The notes under the pieces: model-generated
What the model saw: the letters and a program-made list of their open reading frames with translations, nothing else
Databases searched by the model: none
Told to the model about the DNA's origin: nothing
Part shown: positions 1-64,000 of the stretch, in pieces
How positions within the stretch are numbered: position 1 is the first letter of the stretch
Layout: each line of letters begins with the position of its first letter
From: Paenibacillus sp. MBLB1832
GTDB lineage: Bacteria > Bacillota > Bacilli > Paenibacillales > NBRC-103111
Assembly (NCBI RefSeq): GCF_032271945.1
Contig: NZ_CP130319.1
Span: 5,783,001 to 5,847,000 of the forward strand
Length of the DNA: 64,000 bases
Direction of reading: 5' to 3'
Made by a program: the position numbers and the translations under genes

Positions 1-2
1 CG

Positions 3-242
3 GAGAGTGTGTATATCGACGTGTGGGATCGCGGCAGAGGTATCGGTGAAGAGGATCGCTTGCAGGTGTTCGAGCGGCTATACACGCTGGAAGATTCGAG
101 GAATCAGACCTATCAAGGCAGTGGCCTTGGGCTGACGATTACGAAACGGCTCGTTGAACTCATGGAGGGCAGCATCACCGTGCACAGTACTCCTCATGAA
201 AAGACCGTGTTTACGGTCCGTTTTCCTGCAATTCGCTTTTGA
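3..242 (+). CDS. Sensor histidine kinase, C-terminal fragment (cut by window start)
   Basis: Only the last part of a histidine kinase is inside the window. The visible part is the ATP-binding HATPase_c domain: the G1 box DRGRGIG, an F-box-like stretch around QVFERLY, and the G2 box GSGLGL followed by the usual terminal helix and beta strands. It lies 19 bases before an ABC exporter ATPase and reads in the same direction. Kinase plus BcrA/BcrB-like exporter is a common arrangement in antimicrobial-peptide detoxification modules, so it probably senses a cell-envelope-active peptide; that role is inferred from context only. The start lies outside the window. Confidence 0.85.
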   Translation, partial: ESVYIDVWDRGRGIGEEDRLQVFERLYTLEDSRNQTYQGSGLGLTITKRLVELMEGSITVHSTPHEKTVFTVRFPAIRF

Positions 243-261
243 AAGGAAGGGTCTGATTGTC

Positions 262-1197
262 ATGAGCACGATTATCCAAACCAAGCAGCTAACGAAACGC
301 TTTAAGAACACCGAGGTCATCACGTCCGTGAATATGCGGGTTCGCCGCGGGGAGATTTACGGTTTCCTCGGGCCCAACGGTGCGGGGAAAACGACGGTCA
401 TGCGCATGCTGACGAATCTGGTGCCGCCGACGAGTGGTGAAATTGAGCTGTTTGGCGCTCCGCTGACACCCCGCTCCTATGAAACGATGAAGCGCATTGG
501 CAGCATTATTGAGTATCCGATCTTCTATGAGCACCTGTCGGCGCGCGGAAATTTGGAGTTGCACTGCGAGTATATGGGCTTCTATGATCAAAAAGCGGTG
601 CGCGAAGCGCTGGATCTCGTCGGGCTCTACGACATTGGCGGTAAGCCGGTGAAGTACTTCTCCCTCGGCATGAAGCAGCGGCTCGGCATCGCCAGGGCGA
701 TCTGTACGAAGCCTGAACTGCTCATCCTCGATGAGCCTGTGAATGGCATGGACCCGTCGGGGATTCGGGAGCTACGCGACCTTTTTCGGATGCTGAGTAA
801 GGAATATGGGATGACGCTGCTCATTTCAAGTCATATTTTACAGGAAATTGAACAATTGACCGATACGATCGGCGTCATCAACCACGGGCGATTGGTGGAA
901 GAGGTGTCGATGGAGCAGATCCGTGAACGGCATAACGCGTATATTGAGATTGTCGTCACGGATACGCAGCAAGCGGTGCTTGTGCTGGAGGATCGGCTTG
1001 CGCTGACCAATTATAAGGTGATGGACCGCGGTGCCATTCGCATTTATGAGACAAGTCTGGCGCCTGTGGAGCTGAATCGGCTGTTGGTAGGCCACGGAAT
1101 CGGCGTAGAAGCGTTGAACAAGAAGTCACGCTCGCTCGAAGATTATTTCCTTGGGCTCATTGAAGGAGGGCGACGCGATGCTGTGGAAGCTCATTAA
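262..1197 (+). CDS. ABC transporter ATP-binding protein, BcrA-like
   Basis: This is the nucleotide-binding subunit of an ABC-2 type exporter (311 aa). The Walker A motif GPNGAGKTT is near residue 40, the signature SLGMKQRLGIARA near residue 140 and the Walker B LLILDEPVNGMD near residue 160, followed by the H-loop SSHIL. The start ATG was chosen because GAAAGGAAGGG lies just upstream; a longer frame opening at 154 would overlap the kinase. It overlaps the permease gene by 20 bases, which indicates translational coupling. By family (BcrA, lantibiotic immunity ATPases) it probably exports or removes a peptide antibiotic or lipid-linked ligand. The substrate cannot be read from the sequence. Confidence 0.9.
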   Translation: MSTIIQTKQLTKRFKNTEVITSVNMRVRRGEIYGFLGPNGAGKTTVMRMLTNLVPPTSGEIELFGAPLTPRSYETMKRIGSIIEYPIFYEHLSARGNLELHCEYMGFYDQKAVREALDLVGLYDIGGKPVKYFSLGMKQRLGIARAICTKPELLILDEPVNGMDPSGIRELRDLFRMLSKEYGMTLLISSHILQEIEQLTDTIGVINHGRLVEEVSMEQIRERHNAYIEIVVTDTQQAVLVLEDRLALTNYKVMDRGAIRIYETSLAPVELNRLLVGHGIGVEALNKKSRSLEDYFLGLIEGGRRDAVEAH

Positions 1198-1858
1198 GCT
1201 GGAAGTAAAGAAAACGAAGTGGCGCGGCATGCTGCTTAGCGCCTTATTGACCACTGTCCTGCTCGTGCTGTGGGTCGTCGGCAGCGATGTGCCGAATAAT
1301 GAGGTGCATACGTATGACCGTGCCTTTGTGAGTATTATGAATTATGTCGGGATTACCTTCATTGTGTTCGCGTCCGTGCTTATGTCACGCATGGTGATTG
1401 ATGAGTACCGCAACAAAACGATTACGCTCCTCTTCGCGTATCCCGTGCCACGCCATCTCATCTTCGTGGCGAAGCTCTTGATCATCGCGGTGTGGACTTT
1501 CGCCACGGTGCTGTTATCGAATATCGTCGTGGTTGCCATGCTCCTCCTTGCCAACACGAAGTGCCACTATATCACTGAAGCGTTGACGCGCAATCGGCTG
1601 CTGGAGGAGGCGCTGCGCATGGTGATTTTCGCCTTGTCTACTGTAGGTGCTGCGCTGGTGCCTATGTTTTTCGGCATGCTGCGGAAGACGATGCCGGCGC
1701 TGATCGTCAGTTCTTTTGTGATTTCGAATGCGGGCATGATTATCGTCAACAGCGAGGAAATCAATCGGAGCTTCAGCAACTTCACGATGGTGGCCATGCT
1801 TAGCTTAGTCATTGGCTCTGGGATCGCTTATGCGGGGGTGCGGCGGAGTTCGTTGTAG
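1178..1858 (+). CDS. ABC-2 type transporter permease, BcrB-like
   Basis: This is a 226-aa membrane protein with about six hydrophobic segments: one near residues 17-37, one near 55-75, a pair near 95-130, and the last two near 165-220. It fits the ABC-2 permease family (BcrB/LanE-type). The ATG start has GAAGGAGG eight bases upstream, inside the end of the ATPase gene, so the two are translated together. With the preceding ATPase it should form a small exporter, most likely for antimicrobial-peptide resistance. A clear hairpin terminator follows, so the operon ends here. Confidence 0.85.
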   Translation: MLWKLIKLEVKKTKWRGMLLSALLTTVLLVLWVVGSDVPNNEVHTYDRAFVSIMNYVGITFIVFASVLMSRMVIDEYRNKTITLLFAYPVPRHLIFVAKLLIIAVWTFATVLLSNIVVVAMLLLANTKCHYITEALTRNRLLEEALRMVIFALSTVGAALVPMFFGMLRKTMPALIVSSFVISNAGMIIVNSEEINRSFSNFTMVAMLSLVIGSGIAYAGVRRSSL

Positions 1859-1900
1859 CAGGTCATGAAATTCGATCTCCATTTTACAAATAAATGACCA

Positions 1901-1946
1901 AAAGCCGCTTTCCCTCCTGCTATCAGTTGGGCAAAGCGGCTTATTT
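1901..1946 (+). terminator. Rho-independent terminator after BcrAB-like operon
   Basis: An AAGCCGCTTT / AAAGCGGCTT inverted repeat forms a ten-base-pair stem with a loop of about 21 bases, followed by TTATTT. It lies 40 bases after the permease stop. Confidence 0.75.
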
Positions 1947-2051
1947 CGCATGCGCTTATAGTCCTATGAAATTGATGAAATAGATGTCAAAATATGTCGG
2001 GTTGTGGTATCATTTTTTATATACATTTTTATGGGAAAAGGTGGACAGATC

Positions 2052-3518
2052 ATGAGTTATATGGAAACTTTGCACCGCCGCAACAAATTGCTTGTCAATA
2101 TTATTTGGGGGATGTTGCTGCTCGGCATCGGCGTTGATTTCTTAACCGGCGCAGGTATGGACTCCATCCAGGTACTCCTCATCGTCGGCACCTTAACTTG
2201 TGGGGTTGCAACAGTTCTCACGTATAAAAGATGGCTTTCAACCTATGTCATGTACGTCATTTCCGCCATTGTAACCTTACTTACGTTATTGCTTATGCAA
2301 ACTGGGCCGATCATCACCACGTATATCCTCGTCTATGTGAACCTCGCCATCATGACTTTATACGGCAGCTCTCGCGCCATCGCTTTTTCCAGTCTCATGG
2401 GTGTTCTTCTGACCGCTTACTTCTTCTCGAGTCCCTTAAAAACCGACATATTCGGCGATAATGACATCATCACAATCTTTATGTATCTCGCTCTCGTTGC
2501 CGTGCCTTTGTTCATTTCCACGAAGTTCAGTGAACGATTACAGAAAGACAGCAACGACCAACGCGAACAAGCCATTCTGGAGAAAAATAAATCCATGGAG
2601 CTGATCAATCAAGTCTCCTCATCGCTCGTTCTGCTGAATGAATTCAGCTCGAACTTGAAGCAGAACGCCACCTCGACAGGTGCCATTTCGAAGGAAGTGA
2701 CGCAAGCCTTCGGCGAGATTACGGCAAGCACCGAGACACAAACGATGAGCATTACCGACATCTCGGAATCCATTCGCCGTATCGAGCAATCTGTTACCTC
2801 GTTAGCGAACCGCTCAACAGAAATGAGAGACCTGTCTGTCAGCTCCGCACAGCTTACGAAGGTCGGTAGTGAAGAAGCCGCGTCTTTGGAGACGGAAATG
2901 AATCATGTTCACGAATCGATCGATACGTCCGTGCAATTGATGAATGAGCTCGATAGTCAGAACTCGCGCATCAGTGACATCGTCGCATCGATCAAGCATA
3001 TTTCGACGCAGACCAACCTGCTGGCGCTGAATGCTGCCATCGAGGCAGCGCGCGCAGGCGAGCATGGACGCGGCTTCGCCGTCGTCTCGCTGGAAATCCG
3101 GAAGTTGGCGGAGTCGTCCCAACAGTCCACCGAGCAGATTGAACGGATTCTCGAAGATATCCGTTCCAAGACGACCTTAGCCGCGGCGCAGGTTCTGCAA
3201 GGGCAGCAATCCGTGGCCAGCTCCAGCGTTGCCGCGCAGAAGGTTGCGCACGTCATGCGCTCGCTGGCGGATGACGCGAGCCATCTCGAGAGCCAATCGG
3301 CGCAAGTCGATAGCTCGGCGGAAGACCTGCACCACCAATACACGCGGATCACCGAGCAGATCGTGACGATCGCGGGGATTACGCAAGAGAACATGGCGTC
3401 CATTCAGGAAATGTCCGCTAGTATGATTACGCAGGATAGCCGTATTCGCGACATCTTGGAGAGCTTCCTGCAATTGGACAAGTTGACGTCGGATTTGAAT
3501 CAGATGACGAAACGATAA
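2052..3518 (+). CDS. Methyl-accepting chemotaxis protein with multi-pass membrane N-terminus
   Basis: The first 180 or so residues hold about six hydrophobic helices with very short loops and no large extracellular domain. The rest is a long coiled-coil signalling domain with the highly conserved MCP hairpin tip ([29 protein letters not shown], near residues 315-345), which contacts CheW and CheA. No HAMP domain is obvious. The ATG was chosen because AAAAGGTGGA lies upstream; a frame opening at 2004 lacks a ribosome binding site. Ligand detection within or near the membrane (for example energy state or a lipophilic signal) is plausible but inferred. It is a single-gene unit between two terminators. 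Confidence 0.9.
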
Positions 3519-3520
3519 AT

Positions 3521-3566
3521 GAAGAAAGGCTGACACCAGTTGTAACTGGCGTCAGCCTTTCTTCAT
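3521..3566. terminator. Bidirectional terminator between MCP and small gene
   Basis: A near-perfect inverted repeat (GAAGAAAGGCTGAC-CCAGTT / AACTGG-GTCAGCCTTTCTTC) lies directly after the MCP stop and at the end of the convergent small gene. The stem is about 20 base pairs. Confidence 0.8.
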
Positions 3567-3739
3567 GTAGGCGTATGTTCGTGCGTGATCGAGCAGGTGT
3601 TGCGGATGAATCGAATCTGGTTTTCCAGTCGATTCTTGTCCTCTTCGGAGCCCTGGCATTGCTCCAGTTCCTGCAGCAGCTCGTGCAAATCAGAGCCTGC
3701 ATTCGCGCAATCGTAATTGCTATCTAGATTGTTCAGCAT
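3563..3739 (-). CDS. Small hypothetical protein (58 aa), acidic, coiled-coil-like
   Basis: The product is a short soluble protein with a Glu/Gln/Leu-rich middle that could form one helix hairpin, plus three cysteines. I recognise no family. The ATG was chosen over an upstream TTG because GAGGAGG lies nine bases before it, an excellent Shine-Dalgarno sequence that supports real translation. It shares its end with the bidirectional terminator. The next small gene lies upstream on the same strand, so the two may form a pair. Function unknown. Confidence 0.55.
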   Translation of the reverse strand: MLNNLDSNYDCANAGSDLHELLQELEQCQGSEEDKNRLENQIRFIRNTCSITHEHTPT

Positions 3740-3753
3740 GCTCAATCGCCTCC

Positions 3754-3858
3754 TCAGGTATTCGCGTTATTCCCCTTGCTATTGCTGCTCTGATCCGTTG
3801 TTCGCGTCGTTGTGTTTTTACGGGATTGCCCTTGCTGCTTGTGGCTGCTGGATGACAT
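3754..3858 (-). CDS. Very small Ser/Asn/Thr/Gln-rich protein (34 aa)
   Basis: This short, highly polar, basic peptide consists almost only of Ser, Asn, Gln, Thr, Lys and Arg. The start is supported by AAGGAGTG nine bases upstream. Its composition resembles small spore proteins of bacilli, but no family motif is visible, so a spore role is speculation. It ends 14 bases before the next small gene on the same strand. Confidence 0.5.
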   Translation of the reverse strand: MSSSSHKQQGQSRKNTTTRTTDQSSNSKGNNANT

Positions 3859-3957
3859 GATGTTCACTCCTTGAAGTAGTTTGGGATAGTGCCCGATTAT
3901 TATAAACAGTTGACCGAATTTGATACGGATCCTTAGTAAGCAATTCGCATTCACTTG

Positions 3958-5001
3958 TCATTTGAAATCATGCTCAGGTAAACCGGTTTGATCGTAATAG
4001 GTTTTAAACAACAATTTGTGGGGCATAGGTACCATGCCTTTTTCAACTGTCACACCCGATTCTATGCATCTATATTTGTCGAAAGGAATGTTCCGTAAGC
4101 CATTCTCATCCAAAAGGCCGTCCCAACTCTTCGTCTTGTTCGACCATAGACCTTCGCCGTAAAGCGTTACTCCCCCTGCATAATCGGTCATAACCGCACC
4201 GTATTCTTGAAGAGCTTTCGCGATAATCTTCTCTTCTTGGGACAAGCCAAAAGCGTCCAAGTCTACTTCAGGATCCAGTTGAATCAATGTACCTTCTGGA
4301 ATTCCATTCGGATAAGCGCCGTCTGTCCAAATTGCAGGTGGAAACACATGCTCTAGCAGCCCTACACATGCACATGCACATGCCAGCTTATGTTCAATTT
4401 TACCTGAAGTAAGCTCATCATGCATAATCAGCCCTGCAATAATGGGAACGCCAGAGGCACGGGAAGGTCCGTACAGGTGAATGCTTTCCCCGTTATGAAT
4501 AGGAAAATCCGCCGGATTGAATACCCCGCTGCCATATAAATCATAGGTCATTCCGGTGCATGACCACCACGAACCGTCTGATTTCCGCTCAGCCGCCCAC
4601 ATGTCCCATGCAATACCCTGCTCATAATCGACCAGCGCCATATGTGAATCGGACTCCTTATCTGGCACCGCATCCTCAGGTATCGGTACGTCAATTCCGA
4701 ACCCAGGCCCATGGCCGCGTGGATGATCGTTATGCTGATCAATAAATGCTTTCGAGTTTTTGTAAAACGCGCTGCCCTCGCCTGTGTGATCCTTCATTCT
4801 CTTGGCTACAGTAACTTTTGGCGTGTCTTTCGTAACCTCATACACAGGAATCGTCCATGCGTGCAAATTAATATGAAATCCGCCTTCTGCATCAGCTTCT
4901 TTCATCAGCTTAATATAATGGTCTGAACGCGATAAGATTTTAGGGTTTTGTTCAATTTTCGTGTTCCAAAAGCTATCATTTGAGAAAAATCGTTTTGCCA
5001 T
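3958..5001 (-). CDS. Uncharacterised protein linked to Lpl-type sugar transporter
   Basis: This 347-aa soluble protein has no signal peptide and many aromatic and acidic residues. Motif-like stretches include HGPGFGIDVPIP, WDMWAAERK and YGPSRASGVPIIAG. It is the last gene of a transporter cluster (substrate-binding protein, two permeases), starts 31 bases after the preceding permease, and has its own good ribosome binding site (GGAGAG). I do not recognise a named family. The context and aromatic-rich sequence suggest a cytoplasmic carbohydrate-active or carbohydrate-binding protein acting on the imported oligosaccharide. That is inference only. Confidence 0.75.
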   Translation of the reverse strand: MAKRFFSNDSFWNTKIEQNPKILSRSDHYIKLMKEADAEGGFHINLHAWTIPVYEVTKDTPKVTVAKRMKDHTGEGSAFYKNSKAFIDQHNDHPRGHGPGFGIDVPIPEDAVPDKESDSHMALVDYEQGIAWDMWAAERKSDGSWWSCTGMTYDLYGSGVFNPADFPIHNGESIHLYGPSRASGVPIIAGLIMHDELTSGKIEHKLACACACVGLLEHVFPPAIWTDGAYPNGIPEGTLIQLDPEVDLDAFGLSQEEKIIAKALQEYGAVMTDYAGGVTLYGEGLWSNKTKSWDGLLDENGLRNIPFDKYRCIESGVTVEKGMVPMPHKLLFKTYYDQTGLPEHDFK

Positions 5002-5032
5002 ATGAATCTCTCCATTCTTCTTTTTTAAAATT

Positions 5033-5935
5033 TTAACCTTTTACCGCACCCAAGGTAAGACCTTTGACAAAGTATTTCTGTACAAAAGGGTATGCAAGAA
5101 TGATCGGACCGGTTGCCAGGACAGCCATGGCCATCCGTGCACTTTCAGCAGGCATGTCTGCCACGGAAGCACTTGCATCCGAAGAAACAAGGCCTGAAGT
5201 AAGAAATACCATGTTGTTTTGAATTCGATATAACAGGAATTGGAGGTTCACTAAGGATTGCTTTTCAATAAACATCATAGGAAGCCACCAATCGTTCCAG
5301 AAGCTTAGTGCTAGAAACAAACCTACTGTGGCAAAGGCGGGAAGTGAAATTCTAGTCACAATGGAGAAGAAGATCCGAAATTCTCCCGCTCCGTCCAGCT
5401 TGGCTGATTCGATAATAGAATCAGGAACACCGCTCTGAAAAAAAGCTTTCATAATGATCACATAGAACGCACTGATCAAATACGGGATAATTAAGGCATA
5501 GAAGGTATCATTTAAATGAAGGAGCTTGGTACATACCAGATACCATGGAACAAGTCCTCCGTTGAAGAGCATGGTTATCGCTGCATAGCCTGTAAAGAAA
5601 CGTCCGTACTTAAAATCCTTTCTGGAAATTGCATACGCGTAGAGAGAAGTGACCAACAATCCAAGAATCGTACCCAATACCGTTGTCAAAATTGTAATGC
5701 CATAGGCCTGAATCACCATATTACTTCCAGTTAAAATATATCGATACGCATCGATGGACAGCTTAGTTGGCAGGAAGGAATAGCCCATCTGGCCTAGTGT
5801 CTTCTCATCTGTAACCGAAATCGCAACGACGAGAATGAATGGTATCACACAGAGAACCGCATAGGCAGATATAATTGCGTGGATCATCATTTTCCCTGCA
5901 GGTTTTAATTCGTTGACATTGTAACTTGTACTCAC
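5033..5935 (-). CDS. Carbohydrate ABC transporter permease, LplC-like
   Basis: This 300-aa inner-membrane permease of the CUT1 class has six predicted membrane helices. The EAA loop reads ESAKLDGAGEFRIFFSIVTRISLP, which contacts the ATPase. The start is GTG with GGGAGAG nine bases upstream. It follows the second permease by 34 bases and belongs to one operon with it. No ATPase gene lies nearby, which is typical of Lpl/Yte-type systems that share a common MsmX-like ATPase. It probably imports an oligosaccharide. Confidence 0.9.
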   Translation of the reverse strand: MSTSYNVNELKPAGKMMIHAIISAYAVLCVIPFILVVAISVTDEKTLGQMGYSFLPTKLSIDAYRYILTGSNMVIQAYGITILTTVLGTILGLLVTSLYAYAISRKDFKYGRFFTGYAAITMLFNGGLVPWYLVCTKLLHLNDTFYALIIPYLISAFYVIIMKAFFQSGVPDSIIESAKLDGAGEFRIFFSIVTRISLPAFATVGLFLALSFWNDWWLPMMFIEKQSLVNLQFLLYRIQNNMVFLTSGLVSSDASASVADMPAESARMAMAVLATGPIILAYPFVQKYFVKGLTLGAVKG

Positions 5936-5969
5936 GATAATCGCTCTCCCTTATCAACATTCCCGTTTT

Positions 5970-6932
5970 TTAAAAAATGGCCTTATCCGAATCGAATTTT
6001 TTTATCAACATGTTGACGGTCATAATACATACAAAGCCCATGACGGATTGATATAATCCTGCGGCTGCAGACATCCCGATATCTCCAGTCCCCCGCAACG
6101 CTCTAAATACATACGTGTCAATCACATTGGTCACATTGAATAAGGAACCGCTCTCCATTGGCGTTAGGAAGAACAGACCGAAATCAGAGTTGAAGATTCT
6201 CCCTACCCCTAGCAAGATCATCACAATAACAATGCCCGAAAGCATTGGAACCGTAATTTTACTGATTTGCTGCATCTTACTTGCCCCATCCATGGCCGCT
6301 GCTTCATAGTAGCTCTCATCAATCGCTGCAATTGCCGCAAGATAAATAATCGTGTTATAGCCTGTGTATTTCAACGTGTTTAATAGGAACAAGATGAATG
6401 GCCAATATTTCGTTTCTGAGTACCACATGACGGAGGGAAGGCCCATCGGTTCCAAAATACTTCGATTAACGAAACCTAGATCTGGACTCAAAAAAGCATA
6501 TAAAATATAGCTCAAAATAATCCAAGAAAGAATATAAGGCAACAAGAATGCACTTTGATATGTTTTAACAAAATATTTACTTTTGATTTCATCCAGCATT
6601 ATAGCAAATACCACTGCAAAGACATTCCCGAGTACAATAAATGAAATGTTGTATAAAATGGTATTTCTCGTAATAATATAGGCATCTGGTGAGCTTATAA
6701 AAAACTTGAAATTGTCGAAAAACACCCACTTGCTTTGGAAGAAGTTGGTAAACAGGTTGCTTGAAAAAAACTTCATATCTTTAAAAGCAATCAACACGCC
6801 CGGCATGGGCAAATAGCTCAATAACAAGAATAGAAATGCCCCTGGCAACACCATAAGAAATAAGGCTTTATTTCTATTAAGCTCCCGGAAAAAAGACGGA
6901 CTTGATTTGGTTCGGTTAACTATTTTACTCAT
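5970..6932 (-). CDS. Carbohydrate ABC transporter permease, LplB-like
   Basis: This 320-aa partner permease (LplB/YtePQ type) has a long cytoplasmic N-terminus, six membrane helices and the EAA loop YYEAAAMDGASKMQQISKITVP. The ATG has AGGAGG six bases upstream. It is the first gene after the intergenic hairpin that follows the binding protein, and pairs with the downstream LplC-like gene to form the membrane channel of a polysaccharide-derived sugar importer. Confidence 0.9.
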   Translation of the reverse strand: MSKIVNRTKSSPSFFRELNRNKALFLMVLPGAFLFLLLSYLPMPGVLIAFKDMKFFSSNLFTNFFQSKWVFFDNFKFFISSPDAYIITRNTILYNISFIVLGNVFAVVFAIMLDEIKSKYFVKTYQSAFLLPYILSWIILSYILYAFLSPDLGFVNRSILEPMGLPSVMWYSETKYWPFILFLLNTLKYTGYNTIIYLAAIAAIDESYYEAAAMDGASKMQQISKITVPMLSGIVIVMILLGVGRIFNSDFGLFFLTPMESGSLFNVTNVIDTYVFRALRGTGDIGMSAAAGLYQSVMGFVCIMTVNMLIKKFDSDKAIF

Positions 6933-7012
6933 TGTTGGCCTCCTATATTTGTGGTTGATATGAGAATAATAAAGGAGAATGAACGAGAAAAATATTACAC
7001 ATTGTTCATTTT

Positions 7013-7050
7013 GGTTGCATTTTCGTACCCCTGTGAAGTTTGAAATCTGT
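7013..7050 (-). promoter_or_regulatory. Imperfect repeat upstream of permease operon (copy 2 of 2)
   Basis: This 38-base stretch beginning GGTTGCATTTTCGT matches the stretch at 8771-8808 in about 30 of 38 positions. Both copies lie upstream of minus-strand genes of the same sugar transporter and have the same orientation. A binding site for the adjacent AraC-type regulator is the simplest explanation (inference). Confidence 0.4.
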
Positions 7051-7072
7051 ATTTTGGTTCAAAAATGCAAAA

Positions 7073-7098
7073 TAACTGCCGAGTGATCTCGACAGTTA
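7073..7098 (-). terminator. Hairpin between binding protein and permeases
   Basis: The inverted repeat AACTG-CGAG / CTCG-CAGTT follows the binding-protein stop and is followed on the minus strand by an ATTTTGCATTTTTG stretch. It may reduce read-through so that the binding protein is made in excess over the permeases, a usual ratio control in such operons. Confidence 0.5.
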
Positions 7099-7113
7099 TC
7101 TTCGCAAAGCCTA

Positions 7114-8655
7114 CTATTTCTTTTTGGCCTTAAAAGCCTCATATTGTTTGTTCATTTCATCAATGACCTTCAGCAACCCTGCATCCTTCGCTTTGTTCTC
7201 ATATGTAGGAAGATACTTATCAAGATCAATGGCACCTGCAAACATAGGCTCCTTAAATTCGGTATCCACATTTTTGAGTGCCGCCACTTCTCTTTTCACC
7301 GGTTCCGAATCGAAGGTAAAGCCGAAATCCGGACCTCTTGTCGCTGACTTGTTGAACTCCTCAAAATTTTTCCACTTGTTTGGATCCTCACCCTTAAAGA
7401 TGTAGGAAAGCAGTTGGTTTCCAAAGAGCCAGTTGGTGCCATGGTTCCAGCCCGAGTCCTTCCCGCCGTTCGTGGCCGGTGCGAAGTCAATGATCTGCTT
7501 CTCCTTGTCTAACCATACCCAATGAGTTCCTTCTATGCCATAATCCATCAGATTGATCAGATACGGATCCGTATACATCAAGTTATAGAACATCAGGGCA
7601 CGGGCAGGATCCTTCGATGTTGTAGGTATAGCCATCATCGAGTTCGTAAGATCGCCTTGCGTAGATACCACTTTGGATAATGGCACTTGGACCAGATTAA
7701 CTCCATACGATTTGGATGCTTCTTTGTCGTTGCCAGGCTTTAATTGGCTAGGATAACTAAAGGCTTTACCTGATTTCATCAAAGGAACTACATCCTTCAA
7801 GGTCGCAGCATCTTTATTAATGTACCCTTCGGTATAATAATTTCTGGTTTGAGTTAAATAATCTTTATAAATGGGATTCGAAAAAATCGGAGCCCATTTA
7901 TCCGTTGAGGGATCTAAATAGATTCCAGTGCTAATGGAATAAGGAATAGTCAAATCCCACCCCAATCCGGCATGAATTACATCTAACCCGTTAGTCATAG
8001 CGAATGGTGTAATCGAAGGATCCTTCTCCTTCACAACCTTAAACACTTGCTCAAGATCTTTATAGGTCTTGATTTTCGTTACATCAATACCAAACTTGTC
8101 CGCAAGATCCTTGTTGAACATAATGCCAGCTTGGGAGGCCATTTCTTTAATCGTAGGAAGATTGTAAACCTTTCCATTAATGGCTTGAGGCTCGAGCCAA
8201 TTGCGCTCACTCAGAAGCTTTTTGGTTTCAGGCGCATACTTATCAAGTAACGGTGTTAAATCAGTCAGCTGTCCCTTCGCTACCGCATTGGGGTATTGAA
8301 ATGCCCAGCTATTGCTTACGACTAAATCAATACTCTCGCCTGAGGCAAGGAGCGTGGATATTTTTTGGTCGTAGCTACCCCAATCCAGTGCATGCAGCTT
8401 CACCGTCGCATTGATTTTATCCTTCAGATAAGCGTTCATCTTCTCTTCAATAAGTGCAACATCTTTCTGAGGACCAGGACCTGTGTAGTACCAATTCAAT
8501 TCCCTGGGTGCAAGCTGTGATTGTGCTGTGCTTCCTGGTGCAGCACTGGACTTTACAGCTGTTCCATCACCCTCTTTACTGCAGCCGACGATTGCCACCG
8601 AGCTAATGAGCATCCATGGCAAAACTGATTTTACTATACCCGCTTTAACCTTCAT
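7114..8655 (-). CDS. Extracellular sugar-binding lipoprotein, LplA-like
   Basis: This 513-aa solute-binding lipoprotein has an N-terminal signal peptide with the lipobox SVAIVGC (Cys near residue 25). The rest is a type 1 extracellular solute-binding fold typical of the large LplA/YtcQ group. The ATG was chosen because GGAGG stands eight bases upstream; an ATG 15 bases earlier lacks one. It captures the oligosaccharide for the two permeases downstream and is divergent from the AraC-type membrane regulator, which is the likely activator. Confidence 0.9.
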   Translation of the reverse strand: MKVKAGIVKSVLPWMLISSVAIVGCSKEGDGTAVKSSAAPGSTAQSQLAPRELNWYYTGPGPQKDVALIEEKMNAYLKDKINATVKLHALDWGSYDQKISTLLASGESIDLVVSNSWAFQYPNAVAKGQLTDLTPLLDKYAPETKKLLSERNWLEPQAINGKVYNLPTIKEMASQAGIMFNKDLADKFGIDVTKIKTYKDLEQVFKVVKEKDPSITPFAMTNGLDVIHAGLGWDLTIPYSISTGIYLDPSTDKWAPIFSNPIYKDYLTQTRNYYTEGYINKDAATLKDVVPLMKSGKAFSYPSQLKPGNDKEASKSYGVNLVQVPLSKVVSTQGDLTNSMMAIPTTSKDPARALMFYNLMYTDPYLINLMDYGIEGTHWVWLDKEKQIIDFAPATNGGKDSGWNHGTNWLFGNQLLSYIFKGEDPNKWKNFEEFNKSATRGPDFGFTFDSEPVKREVAALKNVDTEFKEPMFAGAIDLDKYLPTYENKAKDAGLLKVIDEMNKQYEAFKAKKK

Positions 8656-8770
8656 CCTAACTACCTCCATTATGTTAAATATGACCCCTTGGGTTGGCGC
8701 TAAGGCCGTGGCACCATGTCATTATCGTAAGACTTCCTTGCGAGAAAGTATATTTCACAAACTAACCTTG

Positions 8771-8808
8771 GGTTGCATTTTCGTGCTCCTGCATGGTTTG
8801 AAATGTAT
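8771..8808 (-). promoter_or_regulatory. Imperfect repeat upstream of binding-protein gene (copy 1 of 2)
   Basis: This is the partner of the repeat at 7013-7050 and shares GGTTGCATTTTCGT and GTTTGAAAT. It lies about 115 bases before the binding-protein start, in the divergent interval with the AraC regulator, where an activator site would be expected. Binding by that regulator is inferred. Confidence 0.45.
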
Positions 8809-8950
8809 ATCAACCTTTGATTTTTAAACTTCAATTGGAGTTATCTTGTCAAACATGAAGGTTGACTATATACTAACTTCTACATAAGATAAACCCTGCT
8901 AAAGGGTATATCCTATTCTCTTTAAAAACGCTTACACAGGGGGATTGCCA

Positions 8951-11221
8951 GTGTTCTCAGTTCTTACCCGCAAAGGGCTTAAGAAAAAAAAACTGTACTA
9001 TAAGATTCTTGGCTATGTCACCCTGATAGTGTGTGTTACGATTATGATTGTTTCTGCGCTTCAATATTATAACGCAAGGGATAACTCGATTAGACAAATT
9101 AACGATTATAGTACGGAGAGCTTGCAACAAATTAGTTATAGCGCTCAGCTACTAACAGATACAGCCCGAGATTTACTTTCCCAACTTTTTTTAGATGCCG
9201 ATGTTTCTTCTTTACTTAATAATAACAACCCAGATGAGAAGGAAATTGTCACAGGCATTAAAAAGTTAGATACATTTAAGAACAGTTTGGATTTTATACA
9301 ATCCATTTATGTGTTTAATCGTAATAATAACATGTTCTACTCTACGCTTTCTTCTCAATCTCTCCAACCAGAGAAGGATTTTTTCGATACCGAACTCGTT
9401 TCAATGCTCAAAAATCCCGATAAAATAAATAAATCAATACCCATTTCGAGGAAAATATTACTGCCTAACGTCCCCCAAGATGAGCGAAACTATATAGACA
9501 TTTTTACTTTTATTTATATGGATAAGGGAGCGACCGGCGAGGTCGACAACGCCATTATTATCAATATATCGGAACGATGGCTTCGAGGGGTCATTCAAGT
9601 TATAAACTCCAAAAAACTCGGGGATATTGTGATTGTTAATCACGCTGGTCACGTCATAAGCAGTGACTTAACGTATAGCCAAGTGAAGGATATAGAGCGC
9701 AGCGCTGGCCTCCAGCAGATCATGCAATCAGACAAAGGCTCAGGGGATTTAACTGCAATGATTAGTGGAAGTAAATCTCTGATCAACTACGTTTCTTTGA
9801 ATCATGTTCAGTGGAAATTCATTCGAATTACCAAATATCAAGAGTTTAGTAAACAGTTCACTCAACCACTGGTAAAGACCGTTGTCTTCTCCTTAGTCAT
9901 CATGCTTTCAGGCGTAGTATTGTCTCTGTTTCTTGGGAGGATGGTCTATAAACCAGTTGATTCCGTTCTTGTCGATCTGGAAAACCAACTTTTTCAGAGC
10001 AAAGGGGATCGTCATGAGCTTAAGAATACGCTTCTTAGTAAACTGTTACTTAGTGAGGAACTCCTTGAGAATAAACTCGAATCCCAGTTACAAAAGTTCG
10101 GTATTCCCTTTTCCATTGAGACGGAGGTTGTATTAGTCCTATTTAAAATCGATCATTTCCAGGAGTTTTGCAATACATATACCTCAGGAGACCGCAAGCT
10201 GATGAAATATGCGATGTTAAATATCGCGTCCGAAATCATGGGAAGCTTATATCCTAACGAGCCTGTGGATCTGGATCACAATCAACTCGCACTTATCCTT
10301 TTTGTAGATAACGACACAGAAACCCTTTCTACTGCAGCATTTAAATCCGTTATTATAAACATACAGGAGTCGGTAGCGAACTATTTGAATCTCACATTAA
10401 CAACCGTGATAAGTCATTCAGGTAGTTTATTTTTTGAAGCCAATAAATTATACCAGCAAGCCATGGAACGATCCTTCTATCGATTTGATTCCAAGGAAAA
10501 AACAATCATTTTTTGTGATGAAATGGAAATTAAATCTACCCATGACTACCTGTTTCCTGTAGAATCCTGCAAAATCATGGTGGACAATTTAATGTTAGGG
10601 CGATATGAGGACTCGGAAAAGATATTTAAAGAAATTATCGAGTCAACAAGGGGATATTCCTTAACTACGATTCAGACCGTCTTGTCCAAGCTCATTATCC
10701 ATATTAGTGATGCCGTCGAACAAATCAATAAAAACGCGGGCATTTCCTTATCCGTGCATCTCAATTCATTTATTACTCACGTTACTACGGCTGAAACCAT
10801 TTCTGATGTGTATACGGAATACGAGCTTCTATTAGAAAAAATACAGACGTTATCGCTCGATAAAAAATTAGGAAAACATGAAGAGCTGATGACCACCGTG
10901 AACCTACTAATCCAAAAAGACTTTACCGATGTTAACCTCTGCTTGGGAAGTATCGCTGAAACATTGGGCATGTCTTCACTGTATCTCGGAAGAATTTTTA
11001 AAAAACACACGTCCAAATCAGTGTCGGACTGCATTAATGAAGTGAGACTCCAACACGCCATGAACCTATTAAAGGATACCACTCTGCCCATCTCTAAAAT
11101 TGTTGCTGCATCAGGATTTGCCAATGACAAGTATTTCTTTACTATTTTTAAAAAGTTAAATGGCATTACCCCGAATGAATACCGTTCACATGCGAGAAAA
11201 CTACGGGATGATATGGTGTAA
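8951..11221 (+). CDS. Two-TM membrane AraC-family transcriptional regulator
   Basis: This large regulator (756 aa) detects an outside signal and binds DNA directly. TM1 lies near residues 18-38, an extracellular Cache-like sensor near 40-300, and TM2 near 305-325 before a cytoplasmic linker. The C-terminal 100 residues form an AraC double helix-turn-helix (LGSIAETLGMSSLYLGRIFKKH and ISKIVAASGFANDKYFFTIFKK). The GTG start is preferred because AGGGGG lies seven bases upstream; a TTG two codons earlier is too close. It is divergent from the Lpl-type transporter and so is its probable activator. A hairpin terminator follows. Confidence 0.88.
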   Translation: MFSVLTRKGLKKKKLYYKILGYVTLIVCVTIMIVSALQYYNARDNSIRQINDYSTESLQQISYSAQLLTDTARDLLSQLFLDADVSSLLNNNNPDEKEIVTGIKKLDTFKNSLDFIQSIYVFNRNNNMFYSTLSSQSLQPEKDFFDTELVSMLKNPDKINKSIPISRKILLPNVPQDERNYIDIFTFIYMDKGATGEVDNAIIINISERWLRGVIQVINSKKLGDIVIVNHAGHVISSDLTYSQVKDIERSAGLQQIMQSDKGSGDLTAMISGSKSLINYVSLNHVQWKFIRITKYQEFSKQFTQPLVKTVVFSLVIMLSGVVLSLFLGRMVYKPVDSVLVDLENQLFQSKGDRHELKNTLLSKLLLSEELLENKLESQLQKFGIPFSIETEVVLVLFKIDHFQEFCNTYTSGDRKLMKYAMLNIASEIMGSLYPNEPVDLDHNQLALILFVDNDTETLSTAAFKSVIINIQESVANYLNLTLTTVISHSGSLFFEANKLYQQAMERSFYRFDSKEKTIIFCDEMEIKSTHDYLFPVESCKIMVDNLMLGRYEDSEKIFKEIIESTRGYSLTTIQTVLSKLIIHISDAVEQINKNAGISLSVHLNSFITHVTTAETISDVYTEYELLLEKIQTLSLDKKLGKHEELMTTVNLLIQKDFTDVNLCLGSIAETLGMSSLYLGRIFKKHTSKSVSDCINEVRLQHAMNLLKDTTLPISKIVAASGFANDKYFFTIFKKLNGITPNEYRSHARKLRDDMV

Positions 11222-11230
11222 GTTAAGACA

Positions 11231-11271
11231 ACAAAAGCCGCTTTCCTCAAAAGGGAGAGCGGCTTTCCTGA
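11231..11271. terminator. Bidirectional terminator
   Basis: The stem AAAGCCGCTTTCC / GGAGAGCGGCTTT (imperfect) lies between the convergent AraC-type regulator and the diguanylate cyclase gene. Confidence 0.7.
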
Positions 11272-11281
11272 CCCAAATTCC

Positions 11282-13174
11282 TTAGTGAGCCTCTTCGGTT
11301 GGCAGCCCACTAGCCACACAATAACCGTTCCTGCCTTGTCTTTTCACCTTATACAACGCCTCATCCGCAGCTTCGATTAACGACCCTGCAGAGCATACTT
11401 CCGGCTTAACAGCTGTATACGTAGTGACACCACAACTAATCGTAACGAACGGCGCTGTCACGGATGCCGCGTGCACAATTTGCAGCTCGTAAGTCCGACG
11501 AACTAACGTTGCCGCTAGGCGAGCAGCGGCCGCCGCATCGATCGGTGCAATCACAGCGAATTCCTCACCGCCATATCTCGCAGCAAACCCGCTCCATTCC
11601 TTGGCTTCCGATTGCAGCAGTAGGGCAACTTCCCTTAAACAGGCATCGCCTTGCAAATGGCCATACCGATCATTGTACGATTTAAAATTGTCAATATCGA
11701 TCAACAGCAGGGATAATACCCCTTTGTTGTTCCTACTATCCGTCAGCATCGTCTGCAGCATTTGGTCGAAATAGCCACGGTTGGCAATCCCCGTTAGACC
11801 ATCCAGCGATGATTGGATCCGCAATAGCTCATTGATCTCCACCAATTTATTCGTCCGCTCTTGCACCTTACGCTCAAGTGAATTGTTGAGCCCACGCAGC
11901 TCGTGCGCCATCTCCTCACTATGCGTGAATGCCTTGGAAAATTTACTCGCCAGGATGAATGATTGCGCAACCACGAAAGCAAACAGACCCAAGGTCACAT
12001 AATTGCCTGTCTGCACGATGCCGCGATAGTACAAAATATCGTTGATGATGCTCACAATGAGGATCGTTCCGCCTGTCACAGAGATTTTCGCTCCTTCCCT
12101 TCTGTGGATCATCGCCATCAGGAAGACGATAAAGCCGTAAGTGACAAAGCCAATAATCATGAATTGAAAGTAAATCAGCAGCGATGTGAACACCAAAGGG
12201 CTCATACACGCAATAATCGTACTATAAAGGAGACAAACGGCCGTAATAAACCTGCAAATGTTGCGCGACATCTCTTGGGGATAGATCGCTTTTAGGAATT
12301 GTGCGAAAGATAATACACCGACGGTCAAGCACAAGAATTCAATCTTTTTTAGCGCCACTGCCCAGTCCAGCCATGGGAGCAGCTTGTAAATAAAGACTTC
12401 TCCTATAAGTAAGCTTCGTAAAGCAATAACGAAGCAATACATGCCGAAGAAAAGCGCCTCTTTCTCCTTCGTCCTCATCACGTAAAGCCCTAAGTGATAA
12501 ACCGCCATGATGATCAGCGCACCCGATAAAAAAAGTTCAAACGCTAACCGCTTTTGTTGATCGCCGATGATGCTATTCGCGTCACCAAGCATCACGCTTC
12601 TCGTGATGCCGCCGCGTGGATGGATACCGTTCGAAACTTGCATGACAATGTCAATCGAGGTGTCTGTCGATTCAAAAGTGATTAGCCGTTGTTCAATGTG
12701 CACACCCGTTAATTCGGGTGACTCACTGACCTTGCCATTCTGAAGCAGCAACTTCCCGTCTACCCAGAGCGAATACGCCGATGAAATTGCTGGAATATCG
12801 ATAGCCCACACCTTATTAGGCGCTGCGTGATGGACATGAAGGACATACGTGCCATAACCGGCTGGATTAGGCTTGCCGCTTGGCAGCTGGTATTGACTCC
12901 AGGCCTTAGGGACCGCCACATAGTCATCTGGCTTAACAATATCAACCTCACCCGGACTAATTAAGCGCTTCCAGTAAAATCCCCACTCGCCATCCAACGC
13001 GATGACTTGCTCTGGACCTACATGTTCCATATTCAGCGTTCCTTGGACTGCTTTGGGATGTTGAAGTGCCTCACCGCTCGGCACTGCGTTGCAAGCCACA
13101 GAGGTAAGTAGCATCGCAATAACAAGAACCCAGTAATAAGGCTTCGCTTGCCGTCTACATCTCATAGATGTCAT
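11282..13174 (-). CDS. Membrane diguanylate cyclase with 7TMR-DISM sensor
   Basis: This 630-aa protein makes c-di-GMP in response to an external cue. It begins with a signal sequence containing a lipobox-like LLTSVAC, followed by an extracellular beta-rich 7TMR-DISM domain (about 40-200). Next come seven membrane helices (about 205-400), a coiled coil (about 400-445) and a GGDEF domain. The active-site loop is RYGGEEF, so the cyclase should be active; the RxxD inhibitory site normally upstream of it is not present. The second ATG was chosen, with GAGG eight bases upstream. It is a single-gene unit. Confidence 0.88.
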   Translation of the reverse strand: MTSMRCRRQAKPYYWVLVIAMLLTSVACNAVPSGEALQHPKAVQGTLNMEHVGPEQVIALDGEWGFYWKRLISPGEVDIVKPDDYVAVPKAWSQYQLPSGKPNPAGYGTYVLHVHHAAPNKVWAIDIPAISSAYSLWVDGKLLLQNGKVSESPELTGVHIEQRLITFESTDTSIDIVMQVSNGIHPRGGITRSVMLGDANSIIGDQQKRLAFELFLSGALIIMAVYHLGLYVMRTKEKEALFFGMYCFVIALRSLLIGEVFIYKLLPWLDWAVALKKIEFLCLTVGVLSFAQFLKAIYPQEMSRNICRFITAVCLLYSTIIACMSPLVFTSLLIYFQFMIIGFVTYGFIVFLMAMIHRREGAKISVTGGTILIVSIINDILYYRGIVQTGNYVTLGLFAFVVAQSFILASKFSKAFTHSEEMAHELRGLNNSLERKVQERTNKLVEINELLRIQSSLDGLTGIANRGYFDQMLQTMLTDSRNNKGVLSLLLIDIDNFKSYNDRYGHLQGDACLREVALLLQSEAKEWSGFAARYGGEEFAVIAPIDAAAAARLAATLVRRTYELQIVHAASVTAPFVTISCGVTTYTAVKPEVCSAGSLIEAADEALYKVKRQGRNGYCVASGLPTEEAH

Positions 13175-13257
13175 CTTCATAACCTCATCAAATCTGTCAT
13201 GACGTACATATCGTTATTATTCGACATTAACAGGCAATCATCCTCCATTTAAAGCAA

Positions 13258-13284
13258 TAAAAGCCCCCGACTGGAGGCTTTGCA
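13258..13284 (-). terminator. Terminator of the ketoacyl synthase / c-di-GMP operon
   Basis: A short inverted repeat AAAGCC-CC / GG-GGCTTT with a TTTTATT tail on the minus strand lies about 30 bases after the GGDEF-EAL gene. Confidence 0.6.
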
Positions 13285-13314
13285 TCTGCTACTCTTTAAT
13301 TGAAGATAGCGATT

Positions 13315-15324
13315 TTACAGGGTAACCATTCTCTCTCGATGCCTCTTCACGACATCCCAGGCCGCAAGCGGACGGCTTAAATAGTAGCCCTGAACGGCGT
13401 TGCACTTATACTGCTCTAGCAATGTCAATTGCTCTTGCGTTTCGACACCTTCTGCGATGACCTTTAATTTCAAAATGCGAGCCATCGCGATAATCGCCTG
13501 TACAATGGCGGCATCATCTTCCGAGTTGGTGATATCATTGATGAAAGAGCGATCAATCTTAAGGGTATCAATCGGCAGCTGCTTGAGATAAGCAAGCGAG
13601 GAGTAGCCTGTCCCGAAATCATCGATGGAAATGCCGACACCTAGCTTCTTCAGGGCAATTAACCGCTGTATACAGAGCTCAATGTTGTTCATGGCGCTGC
13701 TCTCGGTAATTTCGATCTCTAAATACTGCGGATCAAGTCCCGTTTCCATCAGCACCTGCTCAACCATTTCGATAAAGTTTTCCTGCCTTAACTGCAACAT
13801 CGATAAATTAACCGCGACTGACATTTCGAGCTTCTCATCGACCTGCCATGCTTTACATTGCGCGCAAGCTGTGGACAGCACCCATTTGCCAATCGGAATA
13901 ATGAGACCTGTTTCTTCCGCCAAAGGAATGAATTCGGATGGTGGCACGAAGCCTAAAGCAGGATGCTGCCAGCGAATCAATGCCTCTGTTCCCGTAATTC
14001 GACCTGTGAGCACATCCACCTTCGGTTGATACTGCAGCACAAATTGCTCGTTCTCCAACGCTTTGCGCAGCGCATTCTCCATATTGAGCTTCTGGCGGAT
14101 CTCCACTTCCATCGTTTCGTCAAAAAATTGATACGTGTTTTTCCCTTTTTCTTTGGCGCGATACATGGCGGTGTCGGCATTTTTGATTAAAATGTCGGGG
14201 TCCGGACCCGAGTTCGGATACAAGGAAATACCAATGCTCGGCGTGATATAGAGTTGATAGTCTTGCAGCGTGAACGGCTTGTTAAAAATAGTAAACAAAT
14301 CTTGCAGCGCCATCTCGATTTCCTCATGCGAGAGATCTGGCAATAAAATCGTAAATTCATCGCCTCCTTGGCGAGAAGCCGTAGCTTGTTTATTGAGATT
14401 GCCTTTGATTCTTTGAGCAACATGCTGTAGCAACATATCGCCAACGTTATGTCCCAGCGTGTCATTGATTAATTTGAAACGGTCCAAATCCATGTACAGA
14501 ACGGCAACATTTGTTCCATTCCGCTTTGCATCTTCGAGTGCGTCGACCAGCTTGCTTTTGAATAATCGCTGATTCGGCAAGCCCGTTAAGGCATCATGAT
14601 AGGCCATATATTTTACAATTTTCGTATGCATGCGTGTAAAAGCAGTGAACGTCATTAACGCAAAGATCAGACCCGCAAAGGCACTGGGGAATAATCGGCT
14701 GCTCTGAAACAAATTCATCGTGCCAATGATATATCCGACGGCGATCGATACGCTAAAAACGAGCAGAAAATTCCGCTTGTTGGGATCTGTAATTTTAAGA
14801 CTAATCGTGTAAGTAATCACCAAACTAATAAAAGAGAGCATGATATTACTATAAAAAATCCAATTCCACGGTCCACTCTCCGGAAACAGGAAGGGGGGGT
14901 ATGAGCCGATTTGGACCAGGTATAGCGAAGCAATCCCCTGCTTTGTCCAGCCCACGAAGTAGACGATCAATCCCCATGAGAACACAAGGCATACCGCCAC
15001 CTTATTCAACAACAATCGCAGCCAACGAGGCTTCAAGTGTTCCTCGACTTCATCCGCCATACTAAATGCAATATAGTACAATGCAGGCGTCACCATGATA
15101 GGACCAAATCGAAACAACCGGAATAACGCATCAATCGTAGTCGTAGACAAATACTGCTCCGCATACAAGAAGGACGTATCCAACTCCCAGATCGAAGCTA
15201 AAAATAAAAACAGAAAGATCGCTCTCGCAATCTTCGTTTTCTCAAACATGAATAAGATGATTAAGCCGACGAATAGCGGCATTAATGAAATAATAAACAG
15301 CAATAGTAGAAAAATATCAATCAC
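13315..15324 (-). CDS. Membrane GGDEF-EAL c-di-GMP turnover protein
   Basis: This 669-aa protein has about eight membrane helices in residues 1-240, a GGDEF domain (motif SRQGGDEF, near residue 325) and an EAL domain (TEALIRWQHP near 445, EITES near 540, IDDFGTGYSSL near 565, AEGVET near 625). The metal- and substrate-binding residues of the EAL domain look intact, so it is probably a phosphodiesterase; the GGDEF also looks intact. The GTG start lies three bases after the stop of the ketoacyl synthase gene, which argues for translational coupling and a shared operon with that unusual partner. Confidence 0.88.
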   Translation of the reverse strand: MIDIFLLLLFIISLMPLFVGLIILFMFEKTKIARAIFLFLFLASIWELDTSFLYAEQYLSTTTIDALFRLFRFGPIMVTPALYYIAFSMADEVEEHLKPRWLRLLLNKVAVCLVFSWGLIVYFVGWTKQGIASLYLVQIGSYPPFLFPESGPWNWIFYSNIMLSFISLVITYTISLKITDPNKRNFLLVFSVSIAVGYIIGTMNLFQSSRLFPSAFAGLIFALMTFTAFTRMHTKIVKYMAYHDALTGLPNQRLFKSKLVDALEDAKRNGTNVAVLYMDLDRFKLINDTLGHNVGDMLLQHVAQRIKGNLNKQATASRQGGDEFTILLPDLSHEEIEMALQDLFTIFNKPFTLQDYQLYITPSIGISLYPNSGPDPDILIKNADTAMYRAKEKGKNTYQFFDETMEVEIRQKLNMENALRKALENEQFVLQYQPKVDVLTGRITGTEALIRWQHPALGFVPPSEFIPLAEETGLIIPIGKWVLSTACAQCKAWQVDEKLEMSVAVNLSMLQLRQENFIEMVEQVLMETGLDPQYLEIEITESSAMNNIELCIQRLIALKKLGVGISIDDFGTGYSSLAYLKQLPIDTLKIDRSFINDITNSEDDAAIVQAIIAMARILKLKVIAEGVETQEQLTLLEQYKCNAVQGYYLSRPLAAWDVVKRHRERMVTL

Positions 15325-15327
15325 CTC

Positions 15328-16500
15328 TTAGCTGGTCTTCGTGATGAATAGACAGGTGTTGTTGCCGCCATAACCATGCGTTGTAACAGCTATGCTGTTA
15401 ATCTTCTTGTACTGCGTTTCCATTACGATTAACAGATCCTCAAAGCCATCACCATTCGTTTTAATCGTTGGGGGTATAAAGCCGTATTCAATGCTGAGCA
15501 GGGAAGATATAACCTGAATGACGCCCATCGATCCGAGCGTGTGCCCCGTCATCCCTTTAATGGAGGTAATGGGCACGGATGAGCCAAATAACGTTTTATG
15601 CACGATGGAGTCGACCTCGTCATTCACCTTCAAGCCGAGTGCTTGGCTGTTCACATAGGTTGGCGTATGGTCGCCAACTGCCGTGCTGAGCGCTTGCAGC
15701 ATATTTTGTCCCGTCTCATCGCTTGCCAAAATAGATGTGCCATCATTCGCAGAAGCGACGCCCTTAATGACACCAAATAGCTTGGCTCCCCGCTGTCTAG
15801 CCGACTTTTCCCGTTCCAGTATCAGAACGCCAGCCCCTTCTGCCATGACAAAACCTTGATGCCCTTTCGAGAATGGCACGCCCGTTTGATGGATGTCCAC
15901 ATCCGTCGTAATGCCTTGCATTTTCAAAAATCCCATGAGACTCCATTCGGTAACCGCCGCATCAGAACCACCAACCACACACACATCCGCTGTCCCGCTA
16001 TCCAATAGCATCTTGCCCATCATGATCGCATCAGAGCTCGAAGTACAACCCGTTGTAAGGGTATAAACTTGTCCTACGATTTCCAAATGATGCGCCACCG
16101 CTGACGATAAACTATGCGCGTTTGCCAATGCTATGCTATGGATAGGAAATTTCTCATAGACCGTATTCTTATGCACCGCAATGTCGGAAATGCCCCCTGC
16201 CGAAGTTCCTAATATAACCGCAATCCGAAGGGAACCTCTGTCCTCAAATGCAGCCATCTCCATCGCTTCATCCGCCGCTGCCATCGCCAAACGAGAGACG
16301 CGGGGATACCGCTTCAAATTTTTGCCGCGGAGCATTTTAAATTCGTGGTCGATGACACCGCAAACAACGTCCCGGCCTTTCAGTCGATCTTTTACGACAC
16401 GATGGGTACAAATGCCGTGCTCTAGCACCGTTTTAAACTGCATCTTATTATCAATATGAGGGGCCTTAATCCCATAACCGGTTATCACGACATTGTCCAT
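15328..16500 (-). CDS. Atypical beta-ketoacyl-ACP synthase (FabF-like, lacks first catalytic His)
   Basis: This 390-aa thiolase-fold protein is of the KAS I/II family. The nucleophile Cys is present near residue 152 (TTGCTSSSDA). Lys 315 and the second His (H320) are present in IKGMTGHTLGSMG, and the glycine-rich C-terminus GYGGNN is intact. The usual NAHGT motif carrying the first catalytic His is replaced by NSQAL near residue 284, so ordinary malonyl decarboxylation and condensation is doubtful. No ACP, ketoreductase or malonyltransferase lies nearby. It is a stand-alone gene coupled to a GGDEF-EAL gene. Possible roles are acyl transfer, chain-length-factor-like partnering or acyl sensing. 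Confidence 0.85.
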   Translation of the reverse strand: MDNVVITGYGIKAPHIDNKMQFKTVLEHGICTHRVVKDRLKGRDVVCGVIDHEFKMLRGKNLKRYPRVSRLAMAAADEAMEMAAFEDRGSLRIAVILGTSAGGISDIAVHKNTVYEKFPIHSIALANAHSLSSAVAHHLEIVGQVYTLTTGCTSSSDAIMMGKMLLDSGTADVCVVGGSDAAVTEWSLMGFLKMQGITTDVDIHQTGVPFSKGHQGFVMAEGAGVLILEREKSARQRGAKLFGVIKGVASANDGTSILASDETGQNMLQALSTAVGDHTPTYVNSQALGLKVNDEVDSIVHKTLFGSSVPITSIKGMTGHTLGSMGVIQVISSLLSIEYGFIPPTIKTNGDGFEDLLIVMETQYKKINSIAVTTHGYGGNNTCLFITKTS

Positions 16501-16768
16501 TATTTGCTCCTACTAGAAATATGTAAATGATTTTAAAAAATAGTTTTCTTAGTTAAAATAAATTCGATTTCTTTCTCCAAAATCCTACTACTCCTATTAA
16601 AATAAAGTAGATATTGTCATTTTTGAGTCTTAAGACATCCTACTAAAGGACCATTAGATGCATAGTTTGTCATTTTTTAATAAATTTGAATATTTTTCTA
16701 CCTTATTATACCCACACTTTACATATTTGTGATAGTAATCTTGACATAAAAAAGCCATAAAATAAAAA
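16501..16768. other. AT-rich intergenic stretch
   Basis: About 270 bases of low-GC sequence lie upstream of the ketoacyl synthase start. It should contain the promoter of that operon. I see no open frame with a ribosome binding site and no convincing RNA structure. Confidence 0.5.
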
Positions 16769-16769
16769 A

Positions 16770-16796
16770 AACCATCCTTTGCGGGATGGCTTTTCA
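16770..16796 (-). terminator. Terminator after uncharacterised 154-aa gene
   Basis: The hairpin GCCATCC-CGCAAA-GGATGG is followed by TTTTTTT on the minus strand. The 19-base core CCATCCTTTGCGGGATGGC recurs exactly in the terminator at 20944. Confidence 0.8.
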
Positions 16797-16818
16797 TTAC
16801 GCTGTTCATATCACCCTA

Positions 16819-17283
16819 TTATTCGTACTGCCCTTTAATTACGAAAAACGAGCCCCGAATGGTCCCAGCCAACTTAGACTTCTGTCTAGCGAACTTAAAC
16901 TTCTCTTCTAACTCCTTGGGAATTTCCATCCCCTCCGAAAGTTTAAATCCAACGGCCCGCTTCTTAGCGTCATCAACCGTATACATGACATTGACAGAAA
17001 GCCCGTCCTCATAGAAGACATAGGTAAATTGAATATTTTCCACTTGAAAACGTGACGTTTCTAAAGGCTTAGCCGCGAACTCAATATTGCGTTCTTTCAA
17101 AATGAGGTTCACATAATCCAAGTTCTCCTGACTTTCGCTAGCCGGTACAACCGTAAATTCATGCTTGTATTTCGTCATGAAATAACGAGCTTCATTCGCA
17201 CGTAAACCAGCAAGCGCTTCTGCAACAGGTGAAGACTCTAAACCAACTGTAGACACATTTTTAAAATCAACGACATAGGACAT
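16819..17283 (-). CDS. Uncharacterised 154-aa protein
   Basis: This is a soluble alpha/beta protein with no signal peptide, no cysteine-rich motif and no recognised family. The C-terminal part is rich in Lys and Arg (KELEEKFKFARQKSK). It has its own terminator and lies 130 bases from the next gene, so it is probably monocistronic. The start ATG has a good GGAGG about seven bases upstream. No function can be assigned. Confidence 0.65.
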   Translation of the reverse strand: MSYVVDFKNVSTVGLESSPVAEALAGLRANEARYFMTKYKHEFTVVPASESQENLDYVNLILKERNIEFAAKPLETSRFQVENIQFTYVFYEDGLSVNVMYTVDDAKKRAVGFKLSEGMEIPKELEEKFKFARQKSKLAGTIRGSFFVIKGQYE

Positions 17284-17374
17284 TCCTATTCCTCCTTGTT
17301 CGATCTCTACTCCCTACTATACCCCGTGCTTTGTGTAACAGCAAATTTGTTTTAAGACCAACCTTACCAGGCGC

Positions 17375-17406
17375 AAAAAAGAGAACCCATGTTGGGATCC
17401 CTTATT
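17375..17406 (-). terminator. Probable terminator of glycosyltransferase gene
   Basis: The minus-strand reading GGGATCCC-aacat-GGGTTCTC is followed by TTTTTT. The stem is short and imperfect, but the U-tract is clear. Confidence 0.5.
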
Positions 17407-17415
17407 TTTCATCCA

Positions 17416-18714
17416 TCAATTTTTATACACGGGAGCAGTCGGGATTTGCTTTTCAATAAAATTCAATGCCGCCGTCAGCCCTGTTTCCATCTTGATTCGC
17501 TTCGAGATTTCAGTCGCTCTCTGGCGCACATCCGGAGCTTGCAGCTTACGAATGGATTGAAGGAGCTTTTCCTTCGTTAGACTTGGAAATGGAATGTGAT
17601 CCCCGATACCTAACTCGGTAACACGCTCTCCCCAGAAAGGTTGATCTGCATAAGTGGAACAGATGATTGCTGGCGTACCGCTTTCCGCGGCAGTATGCGT
17701 CGTCCCCGCTCCTCCGTGGTGTACCACTAAACTGCACTGCGGAAACAACAGTTCATGGTTCGCGGATGAAATCATACGAATGGAGTCAGGAAGCGGAACA
17801 CCTCCCATTTCCATCTCCGACCAGCCAGATGCAAGGATAGCTCGGGTTTGCAGCGTATGTGAAATCTCCATCACCATCTGAATAATCTTCTGCGGCTCCA
17901 ACACAGGCAAACTACCAAATCCGAAATAGATGGGAGCAGGGCCAGCATCCAGCCAATCCTTCAAATCTTCGGGTAATGCCGCCTTTTCTTGCTCCGGCAC
18001 ATAGCGAGCGGGGATTTTCCATTGACCCGTAACAACAACGGTATCCGCCCAGTCGCTTGGCCTTGGGACAAGCGTGGGACTGATGGCTTGCATTACAGGA
18101 ACTTTTTGATGCTCCAATTTATTATAAAGTGTGCCACGTAAAGGACGGAGTCCCCCCAACCTGACTCTCCATTCATTCATATCATCACGAAGACCCTTCT
18201 CATATACACTGTTTACAAGCCGATAGGTTGCTTTATTCAGGAAACCGAAAGGCAGCTTTTTGCTTCGTGCGAGAAAATGAGGGAATGCGCTTGTTGCAGG
18301 CGAAATTGGAAAAAGATTTGCGATAATCAGCGGCTTGTTTAGCTTTTCCGACAGCATACACGCATAAAAGACCTGCAGCGGGTGGGCGATGATAATATCG
18401 CAATCCAAGCAAGCGGCCTCGGTATCTCGTTCCAATGCGAAGCGGCTCTCGTGTGTGATTTTGGCCATTTGCTTCAAAAATTGTTTGGAATCACCCGATG
18501 CCATCCATCGGCGTCCTTCCTCGGATTGGAGCACTTGCTGTGAGTTTAACCCAAGCGAAGCGTAGGGCCTCTTGTACGTTTCCCTAACATACTGTTCAAA
18601 ATTTTCTGGCCCCGCCAACGTAACCACATGACCACGTTCTTCTAGTCCATACGCCAGTGCAAGGAACGGTCTAACATCTCCGAAGGTTCCCATTGTTAAC
18701 AATGTCATTTTCAC
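17416..18714 (-). CDS. UDP-glycosyltransferase of the macrolide/sterol (GT1) type
   Basis: This 432-aa GT-B enzyme has the N-terminal GTFGDVRPFLALAYGLEERGH motif near residue 10. The donor-binding signature VVHHGGAGTTHTAAESGTPAII near residue 340, with DQPFWGERV following, binds the nucleotide sugar. The family transfers sugars to lipophilic acceptors such as macrolides, sterols or flavonoids. The start is GTG with GGGGG nine bases upstream. It is divergent from the STAND-type regulator, which may control it. Roles in antibiotic inactivation or glycolipid synthesis are both possible. Confidence 0.88.
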   Translation of the reverse strand: MKMTLLTMGTFGDVRPFLALAYGLEERGHVVTLAGPENFEQYVRETYKRPYASLGLNSQQVLQSEEGRRWMASGDSKQFLKQMAKITHESRFALERDTEAACLDCDIIIAHPLQVFYACMLSEKLNKPLIIANLFPISPATSAFPHFLARSKKLPFGFLNKATYRLVNSVYEKGLRDDMNEWRVRLGGLRPLRGTLYNKLEHQKVPVMQAISPTLVPRPSDWADTVVVTGQWKIPARYVPEQEKAALPEDLKDWLDAGPAPIYFGFGSLPVLEPQKIIQMVMEISHTLQTRAILASGWSEMEMGGVPLPDSIRMISSANHELLFPQCSLVVHHGGAGTTHTAAESGTPAIICSTYADQPFWGERVTELGIGDHIPFPSLTKEKLLQSIRKLQAPDVRQRATEISKRIKMETGLTAALNFIEKQIPTAPVYKN

Positions 18715-18874
18715 GAAGTAATTCCCCCACATTCATTACCGATTCTACTTCAATAATATCAATTATGTGAGCCTAAAGGGTCTCATTATCGTCTCATGTT
18801 TCAACATGCGCAGGCCCCTCGATTAAAGGAGATATCTAATGAACACCGAAATATAGGTTGGGGGAGGTCGAATC

Positions 18875-20911
18875 ATGGAGAAACTTATCGAAAAGCTCGC
18901 CATCGAGCGCAATCGGCTGTTCGTTGGACGGAGTGCTGAGTTAGACATGATCCATCAGTGGATCGGAAGTTTGAATGCGCCTACCCAAGTTTTATTTGTA
19001 TCTGGTATTGGCGGAATCGGGAAAACTTCGTTCATGATGAGAGCTCTGGACATAGCCATGCTAGCAAATGTACGCACAATGTGGATCGATGGCCGAATGT
19101 GTACGGAAACACCGACAGGCTTCATGGAAGCTTTGTTTGACCATATGAAAACTATTGAAGAGCTACCTTCTCAGCGCGAGACCTCGCTGCACAATCTCAT
19201 TCATGAGATTTCCAAAGGCCGAACACTGCTTTGCATAGATAATTATGACGCCATTCTGAAAATCGATGGATGGTTGCGCGAGGTCTTTCTCCCTCGCCTG
19301 CCCTCGACAGGAGTACTCATGCTATTCGTATCTCGTCAGAACTTGTCCGAGTCCTGGCAGCATGACCTGGCCTGGCGGAACAGAGTCTCTCATATAGAGC
19401 TGCCGCCTTTAAATAGACAAGAAGTGACGCAGTACGGGTTTCGCACTGGAATTAAAAAGTCCGTAGATATCGAACGGCTGCATACCGAATCGCAGGGCTT
19501 ACCGCTCGCCTTAGCGCTCACCTCCGAGAAGCTAACTCTCGTGGGTCAGGAAGCTTGGCCAATTTCTCTGCGAATATGTGCGGAGCTTTTACGCGAAGTC
19601 GTTTCGCCTGACTTACAGGAAGTGCTGGATCTGCTTTGCATTTTACCTCAAGCAACACTGAAGCAGATTCGTCGATTGGCACGTTCGCCATTAAACGCTA
19701 GTAGGCTGCTTCAATTAAGCCGCATCTCCTTCGTGCGTCCTACCGCCTATGGATTCGCCTTGCACGATGTGGCACGTCACTATCTCATGGAAGACTTCAT
19801 GCGCCGTGATCTGGAACGGGTACGCAGCTTGCGCAAACATATCGTTTACGAACTCGTTCGGGAGCTCCAATCAAGCGATGATATTGAGCGGAGCAAGCAT
19901 ATTTCCATGCTTATCACCACTTGTCGGGACGCCTTTCAACTCGATGCTGTGGCCGTATTCGCCCATGATCCCAAGCAGATGCAGATGGAACCCTTTCATC
20001 AGCAAGACTTGCCTTATTTGAAACGAATTCTGCAAGAGCAAGCTTCTTATGCCGTATCAATCAACACGGATCTCGTCGTACTTCAAGAGTTGGCTGAGCA
20101 ATTCCCCGATTGTATCCGTGTGTTTCGTTCCAAAGATGGTACTCCCTTGGCGTTTGTGGCAGGCTTCTATCTTTACGATAAAACGACCAAGTTTCACGAA
20201 AAGCACTTCCCTGAAGTGCTGGAGAAAGCTTACCCGCATGAAATCGACACGATGCGTACGCAAACGATCGAACAAGCGAATACCTTCTACCATCTACTTG
20301 CCGCCGCGTCAGAGAATGATCCCGAATACCGTTTTCAACAGCTCATCGGCATCATTTTGGCGGATTCGCTTCTCGTTCGCTCCGCAGGTGTACGTCTCGT
20401 CATGATCAATACCTATGAAGGAATTACAGCTATTCTTGTACGACTAGGGTATAAAATGAGACCTCTAGCAGGACTCCCAGACGGTCATCCGTTCCAATAT
20501 GCATCCGTCCGTGAACTGGACTGGCAAACATCTGATTTCGGAGCCCAGATTCTTGAACTATTTGAATGCGAGCCAAGGGATGATAAGAAACCTTCTCCAA
20601 CAAATATCTCTGATAAATCGATGATTTCAGCCCTTCCGTTAGTCAAAGACCTTAACCGGCTGACACAAACCGAGCTTGCCCATATCCTTGGGTTAACGGG
20701 TACGGATTTACAGCACGCAATTGACCAATTGCTATGGGGGGATCCTGTTTATCCGCTTGATCAACGCATGCAGCTAGTCCTGCGGCAACTGAGTGAAGCC
20801 GCTCACCTCACAGCTGAGGACGCGGCCGATCGACTGCATGTAAGCAGAGCCACCTATTTTCGAATTCGTCGAGACGCGTTGAGCGCAATGAAAGAATTGT
20901 TGTTGAGATAG
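18875..20911 (+). CDS. STAND-type P-loop ATPase regulator with C-terminal HTH
   Basis: This 678-aa protein has an N-terminal NTPase domain with Walker A SGIGGIGKTSF (near residue 45), Walker B LLCIDNYD (near 115) and a sensor-like LFVSRQ. A winged-helix-like region follows near 265-310. The middle (about 390-560) looks like a divergent GNAT acetyltransferase fold, seen weakly in RLGYKMRPL. The last 40 residues form a helix-turn-helix (LTAEDAADRLHVSRATYFRIRRDAL). It resembles signal-dependent transcription factors. The ATG has GGGGGAGG upstream. The divergent glycosyltransferase is a candidate target. Confidence 0.75.
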   Translation: MEKLIEKLAIERNRLFVGRSAELDMIHQWIGSLNAPTQVLFVSGIGGIGKTSFMMRALDIAMLANVRTMWIDGRMCTETPTGFMEALFDHMKTIEELPSQRETSLHNLIHEISKGRTLLCIDNYDAILKIDGWLREVFLPRLPSTGVLMLFVSRQNLSESWQHDLAWRNRVSHIELPPLNRQEVTQYGFRTGIKKSVDIERLHTESQGLPLALALTSEKLTLVGQEAWPISLRICAELLREVVSPDLQEVLDLLCILPQATLKQIRRLARSPLNASRLLQLSRISFVRPTAYGFALHDVARHYLMEDFMRRDLERVRSLRKHIVYELVRELQSSDDIERSKHISMLITTCRDAFQLDAVAVFAHDPKQMQMEPFHQQDLPYLKRILQEQASYAVSINTDLVVLQELAEQFPDCIRVFRSKDGTPLAFVAGFYLYDKTTKFHEKHFPEVLEKAYPHEIDTMRTQTIEQANTFYHLLAAASENDPEYRFQQLIGIILADSLLVRSAGVRLVMINTYEGITAILVRLGYKMRPLAGLPDGHPFQYASVRELDWQTSDFGAQILELFECEPRDDKKPSPTNISDKSMISALPLVKDLNRLTQTELAHILGLTGTDLQHAIDQLLWGDPVYPLDQRMQLVLRQLSEAAHLTAEDAADRLHVSRATYFRIRRDALSAMKELLLR

Positions 20912-20943
20912 AGTTGCTACCGCACTGTCTGTAACGACGAATT

Positions 20944-20972
20944 AAGGCCATCCTTTGCGGGATGGCCTTTGC
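20944..20972 (+). terminator. Terminator after STAND regulator
   Basis: The strong hairpin AAGGCCATCC-TTTGC-GGGATGGCCTTT is followed by GCTTTT, about 35 bases after the regulator stop. It shares 19 identical bases with the terminator at 16770. Confidence 0.85.
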
Positions 20973-21136
20973 TTTTAGAAGCTTTTGTGCATCCTTATGT
21001 GGCTTTTTACTGTACATCAGTAGACCATTGCCAGCGGATGAAGCTGAAAAACTGTTAATCGAACAACGCGACTTCCTATTGTAAAAATGTAACTCTAGCA
21101 GACTTCGACTGTATGATTCCAGTTTTAGGCTGCTTT
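20973..21136. other. Spacer with no recognised gene
   Basis: This stretch between a terminator and the 3' end of the MerR/B12-type regulator contains no supported gene. A clear terminator for the minus-strand regulator was not found in it. Confidence 0.4.
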
Positions 21137-22021
21137 CTATTTTAATATGAACAAACCGTTGTGCCAATCCTCCCACTCTTCGACAGATAAATAGCGTACG
21201 TTAGCTTTAACAGGACGCCATTCCGCTCTGTCGAAAGCCGCCCCCCCAAGCAGGAATTGCAATCGGGGATGATTCCTTACGGCTTCTGCAATCCACGCCA
21301 TAAGCTTGTCTACATAACGACGATCCGTAACAGAAGCCGCGACGAAAGAAACGTTCTGACTTTCGATAATACCTTCCAAATCTCTTAGTGGAGTATCGGG
21401 TCCCAAATATAGGACATCGGCTCCACGTTTACGCAAGTAGAGGCTGAACAACATGAGTCCGAGATGGTGGCGTTCTCCTTCGGGGCAAAAAGCTACGACG
21501 ACAGGTAGACCAGGATTTACCGGGAAGACCCGGAACAAGGCATATAATCTACGCATAATCGTTTCTGAAGCAAAATGCTCCTGGACTACGCTGATTTTGC
21601 CTGCCTCCCACTCTGCTCCGACCCGATAAAGAACAGGAACGATAATCCGTTGAAACGTCTCTTCGAAGTCGTACAATGCAAATGCCATATCTATCGTATT
21701 ATCCGCTTGAGCGGCATTGAAATGGATTAAATCCATGTATAGCTTGTTGACCAAACCGTCGGTTGTCCGGCCGGTCGCAGCCTTTTCCAGCGGAGGGACA
21801 GTCTCGCTTTGCTCCAGCAGTTTCACCGCTTCGCTAATTTTTAGACCGTTCTGTTCGATTTGTTTTTTAAGGAAGCGGAGCCTGGATATATCCTCTTCGC
21901 TTAACAGGCGGTGTCCTCCGCCGCTCCGGCTTGGGGAAATGACCCTGTAACGGTTCTCCCAGGCACGGATCGTAACCACGGGGATGCCCAGTATCTCGGA
22001 AGCCTTTTTCATGCTATACAT
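21137..22021 (-). CDS. CarH-like MerR-family regulator with B12-binding photoreceptor domain
   Basis: This 294-aa protein has an N-terminal MerR winged helix (residues 4-70, including RAWENRYRVISPSRS and GGHRLL), a linker, a four-helix bundle (about 95-165) and a Rossmann-like B12-binding domain (about 170-290). The light-sensor signature W-x9-EH is present (W138, E148-H149), as is the B12-binding ExHxxG (E183, H185, G188). These mark CarH/LitR proteins that bind adenosylcobalamin, repress in the dark and release DNA on light exposure. The residue after W138 is Glu; in Thermus CarH, as I recall, it is the His that caps cobalt after photolysis. GGAGG lies ten bases before the ATG. It is divergent from its probable target operon. 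Confidence 0.85.
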   Translation of the reverse strand: MYSMKKASEILGIPVVTIRAWENRYRVISPSRSGGGHRLLSEEDISRLRFLKKQIEQNGLKISEAVKLLEQSETVPPLEKAATGRTTDGLVNKLYMDLIHFNAAQADNTIDMAFALYDFEETFQRIIVPVLYRVGAEWEAGKISVVQEHFASETIMRRLYALFRVFPVNPGLPVVVAFCPEGERHHLGLMLFSLYLRKRGADVLYLGPDTPLRDLEGIIESQNVSFVAASVTDRRYVDKLMAWIAEAVRNHPRLQFLLGGAAFDRAEWRPVKANVRYLSVEEWEDWHNGLFILK

Positions 22022-22042
22022 ATCTTCAATTCCTCCTCTATG

Positions 22043-22064
22043 CAATTATACATAATCGATACAA
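22043..22064 (-). promoter_or_regulatory. Two tandem 11-bp CarH-type half-sites near the regulator start
   Basis: On the minus strand TTGTATCGATT and ATGTATAATTG follow each other without a gap, 22-43 bases upstream of the CarH-like gene. They resemble the four repeats upstream of the divergent operon and could mediate autoregulation. One of the two deviates from the nTnnACAn core. Confidence 0.5.
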
Positions 22065-22128
22065 AATTAGGAGGTTTCAGCCGAAAATTGATTCTCTTTT
22101 TATGCCATTTTTGTACCCCTTGCTGATT

Positions 22129-22172
22129 TTGTATAGTTATTGTATAGTTATTGTGTAGATATTGTCCAGTTA
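22129..22172 (+). promoter_or_regulatory. Four tandem 11-bp repeats: CarH-type operator over the promoter
   Basis: TTGTATAGTTA, TTGTATAGTTA, TTGTGTAGATA and TTGTCCAGTTA follow one another head to tail with an exact 11-base period. On the other strand each contains the nTnnACAn core described for Thermus CarH operators (CTATACAA, CTATACAA, CTACACAA, CTGGACAA). A promoter with TTGTGT at 22151, 17 bases and TATTAA at 22174 overlaps the array, so bound protein would block RNA polymerase. Confidence 0.75.
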
Positions 22173-22211
22173 ATATTAAAAAATCTATACATAATTGAGG
22201 AGCAAACTCAG

Positions 22212-23144
22212 ATGAACAGAGGGCAAGCGATGGCTTTAGTAGAAACGCATAGCGATAAGAAACTTCTTGCATTGATGACGTCCATTGAAAACTCCCTCGC
22301 CTTGATTGAATTCGACATGGAGGGCCGCGTGCTTTATGCCAATGAAAATTTCGCTTTGTCCATGGGCTATGAGCCTTCAGAAATGCAAGGTATGCGACAT
22401 CCCTCGTTCTGTACGCCCGAATTTAGAAACAGCTCTCACTACCGCCAGTTGTGGGAAGGGTTGCGGCAAGGGAAAGCGTTCCAAGACAAAATCCAAAGGG
22501 TGCGAAAAGACGGTCGTCTCGTTTGGCTTGAAGCCACTTATATGCCGATTCGGGGTGAAGATGGCGTGCTCTGTGGCGTGCTGAAGATCGCGACGAATAT
22601 CGACACACGGGAACAGGCGGCTGCCCGATTGACGGGCGATCTTTTGCAGATGTCCGAGGAGTTGATGCACCGGGCGCATGAAGGCATGGCCCGCAGCAAG
22701 GAGATTGAAGAAGCAGTTGGCAACGTCGTATCAGGCTCCGAGGAGAATATGGCTGTCTTGCTTCAGTTGGAACAACAGTCCGCTTCTATTCGCGGAATCG
22801 TTCGGTCGATCAAAGATGTAGCCGAACAAACGAATCTTCTTGCCCTTAACGCAGCAATCGAAGCCGCCCACGCGAAGGAGCACGGTCGAGGTTTTGCCGT
22901 AGTTGCAAGCGAGGTGCGCAAACTGGCAGTCCAAGTCGAGCAAGCGACTAGGGAAGCAAGCAAATATGTCGAAGGCATCGAGTCCCGAGTTCGGGAAGTT
23001 GGGGAAAGCACGAAACGCTCTCGTATCTTGGCCTCCAAGAGCCAGGGACGAATTCAACAAGCCGTTGGGGAATTCCAAAACATCGGGAAAGCCGCTACTG
23101 AGCTCGATGGCAAGGCGAAGGAAATCGGATTGATTCTGAATTAA
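22212..23144 (+). CDS. Soluble PAS-domain methyl-accepting chemotaxis protein
   Basis: This 310-aa cytoplasmic receptor has no membrane segment. A PAS domain with PAC extension covers about residues 20-135 ([33 protein letters not shown]). A short MCP signalling domain carries the conserved tip ([37 protein letters not shown], about 205-240). It should contact CheW/CheA or act on a c-di-GMP partner, with PAS sensing redox, a flavin or a small ligand. The ATG has GAGGAG nine bases upstream. It is the first gene downstream of the CarH-type operator array and 14 bases from the next gene. Confidence 0.88.
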
Positions 23145-23158
23145 CAGGAGGAAAGGAC

Positions 23159-24970
23159 TTGCAATCTCTAAATCATCGTATGTTACACCGCATGATCCTG
23201 GCCGGAGCCAATGAAATTATCGCAAGGGAAAAAGAGTTGAACGCCATCAACGTCTTCCCTGTTCCTGACGGGGATACGGGAAGCAATCTTGCACACTTAA
23301 TGCGGATGATCGTGCGAGAAACGGAATCTAGCACCGACTCTTCCGATAAGCTGGAAAGCCTGAAACGAGCTTGCTTAAGAGGCTCTCGCGGCAATTCGGG
23401 GATGATTTTCTCCCAGTTTATCCTATCCATGTGCAGTTACATGGCTAATTGTCCGGATCTAAAGATTACACAGTTCATCGAAATGTGCGAGCAATCCGCG
23501 GCTATGTCCCGGCGTTCGGTGCATGAACCGAAGGAAGGAACCGTGCTCTCGGTCATGGATGATTGGGTCAACGCCCTTAGAACAGCGTTTACTCCTTCGG
23601 AGGGGCTTGCGGACCTGTTTAACCGTTCGTACGCTGAAGCATGTATTTCGCTGGAGAATACGAAACACCAATTGGATGAGCTGCGAAAGTATAACGTCGT
23701 TGATGCGGGAGCGAGAGGTTTCGTCCATTTCTTACAAGGCTTTATCGCATCATTGGACGATACTCTCACGGTTCCCGGGGGGGTCTCCCAAAATTTAGAA
23801 CCGCTCGTTTCCCCTACCGTCGCAGTAGATAGTCCTTCCCATAACCTCGCCGATTCCCTTGAGTTTCGCTATTGTACAGAATTTATGTTCGATATCAAGA
23901 CTAGCATGGAAGAAGTGAAACAGTATATCTCCCCTATGGGCAACTCCATTGTAGCTGTTGGCGATGGCCATCAGGGTAAAATTCATCTGCATACCGACGT
24001 TCCCGCACGGGTCGCCGAAGTGATAGAAGATCACGGCTGGATCGTTCATCAAAAGGTCGAGGACATGAAGCGGCAGCATGATATGATTTACAACCGACAG
24101 GCGTCTATCGCCCTTGTTATTGACTCTGCCTGCGATATTCCTGAGTCATGGCTGGACGACTATCAAATTCATAGACTCCCTCTTTATCTGCAGTTAGGAC
24201 GATCGACATATCTAGATAAAGTAACCCTTCAATCGGATACTTTTTACGAGAAGCTTGAGCGAATGACCGAGCAACCGTCGACGTCGCAGCCTGCTCAAGA
24301 AACGATTTCTCTGCTCTACGAGCAGCTCTTGGCTCATTATGATCATATTGTTTCCATTCATCTTTCCAAGCCGCTGAGCGGTACCTACGATGCCTGCCGA
24401 CAAACTGCGGAACGCATCGATCCCGCTAGAATACACGTCGTTGACTCGCGGACGTTGTCTGGTGCTTACGGACTGGTCGTTCTTCAAGCCGCAGAGGCTG
24501 TTGCAGCAGGTAAACCGATTGAAGAGGTACTTGCCTTGCTGGCATCGTCCATACCTCGTTCAGAAATTCTAGTGAGCGTCCCTACGTTGAAGCATATGAT
24601 TAGAGGCGGAAGAGTAAGCCCGCTTCAAGGTAGAATTGCGAGATGGCTTGATATGAAGCCTATTGTATCGGTCAACCAAGAAGGCCAATCGATGCTGTAT
24701 GGCACAACCCTTTATCAACGATCCAGTCTTGGCAAAATGCTGAAAATGATTTCCCGCATCCACCGTCGCAATCCGATCCAGCGCTATGTGATCCTTCATG
24801 CAGGAGCTGAGGCGGACAGCGCCCATTGCGTGGAAGAAATGGTACGAATGACGGGACGAAATCCGCTGTACATTACCGGCGTAGCACCCGTCATCGGACT
24901 TCATGCGGGCAAGGGAGCGGTGAGTGTGGCCATGATGCTCAGCAGCGAAAATACGAGGAGGAATAAGTAA
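23159..24970 (+). CDS. FakA-DegV fusion: fatty acid kinase-like DhaL domain plus fatty-acid-binding DegV domain
   Basis: This 603-aa protein has a DhaL/DAK2 kinase domain at about 1-200 with the nucleotide/Mg motif PVPDGDTGSNL, followed by the FakA-type middle domain at about 235-310 (YCTEFMF, VAVGDGHQGKIHLHTD). A DegV domain fills 315-600 (VIDSACDIPESW, HLSKPLSGTYDA, VVDSRTLSGAYGL). In most Firmicutes the kinase (FakA) and the acyl-carrying DegV protein (FakB) are separate; here they are one chain, which may phosphorylate its own bound fatty acid. The start is TTG with AGGAGG seven bases upstream. The stop abuts the next gene's ATG. Confidence 0.85.
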   Translation: MQSLNHRMLHRMILAGANEIIAREKELNAINVFPVPDGDTGSNLAHLMRMIVRETESSTDSSDKLESLKRACLRGSRGNSGMIFSQFILSMCSYMANCPDLKITQFIEMCEQSAAMSRRSVHEPKEGTVLSVMDDWVNALRTAFTPSEGLADLFNRSYAEACISLENTKHQLDELRKYNVVDAGARGFVHFLQGFIASLDDTLTVPGGVSQNLEPLVSPTVAVDSPSHNLADSLEFRYCTEFMFDIKTSMEEVKQYISPMGNSIVAVGDGHQGKIHLHTDVPARVAEVIEDHGWIVHQKVEDMKRQHDMIYNRQASIALVIDSACDIPESWLDDYQIHRLPLYLQLGRSTYLDKVTLQSDTFYEKLERMTEQPSTSQPAQETISLLYEQLLAHYDHIVSIHLSKPLSGTYDACRQTAERIDPARIHVVDSRTLSGAYGLVVLQAAEAVAAGKPIEEVLALLASSIPRSEILVSVPTLKHMIRGGRVSPLQGRIARWLDMKPIVSVNQEGQSMLYGTTLYQRSSLGKMLKMISRIHRRNPIQRYVILHAGAEADSAHCVEEMVRMTGRNPLYITGVAPVIGLHAGKGAVSVAMMLSSENTRRNK

Positions 24971-25750
24971 ATGTGGGTATTGTATGGAATTAGCGGAGCC
25001 GCCGTTCTTATTTTTATGGTCTTATTATTCTTAGTGGCACAAATCAAGAGAGATAACTCGATTGTGGATATTGGATGGGGCTTAGGCTTCGTCATCATCG
25101 CTCTGACGACGTTCGGATATCAAAAAGGCTTTGACATCAGACAATTGCTTGTCACGAGCTTGGTGTGCATATGGGGAGTTCGCTTGGCCGTCTATCTGTT
25201 CATTCGTTCACTCGGCCGAGGTGAAGATTACCGCTATGCCAACTTCCGTAAGCAATGGGGGAGCCGCGCGGCGCTCATCTCCTTTTTCCGCGTATTCATG
25301 ATGCAAGGATTTATCATGCTGCTGCTGGCATACCCCATCATTCGTGTTCATGCGGAGCACAGCAGCGCCCTTGATCTAACCGCTTATCTAGGTTTAATGT
25401 TATGGATCGTCGGGTTCGGGTTCCAGGTGATCGGAGATTGGCAGCTTCGACAATTCAAGAAGAAACGCCGGAATCCAGAAGAGGTGCTGACATGGGGGTT
25501 ATGGCGCTATACCCGTCATCCCAATTACTTTGGCGAAGCTGTCATGTGGTGGGGAGTCGCGCTGATCGTCCTCCCTTTGCCCGGCGGTTGGGGTGCATTA
25601 ATCAGCTCCCTGCTGATTAACTTCCTGCTCCTCAGAGTTTCCGGCGTGCCGTTCCTGGATCGGCGTTACGCAGATAATCCGGCGTACCAACAATATAAAC
25701 GAGAAACCAATCGATTCATTCCTTGGTTTCCGCGAATTGAACGCCGATAA
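24971..25750 (+). CDS. DUF1295 membrane protein (steroid 5-alpha-reductase / ICMT-like fold)
   Basis: This 259-aa protein has about six or seven membrane helices. The C-terminal signature WGLWRYTRHPNYFGE matches the cofactor-binding region of the isoprenylcysteine methyltransferase / steroid reductase superfamily. The catalytic reaction of DUF1295 proteins is not established; action on a lipid is likely. The start codon directly follows the stop of the FakA-DegV gene, so the pair is coupled. It is the last gene of the CarH-type operon and is followed by a strong terminator. Confidence 0.85.
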   Translation: MWVLYGISGAAVLIFMVLLFLVAQIKRDNSIVDIGWGLGFVIIALTTFGYQKGFDIRQLLVTSLVCIWGVRLAVYLFIRSLGRGEDYRYANFRKQWGSRAALISFFRVFMMQGFIMLLLAYPIIRVHAEHSSALDLTAYLGLMLWIVGFGFQVIGDWQLRQFKKKRRNPEEVLTWGLWRYTRHPNYFGEAVMWWGVALIVLPLPGGWGALISSLLINFLLLRVSGVPFLDRRYADNPAYQQYKRETNRFIPWFPRIERR

Positions 25751-25767
25751 GTAATCATACCGTAACG

Positions 25768-25821
25768 GAAAAATCCCCTCTGGCCAACAATCTTTTCGTT
25801 GTTTGCCGGAGGGGATTTTTC
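25768..25821 (+). terminator. Strong terminator of the CarH-linked operon
   Basis: The long stem GAAAAATCCCCTC-GGC-AACAA / TTGTT-GCCGGAGGGGATTTTTC, of more than 20 base pairs, lies just after the DUF1295 stop. Confidence 0.85.
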
Positions 25822-25860
25822 AACTTTTAGAAAACACAACTAACGACGAATAATCGCTGC

Positions 25861-26643
25861 CTACAGAGGTAAATCCTTTTGCTTGAATATCATGATGCCT
25901 GCGGTATAGAGAACAACTGCCAGTATGCCCAGCATGCCCAGCTTGGCGGCATAACCGCTTCCATTGATGATGGCCGTCGTGTCAAATAGCGTAACAAGCG
26001 ATAGGTATTTGAGGCCTTCCAGCTTGTCGCTCATGCCTGATAAAAGATGTGCTCCAAAGAATAATATGGGAAGGCCCGCGCCAATGATCAGACTCCGGCT
26101 TGTACGGTTGAACACACAAGATGCAAGAAAAACAATCGAGCCAATTGCCAATTGGAGCAGGAAGGAGCCAAAAACCATCGTCAGAAACATGGCGTAATCC
26201 AATTCCCCCGGCTGTGCAATAGATGCGACACTGGAGCCAACAGCACCAATCATGACGTAGATCACGGCAAGTGATCCTACCAGATACAGCATGCTTGTGA
26301 AAGCAATCTGCGTCCGTGTTACCGGTGTAGACAGATCACAGGCCATATCGCCTTTGTCTACCTTTCCCACAATCAGCTTCGTTCCCGTAAGAATCAGGAA
26401 GATCATCGGGAAAATTAGCGCCATCATACCGAAATACTGGTTGGCAAGGAATTTCGGCAGTGTGGATATATCGCCTAGAGGGTTAATCGGCATATCTGCG
26501 CTGCGTCCGGCGATTTCGCTCATGGTTTCAGGTGTAAACACATTCATGATAATCGCAATGAGCCCGCAAAGTAATAGCATAAAAATAAGAGACATTTTAA
26601 GGTTGGATTTTACCAATCTCATCAAATACGTTTTACTGAACAT
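25861..26643 (-). CDS. ABC-2 type transporter permease
   Basis: This 260-aa permease has six hydrophobic helices and an extracellular loop after the first helix. The ATG was chosen because GGGGGGAAACAACC precedes it; an upstream frame opening at 26772 overlaps the ATPase and lacks a ribosome binding site. It overlaps the ATPase gene by 11 bases. With the ATPase it forms an exporter probably controlled by the divergent TetR repressor. The substrate is unknown; a drug or peptide is likely from the family. Confidence 0.87.
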   Translation of the reverse strand: MFSKTYLMRLVKSNLKMSLIFMLLLCGLIAIIMNVFTPETMSEIAGRSADMPINPLGDISTLPKFLANQYFGMMALIFPMIFLILTGTKLIVGKVDKGDMACDLSTPVTRTQIAFTSMLYLVGSLAVIYVMIGAVGSSVASIAQPGELDYAMFLTMVFGSFLLQLAIGSIVFLASCVFNRTSRSLIIGAGLPILFFGAHLLSGMSDKLEGLKYLSLVTLFDTTAIINGSGYAAKLGMLGILAVVLYTAGIMIFKQKDLPL

Positions 26644-27538
26644 GGTTGTTTCCCCCCTCGTAATAACCCATAAAATGTTCTTCCAGCGTGTGCTTGATCT
26701 CGCTGATAAACCTAACTTTTCGCATGGACAGCGCAAGTAATAGCTCATTAATGTTCTCATCGGAAATATCAATGATTAACTGATTGTGTTCCGGCTTTGC
26801 TTCCTTAATCAAGAAAACTTCCGACTGCATACTGACAAAATCCTCCGCGTTCAAAAACTCGATCTTGTACGTCTTATTCTCCGCGTTGCTTATATCCTTA
26901 GGGTCAATGACGGAAATCAGCCTGCCGCCCTTGATCATCCCGATACGGTCGCTGGTACCTTCCACTTCCTCGAACAGATGGGACGACATCAGAATGCTTT
27001 TGCCCGCCTTCTTCTCGTTCCTAATCAGTTCAATAAACCTCGCCTGCATCAAGGGGTCAAGCCCTGAGGTAGGCTCGTCCAGAATAAGGATTTCTGGATC
27101 GTGCATGAAAGCACAAATGATTCCGACTTTCTGCTTCATCCCCTTTGACATCCTTTTTAGGTCAGCATTCGGGTCAAACTCAAACATCTCAATCAGCCGT
27201 TTTGCCTTTGACAGGTCGTTCAACTTCCGCATTCTAGCGATATATTCGATGAACTGCATCCCTTTCATATCGTTTGGAAACGCAATTTCTCCGGGCAAAT
27301 ACCCCAGATGCTTTTGAACTTCTTTCGGCTTTTTCCATGTATCCATACCAAGAATGGTGGCATGTCCGCTTTGCGGCTTCAAGAATCCCAATAGATGACG
27401 GATGGTAGTCGTTTTTCCCGCTCCGTTCGGGCCAAGAAAACCGAACACTTCGCCCTGCTCAATTTGAAAAGACATATCATAAATACCTTTACCTCGTCCA
27501 AAATCTTTGGTTAGGCGTTCAATTTTAATTGCTGACAT
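26633..27538 (-). CDS. ABC transporter ATP-binding protein
   Basis: This 301-aa ATPase has Walker A GPNGAGKTT (about residue 37), signature MSKGMKQKVGII (about 130), Walker B ILILDEPTSGLD (about 150) and SSHLFEE. The C-terminal extension of about 90 residues is typical of the BcrA/DrrA exporter group. The start has AGGAGATG upstream. It is the first gene of the exporter operon, divergent from the TetR gene with about 130 bases between them. Confidence 0.9.
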   Translation of the reverse strand: MSAIKIERLTKDFGRGKGIYDMSFQIEQGEVFGFLGPNGAGKTTTIRHLLGFLKPQSGHATILGMDTWKKPKEVQKHLGYLPGEIAFPNDMKGMQFIEYIARMRKLNDLSKAKRLIEMFEFDPNADLKRMSKGMKQKVGIICAFMHDPEILILDEPTSGLDPLMQARFIELIRNEKKAGKSILMSSHLFEEVEGTSDRIGMIKGGRLISVIDPKDISNAENKTYKIEFLNAEDFVSMQSEVFLIKEAKPEHNQLIIDISDENINELLLALSMRKVRFISEIKHTLEEHFMGYYEGGNNHVQ

Positions 27539-27568
27539 TTTAGCATCTCCTTTATGTTTGAATTACCC

Positions 27569-27596
27569 AACAACATGTTGTATGATGAAATCATAA
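27569..27596. promoter_or_regulatory. Candidate TetR operators in the divergent promoter
   Basis: Two palindromes lie side by side between the ATPase and TetR genes: ACAACATGTTGT (27570-27581) and TATGATGAAATCATA (27581-27595). TetR dimers bind such sites, and this position would control both genes. Binding is inferred. Confidence 0.5.
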
Positions 27597-27669
27597 CGAA
27601 ATATGGTTTGATCATCAACCAACAATGTCGATCGATGTGTTGGACGATGAATGGAGGGATATAGCACTC

Positions 27670-28251
27670 ATGAAGAAACAACCCCAAATGACAGAGCAGA
27701 CCAGGCAAAACCTAATTGATGCGTTCTGGTCGCTTTACTGTGAAAAGCGGATAGAAAAAATAACCGTCCGGGAGATTACTACCAAAGCGGGGTACAACCG
27801 CGGCACCTTTTACGAGTATTTCATCGACGTTTATGATGTATTGGAGCAAATCGAGGAATCGCTGCTTCCCCATCCCGATAAACTGCCACCGATACATCCT
27901 GATACTCCGGCCAAAGACGGGTTCTCTTTCGATGAATTTTTTACCATGTTTGAGCGGCACAGCAAATATTATACCGTTCTCCTCGGCGATCATGGTGATC
28001 CGGCCTTTCAGCGGAAAATGAAAAATAGTATAAAACCTAAGCTCAAGGCTTCCCTAATCGCACAGGGCGCCAAGGACGACTTTCAGTTGGAGTATTTGCT
28101 GGAATACAATATCTCCGCCCTTTGCGGTATTCTGAGTTATTGGTTTGCGAGTGAAGAAAAACCAGATGCTCAGGCTTTTTTAAAGTTAATGATGGAAATT
28201 GCTGAACAAGGTACGAGGCGGAAAATTGAACAGTTATGCCACACTGAATAG
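27670..28251 (+). CDS. TetR/AcrR family transcriptional regulator
   Basis: This 193-aa regulator has an N-terminal helix-turn-helix (KITVREITTKAGYNRGTFYEYF, about residues 30-52) and an all-helical ligand-binding C-terminus. The ATG at 27670 has GGAGGG upstream and gives the usual family length. Its position, divergent from an ABC exporter with palindromes between, suggests it represses that exporter until a ligand binds. The ligand is unknown. Confidence 0.88.
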   Translation: MKKQPQMTEQTRQNLIDAFWSLYCEKRIEKITVREITTKAGYNRGTFYEYFIDVYDVLEQIEESLLPHPDKLPPIHPDTPAKDGFSFDEFFTMFERHSKYYTVLLGDHGDPAFQRKMKNSIKPKLKASLIAQGAKDDFQLEYLLEYNISALCGILSYWFASEEKPDAQAFLKLMMEIAEQGTRRKIEQLCHTE

Positions 28252-28346
28252 AGTTAGTTAGACTCACTTTAACTAATAATCGCCCACGAAGATGCTCAAG
28301 GTTTGTACTATTCAGTGAGGTGAGGAAACTTCGTTTATATAGATAA

Positions 28347-28394
28347 AAAGACAAACTTCTGTTTCTCTAAAAGAGACGCAGGAGTTTGTCTTTA
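28347..28394 (+). terminator. Terminator after TetR gene
   Basis: A long imperfect stem AAGACAAACTTCTG-TTTCTC / GAGACGCAGGAGTTTGTCTT lies about 100 bases after the TetR stop. Confidence 0.75.
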
Positions 28395-28544
28395 GTTTGG
28401 GGCACAGCAATCGGCCATATGCATCACATGCCGCTCATTCAAATAATTTGTAAAAAAATGTCGACAACTAAAGGATTTTTACACAATTTCGTCAAATTTA
28501 TAGGTATACATTAAATATTGGGTCGTTCCCCACGAGGTGCTCAA

Positions 28545-30464
28545 ATGAAGCGTTTCCACTTGATCTTGGTACTACTCATATTTGGCGGTGCTGCCTTCTT
28601 AGCATTGCTCCTGTATCCCTACATAAGCTCAGCGGAAGATTCTAACAGTATGCCAATAACCACCTGGAAAGTGCAATGGATTCCTATTGGGGCTCCAGAA
28701 GACGCCCAGCCTGACATAGACGGAGAGTGGATTTCTGCCACGGCTGAGCACCCGTTTGATACCATTCCCAATGGGAAGATCGGCGCATGGATTCATCTAA
28801 CTGTCCCCCCGACGACCAACCTATCTAAACCTGGACTGTATATTGAACGTCTGTACGCCATGAATGTAATGATTTATGAGAACGGCAAGCCCGTCTATCA
28901 GGTCAATCACAGCTTTGACTTCGAGCGCACCCTTCTCCAACTGCCACTCGACCATAAAGAGATAACAAGCGATCTCTACCTGCGGCTCACAGCGAAGGAA
29001 CGGGCAGGTATCAGCAGTAATATCCAGCTTGGCGAGTTTCCTGAAATCTCCCAGAAAGCCATCCGCAAAGAACTGCCTGATTTGTTGCTAGGAGGCGGGT
29101 TTGTCTTCCTGTCACTCCTAATGTTTCTCTGCTCCTGGTACTTAAACCTGGCCCAACGCAGTACCGCCCTGGCGCTTACCCTATTCGTCATGTGCAGCGG
29201 CATTCTGATCATGACCTACTCGGCTATGCCTTACTACTACTTTCCTGAGCTTGGACACTTTTTCGTATTTATTTTTGATACGTCTATTTATATTTTGTTT
29301 CCTGCCCTGCTGTACTTCGTCACCCACATTTTCGAAGGCCGGTATCCATGGATCAAGCGGATGTTCCGCTGGCTTGTCGTCTATTATTTAATTAGCTTCT
29401 GCGTTATGGTATGTTATAAAATCATCGGAACGCCATTGTACTCTCTCTACGCGTTCCTGACCCTCTGGCTGGGTGCACCGCTCATTATCGGACAACTGAT
29501 TCTCATTAGCGTCCTCGCCTTTCGGAACGCCATGCAGAATCCTAATTCCTTGATCCTCTCTCTGGGTATTCTGATCCTTGCCTTATCCGGTATGACGGAT
29601 CTCTTGCTACTGTACGCGATAGATACGTTCCATATGTTTAATCTATGGAAGCTCGGCATCATTATTTTGATCGCTTCCCTAGTGATGATCCTGAACCGCC
29701 GCATTGCATCGGACTATGCCCGGCTTTTATCCTACTCCAAAGAATTGGAGCTTTACAATCACCAACTGCAGCGGACGGAAAAAATGCAGATCATTAGCGA
29801 ATTGGCCGCATCCATTGCCCATGAGGTGCGCAACCCGCTTCAGGTCACAAGAGGCTTCTTGCAGCTACTCTCGGGAAAATCAGTAGAGCACGATAAGTCC
29901 TACTTTGCCATGGCCATTCAGGAGCTGGATCGAGCGTCAGGTATCATAACGGACTTCCTGACCTTTGCGAAACCGGAGCTTGACACCCGAATAGCGCTAA
30001 ATTTGCAGCATGAGCTCGCCCAGATCGAAACCATGATGACGCCGCTGGTCTTGTTGAACAATGGGGAACTGGAGGTCCACGTGCCCGAACCTTTAATTAT
30101 TTTGGGCAACTCATCCAAGTTTAAGCAGGCATTGATCAACATCATTAAGAATAGCATCGAATCCATTCGGGAAGAAGGTCACATTACCATCAACGCCTGG
30201 GCTGAGGAAGGAACCGCTGTCATCCGCATTGCAGATAACGGCGAAGGCATGGAGCCGGAGCAGCTCGAGAAGCTAGGAGAGCCTTACTTCTCAACAAAAA
30301 CCAAAGGAACTGGCCTTGGTCTCATGGTCACCTTTCGTATCATCGAAGTGATGGAGGGTACCTTGAAATTCCATAGTGAAAAAGGAAAAGGAACCGAAGC
30401 CATCGTCCGGTTCCCCCTCGTTTCCAACACTAGTTCCAAGAAATCTGCGGTTGTACCCCAGTAG
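28545..30464 (+). CDS. 7TMR-DISM sensor histidine kinase, sporulation-kinase-like; possible pheromone receptor
   Basis: This 639-aa kinase has a signal-anchor helix, an extracellular beta-rich domain (about 40-180), seven membrane helices (about 185-400), a short coiled coil, a HisKA domain with phospho-acceptor in IAHEVRNPLQVTRGF (about 430) and an HATPase_c domain (ADNGEGM; GTGLGLMVTFRIIE). The H-box resembles the KinA/KinB sporulation kinases rather than ComP. No response regulator lies nearby, which fits an orphan kinase feeding the Spo0 phosphorelay. The ATG has CGAGGTG upstream. Its last 35 bases overlap the convergent NHLP-precursor gene. Its genetic linkage suggests it may sense the product of that locus (inference). 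Confidence 0.87.
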   Translation: MKRFHLILVLLIFGGAAFLALLLYPYISSAEDSNSMPITTWKVQWIPIGAPEDAQPDIDGEWISATAEHPFDTIPNGKIGAWIHLTVPPTTNLSKPGLYIERLYAMNVMIYENGKPVYQVNHSFDFERTLLQLPLDHKEITSDLYLRLTAKERAGISSNIQLGEFPEISQKAIRKELPDLLLGGGFVFLSLLMFLCSWYLNLAQRSTALALTLFVMCSGILIMTYSAMPYYYFPELGHFFVFIFDTSIYILFPALLYFVTHIFEGRYPWIKRMFRWLVVYYLISFCVMVCYKIIGTPLYSLYAFLTLWLGAPLIIGQLILISVLAFRNAMQNPNSLILSLGILILALSGMTDLLLLYAIDTFHMFNLWKLGIIILIASLVMILNRRIASDYARLLSYSKELELYNHQLQRTEKMQIISELAASIAHEVRNPLQVTRGFLQLLSGKSVEHDKSYFAMAIQELDRASGIITDFLTFAKPELDTRIALNLQHELAQIETMMTPLVLLNNGELEVHVPEPLIILGNSSKFKQALINIIKNSIESIREEGHITINAWAEEGTAVIRIADNGEGMEPEQLEKLGEPYFSTKTKGTGLGLMVTFRIIEVMEGTLKFHSEKGKGTEAIVRFPLVSNTSSKKSAVVPQ

Positions 30465-30678
30465 ATTTCAATTGATCCAATTCCTCCGGTTGCGGGGGAA
30501 TGACAAGCGCATAATGAGCCGATGTTTCCGCCAGCACACTCAGCTCAATACCTTCAGGAACATCGATTCCGAAATCCTGCTTCAGCGCACTACGGGGATC
30601 GGCCAACAAGCGTGCCTTGAAATCCGCGTCCTCCCAAGCCTTCTTAATGATCTTCACTTTTAACGTATCCATGGACAT
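30430..30678 (-). CDS. NHLP-leader (nitrile-hydratase-like) precursor peptide, copy 1
   Basis: This 82-aa protein shows the NHLP leader pattern: KKAWEDADFKARLLADPRSALKQDFG (about residues 12-37), VPEGIELSVL and the ending VIPPQPEEL (about 59-67), then a short tail TGVQPQISWN. NHLP leaders direct ribosomally made, modified peptides. The tail has a Trp one residue before the end, as in ComX-type pheromones. AAGGG lies ten bases before the ATG. Its stop overlaps the convergent kinase gene. Unlike copies 2 and 3 it has diverged (LDQLKS in place of LDGFTG). Confidence 0.8.
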   Translation of the reverse strand: MSMDTLKVKIIKKAWEDADFKARLLADPRSALKQDFGIDVPEGIELSVLAETSAHYALVIPPQPEELDQLKSTGVQPQISWN

Positions 30679-30716
30679 GACAACACAACCCTTCAAAATA
30701 TTAGGATATTTGCATT

Positions 30717-30749
30717 TTCATAATACCATGGAACTAGATCTTTTGTACC
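30717..30749 (-). promoter_or_regulatory. Conserved promoter block, precursor copy 1
   Basis: On the minus strand GGTACAA, TCTAGTT and TATTATGAA are kept in the same spacing as before copy 3 (27 of 33 positions identical). TATTAT would serve as the -10 box, 42 bases before the start codon, and TACAA as a weak -35. Confidence 0.5.
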
Positions 30750-30780
30750 AAAATTAGCCATTTATCGACAAATAAATTTT

Positions 30781-30802
30781 AAATCCGCCACCGTTTAACA
30801 AA
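30781..30802 (-). pseudogene. Remnant of isoprenoid-synthase 3' end (unit 1)
   Basis: AAATCCGCCACCGTTTAACA resembles the last codons of the synthase gene at 31580-31602, where the sequence reads AAATCCGCCATCATTCAACA. It directly abuts the first duplicated kinase tail and marks an old duplication joint. Confidence 0.55.
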
Positions 30803-30864
30803 ATGCCATAGTGTAAAAGGAAAAGGAACCGAAGCCATCGTCCAGTTCCCTCTCATTTTCAACC

Positions 30865-31088
30865 CTAATTCCAAGAAGCCATCTGTGGTTGTACCCCAGT
30901 ACCAGTAAATCCATCCAATTCCTCTGGTTTCGGAGGAATGATCAGCGCATACTTCGTGGGTGTTACCGCCATTACATTCAGTTCAATACCTTCAGGAATT
31001 GTATGTCCGAATTCTTGCTGCAGTGCACTTCGGGGATCTGCCAGCAAACGTGCCTTGAAATCCGCGTCCTCCCAAGCTTTCTTGATAT
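30865..31088 (-). pseudogene. NHLP precursor copy 2, 5'-truncated
   Basis: This copy keeps residues from IKKAWEDADF to the end (TGVQPQMASWN) and is nearly identical to copy 3. It lacks the first ten or so codons, the ribosome binding site and the promoter. At about 31088 the sequence jumps straight into a fragment of the synthase 3' end, so a deletion joined the two. Translation could only start at internal codons such as the TTG of LLADP, which have no good ribosome binding site. It is probably silent, although its open frame and tail are intact. Confidence 0.75.
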
Positions 31089-31154
31089 TCCGCCATCATT
31101 CAACAAACTATCGTAATGATCTCTAATCTCGTTTGCCTTGCTCTGCAAGCTTTG
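31089..31154 (-). pseudogene. Fragment of isoprenoid-synthase 3' end (unit 2)
   Basis: These 66 bases match 31582-31647 of the synthase gene with only a few changes. They encode the tail motif NEIRDHYDSLLNDGG out of context and sit between the truncated precursor copy 2 and the third kinase-tail copy. Confidence 0.8.
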
Positions 31155-31224
31155 AGCCTGGAATTCTATAGTGTAAAAAGAAAAGGAACCGAAGCCATCG
31201 TCCGGTTCCCTCTTGTTTCCAACC

Positions 31225-31476
31225 TTAGGTCCAACTATACATCTGTGGTTGTACCCCAGTACCAGTAAATCCATCCAATTCCTCTGGTTTCGGGGGAATG
31301 ATCAGCGCATACTTCGTGGGTGTTACCGCCATTACATTCAGCTCAATACCTTCAGGAATTGTATGTCCGAATTCTTGCTGCAGTGCACTTCGGGGATCTG
31401 CCAGCAAACGTGCCTTGAAATCCGCGTCCTCCCAAGCTTTCTTGATAATACTCACTTTTAACGTATCCATGGACAT
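31225..31476 (-). CDS. NHLP-leader precursor peptide, copy 3 (complete)
   Basis: This 83-aa precursor has the same NHLP leader as copy 1 (KKAWEDADFKARLLADPRSALQQEFG, then IPEGIELNV and IIPPKPEEL) and the tail TGTGVQPQMYSWT with Trp at position 82. GGAAGG lies ten bases before the ATG, and a conserved promoter block lies about 40 bases upstream. The synthase gene ends 76 bases upstream on the same strand. This copy most likely represents the functional substrate. The predicted mature part is short; the cleavage site cannot be read, since no GG or GA motif ends the leader. Confidence 0.82.
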   Translation of the reverse strand: MSMDTLKVSIIKKAWEDADFKARLLADPRSALQQEFGHTIPEGIELNVMAVTPTKYALIIPPKPEELDGFTGTGVQPQMYSWT

Positions 31477-31514
31477 GATAGCACAACCTTCCAAATATTA
31501 GGATAATTTTCATC

Positions 31515-31547
31515 TTCATAATATCATATAACTAGACATGTTGTACC
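31515..31547 (-). promoter_or_regulatory. Conserved promoter block, precursor copy 3
   Basis: The minus-strand block GGTACAA ... TCTAGTT ... TATTATGAA matches the block before copy 1. Conservation here, in an otherwise diverged spacer, suggests a separate regulated promoter for the precursor downstream of the synthase gene. Confidence 0.5.
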
Positions 31548-31551
31548 ATTA

Positions 31552-32493
31552 TTAACCATTTATTTTCAAATACATTGAAAATCCGCCATCATTCAACAAA
31601 CTATCGTAATGATCTCTGATCTCGTTCGCCTTGCGCTGCAAGCTTTGTGTGATGATAGATGTGAAAACCTGAAGGGATGCGGGAGCATCCTTCATGGCAC
31701 TCAACTGATTGGCATAATCGCATGCAAGGGTCGCAAGCCCTCCTAAGGCCTGCTCACGATAAATGCCGCGTTTCACCATACTCTCATCCAAAACTTCGCC
31801 TGCTTGTAGCGGAAGATTCTCTCGCAACAATACTAGGAAAGCGTTACAGGAGGCCGTCGGTAAATCCTCCCGCCAATCTGTCCAGTCATCGGAGAGTTGA
31901 AGTACCGCAAGGGCTAAATCAATGGCCACCTCCATATCCCCAATCCTTTTGGCTACCCCAGCTTGGAGCAACAATGCTGCAGCACATAGCTTCACTGGGG
32001 CAGCCTTGCGGGCCAATCGGCCAGGATCCCGCGGGTCCATTGGCTCGTCCACCTCACGGTACATAGCTTCTGCCCATTCCGCCAAATAGCGGTTATAACA
32101 AGCCCCTAGCTGAGGGTCTCCTGAGAAACACCGGTGATAAGCCTCCATAAACCTTTGATTCAAAAGCGTGCTCAAGGCCAGCGATCGCCGAATCTCCCCC
32201 TTCTCATCCATTACATCGTCCAGGAGAAAAAAGGACAACATCCCGTACACATTTCCTACCGCTAACTCGCGACACAGCTCGATCGGACTCCCCACGGTCT
32301 CTCCAACCCAATACGGGAGCAGGTAGCTGATCATATTAGACCCTTCGCTGTCCTTCCTGTCAAAAGGATAGCACTGGCCCAGAAGCGCCAACGCCTGCTC
32401 TTTCGATTCCTCCGGCAGCGTCTGCAATTGAGCCGCGGCTTCCCCGAAAATCCAGACAATCTCATCCCTATATTGATCTAATAGTTGGTTCAT
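31552..32493 (-). CDS. Isoprenoid-synthase-like (polyprenyl synthetase fold) protein, candidate ComQ-type peptide prenyltransferase
   Basis: This 313-aa all-helical protein carries both aspartate-rich motifs of the class I isoprenoid synthase fold: LLDDVMDE (D92, D93, D96) and SDDWTDWRED (D202, D203, D206). Both should bind Mg-diphosphate. Length and motifs suit ComQ, which transfers a prenyl group to a Trp of ComX, but classical prenyl diphosphate synthases and terpene synthases share them. Its position directly before small precursors ending in a conserved Trp favours peptide prenylation (inference). The ATG has GGAAGG about 13 bases upstream, a rather long spacing. Confidence 0.8.
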   Translation of the reverse strand: MNQLLDQYRDEIVWIFGEAAAQLQTLPEESKEQALALLGQCYPFDRKDSEGSNMISYLLPYWVGETVGSPIELCRELAVGNVYGMLSFFLLDDVMDEKGEIRRSLALSTLLNQRFMEAYHRCFSGDPQLGACYNRYLAEWAEAMYREVDEPMDPRDPGRLARKAAPVKLCAAALLLQAGVAKRIGDMEVAIDLALAVLQLSDDWTDWREDLPTASCNAFLVLLRENLPLQAGEVLDESMVKRGIYREQALGGLATLACDYANQLSAMKDAPASLQVFTSIITQSLQRKANEIRDHYDSLLNDGGFSMYLKING

Positions 32494-32540
32494 GGCTGGG
32501 AATCAGTTCCTTCCATATTGTGATTATTGATTTTATAGCA

Positions 32541-32577
32541 AAACCCAGCCATAGATAGCTTTATCTAGGCTGGGTTG
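32541..32577 (-). terminator. Terminator after GH74-like gene
   Basis: The stem AACCCAGCC-TAGATA / TATCTATGGCTGGGTT (minus-strand reading) is followed by a T-rich stretch and separates the Asp-box gene from the synthase gene. Confidence 0.75.
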
Positions 32578-32659
32578 CATGTTGTTCCATAATTATACTT
32601 CTGATCCGTCTAGGCGTAAACCTTGCAAATACGAGTAGGTTCAATAAGCATTAATTCGT

Positions 32660-34756
32660 TTAATTTTCTTTTTCACCGTAATAGTAGCCTCTACCGTTTG
32701 TACCAATATATACACGACCATAAACTTGTCTGTCGCCTTCCATACAGTTAGGATCATTACCAACACGGTTTGCATCATCATTAATACGAATCCAAGTCGT
32801 ACCTTTGTCATCAGATCTAAAAATACCTTCAACACCATCCACACGGCCATATACATAGACTGCAGGTATGTCTTCGGTAAGCCCCTTGCCAAAAGCGAAT
32901 AAGTAAGCTTGGTTAACATTATTCAGTTTGGTAAAGGTATCTCCAAAATCACAGGATGTGTATAAGCCATAATGGTTCAGGTTAACCCACACATGTCCTT
33001 TATTATTAGGCATTGCTTTCATGTTTGAGAAAGTCTCAAGAGGTAATTCACTGACTTTAATCCAGTTAATGCCACCATCGGTACTTCTATAAACTTCTCC
33101 ACGATGATAAATGTAGTACACATTGTTTTCAACTCTATCAGAAGCTATGCAATGATTATTAGACCAAAATTTTTCAACACTACCTTTGGGTGCACCTACA
33201 GACTCCTGCCATGTGACACCTGCATCAAATGTTACTTTGGGCGTGTCTTGAATAGGAAGAACAACAAAGTTATTTTCATTTACTGGGTTCATAGCTAACT
33301 TACCATTTGCACCAAAAGGCCAATTTTTAAATGCTTTCCAACTGACACCATTATCAGAAGAATAGCCGCCGCCTCCAGTCTTACCCCATTCCCAAGAACC
33401 AACTCTAGCCATGAAGTTAGGATTACTTTCACAGTAGTCAATACCTGTTGTTTCTTGCATCTCTGGACCACCATGTTTTTTTAGTGGACTTTCTTGCAAA
33501 TTTGTATGACGCATACCATCGTTGTCCGCAATACCTGTAATGATGCTAGCTCCAATTGGAGGACAAATCATAGTGAAGCTTACCATAGATTCATATCCTT
33601 GTGTATACGACTTCCAATGACGTGGTTTCTGTGATATATCATCTGTTCGCCAAATAGCATACCAGTCTGTAAAATACACTTGGCTTGGGTTATGTGGGTT
33701 TATCAATACACTGGAAGTGGCTGCACTAAAGTAGCAACTTGGAAACCATGGTACATCTGCATTAGCTATGGATTGGTTGGTAACTAATTCCCAGCTATCG
33801 CCACCATTAAGGGTAATAAATATTGGATTCCAAAAACCATTAAACCTAACAGAACACACTACTCGATTGGGATTCGTCGGATCAACGGATATACCTGTAT
33901 ATTCTTCATAAACTGGATCTGGTGTGATATTTTTTGTAATACCTAAATCATATCTATAAACGCCACGTGTCACATCTGTGGTTTTTGCACCACAATAACC
34001 GGCTGAAATAAATAAGGCACCTTCGCTATTCATACTCATTCGATTCGGCATCAATGGTGTGTTTGGAATAACTTTGAATGTTTCACCACCATCTAGTGTT
34101 TCATAAACACCTTCACCGCATATACCAACAAAAAATCTCTGACATCTGCCATTAACAACGCTATTTGGGTCGAATATGACACTTCTGATACCGTATCCTT
34201 TAATTCCGTCTGGAACACCAGTAAGTTGTCTCCAATTATCGTTCCTCGTTGCTTGTTCCATGATGTAGAGACCATCACTTCGTGTACCACAGACAACATA
34301 GTCACTATTTGATGGATCAACAGCAATACACTCACCATTCCATCGCACTACTAGATTGCCTCTAAAGTCTTTGTTAAGGTTTGTTCTCTCCCATGTAATA
34401 CCTCTATCTCGGGACCTAAGGACATCACAAGGATTTTCGTCTATATCTGTTTCGAAGTATTGCATCACTTCTTCTTTGCTATATTTACCTGCTGCTACAT
34501 AAATAACGTCCGAATTCTGGGCGTCAAGGGCAACAGAATCAATACCATAGAAATTACGTTGACTTAGACCAAATGAATCCATCAATTGAATCCATCTTTC
34601 TTCATCTTTATGTAAGCGGTATAACCCGCCGACATCCGTTCTAACATATATGAGGTCTTCTTCTTTGGGATGAATAATTAAACCTGTTGCATAACCACCT
34701 CCACCGATTCTAAGGTTATTCCACTTATAATGATCACTCATAATTGTTTGATTCAT
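32660..34756 (-). CDS. GH74/BNR-type beta-propeller protein with multiple Asp-boxes
   Basis: This 698-aa protein begins like GH74 xyloglucanases (IGGGGYATGLIIHP, YVRTDVGGLYR). At least eight Asp-box motifs recur along it: SRDRGITW, TLDGGETF, TLNGGDSW, SSDNGVSW, TFDAGVTW, STDGGINW, SCDFGDTF and SDDKGTTW. This predicts two seven-bladed propellers with an endo-acting glucanase cleft. There is no signal peptide, so it would act in the cytoplasm on imported oligosaccharides or be released otherwise. The ATG has AGAGGAG upstream. It reads as more AT-rich than its neighbours, which hints at horizontal acquisition. It stands alone, with no transporter beside it. Confidence 0.82.
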   Translation of the reverse strand: MNQTIMSDHYKWNNLRIGGGGYATGLIIHPKEEDLIYVRTDVGGLYRLHKDEERWIQLMDSFGLSQRNFYGIDSVALDAQNSDVIYVAAGKYSKEEVMQYFETDIDENPCDVLRSRDRGITWERTNLNKDFRGNLVVRWNGECIAVDPSNSDYVVCGTRSDGLYIMEQATRNDNWRQLTGVPDGIKGYGIRSVIFDPNSVVNGRCQRFFVGICGEGVYETLDGGETFKVIPNTPLMPNRMSMNSEGALFISAGYCGAKTTDVTRGVYRYDLGITKNITPDPVYEEYTGISVDPTNPNRVVCSVRFNGFWNPIFITLNGGDSWELVTNQSIANADVPWFPSCYFSAATSSVLINPHNPSQVYFTDWYAIWRTDDISQKPRHWKSYTQGYESMVSFTMICPPIGASIITGIADNDGMRHTNLQESPLKKHGGPEMQETTGIDYCESNPNFMARVGSWEWGKTGGGGYSSDNGVSWKAFKNWPFGANGKLAMNPVNENNFVVLPIQDTPKVTFDAGVTWQESVGAPKGSVEKFWSNNHCIASDRVENNVYYIYHRGEVYRSTDGGINWIKVSELPLETFSNMKAMPNNKGHVWVNLNHYGLYTSCDFGDTFTKLNNVNQAYLFAFGKGLTEDIPAVYVYGRVDGVEGIFRSDDKGTTWIRINDDANRVGNDPNCMEGDRQVYGRVYIGTNGRGYYYGEKEN

Positions 34757-35249
34757 ATTAAAACTCCTCTCGTAACATGCCACAATAAATAAGCTGGCCC
34801 ATGCCTACCCGAAGACGAACCACAGCCGGGTATTAGTTGCTGCTTGCGGCTCCAATTGCATAATGCTCACGCCTGTAGCCTATTCCCATTGCTTTGCTTT
34901 CTCATTATATCTTCGGTGATCTGCACGGAATATGTCATCCACCAACGAAAGCATGTTCGAAAAATCGGAAATGATACGCAGTCTTGAGCGGTTTTAGCCG
35001 AAGTGCCGCAGAACAAAATCACTCTGCGGTTGAATAAACACTCCTAGCCGACGGTTTACTCAACCCTCGGCTCTTCTTTGCTTACCATCGTCTCATTACA
35101 TGTAGGGCAAAAGAAAGTTGGTTCCTTTGTCCTGTTCGTGGACTACCTGATTCTCGGGCATAAGCAACCGTCACAGTGAAAAATTAACCACATACACACC
35201 GGCATGCGTCACACATAGTTCTTCCCTTGCAATTTGTGATTCAGGATTT
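34757..35249. other. About 490-base gap between accessory region and rlmH
   Basis: This gap holds no intact gene that I can support. It contains the promoter region of the GH74-like gene, several short inverted repeats (for example CCGCAGA / TCTGCGG around 35005-35032) and a decayed zinc-ribbon reading frame. It ends at the att-like 3' end of rlmH. Confidence 0.5.
35056..35193 (-). pseudogene. Decayed small zinc-ribbon protein gene
   Basis: A 46-codon frame starts with ATG and reads HCDGCLCPR, then TKEPTFFCPTCNETMVSKEEPRVE before its stop. It contains one in-frame TAG at codon 17. The two Cys pairs (CDGC and CPTC) look like a zinc ribbon split by the stop. There is no good ribosome binding site. 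It may be a broken gene or chance. Confidence 0.3.
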
Positions 35250-35271
35250 GGCCTCACTTATGATACGGTTC
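35250..35271 (-). other. SCC-type attachment-site-like sequence at the rlmH 3' end
   Basis: On the minus strand the last codons of rlmH read GAACCGTATCATAAGTGAGGCC, very close to the site used by staphylococcal SCC elements (TATCATAA-TGA core). Because the site lies inside a conserved coding region, the similarity alone does not prove past insertion. Confidence 0.4.
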
Positions 35272-35733
35272 TCCCCGATTGATCCGCATCGCGCGATAAA
35301 TCTGTTCCACCAGCACCAGCCGCATCAGCTGGTGCGGCAGCGTCATGCGGCCGAACGACAGCCGCATATCCGCACGGCGCAGCAGCTCGCTCGACAGCCC
35401 GAGCGAGCCGCCAATAACGAAGGCCACCTGGCTGCGCCCGTAGGTGGCCAACTTATCAAGCGAGCTCGCCAGCTGCTCGCTCGTCCACATCTCGCCGTCG
35501 ATGGCCAGCGCCACGACGTACACATCTGGGCGCAGCGCCGCCAACAGCCGCGCGCCCTCACGATCACGCACCTGCTGCTCCTCAGCAGGGCTCATGTTCT
35601 CAGGTGCCTTCTCATCCGGCACCTCAATCATTTGCATCTTGGCGTACGAGCCAAGACGCTTGACATACTCGGCGATCCCGTCGACGAGGTAGCGCTCTTT
35701 TAACTTCCCAACACTTAAAATCTGTATCTGCAT
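35254..35733 (-). CDS. rlmH: 23S rRNA pseudouridine-1915 N3-methyltransferase RlmH
   Basis: This 159-aa SPOUT methyltransferase has [13 protein letters not shown] at the N-terminus, the SAM-binding knot [12 protein letters not shown] and the C-terminal signature [17 protein letters not shown]. It modifies helix 69 of 23S rRNA. The ATG was chosen with AGAGGAC upstream; a longer frame has no ribosome binding site. It marks the boundary between conserved near-origin genes on its right and the accessory region on its left. Confidence 0.95.
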
Positions 35734-35804
35734 ATAAGTCCTCTTTTCTTCTTTTTTACTTCGATGGTTCATTCCCTCTCTACGCCACACGCTACCCGAT
35801 CCAG

Positions 35805-35833
35805 AAAAAAGAGGCCCCAAGGGCCTCTTAAAC
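35805..35833 (-). terminator. Terminator after CxxH/CxxC gene
   Basis: The stem AAGAGGCCC-TTG-GGGCCTCTT on the minus strand is followed by TTTTTT. It overlaps the stop region of the small gene. Confidence 0.85.
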
Positions 35834-35995
35834 AATCAGAAATCGTGACAACGACTTGCAATGCTCGCAGTGCTCAGGCGGCGCCCAATGGGCGAAATGC
35901 GTTTTCTGCAAATCCACCACGTCGGGTGCTTCCTCATATTCATCAACGAATTCATCTATAGCGATTTCCACATGATCTTTACAAACAACGTGCAT
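35828..35995 (-). CDS. CxxH/CxxC small putative metal-binding protein
   Basis: This 55-aa acidic protein matches the CxxH/CxxC family of Firmicutes: CKDH near the N-terminus (residues 5-8) and CEHC near the C-terminus probably bind one metal ion. The function is unknown. The start ATG has GAGAGG seven bases upstream. In related genomes it commonly stands next to rlmH and the htrA gene, as here. Confidence 0.85.
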
Positions 35996-36062
35996 GCAAA
36001 TACCTCTCATCCGCAAAAGCTTTATAATTAATCTTCCCATTACTATGTCTATTATCAATTCA

Positions 36063-37301
36063 CTACTTATCCGACGCCTCTATCAATGTCAGCGTGGTTG
36101 TTTGCTTCTTCCCGCCGCGGTAATACACCACATTGATTTTGTCGCCGATTTTCTTCTCGTTATATAAGTATTTCCGCAAAGAGATCGTACTATCAATCTT
36201 GCGATCATCCAGCTGCACGATCACATCCTGCGGCTTCAATCCCGCTTCCTTCGCGGGGCCAGAGACGTCGAAGACGATAACGCCAGTTTTCACATCGGCA
36301 GGCAGCTTTAATACATCCGTCCCTTTAAAAGCTTGCAGTTCCTGCGTCGACACCCCAATCAACGGCCGTTTCACCTTGTGGTCCTTGATCAAGCTCGCGA
36401 TAATTGGATCTACACTATTAATCGGAATGGCAAAACCCAAACCTTCCACGCCCGTATCGGCAATCTTCATCGAATTGATCCCGATTACTTTGCCTTCGAT
36501 ATTCACGAGCGGGCCTCCGCTGTTGCCCTGGTTAATCGCGGCATCCGTCTGGATGACGTCCATCTCCCAGTCGTAGTCCGTACCCTCACGGGACAGTGCG
36601 ACAGGTATCGTCCGCTTCGGCGATGACACGATCCCTTGCGTCACCGTCGGCGAGAAGCCAAGACCGAGCGGATTGCCCACGGCAATCGCCATTTCACCCG
36701 CGCGCAGCGTGTCTGAATTGCCGAATTCCGCCAGCACTTTCACATCTTTGCCATCTGTCTCCAGCACGGCCAAATCGGTAATTCGATCGCGACCAACAAG
36801 GGTCGCTTTCTTATGCTCGCCTTGGAAGTTCACGATTTCGAACTGATTCCCGTTCTCCACCACATGGCTGTTCGTCACAATCCGAACTTTGTCCCCGCTT
36901 CGTGCGAACATTACCCCAGAACCGATGCCAATGCCTGTTTCCGCGCCTGCCTCATCCTTCTTGGAAGAAATGACACTGACGACGGCTGGCTTAATCTTGT
37001 CCGTTGCCGCAACGATCGCATCATTGCTGTTCATCGGATGAACATCCGCTTTAGCCACGACAGGAATCGCAAGCGACGCACTCGATGCCCCACTGCCTCC
37101 GAAAGCATGAACAAGGCCGACGACGGCCAACATGCCGATTGCCCCGATGAAGCCTGCGACGAGGGCCACGTACCGTTTTCTACCTGTCCATTTGCTTAAA
37201 CTCGTAAAATTAGTGAAACTCTCTGTTCCCTTAGGACGCCAAACTGGCTCGCGCCGACTGGATCTCTTCGTTGAATAGAAATCATCATCAAACAAACTCA
37301 T
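36063..37301 (-). CDS. htrC: HtrA-family membrane serine protease (trypsin-like plus PDZ)
   Basis: This 412-aa protein has a cytoplasmic N-terminus, one TM helix (about residues 35-58) and an extracellular trypsin-like domain with the catalytic triad (TNSHVV His, ITDLAVLE Asp, NQGNSGGPL Ser). A C-terminal PDZ domain covers about 310-400. It degrades misfolded proteins at the outside of the membrane. The ATG has GGAGG seven bases upstream. By position after walJ it corresponds to B. subtilis htrC (yyxA). Confidence 0.92.
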   Translation of the reverse strand: MSLFDDDFYSTKRSSRREPVWRPKGTESFTNFTSLSKWTGRKRYVALVAGFIGAIGMLAVVGLVHAFGGSGASSASLAIPVVAKADVHPMNSNDAIVAATDKIKPAVVSVISSKKDEAGAETGIGIGSGVMFARSGDKVRIVTNSHVVENGNQFEIVNFQGEHKKATLVGRDRITDLAVLETDGKDVKVLAEFGNSDTLRAGEMAIAVGNPLGLGFSPTVTQGIVSSPKRTIPVALSREGTDYDWEMDVIQTDAAINQGNSGGPLVNIEGKVIGINSMKIADTGVEGLGFAIPINSVDPIIASLIKDHKVKRPLIGVSTQELQAFKGTDVLKLPADVKTGVIVFDVSGPAKEAGLKPQDVIVQLDDRKIDSTISLRKYLYNEKKIGDKINVVYYRGGKKQTTTLTLIEASDK

Positions 37302-37530
37302 TTCCGGTACCTCCTCGCTGACGGGGCCTATGCTGCACTCGCCTTGGTTTATTTCAATAAGAATTAGGCCCGATTCATCGGTCACCTTATCCTGCCGTTG
37401 ATTTTTTGCAAATAATAGGAATGTTTGGCTTCCTTCTTGCCTACAATAATAGTAAACCAAATCTCTTACCGAATTGCTAGCCTATAGGAAAATTTTACTA
37501 GAAAATAAACCTTTCGAGGAGCGTGCCGCT

Positions 37531-37755
37531 ATGAACCGTATCCCTTCCCATTTTGAAGAAATGAATATGATTGGTAAGCTGGCTGATCTCAAAGAGAGTC
37601 ACTATCACCAGTCGCTGGTGCTCTCCTCGTTAATTCAAGTTCTCATCGATAAGGGAATCATTACCGCGCAGGAGCTGCAGCTGAAATCCAAAGAAATCGA
37701 CGCCGCGCTCACTCCGAATCCGAATCCGACGGGCTCAATACATCCCATTTCGTAG
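37531..37755 (+). CDS. Small uncharacterised protein (74 aa)
   Basis: This short, mostly helical protein has a segment SLIQVLIDKGIITAQELQ resembling the N-terminal helical segment of nitrile hydratase alpha subunits, though the similarity is weak. The ATG has GAGGAG upstream. It is the only plus-strand gene in this part of the core and converges with walJ, overlapping it by 47 bases at the 3' ends. Function unknown. Confidence 0.65.
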   Translation: MNRIPSHFEEMNMIGKLADLKESHYHQSLVLSSLIQVLIDKGIITAQELQLKSKEIDAALTPNPNPTGSIHPIS

Positions 37756-38524
37756 ATCGGTCAAAATACGTATCCATCAGCCTCAGCCCCTTCGCCTCTG
37801 GCGCCCGCTCTTGAACAATATTATTCACCGTCAGCCTGGCCAAATCCATCAAATTATGATCACGGCTCAAGTGCGCCATATAGACAGATTTCGTCTTATT
37901 CGTCATGATATCGCACAGGGCATCACCCGCAGCTTCGTTCGAGAGATGGCCCTTGTCACCTAGAATACGACGCTTAATACTCCACGGGTAATGCCCCACG
38001 CGCAGCATGTCCACATCATGATTCGTTTCGAGGACGTAAGCGTCGGAATCTGCGATTTTTTCCTTCACCTTCTCACTCATATACCCCAGATCCGTCACAA
38101 CGCTCAGCTTCTGTTCCTCTTCATAGAACACATACCCGACTGGCTCCGCCGCATCATGGGAAATGCCGAAGGATTCCACCTTCATCGTTCCGAACTCTTG
38201 CACGCCGCCTGTCTCCATCACGCGCTTATTGCCCTCTGCAATGGCACCAATTTGGCGATCCAACTCCACCCACGTCTTCTCATTGGCATAGATGGGCACA
38301 TCATATTTGCGAGCAAACGCGCCTAATCCTTTGATATGATCGGAATGCTCATGCGTGACCAAAATCCCATCGATACTGCTCGCCGCGAGCTCGCGTTCCT
38401 TCATTAACAGCTCCATCTTCTTCGCACTGAAGCCGACATCGATCAGGAGCTTCACGTCTCCATTGTCCACGACCGTTGCATTGCCCGTAGAACCGCTAGA
38501 TAACACTGTAAAACGAATTCCCAT
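37709..38524 (-). CDS. walJ: WalJ/YycJ metallo-beta-lactamase-fold protein
   Basis: This 271-aa protein of the metallo-beta-lactamase superfamily has the metal-binding THEHSDHIKGL motif near residue 60 and further ligands (SHDAAEPVGY; MAHLSRDHN). It probably acts as a nuclease coordinating cell division with DNA replication, as described for YycJ. It is the fifth gene of the wal operon and follows walI by 52 bases with a good ribosome binding site. Confidence 0.92.
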   Translation of the reverse strand: MGIRFTVLSSGSTGNATVVDNGDVKLLIDVGFSAKKMELLMKERELAASSIDGILVTHEHSDHIKGLGAFARKYDVPIYANEKTWVELDRQIGAIAEGNKRVMETGGVQEFGTMKVESFGISHDAAEPVGYVFYEEEQKLSVVTDLGYMSEKVKEKIADSDAYVLETNHDVDMLRVGHYPWSIKRRILGDKGHLSNEAAGDALCDIMTNKTKSVYMAHLSRDHNLMDLARLTVNNIVQERAPEAKGLRLMDTYFDRSTKWDVLSPSDSDSE

Positions 38525-38576
38525 CTTCCCTGCTCCTTCTTGCCTGCCGATATGCTGCTTGGTTCTCTCGTTGCGG

Positions 38577-39392
38577 TTACTTCTTCGGTGTGTTCTTCTC
38601 AGCCGCTAGCGGCGTAGCTGTCGCTCCCCCGTCTGCACTAGGACCGAATGGCTCTGCCGTTTTCTGAGGCGACTCTACCGCACCGTTAAACGCCTGCAAA
38701 TAATAGATATCTCCGTTATCGATCGTAATCCGCCAATGCGGGAACATCGGTTGCGTCTGAGAGTTGTACGGTTGTCCATGATATCCTAAACGAACCTCTG
38801 TAATGATCGAGCCGTCACTTAAATAATTGTCCACTAAGCTGCGGACCGCTAATTGCGCCGAAATCAGCTTCTGCTCCGTCTGTTCTACCTCTGATTCTAC
38901 TTCAACGAATGCTTGACGGTAACTGGTAATTTCTCCATTTTTCTCACTTAGCTCCACTTTGACATCGAATAGCGGCAGCTTCTCAAACAATTGCGAGAAC
39001 ACATACACCCCATCGCGGCTAATCACCGAATCCAGCTGGTACATCGCGAAGTTTGGAATTTCCGACTGCACCTGAACTTCTTTACTCGCCCCTTTGCCGA
39101 GCAGCGTGCTCATGTAGAGCGGAGTTTTCAGCGTCTTCTGTTCACCGGGCTTGATACTATCATCGTACTTCACCGTGATGACCTTCAGCTTCGGTTGATC
39201 CGTGGGCAGCTCAGCGGTCAGTCGAATATTTTTGTTGCGGAGCGCACGATTCAAATCCTCCACCGTACTGGATGGATCGAGCGAAATTTCCGTCTGACTG
39301 GAACGTTTGGTGGACCACAGCTGGAAGCCAAGAATCATATTCAATAGTAAAAAAGATGCAATTAGAATCGTCTTCGCCCTACTCCAATTCAT
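38577..39392 (-). CDS. walI: WalI, membrane-anchored modulator of WalK
   Basis: This 271-aa protein has one N-terminal TM helix (about 8-27) and an extracellular YycI domain. The C-terminal tail is low in complexity (Ala, Thr, Lys, Pro). It forms a complex with WalH and WalK at the membrane and tunes WalK activity. It lies 33 bases after walH and is preceded by GAGGGGTGAG. Confidence 0.9.
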   Translation of the reverse strand: MNWSRAKTILIASFLLLNMILGFQLWSTKRSSQTEISLDPSSTVEDLNRALRNKNIRLTAELPTDQPKLKVITVKYDDSIKPGEQKTLKTPLYMSTLLGKGASKEVQVQSEIPNFAMYQLDSVISRDGVYVFSQLFEKLPLFDVKVELSEKNGEITSYRQAFVEVESEVEQTEQKLISAQLAVRSLVDNYLSDGSIITEVRLGYHGQPYNSQTQPMFPHWRITIDNGDIYYLQAFNGAVESPQKTAEPFGPSADGGATATPLAAEKNTPKK

Positions 39393-39425
39393 GATCTCAC
39401 CCCTCTTTCCAACATGTCATTGCAT

Positions 39426-40712
39426 TTATTCAATAAAATCATACGTTCCATCTCGCAGCTCCAACGTCCATGTGCTGATGAGATTAACCGCCTTGTCACT
39501 AACAACAGGACGATACGATGGAAAAATAGAAACGATACTCGAACGACGTTGATAGTATTGCAACCGTTCCTCCAAAGCCTCACCCGACATCAGCTCATTA
39601 TCACGCCGTTGTCCTGACTTCATATCCGCGATCACCATCGATCGCTCGAATCCAGAAATCGCGCCCTTCTGCACCTGCATGCTTAGCATGCCGAAACCTT
39701 CTGGCTGCGCCGTCACAATCGGAAGCGATTCATAATACTGACGGAACGTGAACGTCTGATTATCCAAAAGCTTCTGCGGCGTGCGGGACACCATATATTT
39801 GCCATCCCAGCCGATATGCTGATTAATAAATTTAATCCCCGCCTGCAAATCGTCCAAGACTTCCGTCTTGCTCGCTGCTGGGGCTACAGGGTCCGTGTAC
39901 GTGACCCACCGTTGATCCCGATTTAGTTGGAAGCCGCGCTTACTGTCCGTGTAAATCTCGGAACCGTCTCGCTCTCTCAGATAGCGGGTGATGCCTGGAT
40001 CGACGAACAAGCTTTGCTTGAGCTGATCCGACGTTAGCTGCGTGTACGTGAATGTATAACTTGGTATCCGCAGCGGTTTCAACGGCAAATAGTAATCGCC
40101 GCTATTCGTTGTTTTGTATAAGTTGCTCGGCTCGCCATACGCAACGAAATTCTCGACGTCCTTACTCGTGAAGTCCGCCCCAATCACTTCATACCCTACG
40201 CTTGGTGAATCCGTGAAAAAGAACGCCCGAACCTCATCATTCGTCCCTTTAGAATAGATCCAAATTTTCGTGATTTTATCATTCTCAACGGGTATTTCGC
40301 CTTCAATTCGGAAAAGCTGCTGCAGAATCGTGAACGGAATCCCGTCACGGAACCGAACTTCCACGCCGAGTTGTTTCGTTCGCACTTCTTCCCAATTGAC
40401 GTTGACGAGATACATCGACGTCTTGCGAAAGCCCCTGAAGCTGCGCTGCTTGATGTTCTCCAGCAAACGTGTGTAGTAATAATTGTTCGGATATAGCACA
40501 GAATGCTGCTGATTGCCCAAATGAATGATGAACTGATCCGGGAACAGCATGTCCGCCAGTTCCAGCTGCTTCCCTAATGTTTCCGTTTGCACATAGTTAC
40601 TCTGCTGAATCGGCTCGATCTTAGGAGGACTGTACGAGGCCAGAATGAAGCTCTGATACAAGCTCGTCCCGATCAGCAGAACAAGTAAGATCGATTTCAA
40701 ACTTTCAATCAT
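39426..40712 (-). CDS. walH: WalH, membrane-anchored modulator of WalK
   Basis: This 428-aa protein has one N-terminal TM helix (about residues 5-25) and a large extracellular YycH domain. It works with WalI to control the WalK kinase. Its ATG overlaps the walK stop by four bases (ATGA), and GGAGG lies a few bases upstream, so translation is coupled. Confidence 0.9.
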   Translation of the reverse strand: MIESLKSILLVLLIGTSLYQSFILASYSPPKIEPIQQSNYVQTETLGKQLELADMLFPDQFIIHLGNQQHSVLYPNNYYYTRLLENIKQRSFRGFRKTSMYLVNVNWEEVRTKQLGVEVRFRDGIPFTILQQLFRIEGEIPVENDKITKIWIYSKGTNDEVRAFFFTDSPSVGYEVIGADFTSKDVENFVAYGEPSNLYKTTNSGDYYLPLKPLRIPSYTFTYTQLTSDQLKQSLFVDPGITRYLRERDGSEIYTDSKRGFQLNRDQRWVTYTDPVAPAASKTEVLDDLQAGIKFINQHIGWDGKYMVSRTPQKLLDNQTFTFRQYYESLPIVTAQPEGFGMLSMQVQKGAISGFERSMVIADMKSGQRRDNELMSGEALEERLQYYQRRSSIVSIFPSYRPVVSDKAVNLISTWTLELRDGTYDFIE

Positions 40713-42544
40713 ACTGCATCCTCCTCATCTTGCTGAATCGGCAGTGTAAATAGTACGCGAGTTCCTTGTCCAAGCTCAGATTCCAAGGCAATCGTTCCGC
40801 CATGCGCTTTCACTATTTCCCGGGCAATGGACAAGCCGAGACCTGTTCCACCCATATTGCGAGAGCGCGCTTTATCCACGCGATAGAAACGGTCGAAAAT
40901 GCGCGAAAGATCCTTTTTCGGAATCCCCATACCATTATCTTGCACGGAGATTTCCAACATATCTTTTTCTATCTTCCTTGCTCCCAAACGGATCGTACCT
41001 TCATCACCCGTATATTTGATCGCATTCGATACCAGATTATCAAGCACCTGATCGATCTTGTCTCGATCAAGCAGCAGGCTCGTCACACCATGTTCCACGT
41101 GGAGCAAAATTCGAATTTTCCGTTGCTGCAGCTGAAAAGAAAACCGATCCGCCACCTCGTCCAGCATCTCGCTGACGAGCGTGGAGGACTTGCTCATCAT
41201 GGATTGCTTCGAATCCAGCCGCGATAAGTGCAGCAGATCCGTGACCAAGCGGATCATCCGCTCGGTCTCGCTCCGTGTCACGCTGATGAAGCGCGACGCC
41301 AGCGCTGGCTCCTCGATTGCGCCGTCATCGAGCGCTTCGAGGTAGCTCTTGATCGTCGTCAGCGGCGTGCGCAGCTCGTGCGAGACGTTCGCGACGAACT
41401 CGCGGCGCGCCTGCTCGAGCTTCTCTTGATCTGTGACATCTTGCAGCACGGCGATGATGCCATGCTGACCTTCACCCCGCCTATGAATCGGCGTGAACGT
41501 GATCCGCACCGACAACTGCTCGTCCTCATCGTCGCGCAGCGGAATGTCCAGCAGGGTCGTATTCACTTCCCCAGTGACGAGCTCACGAATCGTGGTCAGC
41601 GGAATCCCGATGACCTCCGAGATGGGCAACCCGAGGGTTGTCTCTTCCTCGACCTGCAAAATCTGCTTCGCCCGGCGATTCAACACGATCACCTGTCCCC
41701 GATCGTCCGTCGCGATAACGCCGTCATTCATATTCGTTAGAATCGAAGCGAGCTTCTCTTTCTCTTCCTCATTGAGGGAGAGCGCCTCTTTCAGCCGATT
41801 CATCATGAAATTAAAGGTCTGCCCCAGCTGACCAATCTCATCCGTCCCTTGAATGACAACCTGTTGATCAAAGTTTCCTTCGGCCACCGCCGTCGCTTGG
41901 CGTGTAATTTCTTTAATCGGATTCGTAATCGTGCTCGTTAAGAGAACTCCTAGTAGTGCAGTCAGCCCTAACGCAATCAGCGTCCCCGAGATGAGGATGC
42001 GATTAATCGAGCGAATCGTTTTATACACATCTTCCATGGAAGCGATGATGTACACTGCACCTAAGACGCGGACCCCGCTTCCGACTGGCTTCGCGATAAT
42101 AACTTTGCGGTACCCGTCTTCATCCGTGAAAATCCGCTGATTATCCTTAATCCCTTGCAGGGCGCGGATCACTTCTGGCTGCGTATTCTTCTGTTTCAGA
42201 TGGCTCGCGACCGACGTGCTAATGACGTTCCCGTTCGCATCAATAATTTGAATCTCTGCATTATTAATCGAAAATAAATTGCTGACGAATTCATTCAAAT
42301 CGGCATACGTCTTCTTGCCCTCTGTCGCGTTCTTACTGTCGGGATCGCCAGTCATATACGACTCCACGAATCCCGCCAGCAGCGTCACTTGGCTGTTGCG
42401 GGAGGCGAGGAAGTCGCTTTTGAAATACGTCTCGACCGTCTTATAGAAGTACACGCCAATCAACTGCATCGCGATCAGAATGAGCAGGACATAAATAATA
42501 ATGAGCTTCGCTTGAATCGATTGAAAGAAGCGGATGCCCTTCAT
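40709..42544 (-). CDS. walK: WalK essential cell-wall sensor histidine kinase
   Basis: This 611-aa kinase has TM1 (about 14-34), an extracellular Cache-like domain (about 35-180), TM2 (about 183-203), HAMP (about 205-255), PAS (about 265-370) and HisKA with VSHELRTPLTTIK (about 385). The HATPase_c domain shows DNGMGIP and GGTGLGLSIAREIV. It senses cell-wall synthesis status, probably lipid II, and phosphorylates WalR. It starts two bases after the end of walR with GGAGG upstream. Confidence 0.95.
   Translation of the reverse strand: MKGIRFFQSIQAKLIIIYVLLILIAMQLIGVYFYKTVETYFKSDFLASRNSQVTLLAGFVESYMTGDPDSKNATEGKKTYADLNEFVSNLFSINNAEIQIIDANGNVISTSVASHLKQKNTQPEVIRALQGIKDNQRIFTDEDGYRKVIIAKPVGSGVRVLGAVYIIASMEDVYKTIRSINRILISGTLIALGLTALLGVLLTSTITNPIKEITRQATAVAEGNFDQQVVIQGTDEIGQLGQTFNFMMNRLKEALSLNEEEKEKLASILTNMNDGVIATDDRGQVIVLNRRAKQILQVEEETTLGLPISEVIGIPLTTIRELVTGEVNTTLLDIPLRDDEDEQLSVRITFTPIHRRGEGQHGIIAVLQDVTDQEKLEQARREFVANVSHELRTPLTTIKSYLEALDDGAIEEPALASRFISVTRSETERMIRLVTDLLHLSRLDSKQSMMSKSSTLVSEMLDEVADRFSFQLQQRKIRILLHVEHGVTSLLLDRDKIDQVLDNLVSNAIKYTGDEGTIRLGARKIEKDMLEISVQDNGMGIPKKDLSRIFDRFYRVDKARSRNMGGTGLGLSIAREIVKAHGGTIALESELGQGTRVLFTLPIQQDEEDAV
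40814..40829. promoter_or_regulatory. Weak candidate Noc-binding site inside walK
   Basis: TATTTCCCGGGCAATG matches the B. subtilis Noc consensus TATTTCCCGGGAAATA in 14 of 16 positions. It falls in a conserved protein motif (IAREIV), so it may be chance. Confidence 0.25.
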
Positions 42545-42546
42545 GT

Positions 42547-43266
42547 TTAGAAGCCTCCAGTTTTCGGGCTGCGCATCAAATAACCGAGCCCTCTGCGCGT
42601 CATAATATACTCGGGGCGGCTTGGATCCGTTTCCAGTTTCTCGCGCAGGCGACGAATCGTCACATCGACGGTGCGCACGTCGCCGAAATATTCAAACCCC
42701 CACACCGCTTGCAGCAGGTGCTCACGGGTCATCACTTTGCCTGAATTTTTGGCCAAATATTGAATCAACTCGAACTCCCGATGTGTCAAATCAAGGGGCG
42801 TTCCGTCCTTATAGACCATGTACATGTCGTTATCGATGAACAGTGCATGTATGCGCATCCCGTTGCGCTGCGCTTCGGGCTCGTTCGGCGCCGTCTGCAC
42901 CTTCGTCTGTCTGCGCAAATGCGCTTTCACGCGCGCGAGCAGCTCCCTTGTGCCGAACGGCTTCGTCACATAGTCGTCCGCGCCCATTTCCAGACCTAAC
43001 ACCTTGTCCAGCTCTGTATCCTTCGCTGTCAGCATAATGATCGGCGTGTTCAGCTTCGAACGCACCTCGCGACACACATCCATGCCGTCTTTTACGGGCA
43101 GCATGAGATCCAGCAGGATCAGGTCCGGCTGCTCCGAGAAAGCCAGCTCAACCGCACTGCCGCCATCATAAGCGCAGATGACCTGATAGCCCTCTTTTTC
43201 CAAATTAAACTTCAAAATATCTGCAATCGGTTGTTCGTCATCCACCACGAGAATTTTCCCAAACAT
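42547..43266 (-). CDS. walR: WalR essential response regulator
   Basis: This 239-aa OmpR-family regulator has a receiver domain with acidic pocket VVDDEQP, phospho-acceptor in LILLDLMLP (about residue 54) and the Lys in VTKPF. The C-terminal winged helix reads [16 protein letters not shown]. It controls autolysin genes in response to WalK. The start ATG was chosen to give [10 protein letters not shown], with GGCGGTGG upstream. It is the first gene of walRKHIJ. Confidence 0.95.
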
Positions 43267-43395
43267 GCGACCACCGCCTACTATAAAGTAACTGACACTG
43301 CCCTTCATCCACGAAGACCAGCCATCAGATTGTGCTCCAACTATTTCACCAGTAATTTCCTGTGTGTATCTCTTTATTTTACCATAGATTCAATG

Positions 43396-43441
43396 AAAAA
43401 GAGACAAGGCCCCCGAGTAAATCGGCTCGACCTTGCCTCTA
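43396..43441 (-). terminator. Probable terminator downstream of M23 peptidase gene
   Basis: The imperfect hairpin GAG-CAAGG / CCTTG-CTC with an inner CCGA / TCGG is followed on the minus strand by TCTTTTTC. Confidence 0.55.
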
Positions 43442-43540
43442 TCTTCAAATATAAGAATTTATATGTTTTACTTCATAAGTCGGCTATATTTCTCCATAAA
43501 CGCTCCCATCCTTGAAGGAAGGCCTAGCCGTTTATTTGGC

Positions 43541-45085
43541 TTAACGATTCAAATATTTCAAAGGATTCTCCAAGTTTCCACTGCGGTGTACTTCGAAATG
43601 TAAATGTACCCCAGTCGAATCGCCTGTGCTGCCCATAATTCCGATTTTATCGCCCTTCTCGACGATGGTTCCTGACTTCGCAATAATTTGGCTCAAATGG
43701 CCGTATAACGTCTCATAGCCATTTAGATGATTAATAATAATATAATTACCGTAATCTGATTTGTAGCCCGTTTCGACGATTTTCCCATTATCAGCAGCCA
43801 TAATGCTCTTGTTACCTGTAATGTCGATCCCTTTATGCAGCTTGCCCCAACGATAGCCGAACGTACTTGAGATACTAGGGGAGATGACCGGCCATGCGAA
43901 CTTACCCGTTCCCTCGCCTTTAATAACCTTCGTACCTTTCTTCGCTTTGGCTGTCACAGGTTGATCGATCACTTCTTCGTTCACAACGCTCTCTTCCGTT
44001 AGCAAACCATCAATCTTAGTGACTTGAATGGTTACCTTCTTGAGACCGTTCTTCCCAGGTGATATCGGTTGAACGACGCCTAAGCGAAGCGAATCATCCT
44101 TTTCATACTCAGTATCGTATTGAATCTCTTGATTCTTCACGATCTTTTCCGTTGTCTTCACTGAAAGCGTCGGCTTGAGCACTGTCACATCCAGCTGATT
44201 GCCGATTTTTAGCTTATCATCTTGAATGCCTGGATTGTTATCATAGATGAATTGCTTCGTAATCCCTAATTTCTTCGCAATACAGGATACGCAATCGCCT
44301 TCGACGACCGTGTACTTCGCTGGTGCAACGTCGCCAGTTGTTAATGTTTTCACGACATCCTCAGGCTTCGCTAGATCCGTCGGATTAATCGGCACCTCTT
44401 CGAAGTCTACCTTCTGCACGAAGTCGACTTTCTCCAGCTCCGATGGAGCCGTTGAGATATCATCGCCTACACCCGTAGATAGCGCAGATACTTTGGCAGC
44501 ATCCTTCGCTTTCGGTGTGAAAGGCTCGCTCACCTTGCTTAGAATCTGATCAGCTGTTGCCTGGTCCTTCACAATGGCAATCGTCTTGCCATCTACTTTC
44601 AGCGCTACACCAACGGGTTGCGGTACAAGCAGTTCATCCAACGACGAAATAACAGCAGCATTATCCGTTTTTACATTGTAAGCCCTTTCAGACGTGTAGG
44701 TGATTCCGTCTGTCTTAAGCACTACATGCACATTTGGAAAATTCTTCTGTACTTCTACTGGTTTATTCTTCTTATATTCATCAATGAGGTTGTGATCGCT
44801 TACGACCCCTATTTCTTGATTGTCCAGCATCACATGATATACCTCGCTCATGCCTGCTTCTACGTAATGATGTCCGGAGAACGTAATTGCTCCCGTAAGT
44901 ACGATGGCACTTACGCCTAATGCAAGAGACCATTTATGTCGTTTGATTACCGTTAACGTCGTTGATGTCGAAACTTCTTCTAGCTGCTTGTCTGATAGTG
45001 ATTCATTTCCGGTCAAGCTTTCTCGCTTAGGCGTGAATCTCTTAACGAGATCCATGACAAAACGCATTCCCCTGAAACCTGTCAT
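43541..45085 (-). CDS. Cell-wall endopeptidase with LysM, G5 and M23 domains
   Basis: This 514-aa membrane-anchored protein has a TM helix at about 55-75 after a basic cytoplasmic tail and an extracellular region. A LysM domain follows at about 265-315 (YTVVEGDCVSCIAKKLGITKQFIYDNNPG), then a G5 domain (about 318-395) and a C-terminal M23 zinc peptidase (LHKGIDI near 425, HLHFEV near 495) for cutting peptidoglycan cross-links. It lies next to walRK, which controls such enzymes in relatives. The ATG has GGGAGAAG upstream. Confidence 0.92.
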   Translation of the reverse strand: MTGFRGMRFVMDLVKRFTPKRESLTGNESLSDKQLEEVSTSTTLTVIKRHKWSLALGVSAIVLTGAITFSGHHYVEAGMSEVYHVMLDNQEIGVVSDHNLIDEYKKNKPVEVQKNFPNVHVVLKTDGITYTSERAYNVKTDNAAVISSLDELLVPQPVGVALKVDGKTIAIVKDQATADQILSKVSEPFTPKAKDAAKVSALSTGVGDDISTAPSELEKVDFVQKVDFEEVPINPTDLAKPEDVVKTLTTGDVAPAKYTVVEGDCVSCIAKKLGITKQFIYDNNPGIQDDKLKIGNQLDVTVLKPTLSVKTTEKIVKNQEIQYDTEYEKDDSLRLGVVQPISPGKNGLKKVTIQVTKIDGLLTEESVVNEEVIDQPVTAKAKKGTKVIKGEGTGKFAWPVISPSISSTFGYRWGKLHKGIDITGNKSIMAADNGKIVETGYKSDYGNYIIINHLNGYETLYGHLSQIIAKSGTIVEKGDKIGIMGSTGDSTGVHLHFEVHRSGNLENPLKYLNR

Positions 45086-45424
45086 GATCTTCTCCCTTTG
45101 AACGGTTTTGCATCTTTATGTAGTAATGACTCACATACCGTTACTATTCAGATACATAAATAAACCTTGATTAGACATAATATCCATTATGTTGTCTTTC
45201 ATTTGTTAAATTTAACACACTTTCCGTGCCTATTTCAACAAAATACTCGTCAACCATGTGATAGATTCGTGTCCATCACCAAAAGAAGTCGCTCTATCGG
45301 CTATTTTTTTGTATCATTTCCCAAACGCCTTTCGCCCATTTTGACTGAATTTGACGAATAGACATGAATGCTAGCAGGGAAGCTACAGGATGCTAAGCTA
45401 CGGCTGGGCAACTTCCCTCTTACC
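45086..45424. other. Intergenic region upstream of the endopeptidase
   Basis: About 340 bases hold the endopeptidase promoter region, the 14-base perfect palindrome TGTTAAATTTAACA (45204-45217) and a long GGGAAG / CTTCCC inverted repeat (45375-45419) that probably ends the upstream minus-strand gene. The palindrome overlaps WalR-box-like TGTTAA words, but the direct-repeat geometry of a WalR site is not clear. Confidence 0.45.
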
Positions 45425-46111
45425 TCAATATTTATTAAGAATATCGGTTAATTGTTTCAGTTCTTTATCACTCAAATACTTCTTGAGCGTCTCATTGATT
45501 TGCTCCAATTCCTGGGAGGTAATCCCGTCTTCAAGGATTGTGGACAGCGTTTGGACCTCATTCTGCGGCAGCTTAGCGACAACAAGTGAGAAAATTTTCA
45601 TCTTATCATCACTCGACAAGGCTTCTTTCTTTTTCGAGAAATCTTCCATGGACATGACAAGTTCTTTCTTCTCGCTGTCTTCCGTACGAGCGCTTCCCAT
45701 CACCGGGATTGCATCCTCCTCCTTGCCTGTTAATGTGCTTCCGCCTGTTGACGAACTATTGCTGCTGACTGACTGATGATCGTTCGGATTTGGACTAGAA
45801 CTCGGACTTGAACTTGGGAGGCTGGAGAGGCCTCCAGACAGGTTAGAAGTCGGCGCAGGCGACGCCGTTGCAGGCTGTTCTCCTAGAGCAGCTTGCTTCC
45901 CCCCGTCTTTCCCCCTAACTATATTCAGCTCTTCCGCCAATCTAGACGCAAATTCACCAAATTGAATCTTTTTACCCATCGCGGGTAACTGATATTGTCG
46001 AAATATATCCTCCACATACATGTTCACCACATACCAGGTTGTAAACATCGTTATGAACGTGATGAGTACGGTGGCTACGACGATTTTGCTTAACCAAGTG
46101 AATAATTTCAT
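45425..46111 (-). CDS. Uncharacterised membrane-anchored protein
   Basis: This 228-aa protein has one N-terminal TM helix (about 8-30). A low-complexity Ser/Pro/Asn/Thr-rich linker (about 75-130) leads to a helical C-terminal domain of about 95 residues (KIFSLVVAKLPQNEVQTLSTIL...). The layout suggests a cell-surface protein whose C-terminal domain is held away from the membrane. I do not recognise a characterised family. The ATG has AGGAG ten bases upstream. It lies between purA and the endopeptidase gene. Confidence 0.75.
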   Translation of the reverse strand: MKLFTWLSKIVVATVLITFITMFTTWYVVNMYVEDIFRQYQLPAMGKKIQFGEFASRLAEELNIVRGKDGGKQAALGEQPATASPAPTSNLSGGLSSLPSSSPSSSPNPNDHQSVSSNSSSTGGSTLTGKEEDAIPVMGSARTEDSEKKELVMSMEDFSKKKEALSSDDKMKIFSLVVAKLPQNEVQTLSTILEDGITSQELEQINETLKKYLSDKELKQLTDILNKY

Positions 46112-46207
46112 ATGGACGCTCACTCCTAACACGACTTGCGCTTAAATAGGCTTCTCCCCCCAGTATCGACGAAAACATGACCAGAATATCCCTCTAGGCA
46201 AAAAGAA

Positions 46208-46242
46208 AATCCTCTAAGCTGCTAAGCAGCCTAGAGGATGGT
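46208..46242 (-). terminator. purA terminator
   Basis: The stem ATCCTCTA-GCTGCT / AGCAGC-TAGAGGAT is followed by TTTTCTTTTT on the minus strand, just after purA. Confidence 0.85.
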
Positions 46243-46258
46243 TATGTTTCGCTATGGA

Positions 46259-47959
<1,701 letters not shown>

Positions 47960-47975
47960 TGCTCCACGTGGAACA
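47960..47975. promoter_or_regulatory. parS-like site near dnaB
   Basis: On the minus strand TGTTCCACGTGGAGCA matches the canonical TGTTCCACGTGAAACA in 14 of 16 positions, including the CCACGTG centre. It lies between purA and dnaB, in the near-origin zone where ParB sites are expected. Confidence 0.5.
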
Positions 47976-47979
47976 TCGA

Positions 47980-48004
47980 AAAGCAGCCCTAATGCCCGGC
48001 TGCT
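47980..48004 (-). terminator. dnaB terminator overlapping the last codons
   Basis: On the minus strand GCAGCC-GGGCATTA-GGGCTGC-TTTTC forms a hairpin whose first arm lies in the last codons of dnaB. Confidence 0.6.
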
Positions 48005-49350
48005 TCTTGATGACTACGATCCATATTCACGAATTTATTGAATTGCTTGAGGAAGGCCAGCTCTACCGTGCCTACGGGGCCGTTACGCTGTTTAGCAATA
48101 ATGATCTCGATAATATTCTTCTTCTCCGATTCCTTATCGTAGTAATCGTCCCGGTAAAGGAACGCTACGATGTCGGCATCTTGCTCAATCGATCCCGATT
48201 CCCGAAGGTCAGACATCATCGGGCGCTTATCTTGCCGCTGCTCAACACCCCGGCTGAGCTGTGAGAGCGCGATAACAGGCACATTGAGCTCACGGGCAAT
48301 CTGTTTCAACGTACGTGAAATCTCGGAGACCTCTTGCTGACGGTTGTCGCCTTTGCCGCGGCCGGCAATGAGCTGCAAGTAGTCGATGAGAATCATGCCG
48401 AGCCCCTTCTCTTGCTGCAGCCTACGGCACTTCGCGCGGATATCCGAGACCGTAATCGTCGGGGTATCGTCGATGAAAATATTCGCCTCTGACAGCGCAC
48501 CGATCGCCATCGTCAGCTTCTCCCAGTCGTCGCCTTCCAATTGACCCGTCCGCATGCGATTCGCATCGACGTTGGACTCGGCGCACACCATACGCTGTAC
48601 GAGCTGCGCCGCGCCCATCTCGAGCGAGAAGATAGCGACGGTCTCTTTGGCGCGGACGCCGACGTTCTGGGCAACGTTCAAGGCGAAGGCGGTTTTCCCT
48701 ACGGAAGGACGCGCCGCCAGAATAATCAAATCTGAACGCTGGAAGCCAGATGTCATCTTGTCCAAGTCCAGGAAGCCAGAAGGGATTCCTGTGGAACCTC
48801 CCTTGTTCGAGTATAGGTGTTCTACCTTCTCGAATACTTCCATGAGCACGTCGCGGATCCCGACGAAACCGCTCGAGCTGCGGCGCTGCGAGATTTCAAG
48901 GATTTTCTTCTCCGCATCACTGAGCATCAACCCTACATCATCTTCATTGGCGTAGCCATCAGATACGATTTGGGTCGCTGTTCGGATGAGACGGCGAAGC
49001 ATCGATTTCTCCTCGACAATCGCCGCGTAGTAGTCAATGTTTGCGGCCGTCGGTACGGCATTCGCCAGCTCAGACAAGTAAGTCACGCCGCCAATTTCTT
49101 CAAGCTGCCCCTTGTTTTGAAGAAGCGCTGTGAGGGTAATTAAATCGACGGGCTCTTGATCGCTTGCGAGCTCTACAATCGCCTCGAAGATCCGCTGATG
49201 CGAACCTCGATAGAAATCGTCGCTCGTAATCCGCTCCATTGCAGTAATCAAGGCATCGCCGTTTATCAGGATCGCGCCTAGAACGGCTTGTTCGGCTTCT
49301 ATATTTTGAGGCGGTACACGATCCATAAACATATTATCTCCGTTGCTCAT
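47989..49350 (-). CDS. dnaB: Replicative DNA helicase DnaB (DnaC of B. subtilis)
   Basis: This 453-aa hexameric helicase has an N-terminal primase-binding domain (PPQNIEAEQAVLGAI), Walker A ARPSVGKTAF near residue 205, Walker B LIDYLQLI and the C-terminal arginine-finger region LSQLSRGVEQRQDKRP. It unwinds DNA at the replication fork. It follows rplI on the same strand after a hairpin. A downstream ATG (MFMDRVPPQ) is an alternative start. Confidence 0.96.
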   Translation of the reverse strand: MSNGDNMFMDRVPPQNIEAEQAVLGAILINGDALITAMERITSDDFYRGSHQRIFEAIVELASDQEPVDLITLTALLQNKGQLEEIGGVTYLSELANAVPTAANIDYYAAIVEEKSMLRRLIRTATQIVSDGYANEDDVGLMLSDAEKKILEISQRRSSSGFVGIRDVLMEVFEKVEHLYSNKGGSTGIPSGFLDLDKMTSGFQRSDLIILAARPSVGKTAFALNVAQNVGVRAKETVAIFSLEMGAAQLVQRMVCAESNVDANRMRTGQLEGDDWEKLTMAIGALSEANIFIDDTPTITVSDIRAKCRRLQQEKGLGMILIDYLQLIAGRGKGDNRQQEVSEISRTLKQIARELNVPVIALSQLSRGVEQRQDKRPMMSDLRESGSIEQDADIVAFLYRDDYYDKESEKKNIIEIIIAKQRNGPVGTVELAFLKQFNKFVNMDRSHQEAAGH

Positions 49351-49419
49351 GCTGCTGTACCCACCCTTCTTGTCATGGTTATTGTTTTTACTAGATTGCT
49401 AGAATTAAGTTCACAAGAG

Positions 49420-49447
49420 AGAAGAGCCCCATACCGCGGGACTCTTG
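49420..49447 (-). terminator. Hairpin between rplI and dnaB
   Basis: The AAGAG-CCC / GGG-CTCTT inverted repeat with mismatches lies after rplI. The U-tract is poor, so termination may be partial. Confidence 0.5.
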
Positions 49448-49474
49448 TTCTCTATCTTTCCCTATTCAGGTGTC

Positions 49475-49924
49475 CTACTTCTCTTCCGTTACATGCACGT
49501 TAAGGCTTGACGTTACTTCCGCATGCAGCTTCACGGCAACCTTCGTTACGCCTAGCGTACGAATCGGTTCTTCCAGAACAATTTTACGCTTATCTAACAC
49601 GATCTTATATTGTTTCTCTAGCACTTCCGCAATTTGTTTACTAGGGATAGCTCCGAACAAACGGCCGCCTTCGCCGGCTTTCGCTTTGATCTGAACGGTC
49701 ATTTCGCTCAGCTTCTCGCCTAGTGCCTGCGCATCCGCCTTCTCTTGATCCTTGCGGCGTTGCTCGGCTTTCTTCTGATTATCCAGCACCTTAACCGTCC
49801 CTTGTGTCGCTGGAGCGGCTAAACCTTGTGCGATCAGGAAGTTCTGTGCGTACCCTTCGGATACTTCTTTCACATCGCCTTTCTTGCCTTGGCCCTTCAC
49901 GTCTTTCAGTAAAATGACTTTCAT
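49475..49924 (-). CDS. rplI: 50S ribosomal protein L9
   Basis: This 149-aa protein begins [30 protein letters not shown], the diagnostic N-terminal RNA-binding domain of L9, followed by the long central helix and the C-terminal domain. It overlaps the gdpP stop by four bases, as in other Firmicutes. Confidence 0.97.
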
Positions 49925-51882
49925 TCGAAAAGTCCCTCCTCTTCCTGCATATCGGCTAGTACTTGTTTCAATCGATTCGCTGCTTCCTCAAGCGTGCCTT
50001 CCATTTGCGTCGCAGCGTTGGTCAAATGACCGCCGCCGCCCAGTCGCTCCATGACAACCTGCACATTCATTTGGCCCAGCGATCTCGCGCTAATCCCAAT
50101 TAATCCGTCCGGTCGTTCGGCAATTACGAAGGAAGCCATAATATTCGTCATATTCAACAATGTATCAGCAACTTGCGCAATCTTCAACTGAGAATATTTA
50201 CGCGCTGGCTCAGCAACTGCCAAAGCCACATGATCATACAGCGTTTCGGTGTGCTTCACAATCTCAGCACGCTCGATATACGAATGCAGATCTTCCTTCA
50301 GCAGCTTCTGGATGAGTGCGGAATCCGCCCCGTTCCGGCGCAGGTACGACGCAGCTTCGAAGGTTCTGGCTCCCGTCCGCAAGCTGAAGCTCTTCGTATC
50401 AACCACGATGCCCGCTAAAAGCATCGTCGCTTCGATCACTTCCATCGAGAGCTTCTCATTGATATACTGCAGCAGCTCGGTCACCAGCTCGCACGTAGAC
50501 GACGCGTAGGGCTCCATATAGACGAGCGTAGCGTCGTGGATGAACTCCTCACTTCGACGGTGATGATCGACCACCACGACCCTGCTCGTTTGCTGCAGCA
50601 GCCTCGGCTCAGCGACCATCGACGCTTTGTGTGTATCCACCACAACCGCGAGCGAACGCTGCGTCGTAATCTGCAGACCCTGCTCGGGCGTAATGAACCA
50701 GCGGTGCAATCGCTCGTCCGTCCGAATCGTTTCCATGACTTTCTCGATGGAAGGATTCACACCTTCCAGGACAATGTATCCTTCCTTGCCAACGACCTGC
50801 ACGGCTTTCAGCACACCGATCGCGGCACCGATTGAATCCATGTCTGGGAAGCGATGCCCCATGATGATGATCTTGTCGCTATCTTTCATGAGATCGCGCA
50901 GCGCATGCGAGATGACCCTCGCTCTAACGCGCGTACGCTTCTCCACCGCGTTCGTACGGCCCCCGTAGAAGGAGAGGCGCTGCCCGACCTTTACCGTCAC
51001 TTGGTCGCCGCCGCGGCCTAGCGACATGTCCAGTCCCATTTGTGCCATTTGCCCAAGCTCGGTCAATTGTTCGGCCCCTGAAGCAATCCCAATGCTCAAT
51101 GTCAGCGGGAGCTTATTCTCAATCGTAAGATCGCGCACATCGTCAAGAATCTCAAACCGTGTTTGCTCTAGCTGACGCAGCGCCTTTTGATCCATCAGGA
51201 TCAAGAAGCGATCGGACGAAGTCCGACGCAAATACAGCTGATTCTTCTGTGCCCACTCTGTAATCTCGCCTGTTACCTTCGCCAACATGATGCTCCGCGC
51301 TTGATCGTCCAACCCTTGCGTTGCCTCTTCCAGATTGTCCATCATCACGATGCCAATCGCCGTCTTGCTATCTTCGTACTTCTTCGCAAGCAGCGCCTGC
51401 TCCGTAATCTCGCGCAGATAGATCAGACGCTCCTCAGGGCGAGACCATACTTGGTAGATGAGCTGGCCGACTTTCATCTCCAGCTTATCGTTTTTGTCTT
51501 TCCTATTTTTCAAATCAGGAAATAAATCAAAGAGCGGCTCTCCAATGACGGAGTCCTGCCCTACCATTTTCGCAACAAATGGATTATGCCACTCAATACG
51601 CTTCTCATCATTATATAAGATAATACCGATCGGCAAGCCGCTCATCACTTCGTTGCCAGCCTTTTTCACCCGATGTGTGATCGTCCCGATATACGTATTC
51701 AGTTCACGACGGAAGGCCGTCTCCGCTTGCAAGGTGAAATACGCCATCACACCGCAGAGCAGGAAAGCCGTGAGGCCCAGCCACCATTTGAACATATAGA
51801 GCATGGCTGTCAAGCTGATGAGCAGAATGAACATCCACACAATGTGTTGACCGTGCCACCGCTTCAAAAGGAACTTCGGCAT
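49921..51882 (-). CDS. gdpP: GdpP, membrane c-di-AMP phosphodiesterase
   Basis: This 653-aa protein has two TM helices (about 10-55), a PAS-like domain (about 80-145) and a degenerate GGDEF domain (SSDRF in place of GGDEF). The DHH/DHHA1 phosphodiesterase shows [25 protein letters not shown] and [10 protein letters not shown]. It hydrolyses c-di-AMP to pApA and so controls potassium and osmolyte balance and cell-wall stress tolerance. It lies between yybS and rplI. Confidence 0.96.
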
Positions 51883-51900
51883 TCGAACTAGCCCCTAATC

Positions 51901-52815
51901 CTATAAATTTTTCTTAAACCGTTCACGGATTGGAAACGCAACATCAAATACCCCTAATAAGCTGTAAACAACGAAGAAAGGTGGCATGAAGACGAGGATA
52001 ATGATTGCGACAATAGGTAAAATCGGCTTCCATTTGTTCGCGTGCGCAACATAGAAGAGAAATCCGATTGCTTGCAAAGCAAATACGAACATCAATAACG
52101 GCAAGGCATTCATTAACAGCGTGGAAATGAGTGAGCTTGCGTCTGGTTTAATGAATAAATCCAGCACAAAGGCTACTAAATAAATCCACACAAGCGATCG
52201 CTGCAGCATCCACTCTCTCATCGGACGCAGGCCTGGGATGCCTTCCCCTGTTTTATTCAAGAACCGCCGCGTCACACCGTGCGTAACAAACGTTACGAAG
52301 AGTGCCATGCAGATGAGATACAACGGGATCACCTGAACGATGAAGCCCACATACCAATCCTGATCTTTGGGCAAAATCTCTTGAACACTCGCCGGCATCG
52401 TCGCAATGCTATCGAGCATGAATTGTTTGAACTCGGTCACAGGATCTAGGCCCAACACAAATCCGACAAGCAGACCGATTAAGGACTCGGCTAGGATGGT
52501 CACAATCCCTGCTGTCAGCACGGTTCGTGCCGCAGCTTTGCGCTTATACAGATTCCCCATCGCCAGCACAGGCGGCAGCAGGAACAGTGAAATCGTAATA
52601 AGATAGAACCCTAACCACTGCGTAAGTATGTAAACGATGAGCAGGGAGATCACATAACTGATCACAAATTTCTTCGTGCTTGAATTCACATATAACATCA
52701 GAACGGGAACTAACAGAAAACTACATGTCAAAATAATCCATGGCGTCATCAGCGAAAGCAATGAGAGAATCATTACCACGCTCCAGATGATGCTCTGCCA
52801 ACTTCGATTCCCCAA
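51901..52815 (-). CDS. yybS: YybS, DUF2232 membrane protein
   Basis: This 304-aa protein has about eight membrane helices and belongs to the DUF2232 family always found near gdpP in bacilli. The function is unknown; an ECF-transporter-like substrate-binding fold is possible. The start is TTG with AGAGGTGAG upstream. It lies 18 bases before gdpP and six bases after the MazG-like gene. Confidence 0.9.
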   Translation of the reverse strand: MGNRSWQSIIWSVVMILSLLSLMTPWIILTCSFLLVPVLMLYVNSSTKKFVISYVISLLIVYILTQWLGFYLITISLFLLPPVLAMGNLYKRKAAARTVLTAGIVTILAESLIGLLVGFVLGLDPVTEFKQFMLDSIATMPASVQEILPKDQDWYVGFIVQVIPLYLICMALFVTFVTHGVTRRFLNKTGEGIPGLRPMREWMLQRSLVWIYLVAFVLDLFIKPDASSLISTLLMNALPLLMFVFALQAIGFLFYVAHANKWKPILPIVAIIILVFMPPFFVVYSLLGVFDVAFPIRERFKKNL

Positions 52816-52821
52816 CCGGGC

Positions 52822-53133
52822 TCACCTCTTACGTAAATGTTCTTCGAGCGATGAAATGTCGCCGTACCAATCCTCAAGTTGATGGCCCTCTTGGCGGTGC
52901 TTCTTCATTTTCTCCACAATAGCTTCGTCTAAACTGCGATAAGAAATCCCAAGTCTTCTGCCCAAAATATAGCCGCTCGAAATCAAGCTGGCCAGTCCAT
53001 CGATCATCTTCGCATGACTGCCTTCCCACATGCCTTTCAGCAGATGGGCTACATGATCTACCACTTCTGTTTTGAGCCACTCAATGACTTTGGCCCGTCT
53101 GGCTAGGTCGACATCTTTGTCCCTATTCAGCAA
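52822..53133 (-). CDS. MazG-like family protein
   Basis: This 103-aa all-helical protein resembles the Firmicute MazG-like family (related to nucleotide pyrophosphohydrolases) but lacks the full metal-binding EExxE pattern, so its catalytic role is doubtful. The start is TTG with AGGAGAG seven bases upstream. It is the first gene of the yybS-gdpP-rplI group. Confidence 0.75.
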   Translation of the reverse strand: MLNRDKDVDLARRAKVIEWLKTEVVDHVAHLLKGMWEGSHAKMIDGLASLISSGYILGRRLGISYRSLDEAIVEKMKKHRQEGHQLEDWYGDISSLEEHLRKR

Positions 53134-53206
53134 CCGTCATCTCTCCTCATCTCATTAGAGCGATACGCTTCAATTATACCACAAAGTGGTACTAGAAAAG
53201 AAAGCC

Positions 53207-53545
53207 CTATAGGGGGATTCGATCACCTGCTGTCGACGGGGTTGAGATGACGAGGAAATCGACCTCTTCCTTCGATTCATTGCGTATTTGATGAGCCACG
53301 CCAGGCTCAATGGTGCAGCCATCTTGCGGCTGTAGCGTGAACTCTTGGCCATCTACCCACATCACCGCTTCTCCTTTTAAAATAAAAAAGAACTGCTTCG
53401 CCTTCTCGTGCCGATGTTTGATTTCACTGGTGCCTGCCGGCATGCGCTCTTGAATGATCGTGCGGTCTGCGCTCCGCTCCAAGAACCAACCATCACATTG
53501 GTCGCCCCATACATAGTGCTCTGCTTTGTCTTTGTTGATGTGCAT
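53207..53545 (-). CDS. Single-domain cupin protein
   Basis: This 112-aa cupin has the metal-binding motif 1 (IKHRHEKAKQFFFILKGEA, two His and a Gln in place of the usual Glu) and motif 2 (IEPGVAHQIRNE, one His). It could be a small dioxygenase, isomerase or binding protein; the substrate is unknown. The ATG has GGGAG seven bases upstream. It is separated from rpsR by the rpsR terminator. Confidence 0.85.
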   Translation of the reverse strand: MHINKDKAEHYVWGDQCDGWFLERSADRTIIQERMPAGTSEIKHRHEKAKQFFFILKGEAVMWVDGQEFTLQPQDGCTIEPGVAHQIRNESKEEVDFLVISTPSTAGDRIPL

Positions 53546-53571
53546 GTGAATGCTCCCTTCTTGGGATAAAA

Positions 53572-53606
53572 TAAAAGAGCAATCGGTTGCCCGACTGCTC
53601 TTTATT
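53572..53606 (-). terminator. Terminator of the rpsF-ssb-rpsR operon
   Basis: The stem AAAGAGCA-TCGG / CCGA-TGCTCTTT is followed by TATTTTAT on the minus strand. Confidence 0.85.
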
Positions 53607-53612
53607 TCGAAA

Positions 53613-53900
53613 CTATTCCGTTGTGTAAGGAAGCAACGCGATTGTACGGGAACGCTTGATAGCGATCGTCAAAGCACGTTGGTACTTAGCGGAAGTTCCA
53701 GTTACACGTCTAGGAAGGATTTTCCCACGCTCGCTGATGAACTTTTTAAGAGTCTCGATATCTTTATAATCAATATGCTTGATTTTGTTTACAGTGAAGT
53801 AACAAACCTTACGGCGTTTACCTTTACCGCCTTTGCCACGAGGAGCAAATTTGCGATCTGCACGGTCATCACCATTGTTGTCTCTTTTTTGGAAAGCCAT
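53613..53900 (-). CDS. rpsR: 30S ribosomal protein S18
   Basis: This 95-aa protein carries the diagnostic region [38 protein letters not shown]. The first 30 residues form a Gly/Lys/Arg-rich basic tail longer than in E. coli, as usual for bacilli. S18 pairs with S6, encoded two genes earlier. It is the last gene of rpsF-ssb-rpsR. Confidence 0.97.
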
Positions 53901-53925
53901 TGTGTCTCTTCAGTCCTTTCTACGT

Positions 53926-54402
53926 TTAGAATGGCAAATCATCATCGGAAATATCGATCGGTTTCCCGTCATCTATGAAAGGATCCTGCTGCTCGCGTGA
54001 CCCACCGCCGCGATTGCTGCTTCCGCCGCCGTAGCCTGCGTTCGCATTAGATGATCCGCCTTCTTCGCGATTTCCGCCGCCGCTAGATTCAAGGAAACGT
54101 ACATTATCGGCAATTACTTCAGTCACGTATACACGTTTACCTTCGTTATTGTCGTAATTCCGTACTTGAATGCGTCCTTCAACTGCTGTTAAACGACCTT
54201 TACGCAAGTAGTTCGCGCATGTTTCGGCAAGCTGCCTCCACGTGACGATATTGATAAAGTCCGCTTCCCGTTCTTTCGAGCCACCGCTCGTGAAAGGACG
54301 GTCCACAGCAAGCGTGAATTGGGTAACTGCTACCCCAGCTGGTGTATAACGAAGCTCTGGATCTCTGGTCAATCGACCGATAAGAATTACACGGTTCAAC
54401 AT
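53926..54402 (-). CDS. ssb: Single-stranded DNA-binding protein
   Basis: This 158-aa SSB has an N-terminal OB fold ([25 protein letters not shown]), a Gly/Ser/Asn-rich linker and the acidic tail DISDDDLPF that recruits replication and repair partners. It lies between rpsF and rpsR, the conserved arrangement. Confidence 0.97.
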
Positions 54403-54436
54403 GGAACAACCCTCCTGACGAAGAATACTGGCACGA

Positions 54437-54724
54437 TTAAGCTACGTCGTTAACGATTAAGTGACGAATTACTTCGTCAGAAATCTTAAGTACGCGATCA
54501 AGTTCAGCTACAACAGCAGGTTCTGCGTTGAAGTGTACTAGCACATAGTGCCCGTCACGAAACTTATTGATTTCATACGCAAGACGGCGTTTACCCATCA
54601 GATCCTGTTTGGAGACTTCTCCCCCACCGTTCGTGATGATGCCTTGAAACTTCTCAACCGTAGATTGAACAACTTCTTGCTCAACGTCAGTACGAATGAT
54701 GTACATCAATTCATATTTGCGCAT
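54437..54724 (-). CDS. rpsF: 30S ribosomal protein S6
   Basis: This 95-aa protein begins [17 protein letters not shown] and shows the [19 protein letters not shown] motif of S6. The start is fixed by AGGAGGTGA six bases upstream; a frame opening at 54763 has no such signal. It is the first gene of the operon; its promoter and leader lie just upstream. Confidence 0.97.
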
Positions 54725-54822
54725 GTATGTCACCTCCTTTTGGACTAAGCGGCTCCTATTCAAACTTGCTTGGCAAGCGATGGAGCAAGGAGCGAGGATT
54801 CTTTCAAAACTCGCACCTGAAT
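54725..54822 (-). promoter_or_regulatory. rpsF leader, possible S6:S18 autoregulatory RNA
   Basis: The roughly 90-base leader between promoter and rpsF contains CGCTTGCCAAGC and GGAGCCGC elements that can pair and expose a CCG, as in the S6:S18-binding leader of other bacteria. Structure was judged by eye only, so this is tentative. Confidence 0.35.
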
Positions 54823-54851
54823 ACTATAGCAAATCGCGCGGCAAATTACAA
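54823..54851 (-). promoter_or_regulatory. Sigma-A promoter of the rpsF operon
   Basis: On the minus strand TTGTAA (54851-54846), a 17-base spacer and TATAGT (54828-54823) make a good vegetative promoter about 100 bases before rpsF. Confidence 0.65.
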
Positions 54852-54965
54852 GTTTTTATCACAGCATTCGCGCAGGAGGAAGCTGGCAAAGGATATGATA
54901 CATGCTTCGCTCCCTGTAGGGCATTCTATTTATGATTGTTATTCTTATGAAGAGGTGATTCAGTC

Positions 54966-55157
54966 GTGGGTGAATGGACACATTTTAATGAAGGCGATCA
55001 TGTACCAAACGATGGCGAATATATGGAGATTGGCGAGAATGCCTTTCATATGGGGATTACCAATCCCCAAACGGTCACGTTGAAGAAAGGCGACAGGTTC
55101 CCGGCAACGAGCAATCATAATCGGAAATGGCATAAAAAAGGCGGCAAGCGCATGTAG
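54966..55157 (+). CDS. YjzC family small protein
   Basis: This 63-aa protein resembles the YjzC family: acidic N-terminus, PNDGEYMEIGENAF, NPQTVTLKKGDRFPATSNHNRKW and a basic C-terminus. The family function is unknown; in B. subtilis it is associated with late sporulation. The start is GTG with AGAGGTG upstream. It is divergent from rpsF. Confidence 0.82.
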   Translation: MGEWTHFNEGDHVPNDGEYMEIGENAFHMGITNPQTVTLKKGDRFPATSNHNRKWHKKGGKRM

Positions 55158-55175
55158 TTCTTTTTATAATGAAAA

Positions 55176-55213
55176 AGGAAGCTCCCTCCGACTTCGGTTA
55201 AGGGGGCTTCCCG
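55176..55213. terminator. Bidirectional terminator between yjzC-like gene and lipoprotein gene
   Basis: The GGAAGC-CCCT / AGGG-GCTTCC hairpin lies between the convergent genes, with A-rich and T-rich flanks. Confidence 0.7.
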
Positions 55214-55223
55214 CATTTAAGGA

Positions 55224-55646
55224 TTATTTCTGATACACACGCTTCTCAGAAATCTTACCATTTGCAAAATACACGAACTCCGCATAATACCCTGACTGAT
55301 TCGAGATTACAAATTCATAGGAACGCTTCCCGTTCTCTTCTTTAACCAGTTTGCCTTTGGCCCCTGTCTCCTTCACGAGATCATCATAGGTGCTCGTCAT
55401 CGAAATTTTCTCCACTTGTTCTTTAGTAATCGTCGAGGCTGTCTCCGCTGCTCCGCCGTTCATACCCGTCGTCGGCGATGTTGTGACCGCTCCGCCTGCA
55501 TTCGTCCCGATAGGCGCCGCAGAAGCCGTCACTGGGGGTTGCACCGTTGACCCTGGTGTTGGACTAGCTATCGTTGTATTGTCCTTCTTTGCGCATCCTG
55601 ACGCTACTACCGTGGTGACTGCAAGCACGATGATCCATTTCTTCAT
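55224..55646 (-). CDS. Small lipoprotein with low-complexity linker
   Basis: This 140-aa protein has a lipoprotein signal peptide with lipobox VVASGC (Cys about residue 18) and an Ala/Thr/Pro/Gly-rich linker. The C-terminal domain of about 70 residues (ISMTSTYDDLVKETGAKGKLVKEENGKRSYEF...) looks like a BLIP/SmpA-type fold seen in binding lipoproteins. It is probably attached to the outside of the membrane. The function is unknown. Confidence 0.8.
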   Translation of the reverse strand: MKKWIIVLAVTTVVASGCAKKDNTTIASPTPGSTVQPPVTASAAPIGTNAGGAVTTSPTTGMNGGAAETASTITKEQVEKISMTSTYDDLVKETGAKGKLVKEENGKRSYEFVISNQSGYYAEFVYFANGKISEKRVYQK

Positions 55647-55754
55647 CTATACATCGACTCCCTCTATTTCAAACGATTTCACCACCCCATACTCATGGGC
55701 TAATCGTTAGCTTGCTTCCCATGCATTTGATTTATTCCTTAATTATGGGAATGA

Positions 55755-55796
55755 AAAAAGCCGCCAATACCCTTTACGGATATTAACGGCTTTTAT
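55755..55796 (-). terminator. Terminator after tRNA-Ser
   Basis: The stem AAAGCCG-TAAT / GTATTGGCGGCTTTTTTC on the minus strand has a T-run directly downstream of the tRNA. Confidence 0.75.
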
Positions 55797-55810
55797 TTTC
55801 TGTTCCGGTA

Positions 55811-55898
55811 CGGAAAGAGTGGGATTCGAACCCACGCACGCCTCGCGACGCCTAGCTGATTTCGAGTCAGCCCCCTTGGGCCTCTTGGGTACCTTTCC
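55811..55898 (-). tRNA. tRNA-Ser (anticodon CGA)
   Basis: The 88-base cloverleaf on the minus strand has acceptor stem GGAAAGG / TCTTTCC and anticodon stem GCTGA-CTCGAAA-TCAGC with anticodon CGA. It also has a long variable arm (class II, typical of Ser) and T-arm GTGGGTTCGAATCCCAC. The discriminator base is G and CCA is not encoded. Confidence 0.93.
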
Positions 55899-55975
55899 AA
55901 GAAAAATGAGAACAGGACTTATTGTAACAAAAAAGTCTGTCTCTCGCAAGTAGTTTGATCAACTTTCTATATTTA

Positions 55976-56200
55976 CTAGGTAGCCTCTTCCCCCGCCACA
56001 TCAATGGACGCGTTGCTGCGCAATATTTTTTTCAGCTTACTCTCGAACTTGGTTCTTGGCACCAAGACGCTGTGTTTGCATCCCACGCATTTAATCCGAA
56101 TGTCCATCCCCATTCGAATAATTTCCATTTCATTCGTGCCGCAGGGATGGGGCTTTTTCATTTGCACAACGTCGCCAAGCTGGTACTCTTTCTTCTCCAT
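55976..56200 (-). CDS. DUF951 family protein
   Basis: This 74-aa protein of the DUF951 family has YQLGDVVQMKKPHPCGTNEMEIIRMGMDIRIKCVGC. The CG and CVGC cysteines suggest a small metal-binding or OB-like fold, and the C-terminus is basic. The function is unknown. It follows the mscS gene by 17 bases in one operon, the order seen in bacilli near ychF and rpsF. No ychF is present in the window. Confidence 0.88.
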   Translation of the reverse strand: MEKKEYQLGDVVQMKKPHPCGTNEMEIIRMGMDIRIKCVGCKHSVLVPRTKFESKLKKILRSNASIDVAGEEAT

Positions 56201-56217
56201 CTTAGTTCCCCTCCCAT

Positions 56218-57090
56218 CTACTCCTGTTTCGCACTCGTTATAACTCTGGGATACGGTATTTCAATGCCGCATGCATCCAAATGCTTTTTGATCTCCGCAT
56301 TCAAGATCCGCCCCACCGCGCCTTGCGAATTCGGCTTACATTCGGCGATCACTCTTATTTTCATTTCGGCGTTGCCTAGCAACTGAACTCCTAGTACTTC
56401 AGGCGCTTTAACGATATTATCATTACTTTCGTGCACTTTAGCAACAATGTCCCGCAGCGCATCCATCGCACGATCAAGGTCCGCATCATATGAAATCGCA
56501 ACGTCAACGATCGCAATCGAATTATAGGTCGAGAAGTTGGTCACTTGTTTGATATTCCCGTTCGGAATAATATGAACTTCGCCCGTCCAACTTTTAATTC
56601 GCGTCACTCGAATACCGATCTCTTCTACTGTTCCTTTGAACTGGTCAATTTGAATCACATCGCCGACACCAAATTGATCTTCGAAAATGATAAAAAATCC
56701 CGTTATAATATCCTTCACTAAACTTTGCGCCCCGAAACCTATAGCCAGCCCGAGCACACCTGCACCCGCGAGCAAAGGCCCCAGATTCAAACCCACTTGA
56801 CCTAAAATCATCATGATCGCAACTAAATTTACCGTATAAGCAATCAAATTATGTACGAGAATGGAGATGGTATTCGACCGGCGCACATCAATTTTGAGCG
56901 ATGATTTATCTCTCGCTTTGATCATATGCGTGATGGCTTTATCTGCAATTTTAATAATAATTCTTGAAATGATATAGATAAGTGCAATTTTCACTAGAAT
57001 CCAGAAAAGCGAAGCAATGAGCTCAGGTTTCGTGAGATGTGCATGAATCCAGATCATTAAATCCTCGAAATAGTGCGTTTTCAACGACAT
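56218..57090 (-). CDS. Small-conductance mechanosensitive channel, MscS family
   Basis: This 290-aa protein has three TM helices in the first 130 residues. The pore-lining third helix region is AGVLGLAIGFGAQSLVKDIITGFFIIFEDQFGVGDVI, and a cytoplasmic beta and alpha/beta domain follows. It opens under membrane tension to release osmolytes. It is 12 bases from the DUF3343 gene on the same strand. Confidence 0.92.
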   Translation of the reverse strand: MSLKTHYFEDLMIWIHAHLTKPELIASLFWILVKIALIYIISRIIIKIADKAITHMIKARDKSSLKIDVRRSNTISILVHNLIAYTVNLVAIMMILGQVGLNLGPLLAGAGVLGLAIGFGAQSLVKDIITGFFIIFEDQFGVGDVIQIDQFKGTVEEIGIRVTRIKSWTGEVHIIPNGNIKQVTNFSTYNSIAIVDVAISYDADLDRAMDALRDIVAKVHESNDNIVKAPEVLGVQLLGNAEMKIRVIAECKPNSQGAVGRILNAEIKKHLDACGIEIPYPRVITSAKQE

Positions 57091-57102
57091 TCGCGGTCCT
57101 CC

Positions 57103-57345
57103 CTATTTTTCTATTATGGTACCATACCCATCTTCTTTTTTGAAATAAATCCCTCGAATTTCGACGTTCTCACTTTCTATGATTTCTTGTACCTGCGTGA
57201 GGTCTCCTCCTGGAAATTCAATAGAAAGCGCACAGCCTGCTGTAATCTCTTTCGGCGTTGGTCGGATATCGATTTCAATATCTGCGTACTCTAGCAACAT
57301 CTCAGCCCGAAGCGCCTGCTGCGTAGAATCGAAAGCTATCAACAT
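57103..57345 (-). CDS. DUF3343 protein (putative Se/S carrier-like)
   Basis: This 80-aa protein of the DUF3343 family, related to TusA-like sulfur/selenium carriers, has the pattern AFDSTQQALRAEMLL, then PTPKEITAGCALSIEF. The single Cys in AGCAL is the likely carrier residue. It lies in the same neighbourhood and on the same strand as a cysteine-desulfurase-like gene at 58547, which could donate sulfur to it. That partnership is inferred from context. Confidence 0.8.
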   Translation of the reverse strand: MLIAFDSTQQALRAEMLLEYADIEIDIRPTPKEITAGCALSIEFPGGDLTQVQEIIESENVEIRGIYFKKEDGYGTIIEK

Positions 57346-57441
57346 AATAGAAAATTCCAGAGAAAGCTCCCCTCTCTACGTATAAATGTCCCTATCTCTC
57401 CATATACTAGTAAAAAAGATTGACCACTTTGGAGGGATATC

Positions 57442-58065
57442 ATGAAATTCCACTTTGGATTTGACGCCGATAAAACCCCAGTACAAGAACCGTTAAAGAT
57501 TCAACATACCGATTCCGATACACCTTATTTACTAGCTAAGCATTTACAAACGATTTTTAGCAAACTACCAACCTATCAACCTATCGTGATTATTTGTGTG
57601 GGAACGGACCGTTCCACGGGCGATTCACTCGGGCCCTTGGTTGGCTCTCATTTGAACCGAACCTCCACACTTCGCAACTTGCATCTATTCGGTACACTCG
57701 ATGAACCTGTCCATGCGATGAATTTATCGGAGACTGTCGAGCGCATACATAAGCAATTTCAGAACCCCTTTATCGTTGCTGTAGATGCTTGTCTTGGTCA
57801 AGTCGCAAGTGTAGGCTGCATTCAGGTTGCTCACGGGCCGCTCAAGCCAGGCGCTGGCGTGAATAAAGATTTGCCCCCTGTTGGTGATATCCATGTCACG
57901 GGCATTGTGAACGTTGGGGGCTTTATGGAATATTTCGTCCTGCAAAATACGAGACTCAGTCTCGTCATGAACATGGCTAATGTAATCGGCGATGCCCTGC
58001 ACTCCGCGATACGCCGCACGCAATCTTTCGCACCGAGTGCTACGACTGCTTTAAAGTTTGAGTAA
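57442..58065 (+). CDS. yyaC: YyaC, spore protease-related protein
   Basis: This 207-aa protein of the YyaC family, related to germination protease GPR, has IVIICVGTDRSTGDSLGPLVGSHL, FIVAVDACLG and PLKPGAGVNKDLPPVGDIHVTG. It is conserved beside parB in spore formers. It is the only plus-strand gene here and overlaps the convergent DUF4446 gene by 26 bases. The start has GGAGGG upstream. Confidence 0.93.
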   Translation: MKFHFGFDADKTPVQEPLKIQHTDSDTPYLLAKHLQTIFSKLPTYQPIVIICVGTDRSTGDSLGPLVGSHLNRTSTLRNLHLFGTLDEPVHAMNLSETVERIHKQFQNPFIVAVDACLGQVASVGCIQVAHGPLKPGAGVNKDLPPVGDIHVTGIVNVGGFMEYFVLQNTRLSLVMNMANVIGDALHSAIRRTQSFAPSATTALKFE

Positions 58066-58531
58066 TGGCTTCCCTCTCTTCTGGGCTTAGCGTATAGCTC
58101 GATTGGCCTTTCTCGACTGGCTTTGCGTAGACGTACATTTGCTCGCGGCTATGTATCCCTGTAACGACGACGCCATCCTGCTCCTCGTTCAGCATCGCAA
58201 TTGTGAAGCTTAGATCGCTTCCGCCATCGTTAAAAGCGTTGTAGCGGCGAATGCCTACCTTTGAAGTCATTTTCATCATCATTTGACGCATGGAATGGAT
58301 GCTGGCTGAAGCCTTTGCGGATTCGGCCTTTTGTTCGTTTAGTCCTTCTTGAACTTGCAACAGCAGCTGCTCCATATTGTCCACGCTAGCGCCATTAATC
58401 ATGCGCATATACCGTTTACGTAACGAGGATAACCGAATGGAAATGATGATGACATACACCAATAAGACAAACATAAAACCAAAGCAAATTAACATTACAT
58501 ATTCGGCTTCCAAGCCAAACAGTTCCCCCAT
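58040..58531 (-). CDS. DUF4446 membrane protein
   Basis: This 163-aa protein has one N-terminal TM helix (about 12-34), a coiled-coil segment (about 38-85) and a C-terminal DUF4446 domain (VGIRRYNAFNDGGSDLSFTIAMLNEEQDGVVVTGIHSRE). It is found next to parB/yyaC in many Firmicutes; function unknown. It follows the desulfurase-like gene by 15 bases. Confidence 0.9.
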   Translation of the reverse strand: MGELFGLEAEYVMLICFGFMFVLLVYVIIISIRLSSLRKRYMRMINGASVDNMEQLLLQVQEGLNEQKAESAKASASIHSMRQMMMKMTSKVGIRRYNAFNDGGSDLSFTIAMLNEEQDGVVVTGIHSREQMYVYAKPVEKGQSSYTLSPEEREAITQTLKQS

Positions 58532-58546
58532 GCCTAATCCCTCTTT

Positions 58547-59707
58547 CTACTTTGCATACTGCGAACCAATCTCCCTGACAGCATCAATCAATGTCGTCAC
58601 TTCTTCAGTCGTGGTAAAATAACCAATGCTCGCGCGTACCGCTCCCTTGGCTAACGTCCCCGCAATTTCATGTGCCAGAGGCGAACAATGATAACCAGCT
58701 CGTACCGCAATTTGAAACGACTGGTCAAGAATGAACGCGACTTCCGATGAATCCACATCTTGAATATTAAAGGAAACGATCCCTGTTTTATTTTGTCCAA
58801 GCTTCGGCCCCAGAATCGTTACCCCTTGAATTCCCAGTAGTCCTTCCATTAACTGTTGCGTTAACGCCCACTCTTTCGCGTGAATCTTCTCGACCGTTTC
58901 ATGAAGTACGAACTTGACGCCTTCATTCAAGCCAGCGATGCCTGGCGTATTCTGCGTGCCTGCTTCATAGCGATCCGGCCGCACCGTAGGCTGATGAATC
59001 GCCTCTGATTGACTGCCCGTCCCGCCGTGGAGCAGCGGCTCCAAGTCAAGTTCCGGGTGTATGTAAAGCCCACCCGTTCCTTGCGGCCCCAGGAGCCCCT
59101 TGTGGCCTGGGAAGGCCAACATATCTATGTTCATGTCGCTTACATGAACAGGCAACACACCGACGCTCTGAGCCGCGTCTACGAGCAGCTTCGCTCCATG
59201 GTTCCTGCATATCTCCCCAATCTCGCCTACCGGCATGATCGTGCCGAGTAGATTGGAGCTATGATTAACCACAACCAGCGTTGTATTCGGACGCAACGCT
59301 TCTTTCAAATCCTGCAGGCTCATGTTCCCTTCTTCGTCATGACGCAAATAAGTAAGATCAATACCTGCGGTAGCTTTCAAATGCTCCAACGGCCTACGGA
59401 CCGAATTATGCTCGACGTTTGAGCATATGACGTGATCGCCTGGTTTTATGTATCCTTTTATCGCTTGATTTAACGCATGCGTCGTATTCAAGGCGAAGGA
59501 GATATTATTGGGATTTCTCACGCCAATGAGTTTGGCAATGTTTTTCCGTGTCTCGAACAAAGTCCGACTCGCTTTAACAGCCATCCCATGACTGCCTCGC
59601 CCTGGATTAGCTGCATACTCTTGCATGCATTGCATCATCGCATCCATCACCGCAGGCGGTTTAGGCCATGAAGATGCCGCTTGATCAAAATATAGCACAC
59701 CGCTCAT
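58547..59707 (-). CDS. Cysteine desulfurase-like aminotransferase class V
   Basis: This 386-aa PLP enzyme has the N-terminal YFDQAASSWPKPPAV motif, Asp in LLVDAAQSVG, the Schiff-base Lys in FPGHKGLLGPQG and the catalytic Cys loop in RAGYHCSPLAH. These match group II desulfurases (Csd/SufS-like) and their near relatives of the Firmicute family annotated as desulfurases. It mobilises sulfur or selenium from cysteine or selenocysteine. A DUF3343 carrier-like gene lies close by. Confidence 0.9.
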   Translation of the reverse strand: MSGVLYFDQAASSWPKPPAVMDAMMQCMQEYAANPGRGSHGMAVKASRTLFETRKNIAKLIGVRNPNNISFALNTTHALNQAIKGYIKPGDHVICSNVEHNSVRRPLEHLKATAGIDLTYLRHDEEGNMSLQDLKEALRPNTTLVVVNHSSNLLGTIMPVGEIGEICRNHGAKLLVDAAQSVGVLPVHVSDMNIDMLAFPGHKGLLGPQGTGGLYIHPELDLEPLLHGGTGSQSEAIHQPTVRPDRYEAGTQNTPGIAGLNEGVKFVLHETVEKIHAKEWALTQQLMEGLLGIQGVTILGPKLGQNKTGIVSFNIQDVDSSEVAFILDQSFQIAVRAGYHCSPLAHEIAGTLAKGAVRASIGYFTTTEEVTTLIDAVREIGSQYAK

Positions 59708-59726
59708 TTTTCCAGCCCCTTATGAG

Positions 59727-59784
59727 AAAATAGCATACCTTAGTTTGTTCTTTCATCTCGAAAGAAAAACATAGGTATGCTAGC
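59727..59784 (-). terminator. Terminator after parB
   Basis: The outer stem TAGCATACCT / AGGTATGCTA and an inner GTT-TTTCTTTC / GAAAGAA-AAC form a long hairpin on the minus strand between parB and the desulfurase-like gene, followed by TTTTC. Confidence 0.7.
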
Positions 59785-59789
59785 AATTT

Positions 59790-60662
59790 TCAAGAGATTT
59801 TGCCTTGCAGTAACTCTAGCAAGCGATTGAGATCATCTTTTGAGTAGTAGAGTAACTCGATCTTACCTTTATCCTGCTGACTTTTAATTTTCACGGACGT
59901 TCGATATAGTTCTCGCAATTGCTCTTCTGCCTGATTGATGTAAGGATCTCTATTCTTTTCTTTTGGCTTCGCCTTTTCCTTGTCAGATGTCGGCGTTTCC
60001 TCTAGCATCTTAATCGCTTCTTCTAATTCCCTAACACTCCATTGCTTAGAGATCGTAGATTCCGCTAATTCCTTCTTCAGCTTATCATCTTTCACACCGA
60101 CAATCGCTCGCGCATGTCCCATTGATAATGTTCCACGTGAAACATATTGTTTAATCGCTTCTGGCAATTGTAGTAAACGTAAGAAGTTAGCGATGTGGGA
60201 TCTACTCTTCCCTACTTTAGCTGATAGCTCTTCTTGAGTGAGAGAAAACTGATCAATAATGCCCTGGTAAGCATAGGCAATTTCCAAAGCGTTAAGATCT
60301 TCACGCTGTACGTTCTCAATCAATGCAATTTCCATTACTTGCTGATCGGTTAAAATACGTTCAACCGCTGGAATCGTTGGCGTCCCTGCCGTTTGGGAGG
60401 CACGGAACCTGCGTTCACCAGCGATAATCTCGTAACCTTTCAGAACTTTGCGAACGATAATCGGCTGAATCACACCATGTTCCTTGATCGATTCAGCTAA
60501 TTCTTTAATGCTGTCTTCATTGAAATGTTTACGAGGCTGATAAGGATTAGCTCTAAGCTGCGCGAGCGGGACTTGAATCACTTTGTCGCTTTCATCAATA
60601 TGCAAGGATGTAATTAATGCGTCTAATCCTTTACCTAAACCTTTAGAAAGGCCTTTGGTCAT
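59790..60662 (-). CDS. parB: ParB/Spo0J chromosome partitioning protein
   Basis: This 290-aa CTPase and DNA clamp has the N-terminal LGKGLDAL, the CTP-binding box AGERRFRAS and an HTH (LTQEELSAKVGKSRSHIANFLRLLQL). A Lys/Glu-rich linker and a C-terminal dimer domain follow. It loads at parS, spreads and recruits SMC. Its ATG overlaps the parA stop by four bases. A perfect parS lies in its own coding sequence. Confidence 0.97.
   Translation of the reverse strand: MTKGLSKGLGKGLDALITSLHIDESDKVIQVPLAQLRANPYQPRKHFNEDSIKELAESIKEHGVIQPIIVRKVLKGYEIIAGERRFRASQTAGTPTIPAVERILTDQQVMEIALIENVQREDLNALEIAYAYQGIIDQFSLTQEELSAKVGKSRSHIANFLRLLQLPEAIKQYVSRGTLSMGHARAIVGVKDDKLKKELAESTISKQWSVRELEEAIKMLEETPTSDKEKAKPKEKNRDPYINQAEEQLRELYRTSVKIKSQQDKGKIELLYYSKDDLNRLLELLQGKIS
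60129..60144. promoter_or_regulatory. parS site inside parB
   Basis: TGTTCCACGTGAAACA matches the canonical parS exactly. It lies in the codons for VSRGTL, the same place as the parS in B. subtilis spo0J. Confidence 0.95.
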
Positions 60663-61417
60663 ACCGAGATCACTTCCTTCGCAAGCTCTAAATATACTTC
60701 CGCACCCTTCGATCTTGGATCGTACGTAATAATCGATTGCCCATGACTCGGTGCCTCACTTAGACGTACATTACGTGGAATAATTGTTTGATAGACCTTC
60801 GTCTGAAAATACTTCTTCACTTCTTCAATAACTTGAATGCCCAGATTCGTTCTCGCATCAAACATCGTCAGCAATACTCCTTCGATCTGAAGGCCAGTAT
60901 TCAAATGTTTTTGAACCAGTCGAACCGTATTGAGCAATTGGCTTAATCCTTCTAATGCGTAATATTCACATTGAATCGGAATAATAACGGAATCTGCCGC
61001 GGTTAATGAATTAATGGTAAGAAGTCCTAAAGATGGAGGGCAATCTATCAAAATATAATCATATAAGTGTTTAACAAGTTGAAGGGACTTTTTTAAGCGA
61101 ACTTCTCTTGAAATGGTAGGCACCAATTCAATCTCTGCTCCTGCTAGCTGAATCGTAGCTGGTACGATTTTTAAGCCTGGAACATTCGTCTCCACCGTCG
61201 CATCTTTCGGATGCACATCATTAATCAGGACGTCGTAGATGCAATTGGTTACATCCGCTTTATTGACACCGATTCCGCTTGTCGTATTGCCTTGAGGGTC
61301 AATATCAACGAGAAGAACACGTTTGCCAAGCGAAGCTAATGAAGCGCCTAGATTAACAGAAGTTGTCGTCTTGCCGACGCCACCCTTCTGATTCGTAATT
61401 GCAATAATTTTAGACAA
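60659..61417 (-). CDS. parA: ParA/Soj chromosome partitioning ATPase
   Basis: This deviant-Walker ATPase (253 aa) has KGGVGKTTTSVNLG, Walker B DYILIDCPPSLG and the conserved QCEYYALEGL. It works with ParB in origin segregation and regulates DnaA. I prefer the TTG start (MSKIIAIT) because GAGG lies ten bases upstream; an ATG two codons earlier at 61423 is only four bases from it but remains possible. Confidence 0.96.
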   Translation of the reverse strand: MSKIIAITNQKGGVGKTTTSVNLGASLASLGKRVLLVDIDPQGNTTSGIGVNKADVTNCIYDVLINDVHPKDATVETNVPGLKIVPATIQLAGAEIELVPTISREVRLKKSLQLVKHLYDYILIDCPPSLGLLTINSLTAADSVIIPIQCEYYALEGLSQLLNTVRLVQKHLNTGLQIEGVLLTMFDARTNLGIQVIEEVKKYFQTKVYQTIIPRNVRLSEAPSHGQSIITYDPRSKGAEVYLELAKEVISV

Positions 61418-61536
61418 AACCATTTCACCTCTATCGCTTTTGTTCCAGAATGCTATTTTATAAGCAGTAGTTCTATCTTACCATATCTGCCAGCGAGTTA
61501 CCTTATGAATATTTGATAGTTTTATGCATAAGATGC

Positions 61537-61563
61537 AAAAAAAACGGCTTGCGCCGTTTAAAA
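61537..61563 (-). terminator. noc terminator
   Basis: The hairpin AAACGGC-GCAA-GCCGTTT is followed by TTTTTTT on the minus strand, just after noc. Confidence 0.85.
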
Positions 61564-61576
61564 AGATGCATTCATA

Positions 61577-62398
61577 CTATCGTTTAGGAATTTTAATAAT
61601 AATTTCGTAATGATCTTCATGATCCTGCTCAGACGTATTGATGTTCAACCCTGAGCTTGTAACCATCTCGACCGATTGACGAATTGTATTCAAGGCAAGT
61701 CTGACATCCTTGGTAAAGGATACACGGCGAGATTTTTTTATTTTTGCAGCCTCTTTCAAAAAGGCAATTCTGACTTCGGTTTGTTTGACATTTAACTCTT
61801 TGGCGATAATCTCTTCAAGCAGCTTCACTTGTTGCTCTTCTTGATCCAAGGCAAGTAGTGCTCTTGCGTGACGCTCTGTAATTTTACGCTCCATTAAAGC
61901 CAGCTTCACAGGTTCGCACAACTGTAAAAGACGAATCTTGTTCGCTATCGTAGATTGACTCTTCCCTAAGCGTTGAGCTAAACTCTCTTGAGTCAAATCA
62001 TGCATTTCGATTAATTGCTGATAAGCAGCAGCCTCTTCAATCGCAGTAAGACCCTCGCGCTGTAAGTTTTCGATCAAAGCAATGGATGCCGCTTGGGAAT
62101 CATTGAAATCACGAACGATTGCTGGGATCGTGTCAAGTCCAAGCTTTTTAGTCGCACGCAAACGACGTTCGCCAGCAATTAATTCGAATGTATTATTTTT
62201 GATTCGAACAACGATTGGCTGAATAACACCATGCGTCCGAATGGTTTGGCATAATTCATCGATACGGTCATCATCGAATAAAGTTCGAGGTTGATAAGGA
62301 CTTGGAATAATACTGTTTACGGGAATATTCTTGACCTCATCCGTAATCGTTGCAGAACGATCCGTCAGGCCGAATAACTTCGATATTTGTTCTTTCAT
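61577..62398 (-). CDS. noc: Nucleoid occlusion protein Noc
   Basis: This 273-aa ParB-like protein has the N-terminal amphipathic helix EQISKLFGL for membrane binding, the CTP box AGERRLRAT, an HTH ([26 protein letters not shown]) and a C-terminal dimer domain. It prevents Z-ring assembly over DNA. The ATG at 62398 gives the typical N-terminus; an upstream TTG is the alternative. It lies between rsmG and parA as in B. subtilis. Confidence 0.95.
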
Positions 62399-62678
62399 AG
62401 GAAAACTTACCACCAACTCTTCCCGTAGTATAAGCGATCCATACCATCATAAGTAGAGGGCACGTTCTTTCGCCTCTCAAATGAGGTCATAGATCTATTC
62501 GCCATTCCGAGACGATGTCATTCTAGATGTGTGTGACTCTAGTAAATTCAAACTATTTCTTGAAGAATATCTAGTTGATATAAAGAGTTAACATGCATTA
62601 CAAATCTAGTAGGGAATACATCTTCTCCTACTATATAAATTCTCCACGCAAGCTAATAATCCTGCTTAACGTTGTGTA
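62399..62678. other. noc upstream region
   Basis: About 280 bases of AT-rich sequence hold the noc promoter region. I see no further gene, no DnaA-box cluster and no structured RNA in it. Confidence 0.5.
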
Positions 62679-62712
62679 ATAGGCAAATGTTTCACGTGAA
62701 ACATTTGCCTTA
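62679..62712. promoter_or_regulatory. parS site embedded in a long palindrome
   Basis: TGTTTCACGTGAAACA (62688-62703) matches the parS consensus perfectly and is itself a palindrome. The symmetry extends to AGGCAAA and TTTGCCT on both sides, giving a 30-base perfect inverted repeat directly downstream of rsmG. It could act both as a ParB-loading site and as an rsmG transcription terminator. Confidence 0.92.
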
Positions 62713-63435
62713 TTTGTGTAAAGGTTCTTTCAGCGGGAGCCCCGCTTTGCGCGGGTACTTGGCTGGTGTTGGCGCCGTCTTCGCAATTTCAACGAAATGC
62801 CTCACTGATTCTTCGATCGGTAATACCATGCGAATAACACGCACAATTTTACCTTTTAACTCTACTAAGCTGAACGTAGAATCTTGAATCTCTTCTTCTA
62901 CTTCCGAGCCTTTCATCGCGATGAACGTCCCATCTTTTTTAACAAAAGGAAGACAAAACTCATTCAGTACTTGAAGCCTTGCAACAGCCCTAGCCGTCAC
63001 TAGATCAAATTGATCGCGATACTTCGGCAATCTAGCGATATCCTCTGCCCTGCCATGGACACAGTCTACCTGTGAGAGACGAAGAGACGAAACGATATCT
63101 TTTAGAAATAAAATACGCTTATTCAATGAATCAATAATGGTAACTTGTAGATGAGGGAACGCAATTTTCAGCGGGATGCTAGGAAATCCAGCGCCCGAAC
63201 CAATATCAGCTATGGATTTCACTTTTCCCATGTCAAAGTTAAAAGCTAAGGAAAGAGAGTCGTAGAAATGCTTCAAATAAACCTGACCTCTCTCCGTAAT
63301 TCCTGTGAGATTCATTTTCTCATTCCACTCAACCAGCGTCTTGTAATAGACTTCGAATTGCTCTAGCTGCTCGGCAGAAAATGAGATGTTTTCTTTTGCT
63401 AACAGATCTGTGAATTGTTTCTGAATGTCATCCAT
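62710..63435 (-). CDS. rsmG: 16S rRNA (guanine-527-N7)-methyltransferase RsmG (GidB)
   Basis: This 241-aa SAM methyltransferase has the motif KSIADIGSGAGFPSIPLKI (about residues 75-93), IDSLNKRILFL and VTARAVARL. It methylates G527 of 16S rRNA. The ATG has AGAGG upstream and lies three bases after the mnmG stop. Confidence 0.96.
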   Translation of the reverse strand: MDDIQKQFTDLLAKENISFSAEQLEQFEVYYKTLVEWNEKMNLTGITERGQVYLKHFYDSLSLAFNFDMGKVKSIADIGSGAGFPSIPLKIAFPHLQVTIIDSLNKRILFLKDIVSSLRLSQVDCVHGRAEDIARLPKYRDQFDLVTARAVARLQVLNEFCLPFVKKDGTFIAMKGSEVEEEIQDSTFSLVELKGKIVRVIRMVLPIEESVRHFVEIAKTAPTPAKYPRKAGLPLKEPLHK

Positions 63436-63438
63436 GGA

Positions 63439-64000
63439 TTAACCTCTAGCCGCTGTGACTCTGTTGTAGTGTTCGAGATAAACAAGAAGAATAGAGATAT
63501 CCGAAGGCGTTACTCCACTGATCCGCGATGCTTGACCAATTGAGATAGGACGAATTTTCGCAAGCTTCTGCTTTGCTTCTGAGGCAATACCGTGAATTTC
63601 ACTGTACTCGATATCGTCAGGGATTTTCTTCTTCTCCATTTTACGCAAACGTTCCACTTGATTGCTTTGCTTCTCAATATAACCCGCATATTTCACTTGA
63701 ATGCCTACTTGCTCTTTCATATCCTCATCCAGGTCAAAAGGAGACATCGTCATTTGCTCAATATGCTTATATTCGATCTCTGGCCGGCGCAACAAGGATA
63801 TCGCAGGCACCGAATTCGTCAATTGCACACTTTCCAAGCTTTGAAGCAATTCCTGAACATGTGGTTCTGGTTTTACCTTTACTTCGGATAAACGCGCAAT
63901 TTCTTGGTCAACCAATGATTTTTTGTTTAGAAATGCTGCATAGCGTTCCTCAGAAATGAGCCCAATGTCATACCCGATCGGCGTCAAACGAAGATCTGCA
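63439..64000 (-). CDS. mnmG: tRNA uridine 5-carboxymethylaminomethyl enzyme MnmG, C-terminal part (cut by window end)
   Basis: Only the last 187 codons are inside the window. They begin ADLRLTPIGYDIGLIS and end with the helical MnmE-binding domain (ISIGQASRISGVTPSDISILLVYLEH). With MnmE it makes the cmnm5U34 modification. It is followed by rsmG, the usual order next to oriC. Confidence 0.96.
   Translation of the reverse strand, partial: ADLRLTPIGYDIGLISEERYAAFLNKKSLVDQEIARLSEVKVKPEPHVQELLQSLESVQLTNSVPAISLLRRPEIEYKHIEQMTMSPFDLDEDMKEQVGIQVKYAGYIEKQSNQVERLRKMEKKKIPDDIEYSEIHGIASEAKQKLAKIRPISIGQASRISGVTPSDISILLVYLEHYNRVTAARG

Follow-up and report, generated by a model that had tools for sequence, protein, structure and literature searches.

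The closest described system to the locus studied here is PalP-PalX-PalQ (PalPXQ), reported from P. alvei in 2023 (Miyata, Ito and Fujinami; PMC10853753), in which a kinase, an NHLP precursor and an isoprenoid-fold tryptophan (Trp) prenyltransferase lie side by side. According to the part of that paper available to us, P. alvei PalQ prenylates a C-terminal Trp, attaching prenyl groups of C5 to C15 to Trp C3 with help from the leader, and is inactive on leaderless core peptides with Ala after the Trp. The same text names the product a RiPP without showing signalling or giving a role for the peptide, and no signalling experiments were found in the accessible portions of published work on PalPXQ. 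A review, also available in part, reports that prenylation with PalQ made antimicrobial peptides more active and that activity was low when the Trp was internal and flanked by Gly (PMC13290415). A second system is ComQ-ComX-ComP-ComA (ComQXPA) of Bacillus, in which an isoprenoid-fold enzyme acts on a near-C-terminal Trp of a small precursor and both are encoded beside a multi-TM kinase, ComP, whose kinase domain is given as HisKA_3 (PF07730) in the available text of PMC4008528.

Our study examined a window of 64,000 nucleotides from Paenibacillus sp. MBLB1832 and confirmed PalP-PalX-PalQ anatomy at positions 28545-32493, in the order palP, palX1, a broken palX2, palX3 and palQ. This cassette is a second, divergent, multi-precursor copy in the same chromosome. 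The preliminary description had proposed a ComQXP-like locus in which a prenylated NHLP-derived peptide feeds a Spo0-type phosphorelay; its core idea was right but largely published, as the gene set is that of PalPXQ and, judged against the available text of PMC10853753, the cassette is not new as a kind. The likeness to ComQXP held, whereas membership of ComQXPA was rejected, because the kinase carries HisKA (PF00512) rather than HisKA_3, the ComX model (PF05952) gave no match to the window precursors at E values up to 1, and no regulator is adjacent. The cassette thus differs from ComQXPA in its NHLP leader, 7TMR-DISM-layout HisKA kinase, convergent orientation and lack of an adjacent ComA. 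It resembles PalPXQ of P. alvei in its FARM, Gln and SARM residues and in a Trp within the extreme end region of the precursor, but it is a second copy with three precursor genes (one broken), and its Trp is penultimate rather than terminal. New are the presence of two cassettes in one genome, a multi-precursor clade with penultimate Trp, a Trp offset that follows the PalQ tree and a probable link to the phosphorelay.

Layout of the cassette and its relatives

The palP gene (28545..30464, forward strand) encodes a histidine kinase of 639 aa (start codon ATG at 28545), comprising TM1, a beta ectodomain, seven TM helices, HisKA (HEVRNPLQVTRGFLQLL) and HATPase. It converges with palX1 (30430..30678, reverse strand), the 3' ends of the two genes overlapping by 35 bp; palX1 encodes an NHLP precursor of 82 aa with the tail STGVQPQISWN. 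The second precursor, palX2 (30865..31095, reverse strand; tail GTGVQPQMASWN), is a broken copy without a start codon, leader start or promoter region, and is fused to a remnant of the palQ 3' end that lies before it (31082..31154, reverse strand; repeat D3, 93 % identical to 31575-31647). The third, palX3 (31225..31476, reverse strand), encodes an NHLP precursor of 83 aa with the tail GTGVQPQMYSWT, and palQ (31552..32493, reverse strand) a predicted Trp prenyltransferase of 313 aa with the isoprenoid-synthase fold. Two remnants of the palP 3' end, both of repeat family D1, on the forward strand and with approximate ends, are found at 30802..30908 and 31162..31268, with identities to the PalP C terminus of 73 % over 33 aa (blastp) and 69 % over 35 aa, respectively; the first was co-duplicated with palX. 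The isoprenoid-fold gene, NHLP precursors and convergent multi-TM kinase of the preliminary description are therefore all in place.

As had also been stated, no response regulator is adjacent: no response-regulator domain was detected in the ten neighbours on both flanks of the cassette, and palP is an orphan gene by this measure. Among 13 window neighbours (TetR, an ABC pair, DUF1295, a glycosidase, DegV and others), only rlmH recurred near relatives, in 1/17 loci. Additional cassette genes were rejected, as outside the cassette no gene family recurs in more than 13/80 loci, and the two commonest recurring flank families look like ABC-transporter permeases. Neighbourhood genes were named mostly by profile and domain searches, and some were read by eye.

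Family comparisons were made on the best 80 of 173 loci. The convergent order was seen in 78/80 of these named loci, a precursor stands beside palQ in 78/80 and the kinase is paired with a precursor in 78/80, while PalQ and PalP distances correlate across the 80 loci (rho 0.70). Counted by PalQ alone, 272 of the 392 genomes sampled from the order have a relative. The P. alvei core peptide was also sought in the 392 genomes and gave one match, in G024, which lies far from palQ and was taken as chance. The MBLB1832 genome carries two PalPXQ cassettes; window PalQ shares only ~30 % identity with the genome's canonical PalQ, and the kinases of the two cassettes share 41 % overall. The clade of the window cassette comprises six genomes with 2-4 tandem precursors, in which Trp is penultimate in 17/17 copies.

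PalQ and the tryptophan of its precursors

The two DDxxD-type motifs and the isoprenoid-synthase fold claimed for PalQ were both recovered, as a FARM DDVMD (residues 92-96), a SARM-like QLSDDWTD (199-206) and a predicted structure (pLDDT 87.5) that superposes on polyprenyl diphosphate synthases with a Z of 23.1 and an rmsd of 2.8-2.9 over 270-274 residues; this list is a second pass over Foldseek hits, and other families may exist beyond it. The FARM Asp pair, the Gln and the SARM Asp pair fit the P. alvei spacing, in a comparison with published residue numbers only, and 4/8 relatives listed have the Gln at position 197, where P. alvei PalQ has it. With the motifs tested apart, the SARM Q[LM]xDDxxD is present in 80/80 enzymes and the FARM D[DE]xxD in 76/80, the other four (L080, L084, L087 and L136) having DAxMD only. 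A joined FARM-SARM pattern missed 14/80 enzymes, of which five are window-clade enzymes with slightly shorter spacing, five carry a substitution at the aromatic position and four are those without a full FARM.

The structural matches and the two Asp-rich motifs would also suit an ordinary chain-elongating prenyl diphosphate synthase with NHLP genes beside it by chance. However, profile searches placed no Pfam or NCBIfam model, polyprenyl-synthase models included, above its cut-off, homologues of the enzyme adjoin precursors in 78/80 loci rather than standing without them, and the key residues match those of a characterized peptide prenyltransferase, PalQ, which leaves this reading very improbable. 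Identity as a terpene or polyprenyl synthase was rejected, since the family models fell under their cut-offs and the fold alone agrees; a search of the PDB by sequence gave no relative, with a single match at E 0.69. PalQ should thus be an enzyme that adds an isoprenoid to a Trp close to the end of small peptides.

The NHLP-type leaders of the precursors were upheld by TIGR03793 (cut-off 50.9), with scores of 65.0 bits for palX1 and 63.1 bits for palX3, and Trp lies one residue from the end in all three window copies, as described. Across the family, Trp falls within the last three residues of 95/95 counted precursors (51 terminal, 40 one before and 4 two before), a count that leaves out L028, a weak precursor-like fragment of 47 aa (E 6e-4) without Trp; conservation of Trp, on which the preliminary description had made its proposal depend, is thus borne out. 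A Trp as the very last residue was not taken as defining the family, because only 51/95 are terminal. In a set of 11 canonical precursors, identity is 88 % in the leader and 100 % at the Trp, compared to 42 % for positions -6 to -2.

As P. alvei PalQ was inactive on Ala-extended leaderless cores in the available text (PMC10853753), modification of a penultimate Trp may depend on trimming or on an enzyme of different geometry. In the former case the last residue would be cut first, PalQ would prenylate a C-terminal Trp and the penultimate position would be a detail of the propeptide. This is a reasonable possibility, if a somewhat doubtful one: the terminal Trp needed by P. alvei PalQ on core peptides and the very varied residue after Trp are consistent with it, whereas PalQ clades keep a stable offset (8 changes on the PalQ tree vs 27.8 in shuffles), which suggests a position fitted to the enzyme, and no recurring carboxypeptidase accompanies the loci, given that no further gene occurs in >13/80. 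The low activity on Gly-flanked internal Trp, reported in the available part of PMC13290415, also counts against trimming. In the penultimate-Trp clade there are natural enzymes that may prenylate a non-terminal Trp, unlike P. alvei PalQ on Ala-extended cores.

The PalP kinase and Spo0A boxes

In the predicted structure of PalP (pLDDT 72.6), TM1 is followed by a beta ectodomain at residues 45-173, seven helices at 174-400 and a kinase core. This layout agrees with the proposed 7TMR-DISM kinase, although the Pfam model 7TMR-DISM_7TM reached 20.4, below its cut-off of 29. Among PDB sequences the core is closest to KinB (3d36; 201 bits, next match 96). Specificity positions were deduced by anchoring on the His, and the residues predicted for window PalP, QVGFQL, are the same as TVGFQL of B. 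subtilis KinB at 5/6 positions; QVGFQL is found in 75/80 PalPs. The pattern ..GFQ[LM] occurs in 7/30 HisKA loci of the MBLB1832 genome, and two of the seven are PalPs. PalP therefore resembles the orphan sporulation kinases (KinA-KinE; Kin1377 and Kin1038 of P. polymyxa) in being an orphan with a KinB-like core and GFQL, but its first specificity residue is Gln, where the verified kinases tabulated have Thr, and it is linked genetically to a gene for a modified peptide. The available parts of PMC12826061 and PMC11210211 contain nothing on such kinases.

The Spo0A box TGTCGAA was counted on both strands over 250 nt. It occurs upstream of palP in 41/82 cases (expected 4.2; rank 2 of 6243 7-mers) and upstream of palX in 39/92 (expected 3.1; rank 1 of 6302 7-mers), with no enrichment upstream of palQ (3/82, expected 2.4). 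A plus-strand count covered -110 to -28, a range picked after the box positions had been seen; in it, other genes of the same loci had the box in 12/270 cases. A perfect box stands at palP or palX in 51/80 loci and at neither in 29/80. On the palX side, 28/47 boxes fall within palQ codons for Leu-Ser-Lys/Asn and one within palX. Codon choice at palQ-internal boxes is skewed (TCG in 26/48 vs 19 %), and the non-coding gap alone holds boxes in 13/74 vs 0.33 in shuffles; it is on these codon and gap tests and on the palP side that the Spo0A-box claim rests. The palX-side boxes had initially looked cleaner, before the coding overlap was seen.

Together, the DNA and kinase signatures in relatives suggest a link between the cassette and the spore-formation switch. 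The Spo0-phosphorelay proposal of the preliminary description gains independent support from the KinB-like core, the specificity residues and the Spo0A boxes of relatives. Both the enzymatic activity of PalQ and its use as a tool are established, and these features make the role of its peptide testable, raising the question of whether a prenylated peptide sets the sporulation decision in a large group of spore-formers.

Proposed signalling and the state of the window cassette

We consider it probable that this second PalPXQ cassette yields a prenylated peptide sensed by PalP, feeding Spo0F and then Spo0A, with Spo0A~P looping back. PalQ would bind the NHLP leader of PalX and move a prenyl group to indole C3 of the penultimate Trp, the modified residue we infer for this clade; the leader would be removed and the short prenylated core would leave the cell. 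PalP, as a convergent orphan 7TM kinase, would sense this core and pass phosphate to Spo0F, hence to Spo0A, and Spo0A~P would act on the palP and palX promoters, so that a peptide signal that varies between species and the onset of sporulation would presumably be joined in a closed loop.

The product may instead be a prenylated RiPP without a signalling role, such as a membrane-active peptide, with PalP merely regulating production or sensing membrane stress. The P. alvei study calls the product a RiPP and shows no signalling in its available text (PMC10853753), PalQ-prenylated antimicrobial peptides were more active according to the available part of PMC13290415, and several precursors in tandem would suit a mixture of peptides. 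Against this, the 5-kb flanks hold no conserved exporter, immunity gene or protease (further families reach at most 13/80 loci), the kinase and precursor are paired in 78/80 loci and the specificity residues are of Spo0F type, so that we regard a non-signal product as rather unlikely. The signalling reading can be extended, tentatively, to a widespread family of prenyl-peptide quorum-sensing systems in the Paenibacillales, wired to the sporulation phosphorelay and under Spo0A control; some genomes might then have two parallel channels, with terminal and penultimate Trp and several precursors in the second, and one shared response regulator, as two kinases with the same specificity residues would feed the same one.

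The window cassette itself has no perfect Spo0A box. One-mismatch versions are TGTCGAC upstream of palP (28459..28465, forward strand) and TGTCGAT upstream of palX1 (30764..30770, reverse strand), and CGTCAAA (28490..28496, forward strand) marks a changed site upstream of palP at which TGTCGAA is perfect in five near relatives (L063-L067). This altered box, the broken palX2 and the spo0A of the same genome, which reads in two frames, would be expected if the cassette were decaying in this strain and its signal lost, whatever its relatives do. Such decay appears unlikely: the spo0A frame break may be a sequencing error, and palQ, palP, palX1 and palX3 are open. A palX3 dN/dS value against L034 was set aside, since different copy types were possibly compared, whereas palQ and palP gave dN/dS values of 0.14-0.23 against two relatives, indicating purifying selection.

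PalPXQ cassette of the window

The genes present, the predicted fold and the residues place the cassette in the PalPXQ kind described from P. alvei by Miyata, Ito and Fujinami (PMC10853753), in which a histidine kinase (PalP), an NHLP precursor (PalX) and PalQ form a set conserved in various Paenibacillus. In that system PalQ attaches C5 to C15 prenyl groups to PalX, the site in the C5 product being C3 of the C-terminal Trp by NMR, and the PalX leader aids prenylation (PMC10853753). The available text of that paper gives no role for the prenylated peptide, and among the papers listed by our literature searches, judged by titles and the beginnings of abstracts, none dealt with the signal, PalP function or Spo0A control. 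The preliminary description had proposed a ComQXP-like locus; the cassette does seem to resemble ComQXP in the outline of its working, but it is not a member of ComQXPA. Relative to the P. alvei set, several precursors and a penultimate Trp are new features.

The genome is a single contig (C1) of 5.85 Mb, with the window at C1:5783001-5847000. Here palP (28545-30464, plus strand) converges on three minus-strand precursor genes, palX1 (30430-30678), palX2 (30865-31095) and palX3 (31225-31476), and on palQ (31552-32493, minus strand), which encodes a 313-aa enzyme. The NHLP model TIGR03793 matches palX1 and palX3 above its cut-off, and palX2 is broken, having lost its start and promoter region and being fused to a palQ remnant. 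Because the 3' ends of palP and palX1 share 35 bp (30430-30464), the palX1 core peptide is encoded antisense to the kinase tail; a 3' palP/palX overlap was seen in 14 of 78 loci, including the five named relatives of the window clade. Repeat comparison reveals the origin of the array: the unit that was duplicated took along the 3' ends of palP and palQ, of which remnants are left at approximately 30802-30908, 31082-31154 and 31162-31268. A domain search of ten neighbours on both sides of the cassette returned no response-regulator domain, bearing out the earlier observation that none is adjacent. Two other genes, neither found near cassette relatives, lie close by: a DUF1295 membrane protein gene 3 kb from palP (24971-25747, plus strand), whose product matches isoprenylcysteine carboxyl methyltransferase below threshold, and one adjoining palQ for a 707-aa BNR/sortilin-type protein (32663-34783, minus strand) weakly like F510_1955 glycosylhydrolase.

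Membership of an ordinary polyprenyl-synthase family was not borne out by profile, as no Pfam or NCBIfam model scored above its cut-off with the 313-aa PalQ, and a PDB sequence search found no relative (single hit, E 0.69). Modelled with AlphaFold from 20 relatives (pLDDT 87.5), the enzyme resembles polyprenyl diphosphate synthases, with a best E of 8.3e-4 in Foldseek and a Z of 23.1 in VIA. Residues discussed for P. alvei PalQ are D89, D93, Q197, D200 and D204, and the D200 and D204 double mutant is still active (PMC10853753). The second Asp-rich motif, Q[LM]xDDxxD, was present in all 80 named PalQ relatives and the first, D[DE]xxD, in 76; the remaining four retain DAxMD and occupy one corner of the PalQ tree (L080, L084, L087 and L136). 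Of eight relatives inspected, four (L081, L118, L119 and L134) have the Gln at position 197 when residues are numbered from a possible start Met.

Position of the precursor tryptophan

Adding Ala after the Trp of leaderless core peptides abolished P. alvei PalQ activity (PMC10853753), and a 2026 review restates a strict terminal-Trp rule for PalQ, mentioning low activity where the Trp is internal and has Gly neighbours (PMC13290415). The six window-type genomes carry 17 precursor copies (three in the window and 14 in relatives), and the Trp was penultimate in every one, even in the window's broken copy and a shortened one at L063. A wider count, with precursors detected by an HMM that was built up from two of the window's precursors, took in 80 named loci (the best of 173) plus L033, L053 and L058, the window's own copies standing outside it. 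The Trp was last in 51 of these 95 precursors, one before last in 40 and two before last in 4, and its conservation, which the preliminary description had made a test, holds within the last three residues of all 95. Precursor matches in the loci left out of this count (L001-L032 and L034-L052, from the same genomes and fetched earlier, L054-L057 and L059-L062) likewise end in or near Trp, bar one weak 47-aa fragment at L028.

The Trp offset was mapped on a maximum-likelihood tree of PalQ with 84 rows, of which two had no nearby precursor and were not counted for offset. It requires 8 changes, compared to a mean of 27.8 with shuffled labels, and none of 200 shuffles needed so few. The window PalQ falls in a 13-row clade with penultimate Trp throughout (support 100/96), and, given the well-supported branches, this state must have been gained or lost at least five times. 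From the counts and the tree, therefore, a terminal Trp is no general feature of the PalX family. The corresponding PalQs would either accept a penultimate Trp or act on precursors from which the extra residue is trimmed. The PalX of L084 (P. antibioticophila) ends in IWGEW, with two Trp, and that of its sister L136 in IWGN; the former is possibly a step between terminal and internal Trp.

Coupling and distribution of the cassette

The order palQ, palX, palP, with a convergent kinase, was found in 78 of 80 loci, the 80 being the best of 173 PalQ relatives in a scan of named genomes and biased to loci close to the query; palQ homologues do stand beside precursor genes. At the exceptions, L131 and L132, kinases are present and the precursors lie further away. 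PalQ and PalP distances were correlated (rho 0.70), and no further gene family recurred in the 5-kb flanks of more than 13 of the 80 loci. Among 11 canonical kinases, identity was 90.6 % in the linker and phosphotransfer region, 52.4 % in the ectodomain and 62.2 % in the 7TM part, and in six window-clade kinases 97.3, 82.7 and 84.8 %, respectively. The 11 canonical precursors were 88 % identical in the leader, 42 % at positions -6 to -2 and 100 % at the Trp. Variation in core and sensor, combined with constancy of the output domain, would fit a signal-receptor pair.

A second, canonical cassette lies at C1:4505630, its enzyme 31 % and its kinase 41-42 % identical to those of the window. A PalQ relative was found in 27 of 30 genomes in a genus search, 42 of 104 in a family search and 272 of 392 (23 of 49 genera) in a profile search of the order. 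Window-type PalQ occurred in six of the 30 genomes, this one included (79-86 % identical), and all six also carry a canonical PalQ. A second PalP-like kinase was seen in or beside the cassette at L097, L100, L108, L109, L112, L115, L116, L124, L130 and L139. At L078 (Cohnella xylanilytica) a second precursor and a PalP-like kinase are found at a distance of about 4 kb from palQ; the Trp is penultimate in one of the two precursors and terminal in the other. The dN/dS values against two relatives were 0.20 and 0.23 for palQ and 0.18 and 0.14 for palP, showing that selection has acted on the cassette.

Possible link to sporulation

The PalP kinase core matched KinB (3d36) with 201 bits, the next hit reaching 96 bits. 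Verified sporulation kinases are all orphans, set apart by few sequence features, with specificity residues TAGFQL in KinA, TVGFQL in KinB and TGGFQL in KinD (PMC6136694). At the positions that we deduced to correspond (His +7, +8, +11, +12, +14 and +15), 75 of 80 PalPs have QVGFQL. In this genome ..GFQ[LM] occurred at 7 of 30 HisKA loci; two of these encode the PalPs, and the other five have Thr in first position. Of the 30, four were unreadable by script, and one more match, the 31st, lacked a locus. Five putative kinases are listed for P. polymyxa (PMC7538429), and its Kin1377 restores sporulation in a B. subtilis kinA kinB mutant (reviewed in PMC6429003).

In EMSA, Spo0A of P. polymyxa bound to a promoter with the 0A box TGTCGAA and three 0A-like sites (PMC10782996). 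Our search for TGTCGAA was prompted by similar sites already noticed in the window. Over the 250 nt upstream, it occurred at 41 of 82 palP genes (expected 4.2; rank 2 of 6243 7-mers, behind only a ribosome-binding-site-like word), 39 of 92 palX (expected 3.1; rank 1 of 6302) and 3 of 82 palQ (expected 2.4; rank 2428), and on either strand at 12 of 270 other genes of the 80 loci. On the plus strand between -110 and -28, the figures were 37/82 palP, 36/92 palX and 1/270 other genes. The box stands at palP or palX in 51 of 80 loci and at both in 27. If each PalQ cluster (60 % identity, 38 clusters) is represented by a single locus, 18.0 palP, 18.6 palX and 1.0 palQ would carry it. Coding sequence is a confound, as 28 of 47 palX-side sites lie inside the last palQ codons. 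At such sites Ser is TCG in 26 of 48 (19 % elsewhere) and Leu is TTG in 27 of 48 (17.5 % elsewhere), and the non-coding gap holds the box in 13 of 74 cases (shuffles: mean 0.33, maximum 2). Taken together, the KinB-like core, the QVGFQL residues and the family's boxes favour the Spo0-type output of the preliminary description. Of the new leads, this connection to sporulation, although an inference, is the most useful.

The window illustrates the box pattern poorly: where the palP box is perfect in five near relatives, it has CGTCAAA, and its other box-like sites are TGTCGAC and TGTCGAT. The C-terminal domain of this strain's own spo0A is split over two frames (C1:3447940-3448252; L143 and L144), which may reflect either mutation or a sequencing or read error. 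Upstream, that gene has TGTCGAA in perfect form three times.
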